Shown one piece after another: positions 1 through 64,000 of a DNA stretch of 64,000 bases (position 1 is its first letter; the number at the start of each line of letters is the position of its first letter). The stretch spans positions 67,924-131,923 of the forward strand of contig NZ_KB899540.1 in NCBI RefSeq assembly GCF_000378305.1, read 5' to 3'. This stretch comes from Thioalkalivibrio sp. ALJ12 (GTDB lineage Bacteria > Pseudomonadota > Gammaproteobacteria > Ectothiorhodospirales > Ectothiorhodospiraceae). The notes beneath the pieces were generated by a model, which saw only the letters and a program-made list of their open reading frames with translations, ran no database searches and was not told the DNA's origin. Position numbers and translations under genes: made by a program.

Positions 1-1121
1 AGGCCGAATACGCCTTCCGCCAGACTCGCCAGAAGGTGGTTCTGAAAAGCCTCGGCCGCGCGCACCTCGGTGACGTCCTCGATCACGCCATCGAACACGG
101 GCTCGCCGTCCTCGTCATGGCTGCGATACGCGGTCACGCGCGCCCGAAAGGCCCGACCACGCAGTGTCTGCAGGTCCAGTTCGCGCCCGACCACGCGACC
201 GTGCATCTCCAGATCGCGGCTGAATGCCTCGCGCGCGCCCGGATCGCGATACAGGTCTTGCACCGGGGTTGCGCGCAGCTGCGCCTCGGACTCGGCCTCA
301 AACAGCGCCACCATCGCCGGATTGAGCCAGACAAAGCGGCCTTCCGGCCCGGGCGTGTTGCGATAGACCCCCACCGGAAGGCGTCGGAACACGCCCCCAT
401 AAAACTCGAGTTCGCGCTCGTAGCGCCGGGCCTCGGATACATCGTGAATAATCGAGTACAGGTACGTGGTTCCATCCAGGACCACCGGGCCGGAGTACAC
501 CTCCACCTCCCGAATCTCGCCGCCGTGGATACGGTGGCGAAACCGGAAGAAACGGCGTTCCTCGTTCTTCGCTCGTTGCATCTCGACCCGCACGTCTTCC
601 GCCGACAGCGTGTTGATGTCGTGGATATACATGCCCTTGAGGGTGTCGGCCGAATAGCCGTAGAAGCTCACCGCGGCGGGGTTGGCATCGACAATCCGGC
701 CATCCGCCGGGTTGATCAGCAGCTTCGGTGCGGTATTGGCGGTAAACGTCTGCTCGTAGACCTGGGCTGCAGAATCGCCCCCGGGCCTGCGCTGAACGGT
801 CACGACGCGCCCATCGTCATCCGGCACCAGCGTCAACGTACAGGAGAGCGAGGCCCCTTCCGGTGCAGCCGGCGCGAGCATGTCCACGCTCAGGGTCACC
901 TCGGATGTGGCCGAACGCTGCAACGCGTCCGCCAGCGATGGCCGCTGTTCGGGCGCGATGCAGTCCACCAGTGCACTGCCCTGCAGATCAGCCGGCGAGC
1001 ACTCGAGCCACTCAGCCAGGCGGGCATTGACCGTGCAGATGGCACCGGCTGCGTCGAGGCGGGCCAGGCCTACTGCAATGTGCTCGCATTGAATGGGGTC
1101 GGCGCCTTCGGTGCTCGCCAT
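1..1121 (-). CDS. Multi-PAS sensor protein, C-terminal part outside window
   Basis: The reading frame starts at an ATG at 1121 and stays open to the window edge, giving 373 residues. I see at least three PAS-like units (about residues 14-75, 120-240 and 242-355) and the start of a fourth at the edge. The second and third end in PAC-like stretches such as SIIHDVSEARRYE and VIEDVTEVRAAE. PAS arrays of this kind usually precede a GGDEF and/or EAL output domain, but none is visible because the gene is cut. It lies 40 bp downstream of a PAS-GGDEF gene on the same strand, so the two are probably co-transcribed. No membrane segment is seen, so the sensor is probably cytoplasmic. Confidence 0.8.
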   Translation of the reverse strand, partial: MASTEGADPIQCEHIAVGLARLDAAGAICTVNARLAEWLECSPADLQGSALVDCIAPEQRPSLADALQRSATSEVTLSVDMLAPAAPEGASLSCTLTLVPDDDGRVVTVQRRPGGDSAAQVYEQTFTANTAPKLLINPADGRIVDANPAAVSFYGYSADTLKGMYIHDINTLSAEDVRVEMQRAKNEERRFFRFRHRIHGGEIREVEVYSGPVVLDGTTYLYSIIHDVSEARRYERELEFYGGVFRRLPVGVYRNTPGPEGRFVWLNPAMVALFEAESEAQLRATPVQDLYRDPGAREAFSRDLEMHGRVVGRELDLQTLRGRAFRARVTAYRSHDEDGEPVFDGVIEDVTEVRAAEAFQNHLLASLAEGVFG

Positions 1122-1161
1122 TCAGCTCACTCTGCCCGGAGCCCGGGGTCCAATGAAGTAG

Positions 1162-3537
1162 TCAATCATCCAGCCGCACGACCCGATTGCGCCCGCCCTT
1201 CTTGGCCACGTACATGGCCTCGTCCGCTCGCTTCACCCAGTCCCTGATCGACTCACCGGGGCGGCACTCCGCAACCCCCAGACTAATCGTCACAAGGCCC
1301 ACACAGGGGAATGCCGTAGCAGTGACCTGCTCGCGCAGCTGTTCGGCCACATGCTGGCCACGCTCCGCGTCCGTTCCGGGCAGCAGGACCACAAACTCCT
1401 CGCCCCCCCAGCGTCCCAGTACATCCGCCTCGCGCAGACGACCCTTCAGGGCATGCACCAGGAAGCGCAGGACCTCGTCGCCCACCTCGTGGCCGAACGT
1501 ATCGTTGATACGCTTGAAGTGGTCGATATCCAGCAGCAGTAGCGAGCAGGGATGCGCGTAACGCTGCGCACGGCGCGCCTCCTGATCCAGGAGCGTCTCG
1601 AAGTAGCCACGGTTGGCGGCATCGGTCAGCGGGTCGTAGAAAGCCTGGTGCTCCAGGGCGGCCTCGAGTTCTTTCTGCCGCGTGATGTCGTGGAACATCG
1701 CGATGTAGTACTCGATCTCGCCCTGATCGTCGTGGATCGCGGTAACGACCTCGTGCAGGGGGAAGATCTCGCCATTCTTGCGGCGATTCCAGATCTCGCC
1801 CTGCCAGTGGCCCGTCTCGCGCACCGTGCGGAACATCTCCTGGTAGAAGTCGCGATCCTGGCGCCCGGAATTCAGGATGCGCGGATTTGCCCCCACGGCC
1901 TCCTCTTCGGTATATCCCGTGAGCTGCGTGAACGTTGCGTTCACACGCTGGATGGTGCCCTCAACGTCCGTGATGAAGATGGCCTGGCTGGACTCGAAGG
2001 TCGCGGCCAGCAGGCGCTGCTCCTGTTCGAGGTGATACTGCTCGGTAATATCCTGCACCGTGCCGACCATGCGCGCGGGCGTGCCGCAGGGGCTGAGCTC
2101 CACGGAGGCTAGCTCGCGCACCACGCGCTCTGTACCGTCCGGCCGCAGGATGCGGTGGGTCACATCGAACTGCTCCAGACCAGCCAGGGCTCGGTCTACC
2201 GCCGCCTGTACGCGTTCACGGTCCCCCGGGTGGACCGCCTGCATGAACGCCCCATGCGTGCCCTCCCAGCGGGATCGTTCCATCCCGAAGATGCGATAGA
2301 CCTCGTCCGACCAGCGAATCTCGTGCTTCTGGAAATCACTGATCCAGTTGCCGACATGCGCGATGCTTTGTGCCAGGGCCAGTTCCTGCTCACTTCGGTG
2401 CAGAGCATGCTCGGCGCGCACCCGCTGCGTGATGTCCAGGATCACGCCGTGCCAGAGCACACTCCCGTCGTCCAGAGCCTCCGGACTCGCGTGGCCCTCC
2501 AGCCAGGTCTCGCCGCGTTCGGGACTCATCACGCGATAGCGCTGCAACCAGGGTTCCAGCGATCGCATCGACGCTTCGATGCTCGCGCGGATGCGTTCCA
2601 CGTCCTCCGGGTGGATCACGCGGAACACCGCCTCGGCATCGCGCATCGCCTCCTCGGGTGCAATCCCGAATATATCGGTCATCCCCTCGCTAGCGTATGG
2701 GTAGCAGCCACGCCCGTCGGGGTGCTGGCGGTACTGGTAAATCACGCCGGGCAGGTTGCGGGCGATCTTTTCCAGGTGTCGCTCGGTCTCGACGCGCGCG
2801 CCGATATCCTGAAAAGCACCCACCAGTTCGGTCACCGCACCGGTTGCATCACGAATGGCGGTGATCTGGTCCTCCAGCCACTGCCAGTGGCCGTTGGGCA
2901 TCCGCTGGCGGTAGTTCAGGCGGCAGAACCCTTGGGCCCCGTCGGACAGCCAGCGCCGCACCTGACTGACGCAGCGGCCATAGTCCTCCGGGGCGATGTG
3001 GGTTGTCAGCCAGTCCGGGTTCGAGCTGATCTGCTCCGGGGCCCAACCGGTCACCGAGACCGAGTTGCGGCTGAGCCAGGTCATGGTGCCGAGGTTGTGC
3101 GGATCCATGGTGTAGATCACCGCGGGGCTGGCATGCAACAGGCTGTCCATGCGCTGCTCGGCCTGCTTGCGCGTATCGATATCGGCAACAGCCGCCAGTA
3201 GCGCCTCCGGGCTATCAATCGTCGCGGGGATACGGCTGATACTGATCTCGACCCAGCGGGCAAGGCCTGTGGCGTCCACCAGGCGAACCTCGACCTGGCA
3301 GTTGGGGCAGCCACCGTCAAGCAGACCGCGGCGTCGCGCCTCGCAGGGCTCGACATCCTCGGGGAGCAGGCGCTCGCGCAACCATCCCCCGACCAGATCC
3401 CCAGGGTCGCAGGCCAGCATCTCCCCCAGACGCGGGTTCGCGCGCAGGATGCGCCCCTCCGTGTCCATCTCGGCCAGCCCAACCGGGGCATGCTCGAACA
3501 GCGCGGCGTAGCCGTGGGCCGCACAAATCTCCGTCAT
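1162..3537 (-). CDS. PAS-domain diguanylate cyclase (5 PAS-like units + GGDEF)
   Basis: A 791-residue protein that should make c-di-GMP from GTP. PAS/PAC-like units lie at roughly residues 10-125, 130-250, 255-375, 385-500 and 505-630, and a GGDEF domain fills 630-791. The active-site motif is intact (GGEEF, 711-715). An RxxD inhibitory site (READ, 702-705) sits exactly five residues upstream, so product inhibition is expected. There is no signal peptide or membrane helix, which indicates a soluble sensor. The start ATG at 3537 has an AAGGA seven bases upstream. A second PAS gene follows 40 bp downstream. The ligand of the PAS domains cannot be told from sequence. Confidence 0.93.
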   Translation of the reverse strand: MTEICAAHGYAALFEHAPVGLAEMDTEGRILRANPRLGEMLACDPGDLVGGWLRERLLPEDVEPCEARRRGLLDGGCPNCQVEVRLVDATGLARWVEISISRIPATIDSPEALLAAVADIDTRKQAEQRMDSLLHASPAVIYTMDPHNLGTMTWLSRNSVSVTGWAPEQISSNPDWLTTHIAPEDYGRCVSQVRRWLSDGAQGFCRLNYRQRMPNGHWQWLEDQITAIRDATGAVTELVGAFQDIGARVETERHLEKIARNLPGVIYQYRQHPDGRGCYPYASEGMTDIFGIAPEEAMRDAEAVFRVIHPEDVERIRASIEASMRSLEPWLQRYRVMSPERGETWLEGHASPEALDDGSVLWHGVILDITQRVRAEHALHRSEQELALAQSIAHVGNWISDFQKHEIRWSDEVYRIFGMERSRWEGTHGAFMQAVHPGDRERVQAAVDRALAGLEQFDVTHRILRPDGTERVVRELASVELSPCGTPARMVGTVQDITEQYHLEQEQRLLAATFESSQAIFITDVEGTIQRVNATFTQLTGYTEEEAVGANPRILNSGRQDRDFYQEMFRTVRETGHWQGEIWNRRKNGEIFPLHEVVTAIHDDQGEIEYYIAMFHDITRQKELEAALEHQAFYDPLTDAANRGYFETLLDQEARRAQRYAHPCSLLLLDIDHFKRINDTFGHEVGDEVLRFLVHALKGRLREADVLGRWGGEEFVVLLPGTDAERGQHVAEQLREQVTATAFPCVGLVTISLGVAECRPGESIRDWVKRADEAMYVAKKGGRNRVVRLDD

Positions 3538-3697
3538 TCCTAGTCCTTGCCCGTCTCGAAAAGGCCTGCCTGGCCTTTCCTCCCCCTGGCGGGAGTATCC
3601 ACGGACCCGTTAATGAATCCTTATAGTCGGTCTAAACCCTACCACAGGGGTCGGAATTTTTCGTATACCCCCGCAAGAATCGAGAAGTACAGCACGC

Positions 3698-3725
3698 AAA
3701 AAAAAGCCCCCGGGAAACCGGGGGC
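3698..3725 (-). terminator. Rho-independent terminator of the gcv operon
   Basis: Read on the minus strand, an 8-bp GC-only stem (3718-3725 pairing with 3706-3713, loop of four) is followed directly by eight T residues (3705-3698). It lies 28 bp after the gcvPB stop codon, as expected for the end of the leftward glycine cleavage operon. Confidence 0.9.
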
Positions 3726-3753
3726 CCTGACAGCACAACCGAACGTGACCGGA

Positions 3754-5265
3754 TTAACCGCTGGTTCCCGTACGCGGGGCCGGCTCGCCTTCATCCGTAC
3801 TCGGCTCCTGGTACACCACGTCCAGCGCCTTGGCCGCGGCCACCTCGTTGAAGCGGCGGTTGGGCAGGTTGTGCGGCGACGCCTTGATGGTGTCGATGTC
3901 GCGACCGGCCTCTTCCAGGATCGCAACCATCGCCTCGACGAAGCCGTCCAGCGTCTCCTTCGACTCGGTCTCGGTCGGCTCGACCAGCAGGCACTCCGGC
4001 ACCAGCAGCGGGAAGTAGGTGGTCGGCGCGTGGTAGCCGTGGTCCAGCAGGCGCTTGGCGACGTCGCCGGCCGTCAGGCCCAGTTCCTTCGCCTGCTTCT
4101 TCAGCGTGACGATGAACTCGTGCGTCGCACGGCGCTCGGGATAGGCCAGGTCGAAGCCGGCGCTTTCCAGTTCGCGCGCCAGGTAGTTGGCGTTCAGCGT
4201 GGCGAACTCGGACACGCGCTGCATGCCCTCGCGGCCCAGCATGCGCATGTAGACATAGGCGCGCAGCAGCACGCCGGCGTTGCCGGCAAACGCGGACAGC
4301 CGGCCGATGGTCTCGGGGTAGTCCGTCTCTGTGGCGAAACGGTAACCGCCCTCGCCGTCCTCGACCACGTGCGGCACCGGCATGTACGGCAGCAGGCGCT
4401 CGCCAACGCCCACAGCACCGGAACCCGGGCCACCCCCGCCGTGCGGCGTGGAGAAAGTCTTGTGCAGGTTCATGTGGATCACGTCGAAGCCCATGTCGCC
4501 CGGACGCACCTTGCCTAGGATCGCGTTCAGGTTGGCGCCGTCGTAGTACAGCAGGCCGCCGGCGTCGTGCACGATCTTCGCGATCTCGGAGATGCGGCGC
4601 TCGAACACGCCCACGGTAGACGGGTTGGTCAGCATGATCCCGGCGGTCTGCGGGCCCACGGCCTCTTTCAGTGCCTCCAGGTCGACGTCTCCCATGGCGT
4701 CCGTCGGGATCTCGCGCACCTCGTAGCCGCACATGATCGCCGTGGCCGGATTGGTGCCGTGTGCGGCATCCGGAACGATGATCTCGCGGCGGTCGCTGTC
4801 GCCGCGCGCATCGTGATAGGCGCGGATCATCGCCACGCCGGTGAACTCGCCCTGCGCGCCGGCCATCGGGGCCAGCGAAACGGCCTTCATGCCGGTCACG
4901 TCCTTCAGCATCTCCTGCAGCTCGAACATGGTGTGCAGGAAGCCCTGGCTGTGGCTGGCCGGGGCATGCGGGTGCCGGTTCAGGAAGCCGGGCAGCATGG
5001 CCAGGCTGTTACAGGCGCGCGGGTTGTACTTCATCGTGCACGAGCCCAGCGGGTAGAACTCGGTGTCTATGGAGAAGTTCTTTTGCGACAACCGCGTGTA
5101 GTGACGCACCACATCCAGCTCCGAGGCCGCAGGCAGGCCGGGGGCCGATTTGCGCTGCAGGTTCGCGGGGATGGCAGTCGTGGCATGCGCACGAGGCGCC
5201 TGCGCCACGGCCGAGCGACCGGCACGCGAACGTTCGAAGATCAGATGGTTTTCCGTGGTGTTCAT
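3754..5265 (-). CDS. gcvPB: Glycine dehydrogenase (decarboxylating) subunit 2
   Basis: The P2 subunit of the split glycine decarboxylase (P-protein). It carries pyridoxal phosphate, decarboxylates glycine and passes the aminomethyl group to lipoyl-GcvH. From the ATG at 5265 it is 503 residues, normal for this subunit. The PLP-binding lysine is K269 in [15 protein letters not shown], a very conserved stretch. The frame is open 60 bp further upstream, but family members start close to the chosen ATG. It is the last gene of the operon, 71 bp after tpx and ahead of a strong terminator. The partner subunit gcvPA lies on the other side of tpx. Confidence 0.97.
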
Positions 5266-5295
5266 AGCGGTTTCTCGCTTCAGGAATTCGTTGGA

Positions 5296-5323
5296 GGCGG
5301 CCGGGCCAGGAGGCCCGGCCGCC
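5296..5323 (-). other. GC-rich intercistronic hairpin between tpx and gcvPB
   Basis: A perfect 12-bp stem (5296-5307 with 5312-5323, AGGA loop) lies between the tpx stop and the gcvPB start. No T-run follows on either strand, so it does not look like an intrinsic terminator. It could stabilise mRNA segments or tune expression of the distal gene. A similar hairpin (about 7312-7334) lies between gcvH and gcvPA. Confidence 0.5.
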
Positions 5324-5336
5324 AATGGCCCGTGTT

Positions 5337-5864
5337 TTATTGCGTCGGGCTCAGATCGGCCCGGTCATCCAGGCCCTTGAAGATGGCGTCGTAGTCCGGC
5401 TCGTCGCCGATCTCGGAAACGAGCTCCGCGTGCATCACCAGATTGTCGGTGTCCAGCAGCACAACGCCGCGGGCGGTGATGCCCTCCAGCGGGCCGTCCT
5501 GGATCAGCACGCCGTAGTCCTTGGCGAAATTTCGATCGCGCATCATCGACAGCACGGTCACACGCTCGAGGTTCTCGGCGGCGCAGAAGCGGCCCATCGC
5601 GAACGGCAGGTCGGCGGAGACCACCAGGATCTCCAGATCCGGGCGCTGCTTGACCATGTCCTCGAACTTCTTGGTGGACTCGGCACAGACCGGGGTGTCC
5701 AGACTGGGCACGATCGAGATCAGCTTGCGCTTGTCGCCAAAGTGGGCGAGCGAGACGTCCTCGAGGTCCTTGGTCGTCAGCTTGAAATCCGGGGCCGGCG
5801 AGCCGACGTGCGGCAGGTCGCCGTTGGTATGGATCGGATTACCCTTCAGTTTGACTTCGGCCAT
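5337..5864 (-). CDS. tpx: Thiol peroxidase (atypical 2-Cys peroxiredoxin)
   Basis: A 175-residue Tpx that reduces H2O2 and organic peroxides at the expense of thioredoxin. The peroxidatic cysteine is C60 in SLDTPVC and the resolving cysteine is C94 in AMGRFC, both at the usual Tpx spacing. There is no clear signal peptide. The gene lies inside the glycine cleavage operon between gcvPA (50 bp upstream) and gcvPB (71 bp downstream), all on one strand, and should therefore be expressed with them. The function is secure. The functional reason for its place in the operon is unknown. Confidence 0.96.
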
Positions 5865-5914
5865 GGCGTGCCTCCTCAGGCTTGTGGTGTATGGCGCGTC
5901 GGGTGCGGCCTGCG

Positions 5915-7273
5915 TCAGGCGGCCTTCGCCTGCTCGCAGGTCGTCACATACTGCTCGAGATCGGCATCCGTCTTGGTCTCGGTCGCGCAGGCCAGTACGC
6001 AGCCGTCGAGCTGGGCGTAGTCGCGGCCCAGCTGGTATCCGGCCAGCACGCCGGCGTCGGCCATCGCCTGCACGCGGTCCGCCGCGTTTCCGCCGAAGTC
6101 CAGGGCGACCTCGTGGAAGTACTCGCCGGTAAAGCGCGGCTTGATGCCCTTGGCCGCGAGCTTCTCCACCAGCGCGTGGGTGTTGGCGTAGCAGGCCTCG
6201 GCCACGCGGGTCAGGCCCTCGTCACCCAGCATGGACATGTGGATCGTCGCGGCGGTGACCACCAGGCCCTGGTTGGTGCAGATGTTCGAAGTGGCCTTGG
6301 AGCGGCGGATGTGCTGCTCGCGGGCCTGCAGTGTCAGCACGTAGCCCGGCTTGCCGTCGGCATCCTCGGCGCGGCCGACGATACGCCCCGGCATCTGCCG
6401 GATGTGCTTCTTGCGCGTAGTCATGAAGCCGAAGTACGGCCCGCCGGAGGACAGCGGGGCCCCCAGCGGCTGGCCCTCGCCCACCACGATATCGACGCCG
6501 TTCTCGCCCCACTCACCCGGCGGCTTCAGCAGTGCCAGCGAGACCGGGTTTACCACAGCGATCACCGGGACCTCGCGCTGCTCGGCCCAGCCGGTGAGCG
6601 CGTCGACATCTTCCAGGATGCCGAAGAAGTTCGGCTGGCTGATGATCATCGCGGTCACGTCGTCGTCCGCGAACGGCGCCAGCGCCTCGACCGGCGTCTG
6701 GCCGGAGGTCTCGTCGAACGGAATCTCGACCAGCTCGATGCCCTGGTTACCGATCAGGGTGTGGATCACGCGGCGATAATCCGGATGCAGCGCGCCTGGC
6801 ACGAGGATCTTCTTGCTCTTCGAGCGGCGGTTCACGCGCACCGCCATCAGCACGGCCTCGGCCAGTGCGGAGGCGCCGTCGTACAGCGAGGCGTTGGAGG
6901 CCTCCATACCGGTCAGGCGGCTGATCATCGTCTGGTACTCGTAGATCAGCTGCAGCGTGCCCTGGCTGGCCTCCGCCTGGTACGGCGTGTAGGCACTGTA
7001 GAACTCGCCACGCGTGGCGATCTGCCATACGGCCGCCGGGATATGGTGCTCGTAGGCCCCGGCGCCGATGAAATTGGACGCCATGCCGTCCCGCGCCGCA
7101 CGCTCCTGCATCAGACGCGAGATCGCCATCTCGTTCAGTCCCTCGGGGACCTTTTCGAGCGCCGGCGCGCGCAGTTCTTTCGGGATCTCGTCGAACAGAT
7201 CCTCGATGGAATCGGCGCCGATGCGGTCGAGCATCGAGCGGATGTCTTCTTCGGTATGCGGGATAAAGGGCAT
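5915..7273 (-). CDS. gcvPA: Glycine dehydrogenase (decarboxylating) subunit 1
   Basis: The P1 subunit of the split glycine decarboxylase, 452 residues from the ATG at 7273. It starts with the typical [15 protein letters not shown] stretch, and the frame shows the family hallmarks [14 protein letters not shown] and TSNICTNQG. It works as a complex with GcvPB. The frame is open a further 105 bp upstream, but that extension has no family similarity and overlaps the gcvH-gcvPA spacer. That 118-bp spacer contains a GC-rich hairpin near 7312-7334. Confidence 0.97.
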
Positions 7274-7391
7274 GTCGTACTCGCTTTCGCTACTGCGAAG
7301 TTCGGATCGGGCCCCGGGCCGGATGCCCGGGGCGCCTTCTCGCTCCAGCCAGGCCGGCTCCGTCAGGAACCGCCCCACCGGGAACGTCGAA

Positions 7392-7784
7392 TCAGGATTC
7401 GGCCTCGACGTGCGCCGCGTAGGCGTCGGCGTCCATCAGGGCGTCGAGCTGGCTCGCGTCGGAGGGCTTCATCTTGAACAGCCAGCCCTCGTCGAACGGC
7501 GACTCGTTGACCTTCTCGGGGCTGTCGGCCAGCTCTTCGTTGGCCTCGGTCACCTCGCCAGACAGCGGGGCGTACACGTCCGAGGCGGCTTTGACCGACT
7601 CGACCGTCGCGCAGGCGGAACCGGCCTCCACCGAGGCGCCCGCCTCCGGGGCCTCCACGAACACCAGATCGCCCAGCAGTTCCTGCGCGTGATCGGTAAT
7701 GCCGATGGTCACGCTGCCGTCGGCCTCCTGGCGCACCCACTCGTGGCTCTTGGTGTACTTCAGATCCTTCGGTGCTTCGCTCAT
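7392..7784 (-). CDS. gcvH: Glycine cleavage system H protein
   Basis: The lipoyl carrier of the glycine cleavage complex, 130 residues from the ATG at 7784, with a good Shine-Dalgarno (AAGGAAG) just upstream. The lipoyl lysine is K65 in [16 protein letters not shown]. It follows gcvT by 74 bp and shares its riboswitch. It differs clearly from the second lipoyl protein of the window (37354-37806), which has the different motif ESGKWAG. Confidence 0.97.
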
Positions 7785-7858
7785 GACGTCTTCCTTTTTC
7801 GTTTGGATCCCGCCTGCGCAGTGTAGTCTGTGGCAAGCGGCATGAGGCAATAAAATCG

Positions 7859-8956
7859 CTAGCGATTCAGTTCGATCTGTGGCTCGCCGTTACGCACGAA
7901 TACGGGCTTGACCACCCGCACCGGCAGCATGCGCCCGCGGATGTCGGCCTGCAGTTCCTCGGCGTCCACCGCGGCCGGGATGCGCGCAAACGCAACCGAC
8001 ACGCCCAGGCTCGGCGAGAAGCTGCCGGAGGTCACCACGCCGTCGCCGGCCGCGGTCTCGATACGGGTGCCGCCGCGCAGCACGCCGCGACCCTCGAGCA
8101 CCAGCCCGACCATGCGCTCCGGCACACCCTCGGCCTTCCACTGTTCGATGGCCTTGCGGCCGATGAAGTCGCGCTCGGCGTCCTTCAGGGCGATGGTCCA
8201 GCCGAGGTTCGCGGTCAGCGGATTGGTCTGGTCGTCCATGTCCGTGCCGTAGAGGTTCATGCCGGCCTCCAGGCGCAGCGTGTCCCGCGCGCCCAGGCCG
8301 ATCGGGTTCACGCCGGCGTCCTTCAACTGCTCCCAGAAGCCTTCGGCCTGCTCCGCCGGCAGAATCACCTCGAAGCCGTCCTCGCCGGTGTAGCCGGTTC
8401 GGGCGACAAACCAGGAATCGTTCCAGACGGCGGAGAAGGGCTTGAGATCGCCGGCCTTGCGCAGGTCCTCCGGCAGCAGCGGCAGCGTCTTCTGCACGGC
8501 CTGCGGGCCCTGGATCGCGATCAGCGCGAACTCCGGGCGCGGCTCGACGTTCACGTCGAAGCCCTTCGCCACCTGCTGCATGTGGGCGATATCACCCTCG
8601 GCGGTCGCGGCATTGACCACGGCGCGGTAGCTGGTGCCCCCGGTCCAGTAGATGATCAGGTCGTCGATCACGCCGCCGGACTCGTTCAGCATGCAGCTGT
8701 ACAGGGCGCGGCCCTCGGTCTTCAGCTTGGCGACGTCATTGGCCAGCAGGTAGCGCAGGAAGGCCTGCGCCTGCGGGCCGTGGATGTCGACGACCTGCAT
8801 GTGCGAGACGTCGAACATGCCGGCCCCGGCGCGCACCATCTTGTGCTCCTCCATCTGGGAGCCGTAGTGCAGCGGCATCTCCCAGCCGGCGAAATCGACC
8901 AGCTTGGCCCCGGCGCGCTGGTGCGCGGCGTGAAGCGGCGTTTTCTTCAGACTCAT
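7859..8956 (-). CDS. gcvT: Aminomethyltransferase (glycine cleavage T protein)
   Basis: GcvT transfers the methylene group from aminomethyl-lipoyl-GcvH to tetrahydrofolate and releases ammonia. It is 365 residues from the ATG at 8956, preceded by AAGGCGAC. The start ([13 protein letters not shown]) and the N-terminal [17 protein letters not shown] stretch are typical of the family. It is the first gene of the leftward operon, 77 bp downstream of the terminator arm of a glycine riboswitch. Longer open frames reach into the riboswitch and are not coding. Confidence 0.97.
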
Positions 8957-9033
8957 CGTTTGTCGCCTTGCATCCATATTCATGAGACGGACCGTCTGCC
9001 GGCCCGATGCGTCCCCTACGTATACGCGGGGCA

Positions 9034-9074
9034 TAAAAAAAGGGCGGCCAGCAGGGTCTACCTGCCAGCCGCCC
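9034..9074 (-). terminator. Riboswitch expression platform (intrinsic terminator)
   Basis: On the minus strand, directly after the second aptamer, a long GC stem (about 9042-9074) is followed by a run of seven T residues (9041-9035). Placed between a glycine aptamer and gcvT, it is the expected switchable terminator. With an aptamer of this type, glycine binding should favour read-through. Confidence 0.85.
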
Positions 9075-9270
9075 CTCTGTCCTGAAACCTGAGAGTTTGC
9101 GCCGTGCCAGCGATTGCTCGCTGCAGGGCCGCCCCCTTCGGTGGACCGTTGCCGGCCGCTCTCCAGAGTGTGTCTTCTGCACCGTTCCGGTCCGGTAGCC
9201 TGAGCGATTCCGGGCGGATGTTGCGCCTTCGGCGTCTGCCAATCGACTTGCGATCGCAGATCTCTTCCAG
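9072..9270 (-). promoter_or_regulatory. Tandem glycine riboswitch
   Basis: Read leftward there are two glycine aptamers in series. Aptamer 1 (about 9270-9155) shows GGAAGAG at its 5' end, GCCGAAGGCGCAA, ATCGCTCAGGC and a closing ACTCTGGAGAG. Aptamer 2 (about 9160-9072) shows GGAGAG, CACCGAAGGGGGC, CAAACTCTCAGGTTTCAGGA and CAGAGGGG. These are the conserved blocks of the gcvT-type RNA. The switch controls the whole gcvT-gcvH-gcvPA-tpx-gcvPB operon by sensing glycine, using the terminator that follows. Confidence 0.94.
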
Positions 9271-9311
9271 AACGGTGTGCGGGCATTGTCGGGCACCCGC
9301 AGACGAAACTA

Positions 9312-9341
9312 ATTGTACACCCAAATACCTCCTTCGCGAAA
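9312..9341 (-). promoter_or_regulatory. Candidate sigma70 promoter of the gcv operon
   Basis: On the minus strand a TACAAT (-10, 9317-9312; 5 of 6 consensus) lies about 17-18 bp after a weak -35 (TTTCGC/TTCGCG, near 9341-9335). Transcription would start near 9305, about 35 bp before the first aptamer. This is a motif match only. I see nothing else identifiable in 9342-9451. Confidence 0.45.
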
Positions 9342-9451
9342 GCCCGGACGGGTGGCGGCGACTTTTCGGCGGCGGGCTTGTGACCCACCTGAACCTCAGG
9401 GGCACTGCCACCGCAAACCTCGCAAGGACAGTGCTGGAGCCCGCGCCAGCG

Positions 9452-10381
9452 CTACAGCGCCAGGTCGATCGCCAGGAGCGCGACGAAGCCGACCAGCACG
9501 CCGACAGTCGCCTGGGCCTCGTGCCCCTTGCGGTGCGATTCGGGGATTATCTCGTGGCTGATCACGAACAGCATTGCCCCCGCCGCGAAGGCCAGCCCCC
9601 AGGGCAGCAAGAATTCCATCAGCGTGATCGCGCCGGCCCCGATCAGCCCGCCGATCGGCTGCACCAGCCCGGTCAGCAGGGTCACGCCGAACGCGGCCCA
9701 CTTGCTGTAGCCCAGCGAGAGGAGCGCAATCGCCACCACCAGCCCTTCCGGGATGTTCTGCAGACCGATCGCAATCGCCAGGGTGATGCCGTCACTGACA
9801 TCGTCGCCGCCGAAGCCGACCCCGACGGCCAGACCCTCCGGCAGGTTGTGCAGCGCGATCGCGAAGATAAACAGCCAGACTCGCCGGATCTTCGCGGGGT
9901 CGGCCCCGCTTTGCGGACCAATATGGAAGTGCTCGTGCGGGACCAGCTTGTGCAGCGCCAGCAACGCCCCGCCGCCGAGGGCCATACCCACCGACAGCAC
10001 CAGGATCGCCATGCCGACACCACCGTACTGAACCTCCGCATGTTCCACCGAAGGCAGCACCAGTTCGAAGGCAGTGGCCGAGAGCATGACCCCGGCCCCG
10101 AAGCCCATCATCGCGTCCTCGACCGACTGGCTGATCCGGCGCAGGAAAAAGATCGGAATCGCGCCCACAGCCGTCATCAGACCGGCAACAAAGCTCGCCA
10201 GCAGACCGATCTGCAGGGTGCTCATGTCCGCGATACGCCCTTCCAGGGTCGGCCAGATCACGCTGACCAGCCAGATGAACGCCGCCAGTACGATCAGTGA
10301 TCCGACCAGAAAAATCCGCGGAACGGGCTTGGCCGAATCCTCGGTGTTCTGGTCAATCTGCTCCTGTCGATCCTGCGTCAT
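9452..10381 (-). CDS. ZIP family divalent metal transporter
   Basis: An inner-membrane metal importer of the ZIP family, probably for zinc and related divalent ions. From the ATG at 10381 it has 309 residues (AGGGA six bases upstream; an ATG two codons earlier has no room for a ribosome site). The two metal-site helices are clear: HNLPEGLAVGVGF and QNIPEGLVVAIALL. A His-rich loop, HKLVPHEHFHIG, precedes them. About eight membrane segments are predicted by eye. It is divergent from the AgcS gene. The precise metal is not decidable from sequence. Confidence 0.9.
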   Translation of the reverse strand: MTQDRQEQIDQNTEDSAKPVPRIFLVGSLIVLAAFIWLVSVIWPTLEGRIADMSTLQIGLLASFVAGLMTAVGAIPIFFLRRISQSVEDAMMGFGAGVMLSATAFELVLPSVEHAEVQYGGVGMAILVLSVGMALGGGALLALHKLVPHEHFHIGPQSGADPAKIRRVWLFIFAIALHNLPEGLAVGVGFGGDDVSDGITLAIAIGLQNIPEGLVVAIALLSLGYSKWAAFGVTLLTGLVQPIGGLIGAGAITLMEFLLPWGLAFAAGAMLFVISHEIIPESHRKGHEAQATVGVLVGFVALLAIDLAL

Positions 10382-10548
10382 AGTCATTCCCTGAGACCCA
10401 TTCCCTTCGCTGTTGAGAAGGCGCGATTTCAACCCGGTTCCCGCCTGTTTTCTATTGCGGTGTTCGAGATTGCCTATCGTCAACGCGGAAAAGGCGCGGT
10501 ACATTCGCCCGGAGCGCCCCCTGCATGCCCGGCAAAAGGACCTTCGCG

Positions 10549-11940
10549 ATGCTCGATACCCTCGACCAGTTCCTCGGTGATACCGCCAGCCTCCTGTGGG
10601 GCAACCCGATCACGCTGATCCTGCTGCTGGGCACAGGACTCTACCTGACCATCCGTCTGGGACTGGTGCAGGTCGTCGCCTTCCGCCAGGGTTGGCGAGC
10701 GCTGCGCGGAACCGACGGGCGTGCCGGTGGCGCTGGCCAGATCTCGCCATTCCAGGCCCTGTCCACAGCCCTGTCCGGCACCATCGGAACCGGGAACATC
10801 GCCGGCGTCGCCACGGCCATTGCCCTCGGTGGCCCCGGGGCACTCTTCTGGATGTGGGTGACTGCGTTCTTCGGCATGGCGACCAAGTTCGCCGAGACCA
10901 CGCTCGCCGTGCGCTACCGCGAGGTGGGGCCGGACGGCACCATCGCCGGCGGCCCGATGTTCACCCTGCTGCACGGCCTGAACATGAAGAAGATGGCGAT
11001 CCTGTTCGCCGCCTTCACCCTGATCGCCTCGTTCGGCATCGGCAACATGGTGCAGGCGAACTCGGTGGTCGACGGTCTGACGTTCATGGTCCCGAACCTG
11101 CGGGCGGATGACGACATCATGGGCTGGATGGCCCTGATCATCGGCCTGACGATGGCCGTGCTCGTTGCGCTGGTGATCATTGGCGGGGTCAAGCGCATTG
11201 CGATGATCGCGTCCGCCATCGTGCCGTTCATGGCCGTGGTGTACATGATCGGTGCGTTCATCGTGATCGTCGCCAACATCGAGGCCGTGCCGGCCGCAGT
11301 GGCCACCATCCTGAACCTCGCGCTGAACCCCTGGGCAGCCGGCGGCGGCGCGATCGGGCTGGCCATCCAGTACGGCGTGGCACGCGGCATGTTCTCGAAC
11401 GAAGCGGGCCTGGGCTCCTCGGCCATGGCCCACGCCGCGGCCAAGAACGGCGATCCGCCCCGCGAAGGCTCGGTGGCCATGCTCGAGCCGTTCATCGACA
11501 CCATCGTGGTCTGCACCTTGACCGGCCTGGCGATCGTGGTCACCGGCGCCTACATCGACCGCGCCGACGACGTGGTCGGCGCCTCGCTGACCGCCACCGC
11601 CTTCAGCAGCGCGCTCGGTCCGTTCGGCGCGATGGTCGTCGGCTTCAGCCTGATGCTGTTTGCCTTCTCGACGATGATCGCCTGGTCCTACTATGGCGAC
11701 CGCTCGGCCTACTTCCTGTTCGGCGACCGCGCGGTGATGCCCTATCGAATCGCGTTCGTGATCCTGATCGTGATCGGGGCCACCATCCCGCTGGGCATGG
11801 TCTGGAACTTCTCCGACATCGCCAACATCCTGATGGCCGCGCCCAACCTGATCGCGCTGATCCTGCTGGCCGGGCTGGTGAAGAAGCTGCGCGACGACTA
11901 TGTGGCCGGCCGCCCAATGCCCGATCGCCATGACGGCTGA
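10549..11940 (+). CDS. Sodium:alanine/glycine symporter (AGCS family)
   Basis: A 463-residue inner-membrane symporter of the alanine-or-glycine:cation family, with the typical GTGLYLTIRLGLVQ start and ALSGTIGTGNIAGVATAIALGG block. The start ATG at 10549 has AAAGGA eight bases upstream; an ATG 24 bp earlier is less well placed. It overlaps nadC by 11 bases, so the two are translationally linked. Its position near the glycine cleavage operon fits uptake of glycine or alanine, but it has no glycine riboswitch of its own. A Na+-driven carrier would suit a haloalkaliphile. Confidence 0.94.
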   Translation: MLDTLDQFLGDTASLLWGNPITLILLLGTGLYLTIRLGLVQVVAFRQGWRALRGTDGRAGGAGQISPFQALSTALSGTIGTGNIAGVATAIALGGPGALFWMWVTAFFGMATKFAETTLAVRYREVGPDGTIAGGPMFTLLHGLNMKKMAILFAAFTLIASFGIGNMVQANSVVDGLTFMVPNLRADDDIMGWMALIIGLTMAVLVALVIIGGVKRIAMIASAIVPFMAVVYMIGAFIVIVANIEAVPAAVATILNLALNPWAAGGGAIGLAIQYGVARGMFSNEAGLGSSAMAHAAAKNGDPPREGSVAMLEPFIDTIVVCTLTGLAIVVTGAYIDRADDVVGASLTATAFSSALGPFGAMVVGFSLMLFAFSTMIAWSYYGDRSAYFLFGDRAVMPYRIAFVILIVIGATIPLGMVWNFSDIANILMAAPNLIALILLAGLVKKLRDDYVAGRPMPDRHDG

Positions 11941-12838
11941 GCACGAGCACCAGCATGCGCCGCATGACCCGTTCGCCCAGGGCCCGGCACGGCCGGACGC
12001 GGCCATGCTGGTGCGCGAGGTCGAGATGGCGCTGGCCGAGGACCTGGGCCCCAACGCCCTGACCGGCGACATCACCGCGGCACTGGTACCGGAGGAACGC
12101 GTCGCGCGCGCCACCCTGCTGCTGAAAGAGCCCGGCGTGCTGTGTGGCCAGGCGTGGTTCGACCGCGTGTTTGCGAGCCTCGCACCCGAGATCCGTATCG
12201 ACTGGCTCGTCGCCGAGGGCACTGCCCTTGAACCGGACGGAGCGCAGCCCGTCGCCACGCTCGAGGGCCCAGCCCGCGCCGTACTGGCCGCCGAGCGCGC
12301 CGCGCTCAACCTGCTGCAGACGCTGTCCGGGACCGCCACCGAGACCGCCCGTTGGGTCGCCCGCCTGGGCGATGCCCACAGCCGCATCCTCGACACCCGC
12401 AAGACACTGCCGGGCCTGCGTCACGGGCAGAAATACGCCGTGCGCATCGGCGGCGGCTACAACCATCGCCTGGGGCTGTGGGATGCCGTATTGATCAAGG
12501 AGAACCACATCGCCGCTTGTGGCTCGATCGCGGCCGCCGTGGAGCGCGCCCGCGCGCTCGGAGCCGGGCGCTGGGTGGAAGTGGAAACCGAGAACCTGGA
12601 CGAAGTCGACCAGGCCTTGGCCGCGGGCGCCGACGTGATCATGCTGGACGAACTCTCGCGGGGCGACCTCGCCACCGCTGTGCGGCGCATCCGGGGGCGG
12701 GCCATCTCCGAGGCCTCGGGCGGAGTCACGCCGGACAGCCTCGCCGAGATCGCGGCCACCGGTGTCGACTACATCTCGGTTGGCGCGCTGACCAAGCACG
12801 TCCGCGCTATCGACTTCTCCCTGCGCCTCGACTCGTAA
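11930..12838 (+). CDS. nadC: Nicotinate-nucleotide pyrophosphorylase (carboxylating)
   Basis: Quinolinate phosphoribosyltransferase, the third step of de novo NAD synthesis, 302 residues from the ATG at 11930. Conserved blocks are LDTRKTLPGLRHGQKYAV, GGGYNHRLGLWDAVLIKENH and the C-terminal DYISVGALTKH. The start overlaps the end of the symporter gene. A second possible start lies at 12005, nearer to the usual beginning of the family's first helix. No other nad gene is nearby. A 980-bp repeat region follows. Confidence 0.96.
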   Translation: MTAEHEHQHAPHDPFAQGPARPDAAMLVREVEMALAEDLGPNALTGDITAALVPEERVARATLLLKEPGVLCGQAWFDRVFASLAPEIRIDWLVAEGTALEPDGAQPVATLEGPARAVLAAERAALNLLQTLSGTATETARWVARLGDAHSRILDTRKTLPGLRHGQKYAVRIGGGYNHRLGLWDAVLIKENHIAACGSIAAAVERARALGAGRWVEVETENLDEVDQALAAGADVIMLDELSRGDLATAVRRIRGRAISEASGGVTPDSLAEIAATGVDYISVGALTKHVRAIDFSLRLDS

Positions 12839-12888
12839 CCGCTTCGCGTTAAGCCTCGCTGCGAGCCGATATCCAGCCGCATACGCCG

Positions 12889-13240
12889 TTGTGGCTGGCC
12901 CTGGTTCGTCTTCGAGTGTTTACGGGGGTTTTGTCCGGCCGCCTGCCTTGTTGAGGCTGGCCCTGGTTCGTCGTCGGTGTTTACGTGCCTTCGGTCCGCA
13001 TACTGCCAGGCGCTGTCTCGGCAGCGCGCCCCGAGGTACTTTCTTGCTTGCCCAAGAAAGTACCCAAAGAAGGGCACCCGGATTCCGCCCGGGGACCTTG
13101 CTCCAGGGCCCTCGGGCCGGCGGCGCTGAAACTCGCTGCGCCTTCGGCTTCGCTCAGACAGTCAGCGCCTCTCTTCCGTCCCGAGGACCCTTCCGCAAGG
13201 GGCTTCATACGGGGGGATAAGGTCAAGACAACGGCTGGCC
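12889..13240 (+). repeat. Left arm of a large imperfect inverted repeat
   Basis: This non-coding stretch carries blocks that recur inverted in 13466-13790. Shared blocks include a GAGGCTGG-CCTGGTTCG segment, GGTGTTTACG, the AAGAAAGTA/CAAAGAAG region, CGGCGGCGCTGAAACTCGCT and ACAGTCAGCGCC. The first about 60 bp (12889-12948) are themselves repeated in tandem at 12949-13008 with divergence. The proline/arginine-rich open frames across it look like chance products of the repeat. No gene is supported here. Confidence 0.75.
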
Positions 13241-13343
13241 TGACGTTCGTGCCAATGGATGGAGGCAAGGTGTCCCGACATCTTGGGCACGCTCGGCCTG
13301 CGGCCATGGCGTGCCGCGCCCGCCAGCGGGCGCCGGAGCCCAT

Positions 13344-13431
13344 CGTAGGATGCGGATGAGCGCAGCGAATCGCATCAGGGCTGCCCCGGCGTTGGGATGG
13401 TGCGTTTCGCTGCGCTCAACGCACCCTACGG
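13344..13431. repeat. Pair of facing short palindromic repeats
   Basis: Two related units of about 32 bp face each other at the centre of the block. One, at 13344-13377, contains GATGAGCGCAGCGAATCGCA. The other, at 13400-13431, contains GTGCGTTTCGCTGCGCTCAA and is its near inverse. This GTAGG-TGCG...GAGCGCAGCGAA...CGCA motif is a common dispersed intergenic repeat in gamma- and betaproteobacteria. The pair forms a potential cruciform nested inside the larger inverted repeat. Confidence 0.7.
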
Positions 13432-13465
13432 CGTAAGGGATAGCCAGAAGCGCTGGAACACGACT

Positions 13466-13790
13466 GGTTTTGACCTTCCCTCCCGATATGAGCCCCTTGT
13501 GGAGGGCGTGACAGGCCGGAGAAAAGGCGCTGACTGTTTGAGCGAAGCGACAGCGTAGCGAGTTTCAGCGCCGCCGGCCTGGCGCGCCCGGAGCAAGGTT
13601 CCTGGGCGAATCCCGGGCGTGTTTCTTGGTTACTTCTTTGCACGAGCAAAGAAGTCCGTTTTTGATCAACAACGGGCGCGGCGCGCTGGCGAAACAGCGC
13701 ATGGCAGGCGGCAAGACGAAGCCACCGTAAACACCGGATGCCGAACCAGGCCCAGCCTCAACGACCGCAGCTAGTCGAGCACGGCACATC
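13466..13790 (-). repeat. Right arm of the large imperfect inverted repeat
   Basis: On the minus strand this segment repeats the order of blocks seen in 12889-13240: GTTGAGGCTGG-CCTGGTTCG, GGTGTTTACG, an AAAGAAGTAACCAAGAAA region, CGGCGGCGCTGAAACTCGCT and AACAGTCAGCGCC. Identity is high in blocks and low between them. The arm ends about 30 bp before the scpB stop codon. No credible gene lies in it. Confidence 0.75.
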
Positions 13791-13820
13791 AAGACCAGGG
13801 TCCGACAGAACGAGCGTGGG

Positions 13821-14507
13821 CTAGCGGGTGTCGTCGTCGGAGTCGGGGGCGGGCTCGAGGCGGAGCTGGCCATTGGCGTCGTCCTCGGGCGGTGCCAGGG
13901 TGAAGCCCGCGTCGGAGGCGACGTCCGCCAGGTCGCGGATCGCATCCAGCGGCGGCAGCTCCTCCAGCCGCTTCAGGCCCAGGTCGTCGAGGAACGTCCG
14001 CGTCGTCGCATACAGCGCAGGCCGACCGGGCACCTCCTTGTGCCCCACCACCCGCACCCATTCGCGCTCCTGCAAGGTACGCATGATCCCGGAACTAACC
14101 GCCACGCCGCGTACCGCCTCGATCTCGGCGCGCGTCACCGGCTGGCGATAGGCAATGATCGCGAGCGTCTCCAGCAGCGCGCGGGACAGCCGCGCGGGGC
14201 GTTCGGGCTGCGCCGCCTGGACCGTGGCCGAGAAGCGGGCCCGCACCCGGAAGCGGTAGCCGCCAGCGGTGCGCACCAGCTCGATGGCGCGATCCGAATA
14301 GCGCTCCTGCAGCCGGCCAATCGCCTGGTCCAGGGTCGGCTGATCGATCTCGCCAAGGTCCTCGCAGGCGGCCTTCAGGTCGCGCGGCGCGACCGGCTCG
14401 GCGGCGGCAAAGAGGACCGCCTCGATCGCGAGTTCGATGGCACCGAGCGTGTCGGTGTCGATCTCGGTGGCGGCTTGCGGGGCCTCAGGGCTGGTGACGT
14501 CGTTCAT
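13821..14507 (-). CDS. scpB: Segregation and condensation protein B
   Basis: ScpB is the winged-helix kite subunit that, with ScpA, regulates the SMC condensin in chromosome segregation. It is 228 residues from the ATG at 14507, with a good GGAGG site. The family block (LSRALLETLAIIAYRQPVTR followed by EIEAVRG) is present. The start overlaps the scpA stop in an ATGA arrangement, so translation is coupled. The C-terminus has an acidic tail (PDSDDDTR). It is the last gene of a five-gene leftward operon. Confidence 0.95.
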   Translation of the reverse strand: MNDVTSPEAPQAATEIDTDTLGAIELAIEAVLFAAAEPVAPRDLKAACEDLGEIDQPTLDQAIGRLQERYSDRAIELVRTAGGYRFRVRARFSATVQAAQPERPARLSRALLETLAIIAYRQPVTRAEIEAVRGVAVSSGIMRTLQEREWVRVVGHKEVPGRPALYATTRTFLDDLGLKRLEELPPLDAIRDLADVASDAGFTLAPPEDDANGQLRLEPAPDSDDDTR

Positions 14508-15361
14508 GCATCCTCCGGGTCCGGCCGGCCACCCCGACGGCGCAGGCGAATCGGGCTGTAGGGTTCGCTCTGGCCCCACTCCACCAGGCCGGACTTGGTC
14601 AGCTCCAGCACGGCGAGAAACGAAACCACCACGCCCTGGCGCCCTTCAGAGGCGAGCAGGAGCGTGACGAAGTCGGTAAAGCGCTCCGGGTGCAGGACCT
14701 CGAGGATACTGCTCATGCGCTCGCGCACCGACAACTGCTCGGTGGAGATGTGATGGTGTGCGGAGAGGCTGGCCCGATGCATCACGGCGGCCAGGGCCTC
14801 CATCAACTCGTCCATCGTGGGGGCCGGGGGTGGCGGCCCCTCCAGTGCCTCGACGCTGGCAGCGGCGGCGTACACGTCGCGGTCCATGCGCGGGATCTCG
14901 TCCAGCCGTTCGGCCGCGGTCTTGAACTGTTCGTATTCCTGCAGCTGCCGGATCAGCGCCATGCGCGGATCCGTGTCCTCGTCCGCGTCAGCCTGCACCG
15001 GGCGCGGGAGCAGCATGCGCGACTTGATCTCGGCAAGCAGCGCCGCCATCACCAGATACTCGCCGGCCAGCTCCAGGCGCAGCGCGCGCATGACCTCGAT
15101 ATACGCCATGTACTGACGGGTGATCTCGGCGATCGGGATGGCGAGGATGTCGAGGTTCTGCCGGCGGATCAGGTACAGCAACAGGTCCAACGGGCCCTCG
15201 AACGATTCGAGGAAGACCTCCAGTGCATCCGGGGGGATATACAGATCGGCCGGCAGCTCGGCCACCGGCTCGCCATGCACGCGATAGACAAACTCGCCTT
15301 CCGCTCCGGTCTCGACCGTCGCGGAGTTCTCCAGGTCCGTCAGCTCATCGCGCGGGTCCAT
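14504..15361 (-). CDS. scpA: Segregation and condensation protein A
   Basis: The kleisin-type partner of SMC and ScpB. At 285 residues it has the hallmark FEGPLDLLLYLIRRQNLDIL followed by EITRQYMAYIE, and a C-terminal winged-helix-like part. It has a 35-40 residue N-terminal extension before the conserved region, seen in other gammaproteobacterial ScpA proteins. The stop overlaps the scpB start; trpS ends 32 bp upstream. Confidence 0.96.
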   Translation of the reverse strand: MDPRDELTDLENSATVETGAEGEFVYRVHGEPVAELPADLYIPPDALEVFLESFEGPLDLLLYLIRRQNLDILAIPIAEITRQYMAYIEVMRALRLELAGEYLVMAALLAEIKSRMLLPRPVQADADEDTDPRMALIRQLQEYEQFKTAAERLDEIPRMDRDVYAAAASVEALEGPPPPAPTMDELMEALAAVMHRASLSAHHHISTEQLSVRERMSSILEVLHPERFTDFVTLLLASEGRQGVVVSFLAVLELTKSGLVEWGQSEPYSPIRLRRRGGRPDPEDA

Positions 15362-15393
15362 GGCTCATCTCGGTGGGAGCTTCCCGAATGGGG

Positions 15394-16614
15394 TCATCGC
15401 AGGTAATCCAGGCCCATCACGCGGCGTACCTCTTCCAGGGTCTCGCGCGCCTCTTCGCGCGCGGCCTCGGAGCCCTCGACGATGATCGAGCGCACCAGGG
15501 CCGGGTCCTCGGCATACTCCTTGGCGCGCTGCTGGATCGGCTCCAGTTCCGCCTGCACCTCTTCGATCAGCGGGCGCTTGCAGTCGATGCACCCAATCCC
15601 GGCCGAGGTGCAGCCCTCGTGCAGCTCGGCACGCCTGGCCTCGTCGGTATAGACCAGGTGCAGGTCCCAGACCGGACACTTCTCCGGCGTGCCGGGATCA
15701 GTACGGCGCACGCGCGCCGGGTCGGTCGGCATGGTGCGGATCAGTTTTTCCACCTCGGCCGGCTCGGTGCGCAGGCTGATGGTGTTGCCATAGCTCTTGG
15801 ACATCTTGCGCCCGTCCAGCCCCGGCATCTTCGCAGTGGGCGTGAGCTTGGCCTGGGGCTCCGGCAGGATGATCTTGCCACCACCTTCAAGGTAGCCGAA
15901 CAGGCGTTCACGATCCCCCAGCGAGATGTTCTGCTGCGACTCGAGCATGGCCCGGGCCACTTCCAGCGCCTCGTCCTCGCCGTGCTCCTGGAAACGCTTG
16001 CGCAGGTCGCGGTAACGCTTGGCGGCCTTTTTGCCCATCTTGTCGACCGCGGCCTCGGCCTTCTCCGCAAACCCCGGCTCGCGGCCATAGAGATGGTTGA
16101 AGCGGCGCGCGATCTCGCGCGTGACTTCCAGATGCGATACCTGATCCTCGCCAACCGGGACCATGCCGGCGCGGTAGGCGAGCACATCCGCGCTCTGCAG
16201 CACGGGGTACCCCAGAAAGCCGTAGGTCGCCAGATCCTTCTCGCGCAGCTGTTCCTGCTGGTCCTTGTACGTGGGCACGCGCTCCAGCCAGCCGAGCGGG
16301 GTAATCATCGACAGCAGCAGGTGCAGCTCCGCATGCTCCGGCACGCGCGACTGCACGAACAGCGTGGCGGAGCCGGGACTCACCCCGGCCGCCAGCCAGT
16401 CGATCACCATCTCGGTGACATGCTGTTGCAGATCACCCGGGTCTTCGTAGTGCGTGGTCAGCGCGTGCCAGTCGGCGACGAAGAAGAAGCACTCGTAGTT
16501 GTGCTGCAGCTCGATCCAGTTTTTCAGGACGCCGTGATAATGGCCCAGATGCAGGTGCCCGGTCGGGCGCATGCCCGAGATCACGCGCTGGTTCGTTCCC
16601 TGGTTGCTGGTCAC
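15394..16614 (-). CDS. trpS: Tryptophanyl-tRNA synthetase
   Basis: A class I aminoacyl-tRNA synthetase that charges tRNA-Trp. I choose the GTG at 16614 (AGAAGGA seven bases upstream), giving 406 residues; the open frame extends upstream only into the end of the preceding gene. The HIGH-type signature is HLGHYHG and the KMSKS loop is GRKMSKSYGNT. It contains an inserted segment of charged residues (about 215-275: KAAKRYRDLRKRF and following) as in the longer TrpS subtype. It lies between a DUF945 gene and scpA in one operon. Confidence 0.95.
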   Translation of the reverse strand: MTSNQGTNQRVISGMRPTGHLHLGHYHGVLKNWIELQHNYECFFFVADWHALTTHYEDPGDLQQHVTEMVIDWLAAGVSPGSATLFVQSRVPEHAELHLLLSMITPLGWLERVPTYKDQQEQLREKDLATYGFLGYPVLQSADVLAYRAGMVPVGEDQVSHLEVTREIARRFNHLYGREPGFAEKAEAAVDKMGKKAAKRYRDLRKRFQEHGEDEALEVARAMLESQQNISLGDRERLFGYLEGGGKIILPEPQAKLTPTAKMPGLDGRKMSKSYGNTISLRTEPAEVEKLIRTMPTDPARVRRTDPGTPEKCPVWDLHLVYTDEARRAELHEGCTSAGIGCIDCKRPLIEEVQAELEPIQQRAKEYAEDPALVRSIIVEGSEAAREEARETLEEVRRVMGLDYLR

Positions 16615-16658
16615 GAGTGGTTCCTTCTCCGTTATTCGTGGGGTTCGTTGGGCACGAT

Positions 16659-18023
16659 TCAGAACATACCGCCCGACAAGGCAAACAGCATGCCCAACAG
16701 GGCCGCCGTACGATCGCGTTCGTTCACGTACACCCGACCGTCTTCCATATTCAGGTGCCCGCGCCAGAGCTCGGCATCGGCGTCGCGCTGCAGCCAGCCC
16801 TGCGCCGCCAGGGCATGGAGACGCTCGTCCAGCTCCGCGTCGGGATAGGCCGCGTCGAACTCGCGGACCCATTCCAGCCCGAGCCGCAGCTCGCTGTCCA
16901 GTACCAGGGTCTCCAGTGGCCGGGTGCGGAAGCCGCGCGCATCACCGCGCAGGCCCAGTTCGGTCTCCAGGGCCACCTGATGCGCGGGGGATTTGTTGAA
17001 CGAGGCCTTCAGCTCGACCGCCGGCCGATGCTCGATCATGCGTTCGATCGCATCGGTGATCACCGACCCGCCGAGCGCCAGACGCTGCCCGCGTTCGAGG
17101 TCACGCTCCTGCAACACCTCCAGGTCCTGGATCATCTGCAGCAGTGCCGGGCGATCCCAGCGCAGCATCGCAAACTGGAGATCGACAGTCTCGAGTTCCA
17201 GCACGTCGGCGTCCGCCTCGCGCAGGCGGACCTCGTCGATCTCCAGGCGCAGGCGGCTGTCCAGGCGATCGTTATTGGTCTTCTGGAAGGCATTCACCCG
17301 CGGCCGGGTCAGCTCCATCTCGCCCTGCTCGTCGCGAAAGCGCAGCTGCGCGGCCGCCAGGCCGCCCTCGTAATCGGGCAGGCGGCCGTAGATACCATCC
17401 TCGTCTGGTTCGAACACGGTCGCAAAACGGCCCTGCTCCACTCGCAGCTCCGCCTCGTCGTCATGCAGACGCAGTGCGGGCAGGTCCAGGCTCAGCAGCA
17501 GCTGCTCCGCCGACCAGGCAAAGCGCCCCTGGCCCGCATCCAGCTCGAGCCACAACGGCCCTTCGCCATCAACACGGTCGGCCACATCCGGGACCTCCAT
17601 CAGGTCCAGCGTCAGGGGCTCGAACTGCACACGCGTGGTCAGACGACCCCCCATGCCGGCGTGCGTCTGCACGACCAGATCGAGCTCGTGCAGCAGATGG
17701 GCCGCGAGCGAGCCCTCCGGGGCCTCGAGGGCACCCAGGTCCACGTTCGATTCGCCGCGGGCGCCGAGCACGCCGTGGCGTACCCGATGTTCCAGCGGAA
17801 TGACCAGTTCGGTCTCGCCGTCGTTGAGCGTCAGCTCGCTTCGAGCGGTCGCGGTGCGATAGCTGCGCCGGTATTCGACCATCTCGTGGCGCAGATCCAC
17901 CTCGCCGATGCGTGCCTGCTGGGCCTCGGTCACGTTGCGCTCGACCTGCCCACCGACAAACACCGGCCAGGCGGCGACCACGATCAGCAACACCAGTAGC
18001 AGCACGATCCATTTACGCATCAC
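16659..18023 (-). CDS. DUF945 (YdgA-like) family protein
   Basis: A 454-residue protein with one N-terminal hydrophobic segment (residues 4-27, WIVLLLVLLIVVAAWPVFVGG) and a long, acidic, beta-rich remainder, as in the YdgA/DUF945 family. The protein is probably anchored in the inner membrane with the bulk in the periplasm. The biochemical role of the family is not established. It lies between the yciO-like gene (27 bp) and trpS (44 bp) in an operon. Confidence 0.8.
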   Translation of the reverse strand: MMRKWIVLLLVLLIVVAAWPVFVGGQVERNVTEAQQARIGEVDLRHEMVEYRRSYRTATARSELTLNDGETELVIPLEHRVRHGVLGARGESNVDLGALEAPEGSLAAHLLHELDLVVQTHAGMGGRLTTRVQFEPLTLDLMEVPDVADRVDGEGPLWLELDAGQGRFAWSAEQLLLSLDLPALRLHDDEAELRVEQGRFATVFEPDEDGIYGRLPDYEGGLAAAQLRFRDEQGEMELTRPRVNAFQKTNNDRLDSRLRLEIDEVRLREADADVLELETVDLQFAMLRWDRPALLQMIQDLEVLQERDLERGQRLALGGSVITDAIERMIEHRPAVELKASFNKSPAHQVALETELGLRGDARGFRTRPLETLVLDSELRLGLEWVREFDAAYPDAELDERLHALAAQGWLQRDADAELWRGHLNMEDGRVYVNERDRTAALLGMLFALSGGMF

Positions 18024-18050
18024 GCATCTCCCCGGGCCTCCATGCCCCTG

Positions 18051-18665
18051 CTATTCCTCAAGAAACGCCACGTCGCCGACACCGTGACGGATGATCTCCG
18101 GTACGTCACCGGTCAGGTCGATCACGCTCGTCGGCTCCAGGGTGCCGGCCCCGCCATCGACGACTTCGTCCACGACCTTTGACAGCCGCTCGTCGATCAC
18201 CCAGGGCTCGCTCAGCGGCAGATCCTCGCCCGGCAGTTGCAGCGTCGCGGTCATCAGCGGCGATCCCAGTTCCTCCAGCAGCGCCGAGACGATGCGGCTG
18301 TCCGGAACGCGCAGGCCAATGGTGCGCCGCTTGGGGTGCTGCAGGCGGCGCGGCACCTCGCGCGTGGCCGGCAGGATGAAGGTATAGGGCCCGGGCGTCA
18401 GGCCTTTCATCAGGCGAAAGGCCGTGTTGTCGACCTTGGCATAGACGCCAAGCTCCGAGAGATCCCGGCACAGCAGCGTGAGGTGATGGGTCTCGTCGAC
18501 CTGGCGAATGCGGCGGATACGGTCGGCGCCGGCCTTGTCGCCCGGCAAACAGGCCAGGGCATAGCAGGCATCGGTCGGGATCGCGATCACGGTGCCCTCG
18601 TGCAGCCGATCCAGGACCTGCCGGACCAACCGGGGCTGCGGGTTTTCGGGGTGTATCGCGATCAT
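18051..18665 (-). CDS. YciO/YrdC/Sua5 family protein
   Basis: A 204-residue protein of the Sua5/YrdC/YciO fold, which binds ATP and RNA. Features are the start TVIAIPTDACYALACLPGD, a KGLTPGPYTFILPA block and RTIGLRVPD. The overall pattern is closer to YciO than to the essential TsaC/YrdC enzyme of t6A synthesis, so a direct role in threonylcarbamoyladenosine formation is not certain. It is the first gene of the operon running to scpB. Confidence 0.88.
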   Translation of the reverse strand: MIAIHPENPQPRLVRQVLDRLHEGTVIAIPTDACYALACLPGDKAGADRIRRIRQVDETHHLTLLCRDLSELGVYAKVDNTAFRLMKGLTPGPYTFILPATREVPRRLQHPKRRTIGLRVPDSRIVSALLEELGSPLMTATLQLPGEDLPLSEPWVIDERLSKVVDEVVDGGAGTLEPTSVIDLTGDVPEIIRHGVGDVAFLEE

Positions 18666-18776
18666 GAAGTCGGGCCACTGATGACAAGGCGCGCAGTGTA
18701 GCGCATGGTGGGCGCCGCTTATAAGGCGGTCTGGCTGCGTTAGAATTTACGTCCCAACCCACGGAGACGCCGATCA

Positions 18777-19073
18777 ATGCTCTACATGATCCAGGGCCAG
18801 GACGCGCCCGACTCGCTGGATGCCCGCCTCGCCGCGCGGCCGGAACACGTCGCCCGCCTGCAGGCGCTGCACGACGCCGGTCGCCTGGTCCTGGCCGGTC
18901 CGCTGCCGGCGATTGACAGCAACGACCCGGGCCCCGCCGGGTTCACCGGCAGCCTGATCGTGGCCGAGTTTCCGTCGCTGGAGGCCGCCCACGACTGGGC
19001 CGACGCCGACCCCTATGTCGCCGCGGGGGTCTATACCTCGGTGGACGTTCGTCCTTTCAAGCAGGTGTTTTGA
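18777..19073 (+). CDS. YciI-like protein
   Basis: A 98-residue dimeric alpha/beta-barrel protein of the YciI family, with the conserved [19 protein letters not shown] block and the ending [10 protein letters not shown]. The enzymatic role is unknown in most members. A GGAG site precedes the ATG. Its stop lies two bases before the ATG of the next gene. A TAGAAT at 18741 may be its -10 box. Confidence 0.9.
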
Positions 19074-19075
19074 TC

Positions 19076-19945
19076 ATGCGTACCCGTCCCGCCGCGCTCG
19101 TTGCCACTCTCGCCCTCGCGGGCCTTCTGGCCGCCTGCGGGAATGGCGACGAGGGTCTGCCGCTGCCCGACGAAGAGGCTAGCGAGCTCGACACGGTCAT
19201 CACCGATACCGATGACGAGGACACGGTCGCCATCGTTAACGATCGCGCGATCACCCGCGCCGACCTGTTCACCTATGCCGGCATGGACGAGGATCCGGGG
19301 TTGGCCACGCAGGGCGAAGGCGTGCTGGACGAGGTCATCAGCCTGGAGCTGCTACGCCAGGAGGCGTTGAAGCGCGGGCTGGGCGACGACCCCGAGATCC
19401 AGCGCATCCTGAAGATGGTCGAGACCAATCTGCTGGCTTCGATGCTGATGGAGCGCATCGCCGAGGAGCTCGAGATCAGCGAAGAGGACGTGGAAGCGGA
19501 ATACGAGCGCCAGGTCGAATACCTGCGCGGCACGGAGTACCGCGCGCGTCACATCCTGGTCGAGGACGAAGACAGCGCGCGCGAGCTGCTGGCACAACTG
19601 GACGACGGGGCCGATTTTGCGGAGCTGGCCGAGGAGCACTCCATCGACCCGGGATCCGCCGCCCGGGGCGGGGACCTGGGCTGGTTCACGCCCGATGGCA
19701 TGGTGCCGGAATTCGCCGCCGCCACCGAGGCCCTGGAACCCGGCGAGACCACCGACGCGCCCGTGCAGTCACAGTTCGGCTGGCACCTGATCCGTCTGGA
19801 CGACACCCGCGAGGTGGAAGTCCCGCCGCTGGACGAGGTGCGCGCCGAGATCATCGAGATCCTGGAAAGCCGCGCCATTCAGGAAAAGCTGGAGGCCCTG
19901 CGCGCCGAGGCGACGATCGAGATCCCGAACCGGCCGGAGAACTGA
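19076..19945 (+). CDS. Parvulin-type peptidyl-prolyl isomerase lipoprotein
   Basis: A 289-residue protein with a lipoprotein signal (LAGLLAAC, lipidated cysteine C21), a helical chaperone-like region and a PpiC/parvulin domain at about residues 148-245 (YRARHILVEDEDSA, GGDLGWFTPDGMVPEF, SQFGWHLIRLDD). This resembles SurA/PrsA-type periplasmic foldases, anchored here by lipid. The ATG at 19076 follows the yciI stop directly, so translation is coupled. The mature protein is very acidic, as expected for a halophile. Confidence 0.92.
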   Translation: MRTRPAALVATLALAGLLAACGNGDEGLPLPDEEASELDTVITDTDDEDTVAIVNDRAITRADLFTYAGMDEDPGLATQGEGVLDEVISLELLRQEALKRGLGDDPEIQRILKMVETNLLASMLMERIAEELEISEEDVEAEYERQVEYLRGTEYRARHILVEDEDSARELLAQLDDGADFAELAEEHSIDPGSAARGGDLGWFTPDGMVPEFAAATEALEPGETTDAPVQSQFGWHLIRLDDTREVEVPPLDEVRAEIIEILESRAIQEKLEALRAEATIEIPNRPEN

Positions 19946-19968
19946 TTCGGCCCGTTCGGGCGGGCGCG

Positions 19969-20517
19969 TCAGTGCCCGTGACCGCCGTGCCCGTGACCCG
20001 CGTCATCGTGTTCCATGTGATCGTGCCCGGCACCCTCCTCGGCCTCGCCGCGGCGGACCTGCATGTGCAGATCCATGGTCTCGCCGTCCTCGAAGGTCAC
20101 ACGTACGGCGACCCAGTCACCGGCCGTCAGCGGCTCGTGCAGACCGATGAACATCAGGTGCAGGCCGCCCGGCTCCAGCACCAGGGCCTCGCCCGCGGGC
20201 AGATCCAGGTGTTCGACCTCGCGCATGCGCATCACGCCATCCTCGTGGGTGTGCTCGTGCAATTCGGTAGTCTCGGCGATCGGCGACTCGGCGGCCACGA
20301 TGCGGCGATCGGACCCGCCGGTATTGCGCAGCTCCAGGTAGCCGGCGGTGGTATCCCCCGGTACCAGGCGCACCCATGGCGTGCCTTCCATCTCCAGCCC
20401 TTCCAGGCATTCGCACGCCTCCGGGGCCTCCTCGGCCATCGTGGTACCACCGCCCACACCGAGGCCAAGGACCAGGGCGACGGCCCCGAGATTTCGTAAT
20501 ACGCCGAGTTTCATCAT
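19969..20517 (-). CDS. Periplasmic copper chaperone PCu(A)C
   Basis: A 182-residue secreted protein (signal peptide about 1-28, ending TMA) of the PCuAC/DUF461 family, which delivers Cu(I) to cytochrome oxidase. The family core TAGYLELRNTGG and the metal-site stretches HEHTHEDGVMRM and GGLHLMFIGLHEPL are present. A His-rich tail (GHDHMEHDDAGHGHGGHGH) and a CEC motif near the start of the mature protein may bind extra copper. It is convergent with the isomerase gene and divergent from an RND pair. Confidence 0.92.
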   Translation of the reverse strand: MMKLGVLRNLGAVALVLGLGVGGGTTMAEEAPEACECLEGLEMEGTPWVRLVPGDTTAGYLELRNTGGSDRRIVAAESPIAETTELHEHTHEDGVMRMREVEHLDLPAGEALVLEPGGLHLMFIGLHEPLTAGDWVAVRVTFEDGETMDLHMQVRRGEAEEGAGHDHMEHDDAGHGHGGHGH

Positions 20518-20684
20518 CGCGCTCTCCAGATTTGTGGCTGGCCGCATACTAACCCAGCGAGGATCATCGAGGAGGCGGGGTCGCGCACACAGACAATTCG
20601 CTTAGAATAACGCGCCGGGAAGGAACCCTCCGACCCTTTAGTGCCTCCAACCGACCGGCCCTGCCCCATCCGACCGAGAACACC

Positions 20685-22004
20685 ATGCCGCGCCTTCTTC
20701 GACGTGCCCTGCCCCCCTTGCTGATCCTCGCCGCTGCGATCGTGGGCTTCCTCGTATTGCGTGCGACGGGCCCCGAGGCGCCTGCGCCGGAGGCCACCGA
20801 GCGGACCTGGCCGGTGCAGGGGCTGGTGGCCGAGTTGGGCGAACACCACCCAGGCATCCTGCTGAACGGGCGCAGCGCGTCGGCCCAGACGGCCACCCTG
20901 CGCGCAGCCGTGGAGGGCGAGATCGAAGCCGTCCCAGCCCGGATCGGGGCGCGCATGGAGGCTGGCGAAACCCTGTTGCGCATCGACCCGCGCGAGGCGG
21001 AACTGCTGCTCGTCCAGCGCACGGCCGAACGCCGTGAGCTCGAGGGCGCAAAAGAGAGCGAGGAGATCCGCGCCCGCTTCGATCGCGAGGCCCTGGTGCG
21101 CGAACGCGAACTCCTGGAGATCGCCGAGCGTGGGCTGCGCCGGGCGCAGAACCTGCGCGAACGCGATCTCGGCTCCGAGACCGACGTGGACACAGCCCGG
21201 GAGGCCCTGGAACAGGCCAGCCTGACGTTGGACAACCGCGAGCAGGCGATGGCCGATGCCCCGATGCGCATGGCCCAGGCAGAGGCCCGCCTGGAGCGCG
21301 CGCGGGCTGCCGAGGATCAGGCGCGCATCGATCTCGAGCGCACCACGATCACCGCACCCTTCGATGCCCGGATAGTCGAAGTCGAGGTGGCCGTCGGCGA
21401 GCGTGCACGCCCGGGCGACCCGCTGGTGCGCCTGTTCGCGCTCGACGACCTGGAGATTCGCGCCAGCATCCCGGCCTACATCCTGCCGCGCATCGAGGAA
21501 CTGCTGGACGCGGGCGAGGAGCTGACTGCCCATGCCCGGGTGGGCGGGCGCACGGTGCGCACGGAACTGGCACGCCTGGAAGGCGAGACGCGCGCGGGCG
21601 AAGCCGGGACGCGCGGCGTCTTCGAGGTACGCGAGGGTCATTCGGCGCTGAACCTAAACCGCTTCGTCGAGCTGACGCTGCGGCTACCGGCCGAGGCCGA
21701 CAGCGTGGCCGTGCCCTACGAGGCCCTGTATGGCCGAGACCAGGTCTTCCGCGTCGTCGATGGCCGCATGCAGTCGTTGCGGATCGAGCGCCTCGGCGAG
21801 TTCGTGACCGACGCCGGGGACGTCCGGGCGCTAATCCGTCACCCGGATCTGGAGACGGGCGACATCCTGGTCGCCACCCGCCTGCCAAATGCCGTGGACG
21901 GGCTGAAGGTCGAGGTCGAGGAGCCCGGCGAACGCCCGGACCGCGATGCCGCGATCCCGCGCGCCTCCGACAGCAACGGGGAACAGGACCCGAACGATGA
22001 CTGA
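20685..22004 (+). CDS. RND efflux periplasmic adaptor (membrane fusion protein)
   Basis: A 439-residue adaptor with an N-terminal membrane anchor (about residues 7-25), a barrel/lipoyl half-motif (AAVEGEIEAVPARIG), a long helical hairpin (about 100-215) and a second lipoyl half (TTITAPFDARIVEV). It links the RND permease encoded next to an outer-membrane channel not encoded here. The stop overlaps the permease start by eight bases. The exported substrate is unknown. Confidence 0.92.
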   Translation: MPRLLRRALPPLLILAAAIVGFLVLRATGPEAPAPEATERTWPVQGLVAELGEHHPGILLNGRSASAQTATLRAAVEGEIEAVPARIGARMEAGETLLRIDPREAELLLVQRTAERRELEGAKESEEIRARFDREALVRERELLEIAERGLRRAQNLRERDLGSETDVDTAREALEQASLTLDNREQAMADAPMRMAQAEARLERARAAEDQARIDLERTTITAPFDARIVEVEVAVGERARPGDPLVRLFALDDLEIRASIPAYILPRIEELLDAGEELTAHARVGGRTVRTELARLEGETRAGEAGTRGVFEVREGHSALNLNRFVELTLRLPAEADSVAVPYEALYGRDQVFRVVDGRMQSLRIERLGEFVTDAGDVRALIRHPDLETGDILVATRLPNAVDGLKVEVEEPGERPDRDAAIPRASDSNGEQDPNDD

Positions 22005-25000
22005 CGCCGATCCCGGCCAGCGCGCCGGCGACGGCCCGAACGAGCGCCCGATGCCCGGCGGGGGATCGCGCGACAACGGCCAGCCACCGCGTGGTCCGAT
22101 TCAGCTGTTCCTGGAACACCGCCTGGCCGCGAATCTGCTGATTGCGCTGATGCTGCTGGCCGGGGCGTTCGCACTGACCAAGCTGAACACCCAGTTCTTC
22201 CCGAACTTCGAACTGGACTTCATGGTCGTGGAAGTGGTCTGGAGCGGCGCCAGCGCGGAGGACGTGGAACAGGCGATCATCGATCCCCTGGAGCAGGACC
22301 TGCGCACCGTGGACGGCCTGCGCAACATGACCTCGACCTCTGCGCTGGGCGTTGGCGTGGTCACGCTGGAGTTCGAGGCGGGCACCGACATGACGCGGGC
22401 CGCCGAGCAGGTCAACGACCGCGTCGACCAGCAGCGCAATCTGCCGGAAGACGCGGAAACCCCGGTGGTCAAACGGATCATCCGCTACGAGCCCGTGGCG
22501 CGGCTGCTGATCACCGGCCCGGAAGACCCGCAGCAGCTGCGCCGGCTGGCCCGGCAGTTCGAACGTGAACTGCTGGATGCCGGGATCGCCCAGATCGAGT
22601 TCACCGGGCTGACTGAAGACGAGATGGCCATCCAGGTGCCGGCGCGCGAGCTCTATCGACTGGACATGACGCTGGACCAGATCGGTGCGCAGATCCGCGA
22701 GATGGCGCAGGACTTCCCCGCCGGCTCGGTCGGGCGCGACGATACCGCGCGCCAGATTCGCAGCCTGGAGCAGGCCCGCGATGTTGTCGGCTTCGAGCGG
22801 CTGATCCTGCGCGGCGACACCGATCTGGGGCGGATCAGGCTGGGCGATATCGCCGACATCGAACTGCGCCCGCGCGATGGCGAGGTACGCACCCGTGCCA
22901 ACGGCAAGCCCGCTATCGAGATGCAGCTGCTACGCTCGGAGACGGGTGACTCGCTGGAGGCCGCGCGCGTCCTCGAAGACTGGCTGGAGGAGACCAAACC
23001 CGCCCTGCCCCCGGGCGTGGATCTCCAGGTGATGGATGCCTTCTGGGAACTGCTGGCCGAGCGCATCAACCTGCTGCTGAAAAACGGCCTCGGCGGCCTG
23101 ATGCTGGTGCTGGGGATTCTGTTTTTGTTCCTCAACCGGCATGTCGCGCTACGCGTGGCGCTGGGCATCCCCATCGCGTTCACCGCCGCGTTTGTCGTGC
23201 TGTGGCTGGTGGGCGGCTCGATCAACATGATCTCGCTGTTCGGCTTCATCATGTCGCTGGGGATCATCGTCGACAACGCGATCGTGGTCTCGGAGCATGC
23301 CTACAGCCTGCACCAGCGCGGGCTGGACGCGGGCCGGGCCGCGCGCGACGGCGCCCGGCGCATGGTCGGTCCGGTGATCGCAGCCTCGCTGACCACGGTC
23401 GCCGCCTTCATGCCGCTGATGCTGATCGGCGGGGTGATCGGAAACATCCTGTTCGACATCCCGCTGGTGGTGATCTGCGTGATCGTGGCGACCCTGCTGA
23501 TTGCGTTCCTGATCCTGCCGGCCCACCTGAAGGGTGTGATGCATCGGCTCAAGGAGCCCGCCCCGAACAGCCTGCGGGCGCGCTTCGACGCCGGCTTCGA
23601 ACGGCTGAGAAATGGCCCGTTCCGCCGCGCTGTTACGCACTCGGTGGACCACGCGGGCGTCACCCTGGCACTGGCCGTGGGCGCGCTGATCCTGGCCATT
23701 GGTCTGGCCGCCAGTGGCCGCATCGGCTTCACCTTCTTCCCCTCGCCCGAGGGCACCATCGTCAACGCCGGGGTGAACTTCGTCGCCGGCACCCCGCCGG
23801 AGCGGGTGGAGTCGTTCCTGATCCACGCCGAGCGCGCTCTTGAGGAGACCGAGGAGGCATTGGGCGGCAACCTCGTGCGCACCTCCGTGACCCGCCTCGG
23901 CAAGGGGATCGACCCGGGCGATGGCAATGCGCCCAAGGGGGAGCAGTTCGGCAACATCCAGGTGGAACTGGTCTCGCCGGAAGAACGGACCGTGCGCAAT
24001 CGCGAGTTCATCCGCGAATGGGAGGACCGCATCCGCCAGGCCCCTGGAATCGAGAACTTCTCCATCGACGAGCGCCAGACCGGTCCGCCCGGGCGTGACC
24101 TCGATATCCGCCTGACCGGGGACGACCCGCATGTACTGAAGGAGGCGGCGCTGGAACTGGCCGACATGCTGGACGACTTCCCCGGGACCTTCGCCACCAG
24201 CGACGACACCCCGTTCGGGCGCGAGCAGTTCGTATTTCAGCTGAAGCCCGAGGGCCGCGCGGTCGGGCTGACGACCGAATCGGTCGGGTTGCAGCTGCGC
24301 AACGCCTTTGATGGCTACCTCGCCCAGCTCTATCAGGACGGGCTGGAGGAAGTGGAGGTGCGCGTACGACTGCCGGATGGCGAGCGCCACCGCAGCGAGA
24401 GTCTGGAGCGGCTGAACCTGCGCCTGCCGGACGGGGCCTTCGTGCCACTGGACGACGTCGTGGAACTGCGTTCACGCCAGGGGTTCGAGACCCTGCGCCA
24501 CGCCGATACGCGGCTGGCCATTCAGGTCTCGACCGAGGTGGATCGGGCGGTGAACAACGCCGCCCGTATCCGGGCGGCCCTCGAGGACGGGCCGCTGGAC
24601 GAGCTGGCTGTCCGCTATGGCGTCGAGTACTCCTTCGAAGGGCGCGCGGCCGACCAGGAAGAGACCTTTGCCGACATGCGGATGGGCCTGCTGCTGGCGC
24701 TGGGGCTGATGTACATCGTGCTGGCCTGGGTGTTCGCCTCCTGGGGCTGGCCGCTGATCGTGATGGCAATCATCCCGTTCGGGATTCTCGGCGCACTGTT
24801 CGGGCACTGGGTGATGGGTGTGGAGCTCACCATCCTGTCACTGTTCGGCCTGTTCGGACTGACCGGGATCGTGGTCAACAACTCGATCATCCTGGTCAGC
24901 TTCTACCAGGGGCTGCGGGAGACCGGACTCGCTCTGCGCGAGGCGATCGTAGAGGCCGCCTGTCAGCGCCTGCGTGCGGTCATCCTGACCTCGGTCACCA

Positions 25001-25191
25001 CCATCGCCGGGCTTACACCCCTGCTGTTCGAGCGCTCGGTGCAGGCCCAGTTCCTGATCCCGATGGCGATCTCGATCGTGTTCGGACTGGCCTTCGCGAC
25101 CCTGCTGGTGCTGTTCGTGATCCCCGCCCTGCTGCGCCTGTACGAGGGGCGCTTCGGACGCGCGGAGGCCACCGAGGCACGCGTTTCTTGA
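21997..25191 (+). CDS. RND efflux permease
   Basis: A 1064-residue proton-driven efflux pump of the AcrB/MexB superfamily, with two repeats of a periplasmic porter region and six membrane helices. TM4 reads MSLGIIVDNAIVVSE, so it has one acidic residue where AcrB has DD. TM10 reads GIVVNNSIILVS. A 30-residue disordered, Gly/Pro-rich N-terminus precedes the first helix. It pairs with the adaptor upstream through overlapping codons. Drug, lipid or other substrates cannot be told apart from sequence. Confidence 0.95.
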   Translation: MTDADPGQRAGDGPNERPMPGGGSRDNGQPPRGPIQLFLEHRLAANLLIALMLLAGAFALTKLNTQFFPNFELDFMVVEVVWSGASAEDVEQAIIDPLEQDLRTVDGLRNMTSTSALGVGVVTLEFEAGTDMTRAAEQVNDRVDQQRNLPEDAETPVVKRIIRYEPVARLLITGPEDPQQLRRLARQFERELLDAGIAQIEFTGLTEDEMAIQVPARELYRLDMTLDQIGAQIREMAQDFPAGSVGRDDTARQIRSLEQARDVVGFERLILRGDTDLGRIRLGDIADIELRPRDGEVRTRANGKPAIEMQLLRSETGDSLEAARVLEDWLEETKPALPPGVDLQVMDAFWELLAERINLLLKNGLGGLMLVLGILFLFLNRHVALRVALGIPIAFTAAFVVLWLVGGSINMISLFGFIMSLGIIVDNAIVVSEHAYSLHQRGLDAGRAARDGARRMVGPVIAASLTTVAAFMPLMLIGGVIGNILFDIPLVVICVIVATLLIAFLILPAHLKGVMHRLKEPAPNSLRARFDAGFERLRNGPFRRAVTHSVDHAGVTLALAVGALILAIGLAASGRIGFTFFPSPEGTIVNAGVNFVAGTPPERVESFLIHAERALEETEEALGGNLVRTSVTRLGKGIDPGDGNAPKGEQFGNIQVELVSPEERTVRNREFIREWEDRIRQAPGIENFSIDERQTGPPGRDLDIRLTGDDPHVLKEAALELADMLDDFPGTFATSDDTPFGREQFVFQLKPEGRAVGLTTESVGLQLRNAFDGYLAQLYQDGLEEVEVRVRLPDGERHRSESLERLNLRLPDGAFVPLDDVVELRSRQGFETLRHADTRLAIQVSTEVDRAVNNAARIRAALEDGPLDELAVRYGVEYSFEGRAADQEETFADMRMGLLLALGLMYIVLAWVFASWGWPLIVMAIIPFGILGALFGHWVMGVELTILSLFGLFGLTGIVVNNSIILVSFYQGLRETGLALREAIVEAACQRLRAVILTSVTTIAGLTPLLFERSVQAQFLIPMAISIVFGLAFATLLVLFVIPALLRLYEGRFGRAEATEARVS

Positions 25192-25282
25192 TTCTCGCTC
25201 GCCAGCGAGTAAACTTCCGGCGCCACGAATTCCGTTTCACCGGGGCCTGGCCCCGGCAATCCAAACGTCCCAGGAGATAGGC

Positions 25283-25720
25283 ATGGCTGGACATTTCCCG
25301 TTTGCTGGTAAGCGCGGCACGCGCTACGGCCTCGCCCCGCGCGGCACCATCGCCGCCTTTTTCGAAAACCACGGGTTCAACGAGGACCTGCAGGAGAAGT
25401 ACTACAAGTGGTGGTACGACTGGGCCAAGGACTTCGTCGAGAAGGACGCCGATCTCTCCTACACCATGATCACCAAGTTCGACAGCTATCCGATGGGCAC
25501 CCATGCCCACCACTCGTTCCATCTGAACGGCAAGTACTGGCCGAGCTGCCTGGACGAGCTGGGCTCGTTCATTCGCGACGTCATCTTCCCGAAGATGGAC
25601 GAAAAGGCGATGCACGATCTCGAAGAGAAGCACGCCAAAATGATCAAGGACCTGGAGAAGGAAGCCGAGTCCAACCCGCGCGAAGCGGCCCCGGACGTCG
25701 GTCTGTTCCGCCACGTCTGA
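25283..25720 (+). CDS. Conserved-looking protein of unknown function
   Basis: A 145-residue soluble protein I do not recognise. It starts MAGHFPFAGKRGTRYGLAPR and is unusually aromatic in its middle part (KYYKWWYDWAKDF). A short HAHHSFHLNGKYW stretch could bind metal, and the C-terminal third is a charged helix. There is no signal peptide or cysteine pair (one Cys, in WPSC). A strong ribosome site (GGAGATAGGC), normal codon use and its own terminator argue for a real, probably well expressed, single-gene unit. Confidence 0.75.
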   Translation: MAGHFPFAGKRGTRYGLAPRGTIAAFFENHGFNEDLQEKYYKWWYDWAKDFVEKDADLSYTMITKFDSYPMGTHAHHSFHLNGKYWPSCLDELGSFIRDVIFPKMDEKAMHDLEEKHAKMIKDLEKEAESNPREAAPDVGLFRHV

Positions 25721-25741
25721 TCGGCAGTCTTGCCGCAGCAT

Positions 25742-25771
25742 CCGGCCCCGCCCTGCGGGGCCGGTTTGTTT
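25742..25771 (+). terminator. Intrinsic terminator after the unknown gene
   Basis: A 9-bp perfect GC stem (25742-25750 with 25756-25764, loop CCCTG) is followed by TTTGTTT. It lies 21 bp after the stop codon at 25720 and ends the upstream transcript before nth. Confidence 0.85.
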
Positions 25772-25773
25772 AG

Positions 25774-25790
25774 GGAAACACTGATTAATG
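25774..25790 (+). repeat. MITE-end-like motif overlapping the nth start
   Basis: GGAAACACTGATTAATG matches, with one change, the outer end of the terminal repeat of the element at 39052-39317. It is preceded by TTAG as at 60737. The ATG of nth is the last three bases of the motif. It may be a relic end of the same element family or a chance match. Confidence 0.5.
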
Positions 25791-26435
25791 AACGCCGCGA
25801 AGCGTGAAGCCATCTTCGAACGCCTGAAGGCGGCGAACCCCGAGCCGACCACCGAGCTCGAATACAACACGCCCTTCGAACTTTTGATCGCAGTCATCCT
25901 GTCGGCCCAGGCCACGGATGTCGGCGTGAACAAGGCCACCCGCCGCCTCTACCCCGCCGCCAACACGCCCGAGGCGATCCTCGCGCTGGGGCTGGACGGG
26001 TTAAAGGAACACATCAAGACCATCGGCCTGTACAACGCCAAGGCCGAGAACGTGATCAAGACCTGCCGCATCCTGGTCGACCAGCACGGCGGCGAGGTTC
26101 CGCGCGACCGCAAGTCGCTGGAGGCCCTGCCGGGGGTGGGCCGCAAGACCGCGAACGTCGTCCTGAATACCGCCTTCGGCGTACCCACCATCGCGGTGGA
26201 CACCCACATCTTCCGGGTCGCCAACCGCACCGGACTGGCGCCCGGCAAGAACGTGCTGGAGGTCGAGAAGCGGCTGATGCGGCTGACGCCAAAGCCCTAT
26301 TTGCAGGACGCCCACCACTGGCTGATCCTGCACGGACGCTATGTCTGCAAGGCGCGCAAGCCCGAATGCTGGCGCTGTCCGATCGAGGACCTGTGCGAAT
26401 ACAAGGCGAAGACGCCGCCACCCATCGGCGCCTGA
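25788..26435 (+). CDS. nth: Endonuclease III
   Basis: A DNA glycosylase/AP lyase of base excision repair that removes oxidised pyrimidines; 215 residues. The helix-hairpin-helix LPGVGRKTANVV supplies the catalytic lysine K120, and the catalytic aspartate is D138 in AVDTH. These have the same numbering as the E. coli enzyme. The [4Fe-4S] ligands follow C-x6-C-x2-C-x5-C in the C-terminus. The start codon lies in a MITE-end-like motif, and no ribosome site other than AGGGA 11 bases upstream is seen. A DUF1841 gene follows. Confidence 0.97.
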   Translation: MNAAKREAIFERLKAANPEPTTELEYNTPFELLIAVILSAQATDVGVNKATRRLYPAANTPEAILALGLDGLKEHIKTIGLYNAKAENVIKTCRILVDQHGGEVPRDRKSLEALPGVGRKTANVVLNTAFGVPTIAVDTHIFRVANRTGLAPGKNVLEVEKRLMRLTPKPYLQDAHHWLILHGRYVCKARKPECWRCPIEDLCEYKAKTPPPIGA

Positions 26436-26463
26436 CCACCCCCATACCTTCGAGGAACACCCC

Positions 26464-26889
26464 ATGTACGGCAACCGCGACCAGATCCGCACCCAGTTCG
26501 TCGACGCCTGGCACAAGGCGCAGGCCGGCGAGACGCTGACCGACCTGGAACAGCAGCTGGTGGACGTGATCTCGGAACACCCCGAGTACCACGAATTCAT
26601 CAAGGACCGCGAGACCGCGCTGACTGGCGAATTCCCGCCGGAGCTGGGCACCTCCAACCCGTTCCTGCACATGGCGATGCACCTGAGCCTGCGCGACCAG
26701 GCCCGCACCGACCGCCCAGAGGGTATCCACGCCCTGCACCAGGGCCTGTGCGCCCGCTTCGGGGTGATGGACGCCGAGCACCGGATGATGGAGTGCCTGG
26801 GCCAGGCCCTGTGGGAGGCGCAGCGCAACAACGCGGCGCCAGACCAGAACGCCTACATGGAGTGCCTGCGCCAGCTCGCCGGGCGCTGA
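26464..26889 (+). CDS. DUF1841 family protein
   Basis: A 141-residue protein with the family signature HPEYHEFIKDRETAL and SNPFLHMAMHLSLRDQ. The family is small, soluble and of unknown function, and is often next to nth. The start at 26464 has GAGGA seven bases upstream. It ends one base before the stop of the opposing RND permease. Confidence 0.9.
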   Translation: MYGNRDQIRTQFVDAWHKAQAGETLTDLEQQLVDVISEHPEYHEFIKDRETALTGEFPPELGTSNPFLHMAMHLSLRDQARTDRPEGIHALHQGLCARFGVMDAEHRMMECLGQALWEAQRNNAAPDQNAYMECLRQLAGR

Positions 26890-26890
26890 C

Positions 26891-29800
26891 TCAGGCGCGC
26901 TGCGGTTCCGGCGCGGGCTGGCGATCCAGTCCCAGCCGATCCAGCAGCACCAGCATCGCAGGCGTGAACAGCAACGTCAGCGGCGTGGCGACAAACAGGC
27001 CACCGGCGATCGCGGTCGCGAGCTGCACCCAGAAGCCGGTCACCGGCGCCCCGACGTAGAAATCCCTGCCGGCGAAATCCACGGTCCAGGCCAGCACCAT
27101 CGGCATCAGGCCGAGGATGGTGGTGATCGCGGTCAGCAGCACCGGCCGCATGCGCTGGGCCGCCGCGCGCAGGGCCGCCTCCAGGGCATCCAGCCCGCGT
27201 CGACGCTGCTCGTTGTAGGTGTCGATCAGCACGATGTTGTTGTTCACCACGATCCCGGCCAGCGCCAGCACCCCGATCCCGCTCATCACGATGCCGAATG
27301 GCTCGTCGCGCAGCAGCAGGGCCAGCAACACCCCGGCGGTGGAGAACACGATCGCCGACATCACCAGCAGCGCCTGCGAGAAACGGTTGAACTGGGTGAC
27401 CATCATCGCGAGCATCAGGAACAGCGACAGCGCGAAGGCCGCGAGCAGGAAGCGCGCCGCCTCTGCCTGTTCTTCCGCCTGGCCGCGAAACCGCAGCTGC
27501 ACCTCCGGGTCCAGGTCCATGCCGGCGATGCGCGCCTCCAGCGCGCGCTGGCGCTCGTCTACCAGGTAGCCGCTGGCCGCATCCGCCTCCAGGGTGTAGG
27601 CGCGATCGCCATCGCGCCGCTTGATCAGGCCGGTGGCCGGAACCGGCACCAGTTCCGCGAAATGCGCCAGCGGCACCAGCCCGGTCGCGCCGGGAAGGTT
27701 CAGGGTGGCCAGCTGTTGCAGGTGGCGCTGCTCCGCCGGCAGGCGCAGGCGGATATCGACCTCCTCGTCGCTGTAGTCCGGGCGGTAGCTGCCGAGCTGG
27801 ATGCCGCGGGTCAGCAACTGCACGCCCTCGCCCAGCAACGGCACGTCCACGCCGAAGCGCGCCGCCTGCGTGCGATCGAAGCGCACCTCCAGTTCCACCC
27901 CGGGCAGCGGCAGGTCGTCGGTCACGTCCTCGAAGCCGCCCAGCTCGTCCATCGCACTGCGGATCTCGCGGATCACCGGCGCAATGCGATCGGCGTGGCG
28001 ACTGGAGGCCTCGACCACGATCGGCCGACCCTCTCGCGGCCCTCGTTCCTGGGCACGAAACTGCAGGCGGATGCCCGGCAGGTCGGCGGTACGCTGGCGC
28101 AGCTCCTCGATGATCGCGGCCGCCGGCGGGCGCTCGCGCCAGGAGATCAATTCCAGCTGGATCAGCCCGACCAGGTCTTCCGGGTAGTCGCCCTGCAGCC
28201 GCCCGAGCTGGGTACCGATGGTCCGCGCATAGACATGCTGGATCTGCGGCACCCCCTGCAGGCGCCCCTCCACCTTCCGCACCAGGGCGTCCGCCTCCCA
28301 CACCGACAGGTCGCCGCGCGCCTGTACCTGCACCTGCACGAAGTCCGGTTCCACCTGCGGGAAGAACTCCACCCCGCGCCCCTGCTGGGCGTACAGCGCA
28401 TAGGTGGCGGCCACCAGCGCCAGCGTGGCCGCGAGCGTCCAGACGGGGCGGCGCACCAGCGGCTGCAGCAGGCGGATGTAGGCGCGGGTCAGGCCCTGCA
28501 GTTCGTCATAGCGGCCGTCCTCGGCCGCGCGCACGTAGCGCGTCTGGGCCGCGTTGATCGGCCGGCTCTGGCCGATCACGGCCCCCAGCGCCGGGATAAA
28601 CACCAGCGCCATCGCCAGCGAGGCGATCAGGGTCACGATCACCGTGGCTGGCAGGTAGACGATGAACTCGCCGACCATGCCGGGCCACAGCAGCATCGGC
28701 GCGAACACCGCCAGCGTAGTCCCGATCGCGGTGGTGATCGGCCAGGACATGCGCTGCGCCGCGGCGCGGAAGGCCTCCCGCCGCGGCATGCCTTCGGCCA
28801 CATAGCGGTCAGCCAGCTCCACCACCACGACCGCACCGTCCACCAGCATGCCGACCACCAGGATCAGCCCGAACAGCACCACCACATTGAGCGTGAAGCC
28901 CATCAGATAGATCGCCAGGATGCCACCGAGGAAGGCCCCGGGGATCGCCACCCCCACCAGCAGCGCCGCGCGCGCGCCCATCATCGCCAGGATCACCAGC
29001 GCCACGATCAGCACCGCAGCGATCACGCTGTTCTCGAGATCGCCCAGCAAGTCGTCGACATCGCGCGCCATGTCCTGCAGGTAGGTGACCTCGACCGTCT
29101 CCGGCCAGTCGGCACGCGCCGCCTCGATGGTCGCGCGCGCAGCCGCCACCACCTCCAGGATGTTGGCCTCCGAGGCCTTGCGGATCTCCAGCGACACCGA
29201 GGGCTGGCCGTCGATGCGGGTGAAGCCTTCCGGGTCCAGATAGCTCTGGCGGACCTCGGCGACATCGCGCACCCGCACCACCGCGTCGCCCTCCACCCGG
29301 ATCGCAGTATCCAGCACGTCGTCGACATCGTCGATGGTGCCCGGCACCCGCAGCGGGATGCGCCCGGCCCCGGTGTCCAGCGCCCCAGCCGCGACCAGAC
29401 GGTTATTGCGTTCGATCGCCCGGGTCAGCTCGTCGAACGACAGCTCGAAGGTCTCCAGCACCAGCGGATCGACCAGCACCTCCATCTGCTCCTCGCGATC
29501 GCCGCCGACATCCGCCTCCAGCACCCCGGGGATCGCCTCCACGCGGTCGCGCAGGTCGCGCGCCAGACGCACCAGCGTGCGTTCGTCCAGCGGCCCGGAC
29601 AGGTTCAGCGTGAGCACCGGGAACAGCGACAGGTCGACCTCGGAGACGCTCGGGTCCTCGGCCCCGGCGGGCAGTTCCGGGCGCACCTGGTCGACCTCCT
29701 CGCGCAGGTCCGACAGGGCCCGGCGGTTGTCCCAGCCGGGCTCGAAGTCCAGCCGCACCAGGGCAAAGCCCTCGCCGGCCCAGGACTGCATCTCGTCCAC

Positions 29801-30031
29801 CCCGGGCAGGGTCTGCAGTTCGCGCTCCAGCGGGCGCAGCATCAGGCGCTCGGCATCCTCCGGACTGACCCCCGGATACGGCACGGACACGAAGAAGATG
29901 GGGATGTCGATCTCGGGGGCCGCCTCCTTGGGCACCACCTGGTAGGCGGTCGCGCCCAGTACCAGGATCAGCAGCAGGAACAGCAGCACCGTCCGGGCGT
30001 GTTCTACCGCCCAGGCGATCAGGGCCTTCAC
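26891..30031 (-). CDS. RND efflux permease (second system)
   Basis: A 1046-residue RND pump, from a separate lineage to the permease at 21997-25191. TM4 reads VVGMLVDGAVVVVE, giving a single acidic residue in a VDGA context, and TM10 reads GIVVNNNIVLIDTYNE. An FFPQVEPDFVQVQVQ segment opens the second half. It overlaps the stop of its adaptor gene by four bases (ATGA). Two complete RND pairs within 11 kb suggest active detoxification or lipid traffic. The substrate is not predictable. Confidence 0.94.
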   Translation of the reverse strand: MKALIAWAVEHARTVLLFLLLILVLGATAYQVVPKEAAPEIDIPIFFVSVPYPGVSPEDAERLMLRPLERELQTLPGVDEMQSWAGEGFALVRLDFEPGWDNRRALSDLREEVDQVRPELPAGAEDPSVSEVDLSLFPVLTLNLSGPLDERTLVRLARDLRDRVEAIPGVLEADVGGDREEQMEVLVDPLVLETFELSFDELTRAIERNNRLVAAGALDTGAGRIPLRVPGTIDDVDDVLDTAIRVEGDAVVRVRDVAEVRQSYLDPEGFTRIDGQPSVSLEIRKASEANILEVVAAARATIEAARADWPETVEVTYLQDMARDVDDLLGDLENSVIAAVLIVALVILAMMGARAALLVGVAIPGAFLGGILAIYLMGFTLNVVVLFGLILVVGMLVDGAVVVVELADRYVAEGMPRREAFRAAAQRMSWPITTAIGTTLAVFAPMLLWPGMVGEFIVYLPATVIVTLIASLAMALVFIPALGAVIGQSRPINAAQTRYVRAAEDGRYDELQGLTRAYIRLLQPLVRRPVWTLAATLALVAATYALYAQQGRGVEFFPQVEPDFVQVQVQARGDLSVWEADALVRKVEGRLQGVPQIQHVYARTIGTQLGRLQGDYPEDLVGLIQLELISWRERPPAAAIIEELRQRTADLPGIRLQFRAQERGPREGRPIVVEASSRHADRIAPVIREIRSAMDELGGFEDVTDDLPLPGVELEVRFDRTQAARFGVDVPLLGEGVQLLTRGIQLGSYRPDYSDEEVDIRLRLPAEQRHLQQLATLNLPGATGLVPLAHFAELVPVPATGLIKRRDGDRAYTLEADAASGYLVDERQRALEARIAGMDLDPEVQLRFRGQAEEQAEAARFLLAAFALSLFLMLAMMVTQFNRFSQALLVMSAIVFSTAGVLLALLLRDEPFGIVMSGIGVLALAGIVVNNNIVLIDTYNEQRRRGLDALEAALRAAAQRMRPVLLTAITTILGLMPMVLAWTVDFAGRDFYVGAPVTGFWVQLATAIAGGLFVATPLTLLFTPAMLVLLDRLGLDRQPAPEPQRA

Positions 30032-31155
30032 CGCAGGGCCCCGCCCACCGGTTCCGGCCCGGCCGCGCCCGTCGATGCCTCGGTGGACCGGGGCCGGACG
30101 GTCTCGCCCGGGGTCACGAAGCCATGGCCGATGGTGATCACCCGTGCGCGCTCCGGCAACCCGGTGACCCAGACGCCATCGGTGGCGGCGCGGATCACCT
30201 CGACTGCGTGGAAGACCACCCGGTCGTCGTCATCCACTGTCTTCACCCCGACCCGGCCGTTGTCGTCCAGTCCCATCCAGGCCGGCGAGAGCTTGTGCGC
30301 CGCGACCGTCTCGGTCGGGATCTCGACCCCGGCGCTGATCCCGGAGGGCAGCGCCTCGTCGGCATTCGGGACCTCGACCTCCACGCGGAAGGTCTGGGTG
30401 CCGACCTCGGCCACCCGCGAGACGAACCGGACCTCGCCCTCGGCGCGGCGCCCGTCCAGGAAGCGGATGCGCGCCGCCTGGCCCGGCTCCACGCGCCCGA
30501 TCTGGTGCTGCGGCACATGCACCACCGCCAGCAGCGGGTCGTTGTCCACGATCTCCGCCACCGGGTCGCCACGTGCCACGAAGTCGCCCCGCTCCGCCAG
30601 GCGCTGATTCACCACCCCGTCCACCGGGGCGATAATGCGCGTGTTACGGATATCCAGCTCGATCGCCTCCAGCTCCGCCCGGGCGGCCTCGCGCTCGGCC
30701 TCGCGGGCCTCCAGCTGGGTGCGCGACACATGGCCCTGATCGTGCAGCCGCTGGGCGGCCTCGTATTCGCTCTCGGCCCCGCGCAGCCGCGCGATCGCCT
30801 GGCGCCGGCGCGCCTCGCGGTCGTCCATGCGCAGTCGCGCCAGGGGTACGTCGGCGGCCACGCGTGCCCCGCGGGCCACCTCCCACTCGGCCACCTGGCC
30901 GGCGGTCTCGGCGCGCACCATCACGCGCAAATCCGGCTCCACTCGCCCCTGCAGCACCAGCAGGCGCTCCACCGGCTCCGCCTCCAGCGTGGTCACGGCC
31001 ACCGCCATCGGCTGCGGCTCGGCCGCCCGTGGCGCCTCGTCGGCCTCGCGCCCGAACATCCCGGAGGCGATCCAGACGATCACCAGCAGCAGGATGCCCA
31101 GCGCGAACAGCACGCGCGCCTGCCCGCGCAGGCGCTGCCACCAGGAATCAGCCAT
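30028..31155 (-). CDS. RND efflux periplasmic adaptor (second system)
   Basis: A 375-residue membrane fusion protein with an N-terminal anchor (about residues 14-34), a helical hairpin (about 105-175) and the lipoyl/barrel segment TRIIAPVDGVVNQRLAERGD. It is transcribed ahead of the permease it overlaps. There is no outer-membrane factor gene in the locus. The start ATG at 31155 is the first in frame. Confidence 0.92.
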   Translation of the reverse strand: MADSWWQRLRGQARVLFALGILLLVIVWIASGMFGREADEAPRAAEPQPMAVAVTTLEAEPVERLLVLQGRVEPDLRVMVRAETAGQVAEWEVARGARVAADVPLARLRMDDREARRRQAIARLRGAESEYEAAQRLHDQGHVSRTQLEAREAEREAARAELEAIELDIRNTRIIAPVDGVVNQRLAERGDFVARGDPVAEIVDNDPLLAVVHVPQHQIGRVEPGQAARIRFLDGRRAEGEVRFVSRVAEVGTQTFRVEVEVPNADEALPSGISAGVEIPTETVAAHKLSPAWMGLDDNGRVGVKTVDDDDRVVFHAVEVIRAATDGVWVTGLPERARVITIGHGFVTPGETVRPRSTEASTGAAGPEPVGGALR

Positions 31156-31185
31156 CGCCCCGTCTCCCCTGTGTGCCGGCTGTAC

Positions 31186-31638
31186 TCATTTGGCCCCACC
31201 GAACAGGCGCTGCCACCAGCGCCGGCGGCTGCCGGTCGGCGGCATCGCTGCCTGCAGATCCACGGGCGGGACCCGCGAGAGTACCCAGCCGGGCAGTATC
31301 CTCAGCCCCGAGGACCCGCAACTGGCCCCCAAGTGGTTCGGGTCGAAGATCTTCACGAAGCTTGGGGCATCACGATCGTCGACATAGACGATGCCGCAGT
31401 AATCTTCGTCGTGGTCCTGCCGCAGCAAGTGATCGACCTCCTCCAGGAAGCGCCGGAAATCATCCGCCGGCACTGGCGCCTGGGGCACTGCATCGCCCAC
31501 GGCATAGATAAACCAGTGGTCGTCCGCCCGTTCGCGCAGCCGCGCCCACAAGGCTTCCAGGTCAGTCCAGTGCAGCACGCCGGTGCTGCCCGCCTGGAAG
31601 CGCTTGAGAAACTCGGGTTCGGCGGACGGGGCGGACAT
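31186..31638 (-). CDS. Hypothetical protein
   Basis: About 150 residues from the ATG at 31638; in-frame starts at 31668 and 31704 are also possible. I do not recognise a family. It is acidic and soluble, with the pattern DHWFIYAVGDAVPQ, LRQDHDEDYCGIVYVDD and FVKIFDPNHLGASCGSSG. It ends in a basic, Trp-rich tail (SRRRWWQRLFGGAK) that could touch a membrane or nucleic acid. It lies 30 bp upstream of the adaptor gene on the same strand and may share its transcript. Confidence 0.65.
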   Translation of the reverse strand: MSAPSAEPEFLKRFQAGSTGVLHWTDLEALWARLRERADDHWFIYAVGDAVPQAPVPADDFRRFLEEVDHLLRQDHDEDYCGIVYVDDRDAPSFVKIFDPNHLGASCGSSGLRILPGWVLSRVPPVDLQAAMPPTGSRRRWWQRLFGGAK

Positions 31639-31760
31639 CGCGGTAACCGGTGGGGGGTGAACCGTCATCGTAGCCCGCCGCAGACTCGCTTGCATGGAAC
31701 CCACGGCCTGCGCGAGCCTCTGATCAGCAAGTACCGCTCAACCTTCCCGGCAGCCGGACG

Positions 31761-32195
31761 ATGCGTCAGCTCACCCACAACACCTCTCTCCACGCGGAAC
31801 CGGAGCAGGTCTTCGACCTGTTGAGCCATGTGCCCAACTTTGTCGATCTGTGCGACAACGTCGAGCATATCGAGCCGCTGGGGGGCGCGCGCTACCGCTG
31901 GACCATCCGCGCGGCGGGGATGAAGCTGCACTTCGATGTGGAGGTCTGCGAGGCGGCGCGCCCGGAGTATTTTGCCTGGCGCTCGATCCGCGGTATCCAG
32001 AATCGGGGCAGCTACCGGCTGAGTCCGGGCGAACCCGGCCACACGCAGGTGGAGTTCGAGCTGCAATACCGCCTGGGCAGCCCGCTGCTGGAGGCCGCGG
32101 TGCGCCGTGCCGCGAACTCGCTGGTCGAACGCGTCTCCGGTCAGTTGATGACCCGTGTGCAACGCCGGCTCGATGCCGAGAACGGGCGCGCCTGA
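31761..32195 (+). CDS. START-like (SRPBCC/CoqD-RatA-type) protein
   Basis: A 144-residue protein of the polyketide-cyclase/START-like fold, with the typical HAEPEQVFDLLSHVPNFVDL opening. It resembles ubiquinone-binding Coq10-type proteins and RatA. Usual RatA genes sit beside a RnfH-like partner, which is absent here. A role in quinone handling is the better guess but is not proven. It stands alone between opposing genes. Confidence 0.75.
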   Translation: MRQLTHNTSLHAEPEQVFDLLSHVPNFVDLCDNVEHIEPLGGARYRWTIRAAGMKLHFDVEVCEAARPEYFAWRSIRGIQNRGSYRLSPGEPGHTQVEFELQYRLGSPLLEAAVRRAANSLVERVSGQLMTRVQRRLDAENGRA

Positions 32196-32213
32196 CGCTT
32201 CAAGCGGCGCGGC

Positions 32214-33371
32214 CTATGGCGTGCGTACTGGCGTCTTGTGTCGCCACTCCCCGTATACCGAGGCCAGCACGCCAGCCGCCGCCAGAAACGCCGCGAACAC
32301 ATAGACCGAGGCGGGGCTGATGCCATCCCAGAGGTAGCCCGCGACCAGACTTCCGCTGGCACCGCCCATCCCGAATGCCAGGGAGGAGTACAGGGCCTGC
32401 CCGCGCCCTTGTAGCCGCCCGGGGAAGAAATAATGGATCAGCGAGATGGCGGCCGCGTGATAGACGCCGTAGCTCGCCGCATGCAGGGCCTGGATAAACA
32501 GCAGCATGGGCAGCGAGTCGGGTATGGCGGCCAGAAGCCCCCACCGCAGGGTGGTCAGCACCAGTGCCGCCGACACCAGGAACCAGGCGCCAAAGCGCAG
32601 GATCAGCCTCGGCATCAGCAGGAACAGGACCACCTCCGCCGCGACCCCAAGGGCCCACAGCTGCCCGGCCACCGCGCGCGAAAACCCGGCCTCCTCCAGA
32701 TACAGCGTGAAGAACGCGTAGTACGGGCCGTGGCTCGCCTGCATGAAAAAACAGGCCACAAACAGCGCGATCACCTCGGGCCGCTTGAGTACTGCCACCA
32801 GCGCCGGGACGTTGTTGTCCTGATCCAGGTCGCGCACCGGCTCGCGCACCCAGAGGGTCGTCAGCCAGAGGGTGGCGAAGATCCCGAGGACGATCCAGGG
32901 CAGCCAGGCGATGTCGATCTGGTCGAACGCCCAGCCCAGCAGCGCGACCGCCACGATAAACCCGACCGACCCCCACAACCGGACCAGCGCGTAGCGATGG
33001 GCATCGCGACCCAGCGTACGCATGGTGGTCGCCTCGAACTGCGGGAGGATCGCATTCCAGAAAAAACTGAAGGCGGCCATTACCACGGCCAGCCACCAGT
33101 AGCCGGTGTACAGCAGCACCCCGGCAAAGGCGACCACACCGCCAAAGGCCCCCCAGCGGGTGATCGGCATGTGCGCGCCGGCGCGATCCGCGAGCCAGCC
33201 CCAGACGTTGGGTGCAATGATCTTGGTGGCGAGCACGATCGCCATCAACTCGCCGATCTGCGATCCGCTAAAGCCGGCCTCGGACAGATACGGGCCCCAG
33301 AACGGCATGAACGCGCCGAGGCTCGCGAAATAGAAGAAGTAGACCGTGGACAGGCGTGCGCTGGGGATCAC
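32214..33371 (-). CDS. MFS transporter (HcaT-like PPP family)
   Basis: A 385-residue, 12-helix transporter that opens STVYFFYFASLGAFMPFWGP, the signature of the 3-phenylpropionate-type (MFS_1-like) group. The start is a GTG at 33371. The real substrate is unknown, because members of this group in lithoautotrophs rarely move phenylpropionate. It is followed downstream by a convergent START-like gene and preceded by aroC on the same strand, 45 bp away. Confidence 0.85.
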   Translation of the reverse strand: MIPSARLSTVYFFYFASLGAFMPFWGPYLSEAGFSGSQIGELMAIVLATKIIAPNVWGWLADRAGAHMPITRWGAFGGVVAFAGVLLYTGYWWLAVVMAAFSFFWNAILPQFEATTMRTLGRDAHRYALVRLWGSVGFIVAVALLGWAFDQIDIAWLPWIVLGIFATLWLTTLWVREPVRDLDQDNNVPALVAVLKRPEVIALFVACFFMQASHGPYYAFFTLYLEEAGFSRAVAGQLWALGVAAEVVLFLLMPRLILRFGAWFLVSAALVLTTLRWGLLAAIPDSLPMLLFIQALHAASYGVYHAAAISLIHYFFPGRLQGRGQALYSSLAFGMGGASGSLVAGYLWDGISPASVYVFAAFLAAAGVLASVYGEWRHKTPVRTP

Positions 33372-33416
33372 CGGAGCGGACCCCCGGCGATGCGGGCACG
33401 ACGGAGCGCGCCCATA

Positions 33417-34523
33417 TCAGTCGTGCGGCAGGTCGCGCAGTTCCGGCAGACCGGTGTCACCGACGTCGGCGTTTTGTCCGCGATGGCGCAGGGCATGGTC
33501 CATCAGCACGAGTGCCATCATTGCCTCCGCGATCGGGGTCGCGCGGATGCCTACGCAGGGGTCATGGCGGCCCTTGGTGACCACCTCCACCGGTTCGCCG
33601 GCGGTGTTGATGCTGCGTCCGGGCAGACGGATGCTCGAGGTCGGCTTGAGCGCGATGCTCGCACGCACGGCCTGGCCGGTGCTGATCCCGCCCAGCACGC
33701 CGCCGGCGTGGTTCGACAGGAAGCCGTCGGGGGTGATTTCGTCACGGTGCTCGGTACCCCGCTGGGTCACCGACTCGAAGCCGGCCCCGATCTCCACACC
33801 CTTGACCGCATTGATGCTCATCAGCGCATGCGCCAGTTCCGCATCCAGGCGATCGAACACCGGCTCGCCCCAGCCTGCCGGCACACCGACAGCCTCGACG
33901 GTCACCCGCGCGCCAATCGAATCGCCGGACTTGCGCAGGGCATCCATGTATTCCTCCAGCTCCGCGACCTTGTCCGGGTCGGGGCAGAAGAACGGATTGT
34001 CGTTGACGATCTCCGGCTGCTTCGCCTCCAGCTCGATCGGGCCCAGCTGTGACAGCCAGCCACGGATCTCGATCCCGTAGCGCTGCTGGAGGTAGCGCCG
34101 CGCGATGCCACCCGCCGCGACACGCAGCGCGGTCTCGCGCGCGGAGCTGCGCCCGCCGCCGCGGTAATCGCGCGAGCCGTATTTGCGGTGATAGGTGTAG
34201 TCCGCATGCCCCGGGCGGAAGCGATCCATGATCTCGCTGTAGTCCTTGGAGCGCTGATCGACGTTCTCGATCAGCAGGCCGATCGGGGTGCCGGTCGTTC
34301 GGCCCTCGAACACCCCGGACAGAATGCGCACCTGGTCCGGCTCGCGGCGCTGGGTGGTGTGGCGCGACTGTCCCGGCCGGCGGCGATCCAGATCAAACTG
34401 CAGGTCCGCCTCGCAAAGCTCCAGACCAGGCGGACAGCCGTCCACCACCGCGCCCAGGGCCGGCCCGTGACTCTCACCAAAGGTACTGACGACGAACAGT
34501 CGCCCAAAGCTGTTTCCCGACAT
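33417..34523 (-). CDS. aroC: Chorismate synthase
   Basis: The last enzyme of the shikimate pathway, turning EPSP into chorismate with reduced FMN; 368 residues from the ATG at 34523. Signatures include [46 protein letters not shown] and the C-terminal LKPTSSI. The frame is open far upstream (to 35699), but that extension is antisense to two real genes. No good ribosome site is visible. The MFS gene follows 45 bp downstream. Confidence 0.97.
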
Positions 34524-34647
34524 GCGCGATAGTGTATCCGCGCCGCGCGGTGCTGTCGCCTGTCGCGAGCCCGACCGAGCAGCAAAACCAAGATGTTTCT
34601 GCCATGATCGGCAGCGCAGCACCCATAACAAAAGACAGGAGATGGAT

Positions 34648-35154
34648 ATGTCGCGTTCGATCAAGCGTCTGGCCGCCGGTACCGCCGCCGCGGCCTGTCT
34701 GGGACTGGCCAGCGTGGCCCAGGCCGACGTGTTCAACCAGCGCATGATGAGCATGGAACTGGCCAACGACATCGCCGAGGCGGCGGTGCTGGCCTGCCGC
34801 GAGAAGGGACACCAGACCAGCGCCGTGGTCGTTGACCGCGCCGGGAACGATCGCTCCGTAATGCGCGACAATCTGGCGGCCGTGCAGACTATCCAGATTG
34901 CCGGCGACAAGGCCCGCGCCACAGTCATGTCCGGCACCAGTTCCGGCAGCTTCCGCGACAACCGCGAAGAAATCCGCATGGAGATGAACCACGTAGACGG
35001 CATCATCATGCTGGCCGGCGGGCTGCCGATCGAGGTGGCCGGCAGCATGATCGGCGCGGTGGGCGTGTCCGGTGCTCCCGGTGGTGATCTGGATGAAGAA
35101 TGTGCCCAGGCCGCGCTAGACTCGGTCCAGGAACGACTCGACTTCGCGATGTAA
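34648..35154 (+). CDS. GlcG/HbpS-like haem-degrading family protein, secreted
   Basis: A 168-residue protein with a signal peptide (residues 1-26, ending SVAQA) and a GlcG/HbpS (DUF336) domain: [39 protein letters not shown] and [14 protein letters not shown]. Some relatives bind haem or cobalamin. I choose the ATG at 34648 because AGGAG lies seven bases upstream; the ATG at 34642 touches that site. It is monocistronic by position, divergent from aroC. Confidence 0.85.
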
Positions 35155-35222
35155 TGCCATTGCAACCCCAGGGATCGGGGCGCGCGGCCAGGGATGGCCG
35201 CCCACCCGCGTCCGGAGCTTGA

Positions 35223-35678
35223 ATGGAAGACCCTCTCGCCAATCAGAAGACGGTTCCCGCGCCCGGCGTACGCCGGATCCGCCCGCAGGAGGCGCATCAG
35301 CGGCTGCAGGAGCGCCCGCGCGACCTGCTGATCGACATCCGCTCCACGATGGAATTCCTGTTCGTCGGGCACCCGCAGGGCGCCATCCATATCCCGTGGA
35401 TCGACGAACCGGACTGGACCGTGAATCCTCACTTCGTGCCCCAGGTACGCAAGCTGCTGCTGGGCGGGGCCGAGGATCACAGCGAGGATGCCCCCGCGCT
35501 CTACCTGATCTGCCGCAGCGGCAAGCGCACGCTGGCCGCTGGCCAGGCCCTGGTCGATGCCGGTATCGAGAACGTGTACTCGGTGGAAGAAGGTTTTGAA
35601 GGACCGCTGGACGAACACCACCAGCGTTCCACCCGCGGCGGCTGGCGCTACCACGGGCTGCCCTGGGAACAGTGCTGA
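35223..35678 (+). CDS. Rhodanese-like sulfurtransferase
   Basis: A 151-residue single-domain rhodanese with the catalytic cysteine C97 in the loop ICRSGKRT, and an aromatic-rich ending ([13 protein letters not shown]) that contains a terminal cysteine. No signal peptide, so it is cytoplasmic. In sulfur oxidisers such proteins commonly move sulfane sulfur. The GGAG five bases upstream supports the start. The terminal Cys could form a second persulfide site; this is inference. Confidence 0.88.
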
Positions 35679-35708
35679 GCGAGTCAGCGCCTGACGCAAC
35701 TGAACTCG

Positions 35709-36119
35709 CTAGCGGTGATACTCGCCGGCGCGCTCCGGCTGGTACTCGACGGCCTCGATGCGCACATGCATCTTCCCGCCACCCGGGCGCGGCCATTCGA
35801 TCTCGTCCCCCTCGGACAGCCCCAGCAGCGCACTGCCCACCGGCGCCAGAATCGACAACGTGCCGCCGCTCTCGTCCACGTCACGCGGATAGACCAGCGT
35901 CAGCGAGAACTCCTCGCCGGACTCGATCACCCGGAAACGGACCCTGGAATTCATCGTGACCACCGAACCCGGGATCTCGCGCGAATCGACGACATCCGCG
36001 CGGTCCAACTCGGCCTCCAGGTCGGCCTTGCCGGGAAAGCTGTCGTCCGGCAGCGATTCCAGCAGCTTGTCCAGGCGCTCCATGTCCGTGTTGGAGACGA
36101 CGATCTTCGGATTACTCAC
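35709..36119 (-). CDS. rnk: Nucleoside diphosphate kinase regulator (GreA/GreB C-terminal family)
   Basis: A 136-residue Rnk-like protein from the GTG at 36119 (GGAG nine bases upstream). The helical N-terminus (DMERLDKLLESL) precedes a GreA/GreB-type C-terminal domain (VYPRDVDESGGTLSILAPVG, LLGLSEGDEIEW). Rnk binds RNA polymerase but lacks the long coiled coil of Gre factors. An in-frame extension to 36191 is unsupported. It is convergent with the rhodanese gene. Confidence 0.9.
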   Translation of the reverse strand: MSNPKIVVSNTDMERLDKLLESLPDDSFPGKADLEAELDRADVVDSREIPGSVVTMNSRVRFRVIESGEEFSLTLVYPRDVDESGGTLSILAPVGSALLGLSEGDEIEWPRPGGGKMHVRIEAVEYQPERAGEYHR

Positions 36120-36265
36120 CTTTACACACTCCAATAAAGCAGAACGCGCCCCCACCGGAGGCGCGCTGAATAAAACGGGGACAAATCCCAAATCGGAGAA
36201 TCAGACCCGAGAGTAGCCAAGCCCCGGCCAAAAAGCCATATCAGCCGCGACTGGCATTCCTGCGA

Positions 36266-36610
36266 TCAAGTCTGCGTGTCACGCCACGCCGAGTAGCCAC
36301 CACGCAGGACCCGGGCATCCATTCCCATCGCGCGCAGACTGTCCGCCACCAGCTGGGACCGGCCACGGCCCCCGCAAAACACCACGACGGGCTGCTGGGG
36401 GTCCTGCATGTGGGATTCGATGCTGGCCTCCAGCTTGGGCCGGGGGATATTCACCGCGCCTTCAATACTGCCTTCGGCCGCCTCCTCCGGCTGGCGCACA
36501 TCCACCAGCAGAAAGGACCGCCCAGTTTGGCGCCAGTCGACCAGTTCCGCGGGGTCCAGATGCGGCAGCTTTTCTTCCAGCTCCGCGATGCGTTTGTCGA
36601 AAAGACTCAC
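36266..36610 (-). CDS. Rhodanese-domain protein
   Basis: A 114-residue rhodanese from the GTG at 36610. The catalytic cysteine is C79 in the loop FCGGRGRSQ, and the fold marks VDVRQPEEAAEGSIEGAVNI are clear. The N-terminal 25 residues form a short helix. It lies 62 bp after the thioredoxin/NnrS-like fusion gene, same strand, so it is probably the last gene of that operon and a sulfur-transfer partner of its products (inference). Confidence 0.9.
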   Translation of the reverse strand: MSLFDKRIAELEEKLPHLDPAELVDWRQTGRSFLLVDVRQPEEAAEGSIEGAVNIPRPKLEASIESHMQDPQQPVVVFCGGRGRSQLVADSLRAMGMDARVLRGGYSAWRDTQT

Positions 36611-36672
36611 TGTCAGCGGCTCCGTTGAAGGCCCATGCGCAACATTCTACCGCCTCGGCAGAAGCAGGACCC

Positions 36673-37341
36673 TCACAGGGACGCGCGCAGCAGGAGCGGC
36701 GCGATGCGCAGCGTAAACAGCGCAAGCCCGACAAACGCGGCCACCGCACCGACGGCGGTCAGCATCGGCACGCCCAGCAGCCAGCCGAAGCCCATGCCCA
36801 GCACCGAGACATGCACGAGCACCTGCGGCGTCCAGGCCCACAGCCAGCCACCCGCGATCGGGTGCCCAGTAAAGCGCGGCAGCATGTGCTCGCCGAGGCC
36901 CATGATCAGGAGCAGAAGGAACCCGAGCGTAAAGCCATGCAGCGCGGCCGGGCGCGCGGCGCCATCCAGGAAGAAGCCGCCCAGCGGCAAGGCGGCACCC
37001 GCGATCAGCAGCCAGATCATGGCGCCCAGTACCGAGGCACGGCTGGAGGCCGAAAGCCCCAGCCCGACATGACGTGCAGTCTTCTGCGTGCGCTCCGGCG
37101 CCTCGGCGACCAGCGCGGTCGCGGCCGTGCGGTCCAGCAGCCCGATGTGCTTGAGTTCGCCGTCCACGACCACGGCCGGGATGGAACGTATGCGCAACCG
37201 GGTCGCCAGTTGACGCCCCTCCGGCTGCCCCATGTCGACGACTGCGAAATCGATCTGTTTCTTCTGGGCCACCTCGCGCCAGATGCGCTCGGCATCGTGA
37301 CAGGAGGCACACCATTCGGACACCAGCAGTTCCACCTTCAT
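36673..37341 (-). CDS. Thioredoxin-like domain fused to an NnrS-like membrane domain
   Basis: A 222-residue fusion. Residues 1-80 are a thioredoxin/glutaredoxin-type fold with a CxxC active site (C11, C14 in EWCASCHD) and the cis-proline region IRSIPAVVVDG. Residues 100-222 form four membrane helices. The second reads LHGFTLGFLLLLIMGLGEHM, followed by LPRFTGHPI, a pattern like NnrS and the cbb3-oxidase-like small proteins, with possible haem-ligand histidines. It lies 12 bp after the lipoyl-protein gene. I know of no characterised protein with this build. Confidence 0.8.
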   Translation of the reverse strand: MKVELLVSEWCASCHDAERIWREVAQKKQIDFAVVDMGQPEGRQLATRLRIRSIPAVVVDGELKHIGLLDRTAATALVAEAPERTQKTARHVGLGLSASSRASVLGAMIWLLIAGAALPLGGFFLDGAARPAALHGFTLGFLLLLIMGLGEHMLPRFTGHPIAGGWLWAWTPQVLVHVSVLGMGFGWLLGVPMLTAVGAVAAFVGLALFTLRIAPLLLRASL

Positions 37342-37353
37342 GAGTCCGTCCCC

Positions 37354-37806
37354 TCAGTCCGCGCAGCGCATGCAGTGGATGTCGTAGCGGTCGATCCACT
37401 GCTTGAGCCCGTCGACGGCTTCGGGCCCTGTATGCAGCCGCTCCAGCGCCTTTTGCGGGTCGTCCGGGCGCATCACCACCACCCAGGCATCGGTATAGGG
37501 GGCCACATTCACCAGCCCGGGGTCGGCCTCCACGGCCGGGTTGATGCGCTCAATGGTGCCGTCGAAGGGCGTGGGGATGCCCCCCGCCCACTTGCCGGAC
37601 TCCAGCCGCGCGACCGGCTTGCCCGCGGCCCGATGCGAACCGGGCTTGCGAAAGCGGAAGTACTGTACGCGGCCCGCCATGGTCTGGGCGGGATCGGTGA
37701 TCCCCAGGGTGAAGGTCCCGTCGTCCTCCGGGCGGACCCAGACATAGTCGAGGTCGTAGAACAGGTCGTCCGGCAACTCGCAGCCGTTGTATTCGGTATG
37801 GCTCAT
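37354..37806 (-). CDS. GcvH-like lipoyl carrier, LbpA type
   Basis: A 150-residue lipoyl-domain protein. The presumed lipoyl lysine is K72 in RLESGKWAGGIPTP. The opening NGCELPDDLFYDLDYVWVRP and the ESGKW motif resemble the LbpA lipoate-binding proteins of the sHdr sulfur-oxidation pathway rather than true GcvH, which is encoded at 7392-7784. A CMRC pair sits at the C-terminus. The stop of the upstream membrane gene overlaps the start (TGATG). No hdr, lipoate ligase or other sHdr genes are in the window, so the partner is unknown. Confidence 0.85.
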   Translation of the reverse strand: MSHTEYNGCELPDDLFYDLDYVWVRPEDDGTFTLGITDPAQTMAGRVQYFRFRKPGSHRAAGKPVARLESGKWAGGIPTPFDGTIERINPAVEADPGLVNVAPYTDAWVVVMRPDDPQKALERLHTGPEAVDGLKQWIDRYDIHCMRCAD

Positions 37807-38204
37807 CACGCCCCCTTCGGGCCGTAGTGGCGCACGGTGAGTGCGATATTCAGCGCGAACAGGATCATCGCCCCCCAGGCCATCGCCCCGCCGACCGCAA
37901 CAGTCGGGTTATGGAACATCATCCAGCCGGCGATCATCACCCAGAGACCGAGATTGGCCAGCACGAACTGCGCATGCCCCAGCCGTTCCGAGAACAGCGA
38001 ACGCCCGGAGAAGCGCGGTAGTACGTGGAGCCCTACGCCGTAGATCATCATGGTGACAAAGCCGAGCAGCATCAGGTGACCATGGATGCGTGGCACATTG
38101 CCGGGGATCAGCCCCGGATGGGCCAGCCAGACGATGCCGATGAGTCCACCCAGCAGCGCATAGGCCAGCGCGGCCAGGATGAACATCCGGTTGCGTGGAT
38201 GCAT
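37806..38204 (-). CDS. Small NnrS/cbb3-subunit-I-like membrane protein
   Basis: A 132-residue, four-helix membrane protein. Helix 2 reads RIHGHLMLLGFVTMMIYGVG and is followed by LHVLPRFSGRSL. It is thus a close structural match to the membrane half of the fusion encoded two genes downstream. Histidines in this position are haem ligands in larger relatives. It is the first gene of the leftward operon, just behind an FNR box and an NsrR-like site. NnrS-type proteins belong to nitric-oxide responses in other proteobacteria. Confidence 0.8.
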   Translation of the reverse strand: MHPRNRMFILAALAYALLGGLIGIVWLAHPGLIPGNVPRIHGHLMLLGFVTMMIYGVGLHVLPRFSGRSLFSERLGHAQFVLANLGLWVMIAGWMMFHNPTVAVGGAMAWGAMILFALNIALTVRHYGPKGA

Positions 38205-38245
38205 GTCGCGTTTGCTCCCTTTTTTGTTTGTTCTGCAGCGAGGCT

Positions 38246-38251
38246 AGACTA
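38246..38251 (-). promoter_or_regulatory. Candidate -10 box of the leftward operon
   Basis: TAGTCT on the minus strand (4 of 6 consensus). Its centre is 33 bp from the centre of the FNR box, very near the 32 bp expected for a class II FNR-activated promoter. The spacing carries more weight than the weak box. Confidence 0.4.
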
Positions 38252-38255
38252 CGAT

Positions 38256-38278
38256 AAGATACATCGTAAATGCATTGA
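38256..38278. promoter_or_regulatory. NsrR-like operator
   Basis: The 23-bp segment reads AAGATACAT-CG-T-AAATGCAT-TGA. Set against the enterobacterial NsrR consensus (two 11-bp halves, AAGATGYATTT and AAATRCATCTT), about 16 of 22 positions agree, including a perfect AAATGCAT. It overlaps the FNR box by four bases and lies between it and the candidate -10, where a bound repressor would block the promoter. No nsrR gene is in the window. Confidence 0.5.
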
Positions 38279-38288
38279 TCGAGATCAA
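38275..38288. promoter_or_regulatory. FNR/ANR box
   Basis: TTGATCGAGATCAA is an exact match to the FNR consensus TTGAT-N4-ATCAA and lies in the divergent spacer between the NnrS-like operon and the hemerythrin operon. It may serve both directions. O2-limited activation of both units is the natural reading. Confidence 0.85.
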
Positions 38289-38371
38289 CACGGACGCTTG
38301 CGCATTCAGTGACAGTACGCCCCACATGTGCGCTGAGCACACGCCGATTGCCCCGCCATCCGAGCCTATTG

Positions 38372-38929
38372 ATGAAACTGCACCTCCAAGAACCCGCGCC
38401 CGGCTTCCACCGCCCGATCGAGCTCCTGCGAGCCTGTCATCGGCGGATCACGAACTGCCTCGACACAATGGAGCGGCTGTCGGGACACATCGAGCAGCAC
38501 GGGGCCGACGCGGAGGCCCAATCCGCGGCTCGCCGTGTGCTGGCCTATTTCGAGCAGGCCGCCCCGCAACATCACGCCGACGAGGACCAGGATCTGTTCC
38601 CGATCCTGCAGGCGTACCGCGACCACCCCGAGGCCCATCCACAACTGGGTGAGTGGATGGATCGCCTGAGCGCGGAGCACCCCCAGCTAGAGGCTGGCTG
38701 GGACGCCCTGGAGCCTGCGCTGCAAAACATTGCGGCCGGGCACGCAGATCCGCTGGAAGGCGCGACTGACTGGATCCAGCGCTACCGGGCCCACCTCGAG
38801 CTGGAGGAACAAGCCGTACTGCCGCTGGCTGAACACCTGCTCAACGCCGAGGAACGCGCCCGTATCGGACGCTCCATGGCGCACCGGCGCGGCATCCCGG
38901 ATGCGTACACGGAACCCGCCGATGAGTGA
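38372..38929 (+). CDS. Hemerythrin HHE-domain protein
   Basis: A 185-residue protein with a hemerythrin-like four-helix bundle. Likely iron ligands are in the RACHRRI, QHHADEDQDLFP, SAEHPQ and YRAHLELEEQAVLP stretches. The diiron site binds O2 or NO, and the family includes NO-stress and iron-sulfur repair proteins. The ATG at 38372 is best by similarity, although it has no strong ribosome site. The stop overlaps the next gene by eight bases. It is divergent from the NnrS-like operon across the FNR/NsrR-like region. Confidence 0.88.
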   Translation: MKLHLQEPAPGFHRPIELLRACHRRITNCLDTMERLSGHIEQHGADAEAQSAARRVLAYFEQAAPQHHADEDQDLFPILQAYRDHPEAHPQLGEWMDRLSAEHPQLEAGWDALEPALQNIAAGHADPLEGATDWIQRYRAHLELEEQAVLPLAEHLLNAEERARIGRSMAHRRGIPDAYTEPADE

Positions 38930-39062
38930 CTTCCTGCTGGACCTGCGGGGGCTGGCCGACCACGCGCACACCCGCGCCTACTACACGCTGCGCGAACTGC
39001 AACCGGGTCAGGTCTTCAACGTCTGGCTGGATCAGGAGCCACAGTTGTTAAGGAAACACTGA
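38922..39062 (+). pseudogene. DUF2249-hemerythrin gene, 5' fragment cut by a mobile element
   Basis: 46 codons that encode the first half of a DUF2249 domain (LLDLRGLADHAHTRAYYTLR, then LQPGQVFNVWLDQEPQLL). The frame runs into the terminal repeat of the inserted element, adding RKH and a stop. Removing the element and one TTAA copy joins it in frame to the segment at 39321-39908. The overlap with the hemerythrin gene upstream shows they were one translational unit. Confidence 0.9.
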
Positions 39063-39321
39063 TCAATGTACACACTCGCGTTGGTACCCCAGGTTTTCCG
39101 AGACAAGGCGCGTCGGGCAGCGGGTAGTGGTTCTACCCGCAAGCGGCGCAACGCAGGATCGGGGAACCTGGGGTGCCAACCCCGAAGGGGCTCGGCCGCT
39201 TTTGCGCGCGCACGGCGTTGCGGCTCCCTTGTGCAGAATGACTGCACGGCAGTCACCGCGCCTTGTTCGCACGCAAAAGCGACTCGAGCGCGAGCGTGTA
39301 CATTGATCAGTGTTTCCTTAA
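39048..39321. other. TTAA target-site duplication bounds
   Basis: TTAA occurs at 39048-39051 and again at 39318-39321, directly outside the two terminal repeats. The joined sequence CAG-TTG-TTA-ATG-GAT keeps the reading frame (Q-L-L-M-D), which supports a true 4-bp duplication rather than part of the repeat. Confidence 0.8.
39052..39317. mobile_element. MITE-like element (266 bp, no transposase)
   Basis: Two terminal inverted repeats of about 29 bp begin GGAAACACTGATCAATGTAC and differ at one position (about 28 of 29 identical). The 203-bp interior has smaller hairpins (for example GTGGTTCTACCCGC and GGGAACCTGGGGTGCCAACCCC) and no credible gene. The size, the TIRs and the TTAA duplication mark a non-autonomous transposon. 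A solo end lies at 60741-60769. The transposase source is not in the window. Confidence 0.88.
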
Positions 39322-39908
39322 TGGATGCGGTCAGCCTGCAGTTGCGCCACGCCATCCACTGGCAGGTGCAGGAGAACGGCCCGCCCCTGTGGAAGCTGCG
39401 CGTCCAGCGGCGCGAGGACGTCGCGCCCGTGGACCTTGTCGATCTGCTGCAGCGCGACCACCTGCGCATCGACCGGCTGTTCGCCAGCGCCCTGCACAAG
39501 GTCAATGCCGGCGATCTCGAGGGTGCAGCACCCGACTTCCAGGCCTACGTGGGAGGCCTGCGCCGGCACGTTCATGTGGAGAACGAACTGATCGTCCCGA
39601 CACTGGAAATTTCGCGCGGGGCCGGCAGCCAGGACCCGGTCACGATCATGCTGCGCGAACATGACGAGATCCTGGAACAAACCGCGCTGCTGGAACACGA
39701 GTTCCAGGAAGGCGTCGAGGAGGCCTGGATGGTAGCCCCCTTCTTCGCCCTGATCTCCGGGGCCCTCGCCAAGCACGAAAGTCGCGAGGAGCAAAACGTC
39801 TTCCCGAACTGGGGACGCCGCCTGCGCCACGAACCCGACCTGGCGGCCGAACTCCTGGAGAAGGCCCGTCAGCACCTGGGGGATGACGCCATGACGCCCA
39901 ATCGATAG
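39321..39908 (+). pseudogene. DUF2249-hemerythrin gene, 3' fragment
   Basis: 195 codons. The first about 30 complete the DUF2249 domain (MDAVSLQLRHAIHWQVQENG, KLRVQRRED). The rest is a full hemerythrin domain (RDHLRIDRLF, HVHVENELIVPTLE, LREHDEILEQ, AKHESREEQNVFPNW). Because the A of the right TTAA is the A of an ATG, the fragment could still be translated and yield a free hemerythrin. Whether it is expressed is unknown. Confidence 0.85.
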
Positions 39909-39966
39909 GGGTCGGCAATACGCAAGGACTGTGTCACGATAGCTCATCGACACGGCCCGAAACGAC

Positions 39967-42717
39967 GTGACACCACTCCACCCCGCTACCGGCTTCCCCC
40001 GCCTTTTCCAATGGCTTCGCGAGTGCCGCCGGCTCGTCGCATCGCCCGCCAGTGTTCTGGCAATGGGCCTCCTGCTCCTTTGCGGCGCCAGCGTTCAGGC
40101 CGACGAACCGACACAACCGCTGATCGTCTCCCAGGACCATGCCTGGCCACCCTTCGCCTTCGCGGACAACGGCGGCGAGCCACGGGGTTTGCTGGTCGAT
40201 CTGTGGCAGGAACTCGCAAACGAGCTCGACCGCCCGGTGGAGTTCCGGCTGGTCGACTGGCCGCGCACCCTGGATCTTGTCCGCGACGGCGAGGCCAATG
40301 TCCACGGCGGGCTCATCCGGTCTCCCGAACGCGAAGAAACACTGGCCTTCAGCGACGTGCTGTTCCCCCTGCGCACCTTCGCCTTTGTCCGCACCGGCGC
40401 GCCCGTGGCCCGACTGGACGAACTCGCGCACAAGCCGGCGGGCGTGGTGTCGGGCAGCTTCGAACTCGAGTTCATGCGGCGCGAACGCCCCGAACACCCG
40501 CTGCAGGTCTTCGACAACAACGAGCAAATGGTGCGCGCCGCGGTGGAAGGCACGATCGATGTCTTCGTGGGCGACTACCCGGTCGCGATGTATCTGCTGG
40601 ACCGTCATGGCGAGCCGGGCATGTTTCACCCCCTGGAGCTGCTCTACGAGCAGCCCCTGCGCGCAGCGGTGACTCACGGTAACGAGGAACTGCTGGACGA
40701 AATCAACACGGCCATCGCCCAGCTGGATGACGAACTGCTGCGCCAGATCACGCAGCGCTGGATCCACTCGGATACGGTCGAGGTGATCCCCACCTGGCTG
40801 CTCCCAACCGTCATTGGCCTGGGCCTGCTGGCGGTGTTGCTGTATGCCGCATTACTGCTTCGCCAGCGGCGCGCGCTCGAGACACGCGTTCGCCAGCGCA
40901 CTGCCGAACTCGAGGACGAGCGCGAGCTGTTCCGTACCCTGACCGAACACGCCGCGGCCGGGGTATTCATCCTCCAGGACGACCATTTCCAGACCGTCAA
41001 TCCGGCCCTTTCCCGTATCCTTCAGCGCCCCGAATCCTGGCTGCTGAACCAGCCCTTCTACGAGATCATCCACCCGGAACAGCGCGAGGCCGTGACCCAG
41101 CGGGCCCGCGACCGGATCGCGGGCAAAAAGGTGCCGGATCACTACGAGATGAAGGTCATCACCGGCGAGGGCGAGACCCGCTGGGTCGACCTGACCGCCG
41201 GCCGCGTGGAGCTGCAAAGCGGCCCGGCCAGCATTGGCACGATATACGACATCACCGAACGGCGACTGCTGGAGGATCAACTGCGCACCAGCGAGGCCCA
41301 GTACCGCCAGCTGGTCGAGAACATCGGCGACATCATCTACACCCTCACGCCGGCCGGCGTCATCACCTATGTCTCGCCGCAATGGACACGAGTGCTGGGT
41401 TATGCCGCCGAAGAGGCGACCGGAACCCCCATCACCGACTACGTCCATCGGGACGACCGCGAGGAATTCGGCCGCTTCCTCCAGCGCACCATCCGCTCCG
41501 AGAAAAACGAGCAGGAAATCGAGTACCGCATCCGGCATCAAGAAGGGGAATGGCGCTGGCACGTCTCGAGCGGCGCCCCGATCCGCAGCGCGACGGGCGA
41601 GATCACGGGCTATGTGGGTGTCGCCCGAGACATTACCGATCGCCGCCGCATGCACGACGAGCTTCAGTATCAGGCGCGTTTCAATGCGATGCTGGCACAC
41701 CTGTCCTCGGACTTTGTAACCGCCAGCGCCGACTTGATGGACGAGCGCCTGGATGCCGCGCTGGCCGATATCGGGCGCTTTTTCGCGGGCGACCGCTGTT
41801 ATCTGTTCGAGTTGTCGGCGGATGGCGAGAATATGGACAACACCCACGAATGGTGTGCCCCCGGCGTGTTCTCCGTAATGGATCAGCTGCGGGATGTAGA
41901 CCTCAAGGAACTGCCCTGGTGGCGTGCACGCATGCTGGAGATGCTCGAACAGCGCACACCCGTGGTCATCCCCTCTGTGGACGACCTCCCGAAGGAAGCG
42001 GCCACCGAGCGCGGGCTGTTCCGGCAACAAGGGGTCAAGACCCTGATCTGCGTACCCATCCTGACTGGGCAGCAGGTCACCGGCTTCGTCGGGATGGACA
42101 TGCTGCGCCCACGCACCTGGCGCAAGGATCAGGATGAACTGCTGCTGGTGCTCGGCAACCTGATCTCGGAGGCACTGCAGCGCAACCACCTGGAGATCCA
42201 GCTACGCGATCTGGGGATCACCGACCCGTTGACCGGCCTGTACAACCGCCGCTACCTGATGGAGCGCCTGCGCGAACAGATCGAGGCCTGGCGCCGCCAC
42301 GGCGAACACTTTGCCCTGGCGATCCTGGATCTGGACCATTTCAAGGCCCTCAATGACACCCATGGGCACCTGGCCGGCGACGAGGTGCTGCGCAACTTCG
42401 GTGATCTGCTGCGGCGCCAGCACCGGGTCTTCGACATTGTCGCTCGTTTTGGCGGCGAGGAATTCATCGTGGTGCTCAGCCATGTCGATCACGAGGCCGC
42501 CATTACCGCGATCGAGCGCCTGCTGCAGGCCACCCGCGAACTCGACACACGGTTCGAGGGCGAATCGCTGGCCTTCACGGTCAGCGCCGGCCTGGCCTGG
42601 TCCGACGAGTGTGCCCCGGAGCACCTCACGCCCGAAGCCCTGATCGATCGGGCCGATGATCGCCTGTATCGCGCGAAGGCCCAGGGGCGCGACCGGCTTG
42701 TGGCCGGGGACACATAA
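39967..42717 (+). CDS. Diguanylate cyclase with periplasmic solute-binding sensor, PAS, GAF-like and GGDEF
   Basis: A 916-residue transmembrane sensor. A signal peptide (to about residue 45, ASVQA) leads to a family-3 solute-binding domain (about 50-275, opening LIVSQDHAWPPFAFADNGG), one membrane helix (about 278-299), two PAS domains (about 315-430 and 440-555), a GAF-like domain (about 570-735) and GGDEF (745-916). GGEEF (829-833) and an RxxD I-site (RVFD) are intact. It should report a periplasmic amino-acid-like ligand as c-di-GMP. The start is a GTG at 39967; an ATG at 40063 would leave a short signal. Confidence 0.93.
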   Translation: MTPLHPATGFPRLFQWLRECRRLVASPASVLAMGLLLLCGASVQADEPTQPLIVSQDHAWPPFAFADNGGEPRGLLVDLWQELANELDRPVEFRLVDWPRTLDLVRDGEANVHGGLIRSPEREETLAFSDVLFPLRTFAFVRTGAPVARLDELAHKPAGVVSGSFELEFMRRERPEHPLQVFDNNEQMVRAAVEGTIDVFVGDYPVAMYLLDRHGEPGMFHPLELLYEQPLRAAVTHGNEELLDEINTAIAQLDDELLRQITQRWIHSDTVEVIPTWLLPTVIGLGLLAVLLYAALLLRQRRALETRVRQRTAELEDERELFRTLTEHAAAGVFILQDDHFQTVNPALSRILQRPESWLLNQPFYEIIHPEQREAVTQRARDRIAGKKVPDHYEMKVITGEGETRWVDLTAGRVELQSGPASIGTIYDITERRLLEDQLRTSEAQYRQLVENIGDIIYTLTPAGVITYVSPQWTRVLGYAAEEATGTPITDYVHRDDREEFGRFLQRTIRSEKNEQEIEYRIRHQEGEWRWHVSSGAPIRSATGEITGYVGVARDITDRRRMHDELQYQARFNAMLAHLSSDFVTASADLMDERLDAALADIGRFFAGDRCYLFELSADGENMDNTHEWCAPGVFSVMDQLRDVDLKELPWWRARMLEMLEQRTPVVIPSVDDLPKEAATERGLFRQQGVKTLICVPILTGQQVTGFVGMDMLRPRTWRKDQDELLLVLGNLISEALQRNHLEIQLRDLGITDPLTGLYNRRYLMERLREQIEAWRRHGEHFALAILDLDHFKALNDTHGHLAGDEVLRNFGDLLRRQHRVFDIVARFGGEEFIVVLSHVDHEAAITAIERLLQATRELDTRFEGESLAFTVSAGLAWSDECAPEHLTPEALIDRADDRLYRAKAQGRDRLVAGDT

Positions 42718-42741
42718 CCCATCCGGGCGGGGCTGAAAGCG

Positions 42742-43947
42742 TCAGCCTCTCCCGGCGCCCCGTGGGCCCGACAGCCGGCTGAGCGCCCACAAGCCGAGCG
42801 CGGGGCCGGGCAACAACAGCCACACCACCCACAGCCCCAGGTCATCCCACAGCCAGGCGGTCACCAGGATCGAAGGCAGGGTGAGCGCAAAGCCGATGGC
42901 ATTCATCACGCTCAGGGCGGAACCCACCGCATCCTGTGGCGCACTCTCCGCGGCCAGCGCGGAGAACTGGGGCGAATCCGCGATCACCGTCAGCCCCCAG
43001 AGGGCCAACAGACCCAGAAGCAGCCACGGCGCCAGCCCCGCCAGCAACGGATACAACAGGCACACCAGCCCGGATGTGGCGAGCGCCACCCGCGCGACAC
43101 GCAGGCTCCCCAGTCGGCGGCTCAGCCGGCCACCCCAGACACAGCCCACCGCGCCCAGCCCGATCACCGCGAAGGCCAGCCAGGGTACCAGCCCGGCGGG
43201 GGCATCCAGACGGGTCAGCTCATGCGCCACCAGCAGAGGGACCAGGGTCCAGAAGGCATACAGCTCCCAGCAATGGCCGAAGTAACCGCCGGCCACCGCA
43301 CGAAAATCACGCCCGCCCAATGCACGAAAGCCCTTGCCCAGCCCCGGTGTGCGCCCCGGCGGCGGCAGATGCGGGCCGTCGCCCAGGCGCGCGATCATCC
43401 AGGCGGCCGCCACCGCCAGCACGGAGGCCAGCATCATCGGCACCGGCCAGACCAGATCGAGGGTCACGCCCCGCAGGAGATGAGGAAGCGCCGTTCCCAG
43501 CGTGAGCATCCCGAGCAGCCAGGACAGGGCCCAGCCCTTGTGCTGCGGCGTCCAGCTGATCACCAGCTTCATGCCCAGCGGATACACCCCGGCCAGACAC
43601 AGCCCGACGACAAAGCGCACCACCAGCGCCATCTCCCAGACGCCGGCCAACAGGATAAACCCGGCATTGACCAGCGCCCCCAATAGCGCGGACACCATGA
43701 ACAGGCGACTGGCACGCACCCGGTCGGCCAGGCCGGTCGCGGCCGCCACCAGGGTGCCGATGATGAACCCCAGCTGCGTCGCCATCGTCAGCCAGCCGAT
43801 CTCGGTCGCCGTCCAGCCCAGTTCCTGCTGCAGGGACAGCCCGACCCCGTTCACGCTGAACCACAGCGAGGTCGCAAAGAGCTGAGCGATCACGATCACC
43901 GCCAGGGGATGGCGGTGCAGCAGCCCCGCGAAGCGGCCTGCCTGCAC
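42742..43947 (-). CDS. MFS transporter
   Basis: A 12-helix transporter of about 401 residues from the GTG at 43947, close to the stop of the upstream gene; an ATG at 44004 inside that gene is an alternative. It opens HPLAVIVIAQLFATSLWFSV and carries the TM4-5 block VGLCLAGVYPLGMKLV. The group includes cyanate/nitrate-like and drug transporters, and the substrate is unknown. It is the last gene of a unit running rluB, endonuclease III-like, MFS. Confidence 0.85.
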   Translation of the reverse strand: MQAGRFAGLLHRHPLAVIVIAQLFATSLWFSVNGVGLSLQQELGWTATEIGWLTMATQLGFIIGTLVAAATGLADRVRASRLFMVSALLGALVNAGFILLAGVWEMALVVRFVVGLCLAGVYPLGMKLVISWTPQHKGWALSWLLGMLTLGTALPHLLRGVTLDLVWPVPMMLASVLAVAAAWMIARLGDGPHLPPPGRTPGLGKGFRALGGRDFRAVAGGYFGHCWELYAFWTLVPLLVAHELTRLDAPAGLVPWLAFAVIGLGAVGCVWGGRLSRRLGSLRVARVALATSGLVCLLYPLLAGLAPWLLLGLLALWGLTVIADSPQFSALAAESAPQDAVGSALSVMNAIGFALTLPSILVTAWLWDDLGLWVVWLLLPGPALGLWALSRLSGPRGAGRG

Positions 43948-43952
43948 GAGTT

Positions 43953-44603
43953 CTAATCCACCACGCGGCCGGGACAGGCGTCGCTCAGGGGGCATCCCTG
44001 ACAAAGCGGTTTCGGACGGCAGCGCTGCTTGCCGTGTTCCACAATCAAGGCATGCAGATCATTGAAGGCCTGCGCATCCGGCCCCAGCTCCGACTCCACC
44101 CAGGCCCGCAGGTCGTCGTAGGCGCCGCGCGCATGCGGCAGGTCCAGCCGTTCGAACAGTCGCCGGGTGTAGGCATCGACCACGAACACCGGCCGTTCGA
44201 AGGCGTACAGCACGATGTCGTCCGCCGTCTCCGGCCCCACGCCCTTGACGCCCAGAAGGGCCGAGCGCAGGGCCTCGGTCTCCATGCGGGCCAGGGCTTC
44301 CACCCCGCCGTGCTGTTCCAGAAAGCGCAGCAGGTGCCGCAGACGGTCGGCCTTCACGTTGAAGTAGCCGCTCGGGCGGATGTGTTCGGCCAGGGTCTCG
44401 TGCGGGAGCTCCAGCAGGGCTTCCGGGTCCAGCACATCGGCCTCGCGCAGATTCGCGATTGCGCGTTCGACATTGGTCCAGCTGGTGTTCTGCGTGAGCA
44501 CCGCGCCCACCATGACCTCGAACGCCGACTCCGCCGGCCACCACTGCAGGTCGCCGTAGGCGCCCTGCAGGCGCTGCCGCACTTCGGCCACCCGCAACGA
44601 CAT
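43953..44603 (-). CDS. Endonuclease III-related HhH-GPD DNA glycosylase
   Basis: A 216-residue iron-sulfur glycosylase, distinct from Nth at 25788. The hairpin reads GVKGVGPETADDIVLYA: where Nth has the catalytic lysine (VGRKT), this has E (VGPET). The aspartate is kept (VVDAYTRRLF). This pattern is shared with monofunctional glycosylases such as MagIII, so it probably removes alkylated or other bases without AP lyase action. The cluster ligands are C-x6-C-x2-C-x5-C (CRPKPLCQGCPLSDAC). Its start overlaps the rluB stop (TGATG). Confidence 0.85.
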   Translation of the reverse strand: MSLRVAEVRQRLQGAYGDLQWWPAESAFEVMVGAVLTQNTSWTNVERAIANLREADVLDPEALLELPHETLAEHIRPSGYFNVKADRLRHLLRFLEQHGGVEALARMETEALRSALLGVKGVGPETADDIVLYAFERPVFVVDAYTRRLFERLDLPHARGAYDDLRAWVESELGPDAQAFNDLHALIVEHGKQRCRPKPLCQGCPLSDACPGRVVD

Positions 44604-45559
44604 CAGGAACGCGCCCGACCACCCGGCTTGCGCGGCCCACCCTTGCGCCCGGAACCTCCTGGCCCCGAACGCCCGGTCTTGCCGCCCTTGCCGGGGCCGC
44701 TCCCCGGCTTGGTGGAGCTCCAGCGATCCGCTTCGCGTACGCGCCCGCCCGACTTGCCCCGCTTGCCGCGCGCGGGCCGGGTGTTGCGGCCCGGCCCGCG
44801 GCGCCGACCCCGCTCGCGAATGGACTCCGGCACGGGCAGCTCGACTGCCTCGTACAGGGCCTCGACCTCGCGCACCTCCAGATCGCGCGAAGCGCCCGTC
44901 TTCAGACCGCGCCCGAGCACCACCGGTCCGTAGCGCACCCGGATCAGCCGGCTCACGGTCACACCTACGGCGTCCCACAGGCGGCGCACCAGACGGTTGC
45001 GGCCCTCGCTGACCACGACATGAAACCAGTGGTTGGCGCCGTCGCCGCCACGCTCTTCCAGGACATCGAAGCGCGCGGGACCATCCTCCAGCTCGACCCC
45101 TTCCAGCAGCATGCGCCGCGTATCGTCGGGGACCTCGCCCAGCACCCGCACCGCATACTCGCGCTCCAGCGAATGACTGGGGTGCATCAGGCGGTTCGCC
45201 AGTTCGCCATCGGTGGTGAACAGCAGCAGTCCCGAGGTATTCAGGTCGAGACGCCCGACCGCGACCCAGCGCTGCCCCTTCAGGCGCGGCAGGCTGGCGA
45301 ACACCGGCTTGCGGCCCTCGGGGTCGCTGCGACTGCAGATCTCGCCGACCGGCTTGTGATACACGAGCCAGCGATGCGCATGCTCCGCCATGTGGATCAC
45401 GCGGCCGCGCACGCGGATCACGTCATTCGGCCCGACCTGATCGCCCAGCTTCGCCGTGCGCTGGTTGACCTTCACCTCGCCGCGCTCGATCCAGCCCTCG
45501 ATCTCGCGCCGCGAACCGAGGCCGCGCGCCGCCAGGACCTTTTGTACCCGCTCCGACAT
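44603..45559 (-). CDS. rluB: 23S rRNA pseudouridine synthase, RluB type
   Basis: A 318-residue enzyme with an N-terminal S4 RNA-binding domain (MSERVQKVLAARGLGSRREI), the catalytic aspartate in GRLDLNTSGLLLFTTDG, and a long basic Gly/Arg/Lys-rich tail (about 255-318) typical of RluB. It makes pseudouridine in 23S rRNA helix 89. The ATG at 45559 is chosen by family start, although AGGA lies too close for a normal site. The scpA/scpB genes often next to it in other genomes are at 13.8-15.4 kb here. Confidence 0.92.
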   Translation of the reverse strand: MSERVQKVLAARGLGSRREIEGWIERGEVKVNQRTAKLGDQVGPNDVIRVRGRVIHMAEHAHRWLVYHKPVGEICSRSDPEGRKPVFASLPRLKGQRWVAVGRLDLNTSGLLLFTTDGELANRLMHPSHSLEREYAVRVLGEVPDDTRRMLLEGVELEDGPARFDVLEERGGDGANHWFHVVVSEGRNRLVRRLWDAVGVTVSRLIRVRYGPVVLGRGLKTGASRDLEVREVEALYEAVELPVPESIRERGRRRGPGRNTRPARGKRGKSGGRVREADRWSSTKPGSGPGKGGKTGRSGPGGSGRKGGPRKPGGRARS

Positions 45560-45657
45560 TCCTGCTGACTCCAGACGTCTCGATCCGGCCGCATTGCCGC
45601 GACCGGACCCGCATTCATTATGATGGGCGCTCACGATACACCAACAGGACGTTGCCC

Positions 45658-46194
45658 ATGAGCGCGAAGACCCCGGAAACCACCCCCGTCCAGACCCCGC
45701 TGAACATCGCCGTCCTCACGGTATCCGACAGCCGAACCCTGGCCGAGGACCGCTCCGGCGATGCCCTGGTGGAGCGGCTGGAGGGCGCAGGGCACCGGCT
45801 GGCCGAGCGCCGCGTGGTCCGGGACGACATCTATGCGATCCGTGCCGAACTCTCGCGCTGGATTGCGGATCCGGAGATCGACGCGGTGCTAACCACCGGC
45901 GGCACCGGCATCACGGGCCGCGACGGCACCCCGGAGGCCGCCTCGGTGCTACTGGACAAGACCATCGAGGGCTTCGGCGAGCTGTTCCGCATGCTCTCCT
46001 TTGAGGAGATCGGCACCTCCAGCCTGCAATCCCGCGCGCTGTCGGGCGTGGCCAACGGCACCTACGTCTTCGTGCTGCCGGGCTCCACCGGCGCCTGCCG
46101 CACCGCCTGGGACCGCATCATCCAGGCCCAGCTGGACGACCGCACCATGCCCTGCAACCTGACCATGCTGATGCCGCGCCTGAAGGAGTCCTGA
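45658..46194 (+). CDS. moaB: Molybdenum cofactor biosynthesis protein B
   Basis: A 178-residue MoaB/MogA-type protein of molybdopterin adenylylation. The signature [17 protein letters not shown] and the C-terminal [19 protein letters not shown] are clear, with a flexible 15-residue N-terminus. The start ATG at 45658 follows an AGGAC. It stands alone, convergent with a DUF488 gene four bases away. Confidence 0.93.
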
Positions 46195-46198
46195 GCGA

Positions 46199-46624
46199 TT
46201 ACCCCCCCGTCCCGGGCTCGTCAGGCGCGAAGCACACCGGCGAAACACGTTCGCCGGTGTGCTCCTCCTCGGCCCTCTCGGCATTGAGGAGATCTCGCAA
46301 CACCGCCGCGTGGCTGTGCTCCACGTCCCGCGTGGCCGTCAGCAGGGTCAGGCGGCCACGGCCGGCGTACCCCAGTAGCCGGCCCCAGGCCTCGGGGGCC
46401 GCCCCCAGTTCCGCTTGGTAACGGCGGCAGAAATCGCGCCAGCGCCCCGGGTCATGACCGAACCAGCGGCGCAGCTCCAGGGACGGCGCGATGGCCTTTT
46501 CCCAGGCATCCAGTGCGAGTGTGGATTTCTTTATCCCCCGCGGCCAGAGGCGATCAACCAGCACACGACACCCGTCGTCGGGCCCGACCGGATCGTAGAC
46601 GCGCCGGATCCGCACCCGTTCCAT
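46199..46624 (-). CDS. DUF488 (YeaO-like) family protein
   Basis: A 141-residue protein that opens RIRRVYDPVGPDDGCRVLVD, then LWPRGIKKSTLALDAWEK and WFGHDPGRWRDF, the YeaO pattern. Function is unknown; the family is small and soluble. It begins seven bases after the amidotransferase stop, so it is in the same operon. Confidence 0.88.
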   Translation of the reverse strand: MERVRIRRVYDPVGPDDGCRVLVDRLWPRGIKKSTLALDAWEKAIAPSLELRRWFGHDPGRWRDFCRRYQAELGAAPEAWGRLLGYAGRGRLTLLTATRDVEHSHAAVLRDLLNAERAEEEHTGERVSPVCFAPDEPGTGG

Positions 46625-46631
46625 GCGGCGC

Positions 46632-48416
46632 TTACCGATCCACGTGGGTCTGCAGCCAGTATTCGAGCAGGGCCGCATGCCACAGCTTGGAACCCTGGAT
46701 GCGGGTGAAGTACTGATCCGGGGCGTCCAGCAGCTTGTCGATGTAGGCCGGCTGGTACAGCCCGCGCTCGCGCGAGGCGCGCGAGGTCAGGATGTCGCGC
46801 ATGAACTCGAGGAAGTCGCCGCGCACGTATTTGAGTGCCGGCACCGGGAAGTAGCCCTTGGGCCGGTCCAGCACCGCGTCCGGCAGGCGCCCGCGGGCGA
46901 TGCGGCGCAGCACGTCCTTGCCGCCGTCGCCCAGCTTCAGGTGCGGCGGCATCGCGGCGGCGGTCTCCACCAGCTCGTGATCCAGGAACGGGACCCGCGC
47001 CTCCAGGCCGAAGGCCATGGTCATGTTGTCCACGCGCTTGACCGGGTCGTCCACGATCAGCGTGGTCACATCCAGCGCCAGCACCGCGTCGATGAAGGAA
47101 TCCGCGCGGTCGGTCTCGAGTTCGGCGAACTGCTCGCGCAGCCAGTCGCCGGTCACGTCGTTCGCCGGCGGGTGGCGCAGCATCTCGGCCATCTCGGGGT
47201 GGTCGCGGTCGAAGTAGTGGCGGCGGAAGCGTTCCACCCAGTCGCCGTGGCGGTCCTCGGCCATCTGCGGGTACCAGAAGTAGCCGCCGAAGACCTCGTC
47301 CGCGCCCTGGCCGGACTGCACCACTTTCACATGCTGCGAGACCTGTTCCGAGAGCAGGTAGAAGGCCACCGCATCCTGGCCGAACATCGGCTCGGCCATC
47401 GCCCCCACCGCCTCCGGCAGGCGGGCCAGCACCTGGTCGTTGGGGATCAGCGTGGCCTGATGGTCGGTGGCGTAGCGCTCGGCGACCGGATCGGAGTACT
47501 CGAACTCCGATCCCTTCTCCTCCGGCTGGTCCTCGAAGCCGACGGTGAAGGTACGCAGGTCCTGCGCCCCCTCCTCCATCGCCAGCGCGACCAGCAGAGA
47601 GGAATCCAGTCCTCCGGAGAGCAACACGCCCACCGGCACGTCGGCCACCTCCAGGCGCTTGCGCACGGCGCTGCGCAGACTGTGCTCGATACGCTCCTGC
47701 CATTCGGCGTCGGACACGGCCTCGGCCGGGCGGTGGGCATACAGCGTCCAGTAACGTTGCAGTCGCTCCTGCCCACGCGCATCGATACTGAGGTAATGCC
47801 CCGGCTCCAGCTTGCGGATACCGCGCAGCACGGTACGCGGCGCGGGCACCACCGCGTGCAGCGAGAACAGCATGTGCAACGCCTCGGCATCCAGCTCGGT
47901 GTCCACGTCGCCCGCCGCCAGCAGCGCCTGGGTGTTGGAGGCGAAGCGGATGCCGTCGCCACCGCGCGCCAGATACAGCGGCTTGATGCCCATGCGGTCG
48001 CGCGCCAGCAGCAAGCGCTGGGCGTGGCCGTCATACAGCGCAAAGGCAAACATGCCGTGCAGCCGGGCGACGATGCCCTCGCCCCACTCGGCATAGCCGC
48101 GCAGGATGACCTCGGTATCGCCGGTGGAGAAGAAGCGATGGCCGCGGCCCTCCAGCTCGCTGCGCAGGGCACGGAAGTTGTAGATCGCGCCGTTGAACAC
48201 CAGCGCGAGCCCGGTCTCCGGGTCGAACATCGGCTGGTGCGCGCGCTGCGACAGGTCCAGGATCGACAGGCGCCGGTGCCCCAGGGCCACCCGCCCGGAG
48301 GCCCACAGCCCGTCGGCATCCGGCCCGCGCCGTTCCAGGCAGGGCAGCATGCGCGCCACGGCCTCGCCACTGGCGCGCCGTTCACCCCAGACGAATTCTC
48401 CCGCGATCCCGCACAT
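46632..48416 (-). CDS. Asparagine-synthase-family glutamine amidotransferase
   Basis: 594 residues. The N-terminal class II glutaminase has the nucleophile Cys2 (MCGIAGEF). The C-terminal synthetase domain has the PP-loop GVLLSGGLDSSLLVAL (about residue 270). The form, including LFSLHAVVPAPRTVLRGIRKL, is closer to the amidotransferase that makes the osmolyte N-acetylglutaminylglutamine amide than to plain AsnB. The usual partner genes (an acetyltransferase-ATP-grasp fusion and a peptidase) are absent, so asparagine synthesis is also possible. The ATG has AAGGAAAG upstream. DUF488 follows. Confidence 0.85.
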   Translation of the reverse strand: MCGIAGEFVWGERRASGEAVARMLPCLERRGPDADGLWASGRVALGHRRLSILDLSQRAHQPMFDPETGLALVFNGAIYNFRALRSELEGRGHRFFSTGDTEVILRGYAEWGEGIVARLHGMFAFALYDGHAQRLLLARDRMGIKPLYLARGGDGIRFASNTQALLAAGDVDTELDAEALHMLFSLHAVVPAPRTVLRGIRKLEPGHYLSIDARGQERLQRYWTLYAHRPAEAVSDAEWQERIEHSLRSAVRKRLEVADVPVGVLLSGGLDSSLLVALAMEEGAQDLRTFTVGFEDQPEEKGSEFEYSDPVAERYATDHQATLIPNDQVLARLPEAVGAMAEPMFGQDAVAFYLLSEQVSQHVKVVQSGQGADEVFGGYFWYPQMAEDRHGDWVERFRRHYFDRDHPEMAEMLRHPPANDVTGDWLREQFAELETDRADSFIDAVLALDVTTLIVDDPVKRVDNMTMAFGLEARVPFLDHELVETAAAMPPHLKLGDGGKDVLRRIARGRLPDAVLDRPKGYFPVPALKYVRGDFLEFMRDILTSRASRERGLYQPAYIDKLLDAPDQYFTRIQGSKLWHAALLEYWLQTHVDR

Positions 48417-48451
48417 CGATTCTTTCCTTGCTGGTTGGGTGGCTTGGTTTT

Positions 48452-48510
48452 GGAGCCGGCTTGTTCCTCTCCGGCGCAGGCAGGGCTTCGCCTGCAGGCA
48501 GGCTCCTACC
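48452..48510. repeat. REP-like palindromic repeat
   Basis: A spacer element with GGAGCC...GGCTTCGCCTGCAGGCAGGCTCC that can fold on itself. It resembles the short dispersed palindromes (GTAGGAGCCTGCCTGCAGGC type) found between genes in many gammaproteobacteria. It lies between asnB-like and LysR genes. Confidence 0.55.
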
Positions 48511-49408
48511 GTTCAGGGGGCTCTGACGAGCTTCCGCCGAAGGCGGCCTCCAGGGCCTCCATCAGGGCCTGGCTGGCGGCCCCGGCGCGGTCGCGATCCG
48601 CGTGCGCCATGTAGAACGGCACCTCGTGGCGCGTGCCTGCCTCCAGGTTCAATTCGACCAGACACCCCTGCTCAAGATCCTCCGCGATACGATCCAGCGG
48701 CAGCCAGGCGAAGCCGATCCCGGAGCGCAGGATCGCGCGCGCGGTACTCATGTGCGAGACCGTCCAGCGCTGGTCGGCCTCGAGCCAGCCACCCTCCCCG
48801 GCCTGCTGCTCGCCGGAATCACGAACCACGATCTGGCGCTGCGCCTGCAGGTCCCGCCGTGTCAGCCGCTGGCCGTCGGCCAGCGGATGTCCCGGGTGTG
48901 CCACGCAGACCATGACCTGATCCGCCAGCCAGACACCCAGATAACCGCCCGGCAGCTCCGGCGCGATCAGGATATCCACCCGGCCTTCGCGCAGGAGTTC
49001 CGGGCCGCCGCTCAGGACGACCTCCTCCAGCTGGACACGCGTGGCCGGATAGGCACGGGAAAAGCGCTCCAGCGCCTGGATCACCGGGCCCCGCGGCAAG
49101 ATCTGGTCCACCGCCAGCCGCACCTCGGACTCCACACCGGCGGCGAGCGCACCGGCCAGGGCCTCGATCTCGGCGGCCTCCTCCAGCAGGTGCTCGGCAC
49201 GGCGCAGCAGCGCCTCGCCCGCCGGGGTCAGCACCGCCTTGCGGCCCTGGACTTCGAAGACCTCGACGCCCAGGCGCTCTTCCAGCTTCTGCACCGCATG
49301 ATTCACACTGGAGGGGCTCTTGTGAACTTGTTCCGCGGCACGAGCAAAACCGCCGGCGGCCACCACCGCCTGCAACATGCGCCATTGCTCCAGGGAGACG
49401 CGGATCAA
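48506..49408 (-). CDS. LysR family transcriptional regulator
   Basis: A 300-residue regulator with an N-terminal winged helix (LEQWRMLQAVVAAGGFARAA, KSPSSVNHAVQKLEERLG) and a periplasmic-binding-like effector domain. The TTG at 49408 is the only start allowed by the in-frame stop just upstream. The regulated genes are not obvious: the neighbour on the left is on the same strand and separated by a REP-like repeat. The effector is unknown. Confidence 0.92.
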   Translation of the reverse strand: MIRVSLEQWRMLQAVVAAGGFARAAEQVHKSPSSVNHAVQKLEERLGVEVFEVQGRKAVLTPAGEALLRRAEHLLEEAAEIEALAGALAAGVESEVRLAVDQILPRGPVIQALERFSRAYPATRVQLEEVVLSGGPELLREGRVDILIAPELPGGYLGVWLADQVMVCVAHPGHPLADGQRLTRRDLQAQRQIVVRDSGEQQAGEGGWLEADQRWTVSHMSTARAILRSGIGFAWLPLDRIAEDLEQGCLVELNLEAGTRHEVPFYMAHADRDRAGAASQALMEALEAAFGGSSSEPPER

Positions 49409-49537
49409 TGGACCCGCCTACGTCGGCATCCAGGAGTCCACGCCAGGACGCGGCGGCCCCGTTCTGGTGACAGGCTGCACCGCCACTGCCGCGGCTTCTC
49501 AGCACACAGCATCGAACCAAACGCCGCCCGATTCATC

Positions 49538-49927
49538 TTAGTGTTCCTCGGGGCACCCGCAGCCGGTCTTGTGGATACGCCGATGCCATTCCTCGCGCAT
49601 CCGCGCGCAGGCGGTCGTGGTCATCAGCAGCAGATGGACCGTGGAGGGGTAGATCCGGCCATCCATGCGCAGGGTCTCGGTCAGCTCCGGGTCCTTGCCC
49701 TCGGGAATGTAGAAAAAGTCCTGTCCCTCGCGCAGCTGGTCCTTTTGCGCCTTGAACAGGCGAAAGGCCGTGCCCTTGGGCACTCCGTTCCATTCGTCGA
49801 TCTGACGCAGGCTCAGGGTGGCGTACCCCGCATGAATAATCGGTTCCGGCGGGGTCGCGCTGGCGGAACCCTCACGCCCGGGAAACAGTCCTGCACTACG
49901 GGGGTCTTCGTCGCTTTCGATCCTCAT
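49538..49927 (-). CDS. Hypothetical protein, possible HTH
   Basis: 129 residues. The middle, LSLRQIDEWNGVPKGTAFRL followed by FKAQKDQLREGQDFFYI, looks like a helix-turn-helix, and the C-terminus has a CGCPEEH motif. I do not recognise a named family with confidence. It is divergent from sohB by 50 bp, so it might regulate it, but nothing shows this directly. Confidence 0.6.
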   Translation of the reverse strand: MRIESDEDPRSAGLFPGREGSASATPPEPIIHAGYATLSLRQIDEWNGVPKGTAFRLFKAQKDQLREGQDFFYIPEGKDPELTETLRMDGRIYPSTVHLLLMTTTACARMREEWHRRIHKTGCGCPEEH

Positions 49928-49977
49928 GCTGGCATTATGGCATGCCGAAAGCCGGCCGACGGAACAGGACGACACGG

Positions 49978-51060
49978 ATGGAATTGTTACAGGAATACGG
50001 GCTGTTCTTCGCCAAACTCGTGACCGCCCTCGTAGTGGTGCTGATCTTCGTGAGCGCCGCGGCGGGGGTGGTCGCCAAGAGCCGCGAGAGGCGGCCGGAC
50101 CGCCTGACGGTACGCAAGCTGAACGATCGCTATCGCCGCATGGAGAAAACCATTCGCCACGCGGTCGAGGGAAGCGCGACCTGGCGGGCCCGGCTGCGCA
50201 AGAAGCTGGGATGGCGCGGCAGCGATTCCTCGCCCGGCGAAGGCGAATCCACCGAAGCGCCAAAGCCGGAAACCCCGACCGAACACCCCGGCCCGGATTC
50301 CGGCGAACAGGAACGGCCCAGGGTGTATGTGCTGCACTTCAACGGCGACATCCGCGCCTCCAGCGTCGACAGCCTGCGCGAGGAGGTCACCGCAATCCTG
50401 ACCCTCGCCCGCCCCGAGCAGGACCGGGTGATCGTATGTCTGGAAAGCCCGGGCGGGCTCGTCCCGTCGTACGGCCTGGCCGCCTCGCAACTGGCCCGCC
50501 TGCGCGACCAGGGACTGGACCTGACCGTCGCGGTGGATCGTGTCGCGGCCAGCGGCGGGTACATGATGGCCGCGGTGGCAAACCGCATTGTGGCGGCACC
50601 CTTCGCGGTGCTGGGGTCGATCGGGGTCGTAGCCCAGATTCCGAACCTCCACCGCTGGCTGGAGCGTCATGACATCGATGTCGAACTGCTGACCGCCGGT
50701 GAGTACAAGCGCACCCTGACCGTACTCGGGGAGAACACGGACGAGGGCCGGCGCAAGTTCCGCGAGCAGCTGGACGAGGCGCACGACCAGTTCAAGACGT
50801 TTCTTTCCCGCTACCGCCCATCCCTGGACCTGGAGAAAGTGGCAACCGGCGAGCACTGGTACGGCGAACAGGCACACGACCTGGGCCTGGCCGATGAACT
50901 GCGAACCAGCGATGATCTGCTGCTGGAGACCAGCCGCGAGGCCGACCTGTTCGAGATTACCTATACGCGCCCGCAGCGCCTGAGCCGACGCGTCACGCTG
51001 GCGATGGAATCCATCGTCGAGCGTGCGCTGCGCGGCAGCGCTCCTCATGAACGGCTATAA
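49978..51060 (+). CDS. sohB: SohB-like inner-membrane serine protease
   Basis: A 360-residue S49 peptidase (signal peptide peptidase family). It has an N-terminal membrane helix (12-33), a charged linker (80-112) and the protease domain. The nucleophile is S192 in RVAASGGYMMA and the base is K244 in TAGEYKRTLT, with ESPGG upstream. SohB removes leftover signal peptides or membrane fragments. The ATG at 49978 follows AGGA. Confidence 0.92.
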   Translation: MELLQEYGLFFAKLVTALVVVLIFVSAAAGVVAKSRERRPDRLTVRKLNDRYRRMEKTIRHAVEGSATWRARLRKKLGWRGSDSSPGEGESTEAPKPETPTEHPGPDSGEQERPRVYVLHFNGDIRASSVDSLREEVTAILTLARPEQDRVIVCLESPGGLVPSYGLAASQLARLRDQGLDLTVAVDRVAASGGYMMAAVANRIVAAPFAVLGSIGVVAQIPNLHRWLERHDIDVELLTAGEYKRTLTVLGENTDEGRRKFREQLDEAHDQFKTFLSRYRPSLDLEKVATGEHWYGEQAHDLGLADELRTSDDLLLETSREADLFEITYTRPQRLSRRVTLAMESIVERALRGSAPHERL

Positions 51061-51122
51061 CCGGGGAAGAAGCGCCCACCCCCAGTCGTCCAACATCAAG
51101 AACCGACCCGGAGGACACGACC

Positions 51123-51623
51123 ATGCAACATCGCTCCCGCACCCCTGCTTTTTTGCTCTGCCTGCTTGCCGGCATTGCCCTGTTCGCGTTGCCGCTGGCG
51201 GGCAGTGCGGACGACAAGATGCCCTGGGGCTCGGCCGAGATGATGGACCGCGAATACGAGCCACGAAAGGTGGTCTACGACGTCTATGTGGATACCGAAG
51301 ACGAGCTGAACATGGTGCTCGATCGCGTCAGCATGCTGAACAACGTCTACGAGTCCGATCCGTTCGAGGCCCACATCGTGCTGGTTTTGCATGGCCGCGA
51401 GGTCCCGTTCTTCACGCGCGACCAGTTCGAGGAGCGCGAGGAAACCATGCGTCGCGCCAAGTCCCTCAGTGAAGGCGGCGTCATCGAGTTCCGCATGTGT
51501 GAGGCCTCCGCCCGGCTGCGCGGCATCGACCACGAAGACGTCCACGGCTTTGTGAACCTGGTGCCCATGGCCGACGCCGAGATCATCGAACTGCAGCACG
51601 AGGGCTACCTGCTGATGCAGTGA
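51123..51623 (+). CDS. Secreted DsrE/F-like protein
   Basis: A 166-residue protein with a signal peptide (about 1-29, ending GSADD) and a DsrE-type fold: VDTEDELNMVLDRVSMLNNV, EAHIVLVLHGREVPFF and a single conserved cysteine in IEFRMCEASARLRG. Cytoplasmic DsrE proteins carry sulfur as a persulfide, and periplasmic relatives are common in sulfur oxidisers. Ribosome site GGAGG. A 443-residue haem-binding protein follows 118 bp later. Confidence 0.85.
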   Translation: MQHRSRTPAFLLCLLAGIALFALPLAGSADDKMPWGSAEMMDREYEPRKVVYDVYVDTEDELNMVLDRVSMLNNVYESDPFEAHIVLVLHGREVPFFTRDQFEEREETMRRAKSLSEGGVIEFRMCEASARLRGIDHEDVHGFVNLVPMADAEIIELQHEGYLLMQ

Positions 51624-51634
51624 GGCCCCGCCTG

Positions 51635-51669
51635 CAGGCAGACGCCAGAACCCTCGTGTCTGCCTGTTA
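51635..51669 (+). terminator. Candidate hairpin terminator after the DsrE-like gene
   Basis: CAGGCAGAC (51635-51643) pairs with GTCTGCCTG (51658-51666), followed by only TTAA. The stem is perfect but the U-tract is poor, so it may be a transcript-end structure rather than a strong intrinsic terminator. Confidence 0.45.
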
Positions 51670-51741
51670 ACGCCCCTTCAATGGCTGCCCCGAGCAAGCC
51701 TCCCTACGCCCCATCGATAGCACCCCAAGGAATCCCCGCTC

Positions 51742-53073
51742 ATGAAACGACGTCTGCTTGCCCTCCTGATCGCAGCCACCGGCCCCACCCTGGTTCTGGC
51801 CGACGAACCGCGGAAGAGCGACCCTGATCAGAATGTCTACATCCCAGGGGCCGAGGACAGCCAGGGCGTGTTGCGCGTGGCAGCAGTCTACAACGGGGAC
51901 CGCATCCGGATTCACTACGAGTACGAAACCAACAGCCCCAGCTGGTATCACCAGTACTGGCGCTACGAGGATGGCGAATGGGTGCGCTACGGCTCCGGCG
52001 GCCCGGAGCCGGACGAGCACGGCCTGTACGAAGACCGCATCTCGATGATGCTGGACGACGGCTCGGTCGACGACTTCATGCGCCTTGGTGGCTGGATGAC
52101 GGCACACGAAGGCATGCGCAGCCTGAGCTCGGAGGTGGATCGCGACGACGTGCGCGAACACCCCAAGCTGGGCGAAGCGATGGGCCGCAGCGATGTGCGC
52201 AAATACCTGCCGCAGACCCGCGAGACCGATGACCCGGAAGATGTCTCCTGGGACGCCATCCGCGATGATGACGAGCTCGAGGCGATGCGCGAGAACGGCG
52301 AATTCCTCGACCTGTGGCAATGGCGGGCCCACCGCAGCCACCCGATGGGGTACGCGGATAACGGCTATGTGCTGCACTACCGCCTCGCCTCCGAGGGCGA
52401 CAGCATGTTCACCACCAACTGGGACGACGACACCGAGCAGCCCGCCTATATGTTCGACCCCGACCAGGTGGGCGCCCCGGCCCTCGACTGGGAGCGCCTG
52501 GTCGCGGGCGAATATGGCCAGAACGACCCCTACTTCCTGTCGGAAAATAACTCGGTCGCGTTTGACCCCGACTATGACTGGCAGGAGGGCGACACCCTGC
52601 CCCAGCGCTTCCTGCGCGAGCCCGGTGGCAGCCGCGGCGCGATCGAGGCCTCGGGCGGCTACCAGGACGGGGCCTGGCGCATCGCGTTGACCCGCTCGCT
52701 CGACGCCCCGGACTCACGCGACAGCAAGGCACTTGAACAGGGCAATACCTACAACGTCGCCTTCGCCGTGCACAACGGCACCGGGGCCCGCTGGCATCTG
52801 GTCTCGCTGCCCCTGACGCTGGGGCTGGACAATGGCGAGGCCGACATCGAAGCCCAGTACACGGACGGACACCTGGACGACGCCGACCTCGAATGGACCG
52901 AGGTCCCGGTGTTCTATCCCGGACAGATGACCTACCAGCAGCTGCACAGCGACGCGCACGGGGCCGGCGGCCCGCTCGTGCGTGATGGCGACCTGGGCGT
53001 GCTTGACGCCCACGATCCGGAGGGCCTCGCGGACCTGATCATCGAGCACGAACTGCGTCAGCTGGAGAACTAG
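51742..53073 (+). CDS. Ethylbenzene-dehydrogenase-like haem-binding protein, periplasmic
   Basis: A 443-residue exported protein (signal peptide 1-20, ending TLVLA). It opens NVYIPGAEDSQGVLRVAAVY and is beta-rich with many aromatic residues, in the style of the haem-b gamma subunits of ethylbenzene dehydrogenase and DMSO-reductase-type enzymes. There is no CxxCH, so haem would be non-covalent. Met/His pairs (HPMGYADNGY, QLHSDAHG) are ligand candidates. No catalytic molybdenum subunit is encoded here. The role may be an electron carrier or haem sensor. Confidence 0.72.
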   Translation: MKRRLLALLIAATGPTLVLADEPRKSDPDQNVYIPGAEDSQGVLRVAAVYNGDRIRIHYEYETNSPSWYHQYWRYEDGEWVRYGSGGPEPDEHGLYEDRISMMLDDGSVDDFMRLGGWMTAHEGMRSLSSEVDRDDVREHPKLGEAMGRSDVRKYLPQTRETDDPEDVSWDAIRDDDELEAMRENGEFLDLWQWRAHRSHPMGYADNGYVLHYRLASEGDSMFTTNWDDDTEQPAYMFDPDQVGAPALDWERLVAGEYGQNDPYFLSENNSVAFDPDYDWQEGDTLPQRFLREPGGSRGAIEASGGYQDGAWRIALTRSLDAPDSRDSKALEQGNTYNVAFAVHNGTGARWHLVSLPLTLGLDNGEADIEAQYTDGHLDDADLEWTEVPVFYPGQMTYQQLHSDAHGAGGPLVRDGDLGVLDAHDPEGLADLIIEHELRQLEN

Positions 53074-53102
53074 GGGGACCAATGTCTCCCCAGGACTGAT
53101 CG

Positions 53103-54077
53103 TCAGCTCGACCCGGATGGTTCCGAGGGTGCCTGCGGGGCGGGGAACAGGCGCGGCATCCAGCGCAGGTAGCCGAGCATCCCGAACAGCTCGACCAGCG
53201 ACTGCAGCACGATGACCATGACGGCCGCGTGCAGGGCCTCCGGCAGTGCCAGCGCCACCGGCAGCACGACAAACGAGTTGCGCGTACCCAGGCTGAACGC
53301 CAGTGTGCGCCCCTGCTCAATGGGCAGGGCGAATACCCGGGCCAGGGCCCATGCCAGTGCGGCCGCCCCGACCAGAAACAGCAGGTACACCGGGATCACC
53401 CCCAGCAGCTCCCGCCCGCCCTCGAACACCACCGGGGCCTCCGCCAGCGCGATCAGCCCCACCACCAGCGCCAGCAGCGGAACGGTGGCGACCCCGAAGC
53501 GGTTCTGCCAGACCTGCACACGCCCCCGCACCCTGAGCGCCTGCTCCAGCAGAACGGCCGCCGACAGCGGCAGCCCGATCAGCAGCGCCGCCGCGGCGAA
53601 CACGGTCGGCGACATAAGGCCCACGGTCTCGCCCGGCCCCAGGATGAGGGCCAGGTACACCGGCAGCATCAGGAATTGCGCCGCAAGACTCACCGGCGCA
53701 AAGGCCGCGGCACGCGCACTATCGCCCCCGCCCTGGCGGGCAAAGGCAATGAACCAGTCGGTGCAGGGCATCAGCAGCACGAGCAGGATGCCCAGCCGTA
53801 TCGCCGGGTCGTCCGGGGCCAACGGCAGCAGGGCGATCAGCAACAGCGGCACCAGCACGAAGTTCCCCACCAGTGCGGCCACCAGGAAGCGGCGATCGTT
53901 AAAGGCGAGCCGGATCGCCTCCCAGGGGATCTGCGCAAAGGTGACAAACAGCAACAGCCCGAGCGCGATCCATACCCAGGCGGTCAGCCCCTCGCCAAGC
54001 CCCGGCCAGAGGCTGGCCAGGACGAGCCCCAGCACAATCGCGGCGAGATAGACCCAGACCTGAAGACGTTCCAGCAT
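53103..54077 (-). CDS. SBF/ACR3-superfamily transporter, arsenic-resistance type
   Basis: A 324-residue, ten-helix transporter of the bile-acid:sodium symporter/ACR3 superfamily. The stretch LLVLLMPCTDWFIAFARQGG is typical of a bacterial branch usually named arsenic resistance protein. The cysteine in PCTD matches the residue needed by ACR3 for arsenite. It is divergent from ArsS, which supports an arsenic role, but no arsR or arsC is nearby. Confidence 0.8.
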   Translation of the reverse strand: MLERLQVWVYLAAIVLGLVLASLWPGLGEGLTAWVWIALGLLLFVTFAQIPWEAIRLAFNDRRFLVAALVGNFVLVPLLLIALLPLAPDDPAIRLGILLVLLMPCTDWFIAFARQGGGDSARAAAFAPVSLAAQFLMLPVYLALILGPGETVGLMSPTVFAAAALLIGLPLSAAVLLEQALRVRGRVQVWQNRFGVATVPLLALVVGLIALAEAPVVFEGGRELLGVIPVYLLFLVGAAALAWALARVFALPIEQGRTLAFSLGTRNSFVVLPVALALPEALHAAVMVIVLQSLVELFGMLGYLRWMPRLFPAPQAPSEPSGSS

Positions 54078-54191
54078 CCCGCTACGGTATCAGAACCCCA
54101 CCCGCCGTCCGGCTTCGTTGTCGGCGGCGCCGCGACCGGTCAGGCTTAGGGTGTTGCTTTGCGTACGTATCCGCACCGTGCAGGGGATGTG

Positions 54192-55151
54192 ATGATCCAG
54201 CAGGAGCCTTTGGTGGCCTACCACGATTTCCCGCCCCTGACCCGGGCGCGGCTGGAGACCCTGCAGGCCAACCTCGGCTATGTCTGCAACCAGACCTGCT
54301 TTCACTGCCATGTGAACGCCGGGCCGAACCGGCGCGAGATCATGCCGCCAGAGGTGATCGACGAACTGCTCGCCTGCTGCGATCGCTGCGACGTCCAGAC
54401 CCTGGACCTGACCGGTGGCGCCCCGGAACTGAATCCCGGCTTTCGCGACCTGGTCCGCGCCGCCCGCCAGCGCGGGATACACGTGATGGATCGCTGCAAC
54501 CTGACCATCCTCGGTGAACCCGGGCAGGAAGATCTGGCAGCTTTTCTGGCCGAACAGGGCGTCGAGATCGTGGCCTCGCTCCCCTGCTATCTGGAAGAGA
54601 ATGTCGATGCCCAGCGAGGCGACGGCGTGTTCGAGCGAAGCCTCGCCGGCCTGAAGCAGCTCAATGCCCTGGGCTACGGCGACCCCGGCAGCGGGCTCCG
54701 CCTCAATCTGGTGTACAACCCGCAGGGCCCCAGCCTGCCGCCGCCACAGGCCGAACTGGAGGCCGCCTATCACGAGCATCTCGAGCGCGAATACGGCATC
54801 CGCTTCAACGCGCTGTTCACGATCACCAACATGCCGATCCACCGCTTCGCCAAGACTCTTGCGCGGGAAGGCCGTTACAACACGTACATGCAGACACTGC
54901 GAAACGCCTATCAGTCGTCTAACCTCGCAGCCGTCATGTGTCGGACACTCGTCTCGGTCGACTGGCAGGGGTACGTGCACGACTGCGACTTCAACCAGAT
55001 GCTGGAGTTGCCCCTGGGGGCCGGTCGGGGCCGTCGCGTGTACATCGGCGAGCTGACGCCAGAGCACCTGGCGCAGGCACCGATCGCGGTCGGCGACCAT
55101 TGCTACGGGTGCACGGCCGGCCAGGGCTCCAGCTGCGGCGGGGCGCTGTAA
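54192..55151 (+). CDS. arsS: ArsS radical SAM protein (arsenosugar biosynthesis type)
   Basis: A 319-residue radical SAM enzyme with the cluster motif CNQTCFHC (C32, C36, C39), the family stretch NAGPNRREIM and LDLTGGAPELNP, and a C-terminal Cys-rich tail (CRTLVSVDWQGYVHDCDFNQ, CYGCTAGQGSSCGGAL). It resembles ArsS, which acts on methylated arsenic in oxo-arsenosugar formation. Some relatives carry selenocysteine in the tail, but here all are ordinary cysteines. No arsM is in the window. AGGGG precedes the ATG. Confidence 0.85.
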   Translation: MIQQEPLVAYHDFPPLTRARLETLQANLGYVCNQTCFHCHVNAGPNRREIMPPEVIDELLACCDRCDVQTLDLTGGAPELNPGFRDLVRAARQRGIHVMDRCNLTILGEPGQEDLAAFLAEQGVEIVASLPCYLEENVDAQRGDGVFERSLAGLKQLNALGYGDPGSGLRLNLVYNPQGPSLPPPQAELEAAYHEHLEREYGIRFNALFTITNMPIHRFAKTLAREGRYNTYMQTLRNAYQSSNLAAVMCRTLVSVDWQGYVHDCDFNQMLELPLGAGRGRRVYIGELTPEHLAQAPIAVGDHCYGCTAGQGSSCGGAL

Positions 55152-55244
55152 AGGTAACGGAGCGGTGAGGGCTCCGGGCGTCAGCATCCGGAGGTCCATT
55201 CGTTTCGTTATAGTGGGGGCCGGACCCAATTCATCGGGAGACTC

Positions 55245-55742
55245 ATGAATCGCCCGCCTCATTTCAATTTATCGGCGCGGGCCGAAGATGTGCTCGGCTG
55301 GCGCGAGTGGGTCGGCCTGCCGGATCTCGGCCTCGGAGCCATCAAGTGCAAGGTGGATACCGGCGCGCGCAGCTCCGCGCTGCATGCCTTCTATATCGAG
55401 AGTTTCACCCGCAACGGGCGTGAGTGGGTGCGCTTTGGCATCCATCCCTATCAGCAGGATGCCGAGACGGAAGCCTGGTGCGAAGCCCCGGTACTGGATG
55501 TCCGGAACGTCACCGACTCCGGCGGCCATACCGGCGAGCGTTACTTCATTGCCACCCGCGCAAAAATCGGTGATCGAGTGATCCCTCTGGAACTCTCCCT
55601 GACCAGCCGCGATACCATGCGGTTTCGTATGCTGCTCGGGCGCGAGGCCATGCGGGGTCGCTTTCTGGTCGACCCCCAGGCCTCGTTCCTGCTCGGGCGT
55701 CCCGCTCCACATCTTGCAACACCGGAACCCACGCCCGAATGA
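55245..55742 (+). CDS. rimB: Retropepsin-like RimB family protease
   Basis: A 165-residue protein of the RimB/DUF785 (ATP-dependent zinc protease) family, with the aspartyl-type motif [13 protein letters not shown] (D38-T39-G40) and the end block [13 protein letters not shown]. In Pseudomonas, RimB trims the glutamate tails that RimK adds to ribosomal protein S6. The stop overlaps the rimK start (ATGA). The GGGAG ribosome site is good, and a TATAGT at 55209 may be a -10. Confidence 0.9.
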
Positions 55743-56644
55743 AGATCGGAATCCTCTCGCGCAACAGCAAGCTCTACTCCACCCGGCGCCTGGTCGAGGC
55801 CGCCCAGGAACGCGGCCACGAAATCCGCGTGGTGGACCCGCTGCGCTGCTACATGAACATCACCGCACACAAGCCCCAGATTCACTACAAGGGCGATGTG
55901 CTCGACCAGTTCAACGCCGTCATCCCGCGTATTGGCGCCTCCATCACCTTCTACGGTACCGCGGTGCTGCGCCAGTTCGAGATGATGAGCGTCTATCCGC
56001 TGAACGAGTCGGTGGCCATCTCGCGCTCGCGCGACAAGCTGCGCAGCCTGCAACTGCTCTCGCGCCGCGGCATCGGGCTCCCGGTGACCGGGTTTGCCCA
56101 CTCCCCCGATGACATCGACGATCTGCTGGCCACCGTCGGCGGCGCGCCTGCCGTGATCAAGCTGCTGGAGGGCACTCAGGGGCTGGGGGTCGTGCTGGCC
56201 GAGACCAATCAGGCAGCGGAGAGCGTAATCCAGGCCTTCATGGGTCTGAAGCAGCACATCCTGGTGCAGGAGTACATCAAGGAGGCCAAGGGCTCGGACA
56301 TTCGCTGCCTGGTGATCGGCGACAAGGTCGTCGCCTCGATGAAGCGCCAGGCGAAGGAAGGCGAGTTTCGCTCCAACCTGCATCGCGGTGGCAGCGCGAG
56401 CCTGTGCCGCATCACGCCCGAGGAGCGGGCCACGGCGGTGCGCGCGGCCAAGGTGATGGGGCTGAACGTCTGCGGCGTGGACCTTTTGCGCTCCAACCAC
56501 GGCGCGGTGGTGATGGAGGTGAACTCCTCGCCGGGGCTGGAAGGAATCGAAAACGCCTCCGGAAAGGACGTGGCCGGCATGATCATCGACTTCATCGAGA
56601 AGAACGCCAAGCCGAACCGCACCAAGACCAAGGGCCGTGGCTGA
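55739..56644 (+). CDS. rimK: Ribosomal protein S6-L-glutamate ligase
   Basis: A 301-residue ATP-grasp ligase that adds glutamates to the C-terminus of ribosomal protein S6. Family marks are [20 protein letters not shown], the ATP loop [34 protein letters not shown] and [12 protein letters not shown]. It is translationally coupled to rimB before it and to the aspartoacylase-like gene after it. In Pseudomonas, RimK activity responds to c-di-GMP; this window also encodes two diguanylate cyclases, but not beside it. Confidence 0.96.
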
Positions 56645-57714
56645 TGGCCACGCCCCGGGCCGACCGGAACGACCCGATCACGATCGGCGGGACGACCGTC
56701 CGCCCGGGTGAGCGCCGCACGGTGGAACTGCAGCTCGGCGCCCTGTACACCCACACCCCGACCAATATGCCCGTGCAGGTGCTCTGCGGACGACGCAAGG
56801 GGCCGGTGCTGTTCATCAGCGCCGCCATCCATGGCGACGAGATCAACGGCGTGGAGATCATCCGCCGCCTGCTGAAGATCCCGGCACTGCGGCGCATGCG
56901 CGGCACGCTGCTGACCATTCCCGTGGTCAACATGCACGGCTTCATCAACCAGAGCCGCTACCTGCCCGACCGCCGCGACCTGAATCGCTGTTTCCCCGGC
57001 TCGCCCAAGGGCTCGCTGGGGGCCCGGGTCGCACGGCTGTTCATGCGCGAAATCGTCCACCGCAGCACCCACGGGATCGATCTGCATACCGGGGCGATCC
57101 ATCGTTCCAACCTGCCGCAGATCCGGGCCAACCTCGACCACCCGGAGACACAGACGCTGGCGCGCGCATTCGGCGCGCCGGTGATCCTGAATTCCGCGCT
57201 GCGCGACGGCTCCCTGCGCGAGGCCGCGGCGGAGCGGGACACCCCGATCCTGCTGTACGAGGCTGGCGAGGCACTGCGCTTCGACGAGCTGTCCATCCGC
57301 GGCGGCGTGCACGGGATCATCGAGGTCATGCGGCATCTTGGCATGCTGCCGGCGAGCCGGCGGCGCACCCCGCGCGAGCCGATCATGGCTCGCACCAGCG
57401 GCTGGGTACGCGCCCCGCAAAGCGGCATCCTGCGCAGCTTCGTCCGTCAGGGCGACCGCGTGGTCCGCGACCAGACGCGCCTGGCGATCGTCTCCGACCC
57501 CTTCGGCGAGACCGAGACCGAGGTCCTCGCCCCGGCCTCGGGGATCATCATCGGCCAGCTCAACCTGCCGCTGATCAACGAGGGCGATGCCCTGTTCCAT
57601 ATCGCCCAGTTCAACCGGACCGATCTGGCGGTGGAGCGCCTGGAGACCTTCCAGGAAAACCTCGAGGCCAGCGACTACCCCTACGCCGACGCCCCGCGCC
57701 CGGAAACGCCCTGA
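56644..57714 (+). CDS. Succinylglutamate desuccinylase/aspartoacylase family zinc peptidase
   Basis: A 356-residue M14-type zinc enzyme with ligands in AAIHGDEINGVEI and the DLHTG motif (GIDLHTGAIHR). A C-terminal biotinyl/lipoyl-like beta domain follows (about 255-335). It overlaps the rimK stop by one base. In this family the substrate is an N-acylated or gamma-glutamyl amino acid. Next to rimB and rimK it may trim glutamate tails or process free gamma-glutamyl products; this is inference from context. Confidence 0.88.
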   Translation: MATPRADRNDPITIGGTTVRPGERRTVELQLGALYTHTPTNMPVQVLCGRRKGPVLFISAAIHGDEINGVEIIRRLLKIPALRRMRGTLLTIPVVNMHGFINQSRYLPDRRDLNRCFPGSPKGSLGARVARLFMREIVHRSTHGIDLHTGAIHRSNLPQIRANLDHPETQTLARAFGAPVILNSALRDGSLREAAAERDTPILLYEAGEALRFDELSIRGGVHGIIEVMRHLGMLPASRRRTPREPIMARTSGWVRAPQSGILRSFVRQGDRVVRDQTRLAIVSDPFGETETEVLAPASGIIIGQLNLPLINEGDALFHIAQFNRTDLAVERLETFQENLEASDYPYADAPRPETP

Positions 57715-57790
57715 CGTTCACACTCGCGGGGGATCAAAACCCGCAGCGGTCGCGTCTAGGAACTGAACCTATTCCATTAGAACCCTGCCC

Positions 57791-59131
57791 ATGATCCGTC
57801 TGCCCCTGTGGCTCAGTGCCCTGCTCCTGACTGGCGCCCTGTGTGCCAGCCCCGCCCTGGCACAAGAGCTTGCCGAAGAGACCCCGGACGATGCCCAGAC
57901 CGGCGCGGTCTCGGCCGCCACCAGCATCGATGCGGGCGGGGCCGAGATCCCGGTCGAGCGCTACCCCGCCGATGGCGAGGCGGTGCTGCTGTGGTTCCCG
58001 TCCGAGCACGGGCTGCTGGACGGCCACCGGCAGCAGGCCCTGGCGCTTCAGGCTGCCGGCGTCGAGGTCTGGCTGGCGGACCCGTTCGCCGGGCATTTCC
58101 TGCCGGAGGCCGCCTCCAGCTTCGACGAGATGCCGATCGAGACCGTGGGCGACCTGATCGAGGCCGCACACGCGGAGGACGAGCGTGCGGTGTTCGTGTT
58201 CGGCAATGACCGCGCCCTGCCCTGGCTGCTCACGGGCCTGTATCACTGGCAGGAGGAGCACCCCGAGGCAGAACACCTCGCGGGGCTGATCATGATGAGC
58301 CCGTACCTGCATACCGGCGTGGACACCGACGAGGCCGAGATGCAACCCATCGTCGGCGTCACCAACCTGCCGATCTACATCATCCAGCCGATACTCTCCC
58401 CGCAGTTCCAGCACCTGGGCCTGATCCGTTCGACCCTGAGCGACGGAGGCAGCTCCGTCGGGGCGCGCCTGCTGCCCGAGCTGCGTGACCGGTTCTTCTT
58501 CCGCCCCGATGCAATGGAGGCTGAACTCCTGGCACGCGAGATCTTTCACCAGGAGCTGGTCTACGGCATGGACCTGTTGCGTCGCCTGCCGGCCGCGCGC
58601 ACCGCCGCCGCATCCGACGACCTGGACCTGAGCGTGAACACGCCCACCGGCGGCGACGTCCAGCTGGATACGCTGGACGAACCCGTCACGGCGCCCGAAC
58701 TGGTCCGCCCGGACCTGGCCGGCGAAGAGCACCGTCTGGAGGACTATCGTGGCGAGGTCGTGCTGATCAACTTCTGGGCCAGCTGGTGTCCGCCCTGCGT
58801 GCACGAAATGCCGTCGATGCAGCTGCTGGAAGACGAGCTGCGCGAAAAGGGCTTTCGCATCCTCGCGGTCAATCTTGGCGAGGACGAAGAGACCATCCGG
58901 GACTTCATCGAGAACGAGGTGCAAACGGAGTTCACCATCCTGCTCGATCCGGACCAGGAGTCGCTGAACGACTGGCGCGCGATGGCCTACCCCACCAGCT
59001 ATGTCGTCGACCGCGAGGGCAACCTGCGCTACTACCTGTTCGGCGCGATCGAGTGGACCGAGCCCGGCGTCGTCGACCAGATGCGCGAACTGCTCGAGGA
59101 AGACTACAGAGCCCTGGACGGCGACGATTAG
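57791..59131 (+). CDS. Secreted alpha/beta-hydrolase-like/TlpA thioredoxin fusion
   Basis: A 446-residue protein with a signal peptide (1-25, ending PALA). Residues about 45-270 look like an alpha/beta-hydrolase fold, but I find no GxSxG nucleophile elbow, so it may be a non-catalytic binding domain. Residues about 305-446 are a TlpA/ResA thioredoxin domain with WCPPC (C333, C336) and the cis-proline region AYPTSYVVD. It should act in periplasmic disulfide or haem/copper-centre reduction. The fusion is unusual. It is convergent with a sulfatase-like gene. Confidence 0.82.
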   Translation: MIRLPLWLSALLLTGALCASPALAQELAEETPDDAQTGAVSAATSIDAGGAEIPVERYPADGEAVLLWFPSEHGLLDGHRQQALALQAAGVEVWLADPFAGHFLPEAASSFDEMPIETVGDLIEAAHAEDERAVFVFGNDRALPWLLTGLYHWQEEHPEAEHLAGLIMMSPYLHTGVDTDEAEMQPIVGVTNLPIYIIQPILSPQFQHLGLIRSTLSDGGSSVGARLLPELRDRFFFRPDAMEAELLAREIFHQELVYGMDLLRRLPAARTAAASDDLDLSVNTPTGGDVQLDTLDEPVTAPELVRPDLAGEEHRLEDYRGEVVLINFWASWCPPCVHEMPSMQLLEDELREKGFRILAVNLGEDEETIRDFIENEVQTEFTILLDPDQESLNDWRAMAYPTSYVVDREGNLRYYLFGAIEWTEPGVVDQMRELLEEDYRALDGDD

Positions 59132-60723
59132 TCCGGATCAGGTGCCGCCCCGAACGCCTCGCGCAGCCACTCGCGCAGGGCGTCAAAGCCATGCTCCGCC
59201 CGCTCCGAGGGCGGCTGCATGCCCGGGACGAACCCGTATTCGCGAAACGGCTCCAGCAAGGCCGGATCGCCGCTGATGACGTGCACGGGCACGGCCCAGC
59301 TGGCGTCCTGACCAGTCACCAGGGCGGCCGGCTGGTGATCGCCCAGCATGAAAAACAGCGTGTCCTCGTCCGCATACCGCGCCGCATAGCCCCCGGTCAC
59401 CTCCAGCGAATAGCGCACGGACTCCGCGTAGTACTCGCGCACGCGATCGAAGTCCCGCCACAGCCCCTCTGGTGTCGGCCCTTTGCCTGCCCACTCGTCG
59501 AAGACCGCGCCGTCCCCGACCGCCTCCCAGTCCTCCAGCACCGGCAGGATCGGGGTCCACGGCGCATGCGAACTGATCAGGGCCAGCATCGCGAATACCG
59601 GGCGTTCCGAGGGCCCGCGGATCTCGCGCTCGAAGAACGACCAGGTGTACTGATCCGGCATGGTCACCCAGAAAAACGGCGGCCCGGCGTAGTCGAACCC
59701 GTACTTGTCGACGATCCGGTCCCAGCGAAACCACTGCCCCTCCGGCCAGTCGAGCTGGATCGCCGGGGCCAGCATGGTCGTCTCGTGCCCGGTCGCCTGA
59801 AAGTCCTGCACCAGGGTGTCGCGGGTCTGCGCCTGCAGGGCGTCGTAATGTCCGGCGTAACGCACCTGCAGGCCCGTGAGCAGCGAGGCCTGCGCCAGCC
59901 AGGACTGCCCCCCGGCGATCGGGGCCTCCAGTACACCGGTCACCACATGCAGGTTCGAGGCCTCAAGCTGCTCGCCAATGGATTCGAGACTCGGCACAAT
60001 CACCGGGGCATAGCGCTCGCCGAACACCGCCGAGACCCCGTAGGACTCCACCAGCCCCAGGATCACGTCCACGTCACCAAGACCTGGCAGAGGGCGCCCC
60101 TCGGCCTGCTCGCGGGTCTGTGCCAGGCGCTCGCGAAACGCCCGGTTCTCCGCCAGCGCCTCCTGCCCGGCCACGATCTGCTCCTGGACCGAAACGAGCC
60201 CGGGCGCGGCCGTACCCGGCGGTGCCGCACCCCGTGCGGAGACGACCGCCCCCACCAATCCAAGCGTGAGCAGACCGACCGCAACGGACAGGGGTACTCG
60301 GCGCAGACGCTCCGGATGCGCGGTCAGCGCGAACAACCCGCGGCCCGCGCCCGCGATCACCGCGACCAGCCCCACGATCAGGACACCGGCCAGCGCCACG
60401 GTGGCCCAGACATCCAGGTTGCCGGTCACCAGCCGGTAGACCGCGTCCAGCAGGATCCAGTCCTGCATTACGTTCAGGGGGCGCACCAGACTGACGCGGG
60501 TCAGGGCATCGAACAGCGCCAGCATCACCAGCGCCAGCAGAACGAATCCGGCCAGCCAGGCCAGCGCGCGCGCCATCCGCCCAGAGGGCAGCAGCGCAAA
60601 CAGCCCGACCAGCAGGACCGCCTCCCAGGCCAGCCAGTGCGGGCCGATACCCGCGTACCGGGGCACATCCAGTCCCAGCAGCACGAGGTTGAGTGCCGCG
60701 AGGGTCAGCAGCAGTCGAATCAC
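59128..60723 (-). CDS. Sulfatase-like membrane protein
   Basis: About 531 residues from the GTG at 60723; an ATG at 60762 lies inside the repeat end at 60741-60769 and would add 13 residues. Four N-terminal helices (to about residue 155) are followed by a periplasmic alkaline-phosphatase-fold domain. GQSWLAQASLLTGLQ holds the likely nucleophile Ser, and MLGDHQP the metal-site Asp-His. This is the layout of LtaS/OpgB-type phosphoglycerol transferases or phosphoethanolamine transferases. The true substrate is unknown. Confidence 0.82.
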   Translation of the reverse strand: MIRLLLTLAALNLVLLGLDVPRYAGIGPHWLAWEAVLLVGLFALLPSGRMARALAWLAGFVLLALVMLALFDALTRVSLVRPLNVMQDWILLDAVYRLVTGNLDVWATVALAGVLIVGLVAVIAGAGRGLFALTAHPERLRRVPLSVAVGLLTLGLVGAVVSARGAAPPGTAAPGLVSVQEQIVAGQEALAENRAFRERLAQTREQAEGRPLPGLGDVDVILGLVESYGVSAVFGERYAPVIVPSLESIGEQLEASNLHVVTGVLEAPIAGGQSWLAQASLLTGLQVRYAGHYDALQAQTRDTLVQDFQATGHETTMLAPAIQLDWPEGQWFRWDRIVDKYGFDYAGPPFFWVTMPDQYTWSFFEREIRGPSERPVFAMLALISSHAPWTPILPVLEDWEAVGDGAVFDEWAGKGPTPEGLWRDFDRVREYYAESVRYSLEVTGGYAARYADEDTLFFMLGDHQPAALVTGQDASWAVPVHVISGDPALLEPFREYGFVPGMQPPSERAEHGFDALREWLREAFGAAPDPD

Positions 60724-60740
60724 GGGCGGACGGGCATTAG

Positions 60741-60769
60741 GGAAACACTGATCAATGTACACGCTCGCG
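60741..60769. repeat. Solo terminal repeat of the MITE family
   Basis: 29 bp identical to one end of the 39052-39317 element (GGAAACACTGATCAATGTAC then ACGCTCGCG), preceded by TTAG. No second end lies nearby, so it is a relic or a recruited end. It holds the stop codon of the cytochrome b561 gene (60754-60752) and a possible start of the sulfatase-like gene. Confidence 0.85.
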
Positions 60770-61345
60770 CTGCGGGGAACCGAACGTCATCCGCTGCAGG
60801 ACACCATCCCGTCGCACACGCCAGTGGTACAGGGCCGCCGAGATATGACCCAGTGTCAGCACCAGAAGGGTGATCCCCAGGATCTGGTGCCAGGCGAACA
60901 GGGTCTCCGACAGCGCCTCGTTTTCCGGGAACAGCCCCGGCAGGATCAGCGGACCCAGCTGCACCGGGTAGCCTCCGGCGGCCGTGGCCCACCAGCCGAT
61001 TACCGGCATCACGATCAGCAGCAGATACAGCAGCCCGTGGACCGACTCCGCGGCAATGCGCTGAGCCGGCGGCAACGCGACCGCGTAGGGTGGTTTGCCG
61101 TGACGCAGGCGCAGGCCCACACGCACCAGCATCAGCAGCAGCACCAGCACGCCGAAGCTCTTGTGCCAGGTGTAGATGGTGTCGGTCGTGCCTTCGCCAA
61201 AGCGCTCCTGGAGACCCTCGAAGCCATACCAGCCAATGGTCCCGCCCAGCGCCAGCGCACCCAGCACCAGCACGGCGACCGCCCAGTGCACGATCCGCTG
61301 GCTCAGGGCGTAACGCGGCCACACTCCGGTATTGTCCGTCTCCAT
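60752..61345 (-). CDS. Cytochrome b561
   Basis: A 197-residue, four-helix di-haem cytochrome b of the CybB type. It may pass electrons between quinone and periplasmic partners. Haem-ligand histidines are in SQRIVHWAVA, IYTWHKSFG, AESVHGLLY and FAWHQILG. The ATG at 61345 has GGGAG six bases upstream. The last codons (QRERVH-stop) are read from the MITE-end repeat at 60741, so the natural C-terminus may have been altered. Confidence 0.92.
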   Translation of the reverse strand: METDNTGVWPRYALSQRIVHWAVAVLVLGALALGGTIGWYGFEGLQERFGEGTTDTIYTWHKSFGVLVLLLMLVRVGLRLRHGKPPYAVALPPAQRIAAESVHGLLYLLLIVMPVIGWWATAAGGYPVQLGPLILPGLFPENEALSETLFAWHQILGITLLVLTLGHISAALYHWRVRRDGVLQRMTFGSPQRERVH

Positions 61346-61458
61346 CCCGCACTCCCGTTCGTGTATGCCCCCAACATGCCGCCCCCACAGCATGCCCGCA
61401 ACCCCAGCCCGGCTGACGATATCCCCCATTGGCCATACCGGGCCATTATGCTTTGAGG

Positions 61459-62184
61459 ATGCGATCCTCCATCCCCAACCCCACGCCGCTGACCGGCGTA
61501 CGCTGCCTGACGTTCGACCTCGACGACACGCTGTGGCCGGTGATGCCGGTGATCCACCATGCGGAGGCGCGCTTCTACGCCTGGCTGCGCGAGCACGCGC
61601 CGGCGGTCTGCGAACGCTTTGATCCGCAGGCCCTGATTGCTGAACGGGCCGCCTTCATGCGCGCGGCCCCGCAGAGCGAGCGCCACGACCTGACCGGCCT
61701 GCGCAAGCGCTGGCTGCGCCGGCTGGCCACGGATTGCGGCTGCTGTCCCGATCTGCTCTCGGGCGAGGGATTCGCGGTGTTCTGGCATGCGCGCAACGAG
61801 GTGACGCCCTTCCCCGAGGCGGATGGCGTGCTCGCCACGCTGTCGCGTCACTTCCGGCTGGGCGCGATCAGCAACGGCAATGCCGATGTCTTTCGCACCC
61901 CCCTGGGGCGCCACTTCGACTTTGCGATCGCGGCGGGCGAGGCCGGCGCGGCCAAGCCCGACCCGGTGATCTTCGCCCAGGCCCGCGAGCAGGCCAGCGT
62001 CGAGGCCAAGCAGATCCTGCATGTGGGGGATGACAGCACCAGCGACGTCCTGGGAGCCCTGAACGCGGGGTTTCAGGCCGCCTGGTTCAATCCCGACGCG
62101 CTGCCCTGGGAACACGGGCGCCCCCGACCAATACTGACACTGGGCCGCCTGGGCCAGCTGCCGCGGCATCTCGGGATCGACTAG
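61459..62184 (+). CDS. HAD-superfamily phosphatase, YigB-like
   Basis: A 241-residue HAD hydrolase with motif I LTFDLDDTLWPV, motif II AISNGN, and motif IV LHVGDDSTSDVLGA. It resembles YigB, a flavin mononucleotide phosphatase in E. coli, over its whole length, including ERHDLTGLRKRWLRRL. A GAGG touches the chosen ATG, so the start is a little uncertain. It is divergent from the cytochrome b561 gene. Confidence 0.88.
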   Translation: MRSSIPNPTPLTGVRCLTFDLDDTLWPVMPVIHHAEARFYAWLREHAPAVCERFDPQALIAERAAFMRAAPQSERHDLTGLRKRWLRRLATDCGCCPDLLSGEGFAVFWHARNEVTPFPEADGVLATLSRHFRLGAISNGNADVFRTPLGRHFDFAIAAGEAGAAKPDPVIFAQAREQASVEAKQILHVGDDSTSDVLGALNAGFQAAWFNPDALPWEHGRPRPILTLGRLGQLPRHLGID

Positions 62185-62210
62185 GCGTCTATCGCCGCAG
62201 CCCCACCCTC

Positions 62211-62630
62211 TCAGTCGGGATCGACGCGGCCGCGCAGGGCCTTCTTGCGGCCACGGTGGGTCTTGCCCTCTAGCCGACGCAGCTTGGAGGCACGTGTGGG
62301 CCGGGTCGGCTTGCGCGTCTTGATCGGGCGGCCCGCCTCGCGCAGGAGCTCGGCCAGGCGCTCCAGCGCATCCTCGCGATTGGCCTCCTGGGCACGGTAC
62401 TGCTGCGCCTTGATCACCACCACGCCGTCCTTGCTGATGCGCTGATCACGGCGGCGCAGCAGGCGCTGCTTGTAGACCTCCGGGAGACTGGAGGCATGGA
62501 TATCGAAACGAAGATGGATGGCCGAGGCCACCTTGTTCACATTCTGCCCGCCCGCGCCCTGGGCCCGGATCGCGGTCAGTTCGATCTCGTCGTCCGGCAC
62601 CGTAACGCTGTTGGAGATACGCAGGGTCAT
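62211..62630 (-). CDS. arfB: Alternative ribosome-rescue peptidyl-tRNA hydrolase
   Basis: A 139-residue ArfB/YaeJ protein that frees peptides from stalled ribosomes. The catalytic GGQ motif is at residues 27-29 (GAGGQNVNK). The C-terminal basic tail (about 100-139, [20 protein letters not shown]) enters the mRNA channel in known members. The ATG at 62630 matches the family start; an in-frame extension to 62681 is not supported. A lipoprotein gene lies just upstream. Confidence 0.96.
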
Positions 62631-62643
62631 GGCAGCGTATTCG

Positions 62644-62955
62644 CTAGCGAAAGTCGCCGTCCTGGATTCGACCCTCGTCATCCAGCTCGGCGAAGAAGCG
62701 CGAGTTGTCCTGGCGGTACTCGTGGGTCGCGATCTCGCCCGGCAGCACCAGCGTCACGTCCGGGTAGACGCGCTCGAACTCCTCGGGGCTCGGCCGGGTT
62801 TCCAGGAAGTGCAGAAACGGGTTCATCTGCTTGACCGTCCCCGGACGCGGCTCCGGCCCGTCGGGCCGCGTCTCGGTCTTGTGGACCGCGCAGCCGCTAA
62901 CCCCCAGCGCCAGCATCACTGCCACTACGGACATCCATCGAAGTACTCGTGACAT
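62644..62955 (-). CDS. Putative lipoprotein
   Basis: A 103-residue protein with a lipobox (LGVSGC, lipid on C22) and a short, acidic mature part ([20 protein letters not shown]). I recognise no domain. It lies 13 bp before the arfB start on the same strand and may be co-transcribed with it. Confidence 0.75.
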
Positions 62956-62985
62956 GCATCCCTCCGGCGTCAGTCGTATGCAACT

Positions 62986-63093
62986 TTATTGCGAGGCACC
63001 GCAGGCGCCGCAGCAGTCGCAAACTGGCATCAAGCCACGAACCACTGGTTTCGGATGGAGGTCCCCAGGTCGCTACGCTCCTCGCGATGACGG
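62986..63093. repeat. Intergenic inverted repeat (TTGCGAGG...CCTCGCGATGA type)
   Basis: Between prfC and the lipoprotein gene, ATTGCGAGG near the left is matched by CTACGCTCCTCGCGATGACG on the right. This is the familiar dispersed CGTCATTGCGAGGAGCG type. It is non-coding and probably a stem-forming repeat. Confidence 0.6.
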
Positions 63094-63120
63094 TGCCAAC
63101 GCAGGGCTCCGGGGTCGCCC

Positions 63121-64000
<880 letters not shown>

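Follow-up and report, generated by a model that had tools for sequence, protein, structure and literature searches.

The locus studied here raises the question of whether one divergent promoter region answers both to oxygen, by way of FNR, and to nitric oxide (NO), by way of NsrR, and of which genes such a control would reach. The region is situated in the window, i.e., the whole stretch of 64,000 nucleotides that was analysed; the genome containing it is designated G000, and the other genomes compared are numbered in the same manner.

Genes on both sides of the region

The first gene of the leftward operon (37806-38204, minus strand) encodes a 132-aa membrane protein of four helices (4-TM protein) which resembles one unit of CcoN/NorB, and the motif H41-x-H43 together with H60 was invariant in all 13 sequences compared. 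Among PDB sequences, similarity to CcoN was weak (E 0.005 to 0.057) and located round HxH. The protein remained under the cut-offs of PF00115 (25.1 vs. 34.8 bits, over 56 residues round HxH) and of PF05940, the NnrS family (14.3 bits, E 0.026, vs. 28), and its orthologue from T. halophilus exceeded the PF00115 cut-off only with adjacent stretches counted in (28.7, then 41.4). The structural model displayed four helices (pLDDT 80); TM-scores up to 0.75 were obtained in Foldseek with chains of oxidases and NO reductases, the lowest E-values corresponded to MAPEG proteins, and no match had an E-value < 0.001, the search not being decisive.

Next to it a GcvH-like protein is encoded (37354-37809, minus strand), with an invariant lysine in the motif ESGKW and a C-terminal CxxC; this lysine and C146/C149 were kept in 10 out of 10 sequences. 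Its Pfam domain was clear (103 bits), and its scores against the GcvH models NF002270 (95.3 vs. 117) and TIGR00527 (78.6 vs. 115.85) were under the cut-offs. Domain scan and sequence comparison indicated that the product of 36673-37341 (minus strand) combines a thioredoxin-like domain, with CxxC, and a further four-helix membrane unit; a structure search with the model of this protein retrieved mostly thioredoxin-fold chains, and nothing convincing for the membrane half among the matches listed. A single-domain rhodanese (36266-36610, minus strand) may close the operon, to judge from the conserved gene order. Elsewhere in the window, at 9067-9279 (minus strand), a tandem glycine riboswitch was detected (60.7 and 47.9 bits), near frames that by eye are glycine-cleavage-like, e.g., a GcvH-like one at 7392-7850.

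The divergent gene (38372-38929, plus strand) presented only a general hemerythrin domain, its score against the YtfE/RIC model TIGR03652 being far under the cut-off (27.4 vs. 204.7 bits). It is followed by a gene with DUF2249 and hemerythrin domains (38922-39908, plus strand), uninterrupted in relatives and interrupted here at 39048-39321 by a 274-bp element with 33-nt inverted ends (TTAAGG...CCTTAA); a further end-like copy of this element, with one mismatch, was located at 60737-60761.

The earlier claim that the gene content on both sides fits control by NO held for its general NO-like character and failed for the textbook families, the cut-offs for YtfE/RIC, NnrS and COX1 having been missed. 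The genes under the candidate switch are probably NO-linked. A more specific proposal, which we regard as rather doubtful, is that the operon constitutes a previously undescribed NO-handling module, either a thiol-driven minimal NO reductase or an NO/heme protector, whose control has been rewired from lineage to lineage. The membrane part of such a module would be two separate units of four helices each, related to the core of oxidases and NO reductases, one of them bearing histidines of the heme-ligand type (HxH). They would receive electrons from the lipoyl-type GcvH-like carrier, with its C-terminal CxxC, and from the thioredoxin domain.

FNR box, candidate promoters and NsrR-like operator

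The sequence TTGATCGAGATCAA occupies positions 38275-38288 (no strand assigned; centre at 38281.5), and direct reading bore out the exact TTGAT-N4-ATCAA that had been reported there. This exact pattern occurred at five places in the 2.78-Mb genome and its reversed control at none; when one mismatch was allowed, two places were observed in the 64-kb window vs. 0.39 expected from shuffles. The occurrence of the FNR box is beyond chance. Further exact boxes of G000 were located before a CcoN-type oxidase gene (L089, 13933; PF00115, 375 bits), which is a usual target of FNR, between a molybdopterin-oxidoreductase-like operon and the gene that follows (L089, 4849), before a soxB-like gene (L090, 4743), and between PEBP-like and metallo-beta-lactamase-fold-like genes (L091, 4785), the last three assignments being made by eye.

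Towards the operon, the candidate -10 element TAGTCT (38246-38251, minus strand) would lie 33 bp from the centre of the FNR box. Hexamers TAGTCT, TATGCT or TACGCT were found at this distance in 13 of the 15 promoters aligned, and at 32 bp in the remaining two (TACTCT in G043 and TGCTCT in G044). A competing -10-like hexamer, TATCGT (38256-38251), is placed at 28 bp, and offsets 23 and 28 also carried conserved hexamers (15/15 and 13/15 promoters, respectively). Since these hexamers are conserved too and the region is A+T-rich, the leftward -10 is ambiguous: the original prediction was right as to the distance of 33 bp, and its choice of TAGTCT has to compete with TATCGT.

Towards the hemerythrin genes, the candidate -10 is GACAGT (38311-38316, plus strand), at 32 bp from the same centre. 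Hexamers at this place matched on average three of the six consensus letters, and the assignment rests on conservation: at offset 32 the second letter was A and the sixth T in 15/15 promoters, no other offset between 20 and 49 reaching more than three of the 15. Variants in relatives were GAAAGT, AACAGT, AAAAGT, and CACACT. The distance on which class II spacing had been proposed was recovered on the left, the mirror-image class II candidate on the right having been overlooked. FNR sites are placed at -41.5 ± 4 in 19 of the 23 promoters of E. coli that FNR activates and whose starts are known (PMC3688515), and for this reason both sides are compatible with class II. A sigma-70 scan of 38000-38500 revealed no promoter-like site, which argues neither for nor against the candidates, since an activator-dependent promoter would allow it.

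The NsrR-like operator, the 23-mer AAGATACATCGTAAATGCATTGA (38256-38278, minus strand; core ATGCAT-N5-ATGTAT at 38275-38259), overlaps the FNR box by 4 bp. It agreed at 16 of 22 positions with a 23-mer NsrR consensus, and the palindrome as first described was recovered by direct reading. The minus strand, AATGCATTTACGATGTATC, fitted 12 of the 14 positions of the published consensus gATGyAT-N5-ATrCATc, as given by Rodionov 2005 (PMC1274295). By itself the site was at the level of chance: two places with up to two mismatches were found in the window vs. 2.39 expected, and up to three mismatches to the core were reached at 25 out of 63984 window positions. The exact 21-mer of the window site, with up to three mismatches allowed, retrieved only itself and was uninformative. 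Genome-wide, ATGYAT-N5-ATRCAT with at most one mismatch occurred at four places and its reversed control at none.

Matches with up to two mismatches being expected by chance in 64 kb, and conserved A+T-rich hexamers overlapping the site, the promoter might be controlled by FNR only. The palindrome would then be core-promoter sequence (A+T-rich spacer and -10) with a chance likeness to NsrR sites, and NsrR would act elsewhere, as at hmp; we consider this unlikely on the evidence of the orthologous promoters, which were compared because the NsrR-like site alone did not rise above chance.

The family search covered 47 genomes, 26 of which had some match to the first operon gene and 16 a clear orthologue. 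Fifteen of these orthologues showed 63-100% identity over nearly the full length and one was truncated; the remaining 10 of the 26 genomes presented weak matches only (best 3.7e-6), to longer frames. The truncated gene, in G044 (L030), matches over residues 1-45, after which the frame diverges, the promoter region being kept. An FNR-type box was present upstream of the operon in 15 of the 16 operon genomes and was exact in 14; that of G032, TTGATCCGTGTCAA, has one mismatch and lies 247 bp before the start codon vs. 68-100 bp elsewhere. T. halophilus (G012) possesses the operon, with no FNR-type box in its upstream region.

In all 15 box-bearing promoters the NsrR core stood at the same offset from the box, with 0-3 mismatches at its 12 specified positions: none in G016, G019, G039, G043, and G044 (n = 5), one in G000, G024, and G020 (n = 3), two in G018 and G021 (n = 2), and three in G017, G023, G026, and G040, all of clade B, as well as in G032 (n = 5). 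Slides of 1-3 bases gave five or more mismatches in 89 out of 90 cases, the exception being three, in G032. Within the close clade plus G043 and G044 (seven sequences), 11 of the 12 positions fitted the consensus throughout and the twelfth departed from it in G000 and G024 only, other variation being confined to Y, R, and spacer positions. When eight genomes were scanned with the 17-mer, this promoter was the best genomic match in G019, G039, and G043, was tied at three mismatches in G000 and G016, ranked second after a single better match in G024, and was not among the matches listed for G018 and G026. Many sites of the second clade (clade B) were degenerate, and the 15 aligned promoters represent few independent lineages.

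The NsrR-like site is significant because it has been kept at one fixed offset in orthologous promoters, and the FNR/NsrR-like layout is conserved in relatives. The perfect cores at that offset in five genomes, and the near confinement of core changes to Y/R positions or spacer, speak against control by FNR only, whereas the five promoters with three mismatches count in its favor.

Regulator genes and further NsrR-type sites

The layout had originally been read as activation without O2 and relief of repression by NO, a reading that depends on the presence of NsrR. A gene for this regulator was found at G000:C2:232061-232489, with NsrR as its best NCBIfam match (151.5 bits, under the equivalog cut-off of 182). 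Its product has three cysteines, CX4CX5C, as compared with the E. coli spacing. The recognition-helix segment PRNHLVKIVHQL was the same in three clade A proteins, those of G039 and G000 not being among the three, and in the three clade B proteins compared; this constancy, set beside the three mismatches in four clade B promoters and in G032, counts against the NsrR-like site. FNR is encoded by L010 (C1:1312022-1312708; 247 bits vs. a cut-off of 228) and displayed an N-terminal CX2CX5C and the helix GLTQETISR, corresponding to the Fe-S cysteines and the ExxSR recognition helix of E. coli FNR. The FNR model NF008365 was over its cut-off in 44 of the 47 genomes, including 16/16 operon genomes. 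The conserved layout and the presence of both regulator genes support the original reading, at the level of sequence.

Distribution of nsrR (E ≤ 1e-25; 20 out of 47 genomes) followed that of the operon, with 16/16 operon genomes vs. 4/31 others (Fisher P of 3e-9, and 2e-7 within the genus, values not corrected for kinship). The flavohemoglobin gene hmp was over its cut-off in 12 of the 47 genomes, and part of the nsrR pattern may stem from hmp because all 12 have both operon and nsrR; operon and nsrR without hmp over the cut-off were found in G017, G032 (66% complete), G043, and G044. That nsrR is kept in every operon genome argues against a promoter controlled by FNR only, as does the arrangement in T. 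halophilus, where the operon adjoins hmp-nsrR, the COX1-like/GcvH-like operon being divergent from hmp, with nsrR beyond.

Three Rrf2 proteins exceeded the cut-off in G000, and the palindrome could be bound by another of them (L005 or L006, IscR-like by eye), so that control would depend on Fe-S or redox state and not on NO. This is very unlikely, since the site fits the published NsrR consensus and the occurrence of the operon tracks nsrR within the family, in a comparison that covered nsrR only.

Flavohemoglobin is a classical NsrR target, and in G000 (C1:676885-678057; 563 bits vs. a cut-off of 432) one of the four places retrieved at up to one mismatch lay 66-82 bp before the hmp start, with one mismatch. 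Two further places look accidental and were rejected as NsrR sites: C1:1467665, without mismatches, is placed where a TetR-like frame has its 5' end, whereas C1:997369 falls inside a coding frame. The genome scan that had been suggested picked out this promoter and hmp. NnrS and NO reductase as the missing context were discarded for G000, which gave no match to PF05940 (NnrS family) and no NorB-like match other than a CcoN-type protein and the 4-TM protein, its only PF00115 matches.

Sites with up to two mismatches were also found before hmp at -82 to -84 in G000, G016, G018, G023, G024, and G026 and at -64 in G012. In five of the 12 hmp genomes (G019, G020, G021, G039, and G040) such a site was missing where it was expected, the only one of G020 being at -31. 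Upstream regions of nsrR from six genomes showed no clear site, with one three-mismatch site in G000 and none in the other five, and the idea of a palindrome there as a sign of nsrR autoregulation was given up. A one-mismatch site was located 52-68 bp before the nnrS start in G043; the nnrS stretches of G019 and G039 had none at up to one mismatch.

Two perfect NsrR-type cores were observed in other contexts. That of G043 (L088, 4718-4734) precedes by about 97 bp a gene for a membrane protein of the HPP family (PF04982, 158 bits), which is adjoined by a sensor-like gene. The other, in G024 (L132, 1501-1517), stands just before a gene with a CoxB-like counterpart in G039 (68.6 bits vs. a cut-off of 147.7), which is followed there by the gene of a 483-aa protein, a remote member of the COX1 family (58 bits to CtaD vs. 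a cut-off of 671). These oxidase-like genes of G024 and G039 possibly encode an NO-linked oxidase or an alternative NO reductase.

Control in other lineages, predicted switch and known systems

The trio of 4-TM, GcvH-like, and thioredoxin-4TM proteins was found in 10 out of 10 loci (L106-L115), including Gammaproteobacteria and a Burkholderiales MAG; in four Gemmatimonadetes loci (L116-L119) the 4-TM protein was the only member of the trio matched. Among named organisms, Thioalkalivibrio strains had the operon orthologues closest to that of the window. In the MAG loci L107, L109, L110, L111, and L113 the protein encoded divergently was of the Crp/Fnr type and had the helix Q-P-E-T-x-S-R, being recognized by domain scans for L107 and L113 and by likeness for the others. 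In these loci, with the exception of L113, TTGAC/T-N4-GTCAA lay 64-65 bp before the operon start codon, apparently taking the position of the FNR box for another regulator. An exchange of regulators is suggested, since in these other Proteobacteria the operon adjoins the divergent Crp/Fnr-type gene. Other divergent neighbors were superoxide-dismutase-like in L108 (by eye), without such a box, thioredoxin-like in L114 (by eye), with a two-mismatch box at -78, and a DUF2249-hemerythrin gene in L106, with a one-mismatch box at -79. If the operon were an NO-handling module as proposed above, its control would be exerted by FNR and NsrR in Thioalkalivibrio, would go with hmp-nsrR linkage in T. halophilus, and in some further Proteobacteria would involve a Crp/Fnr gene that is divergent from the operon and in most cases has a box of its own.

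The box-bearing MAG loci, four of the five with a divergent Crp/Fnr-type gene, also raise the idea that the box of the window is used by another Crp/Fnr protein (Dnr-like) and not by FNR. This is scarcely probable for G000, where the matching ETISR helix was present in L010 (FNR) only, among the four Crp/Fnr proteins that passed the HTH cut-off, and where none of these four is encoded in the 64-kb window.

We consider it likely that the divergent region is under dual FNR/NsrR control, with one FNR dimer for two promoters, binding and regulation being predicted. Without O2, FNR with its Fe-S cluster would bind the near-perfect palindrome at 38275-38288, and one dimer would activate transcription either leftward into the operon or rightward into the hemerythrin genes; it could serve either side because the box is symmetric and has a -10-like element at class II distance in each direction. 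NsrR with its Fe-S cluster would bind 38256-38278, thereby lying over the leftward promoter's spacer and reaching the FNR box at its inner edge. In this position it would cover approximately -16 to -38 as counted from the leftward start predicted here, occluding RNA polymerase on the left, and would compete with FNR and hence for both directions, until NO destroys its cluster and the block is lifted. The two directions may alternate, and not fire together, because polymerases would crowd at predicted starts 83 bp apart. It is from position and protein families that we infer binding, activation, repression, competition, and start sites, and likewise an NO-related function for the genes.

Dual control by FNR and NsrR is of a known kind, and the genes controlled here are less familiar. 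El-Robh and Busby reportedly obtained divergent promoters activated from one CRP site in test constructs; the likeness lies in one dimer acting from a shared target on two divergent promoters, and the present case differs in that the activator would be FNR, a repressor site overlaps, and the arrangement is natural and conserved. In Neisseria the NO-metabolism genes aniA (nirK) and norB are divergent, FNR activates aniA, and NsrR repression is relieved by NO (PMC10187123 and PMC1274295). That region resembles ours in being divergent and having FNR and NsrR sites. According to the same sources, it has an FNR site for aniA and none near the norB promoter, two NsrR motifs, and the participation of NarP, whereas here one FNR box would be class II to both sides and a single NsrR-like site overlaps it. 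For enterobacterial hcp-hcr, PMC1274295 describes an upstream FNR-like region and a gATGyAT-N5-ATrCATc NsrR site downstream, that is, two conserved regions and one operon, in contrast with the overlapping sites, divergent region, and different genes found here. E. coli nrf has FNR at -41.5 (PMC5434802), and the title of a work cited there attributes its down-regulation by NsrR to an upstream site; nrf is similar in combining FNR and NsrR, and differs, by that title, in the upstream place of its NsrR site.

In a literature search made mostly on listings, no description of a dual class II FNR box with an overlapping NsrR-like site was found, and a search for overlapping FNR and NsrR binding sites returned none. 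Titles and abstract beginnings concerning Thioalkalivibrio and NsrR included none about this promoter, and listings on GcvH-like proteins with NO or NnrS gave nothing on the 4-TM/GcvH-like/thioredoxin-4TM trio. Sulfur oxidisers are known to have lipoyl-type carriers in the Hdr-like pathway (PMC6067878).

The O2/NO switch is very probably real, and of a familiar kind, in these soda-lake sulfur bacteria. It provides a testable control circuit for a conserved and poorly known trio of genes extending from Thioalkalivibrio to a Burkholderiales MAG, and it would tie a lipoyl-type carrier to regulation of the nitric-oxide type. The symmetric class II pair with its shared, overlapping repressor site would moreover be a compact natural case of one activator dimer serving two promoters.
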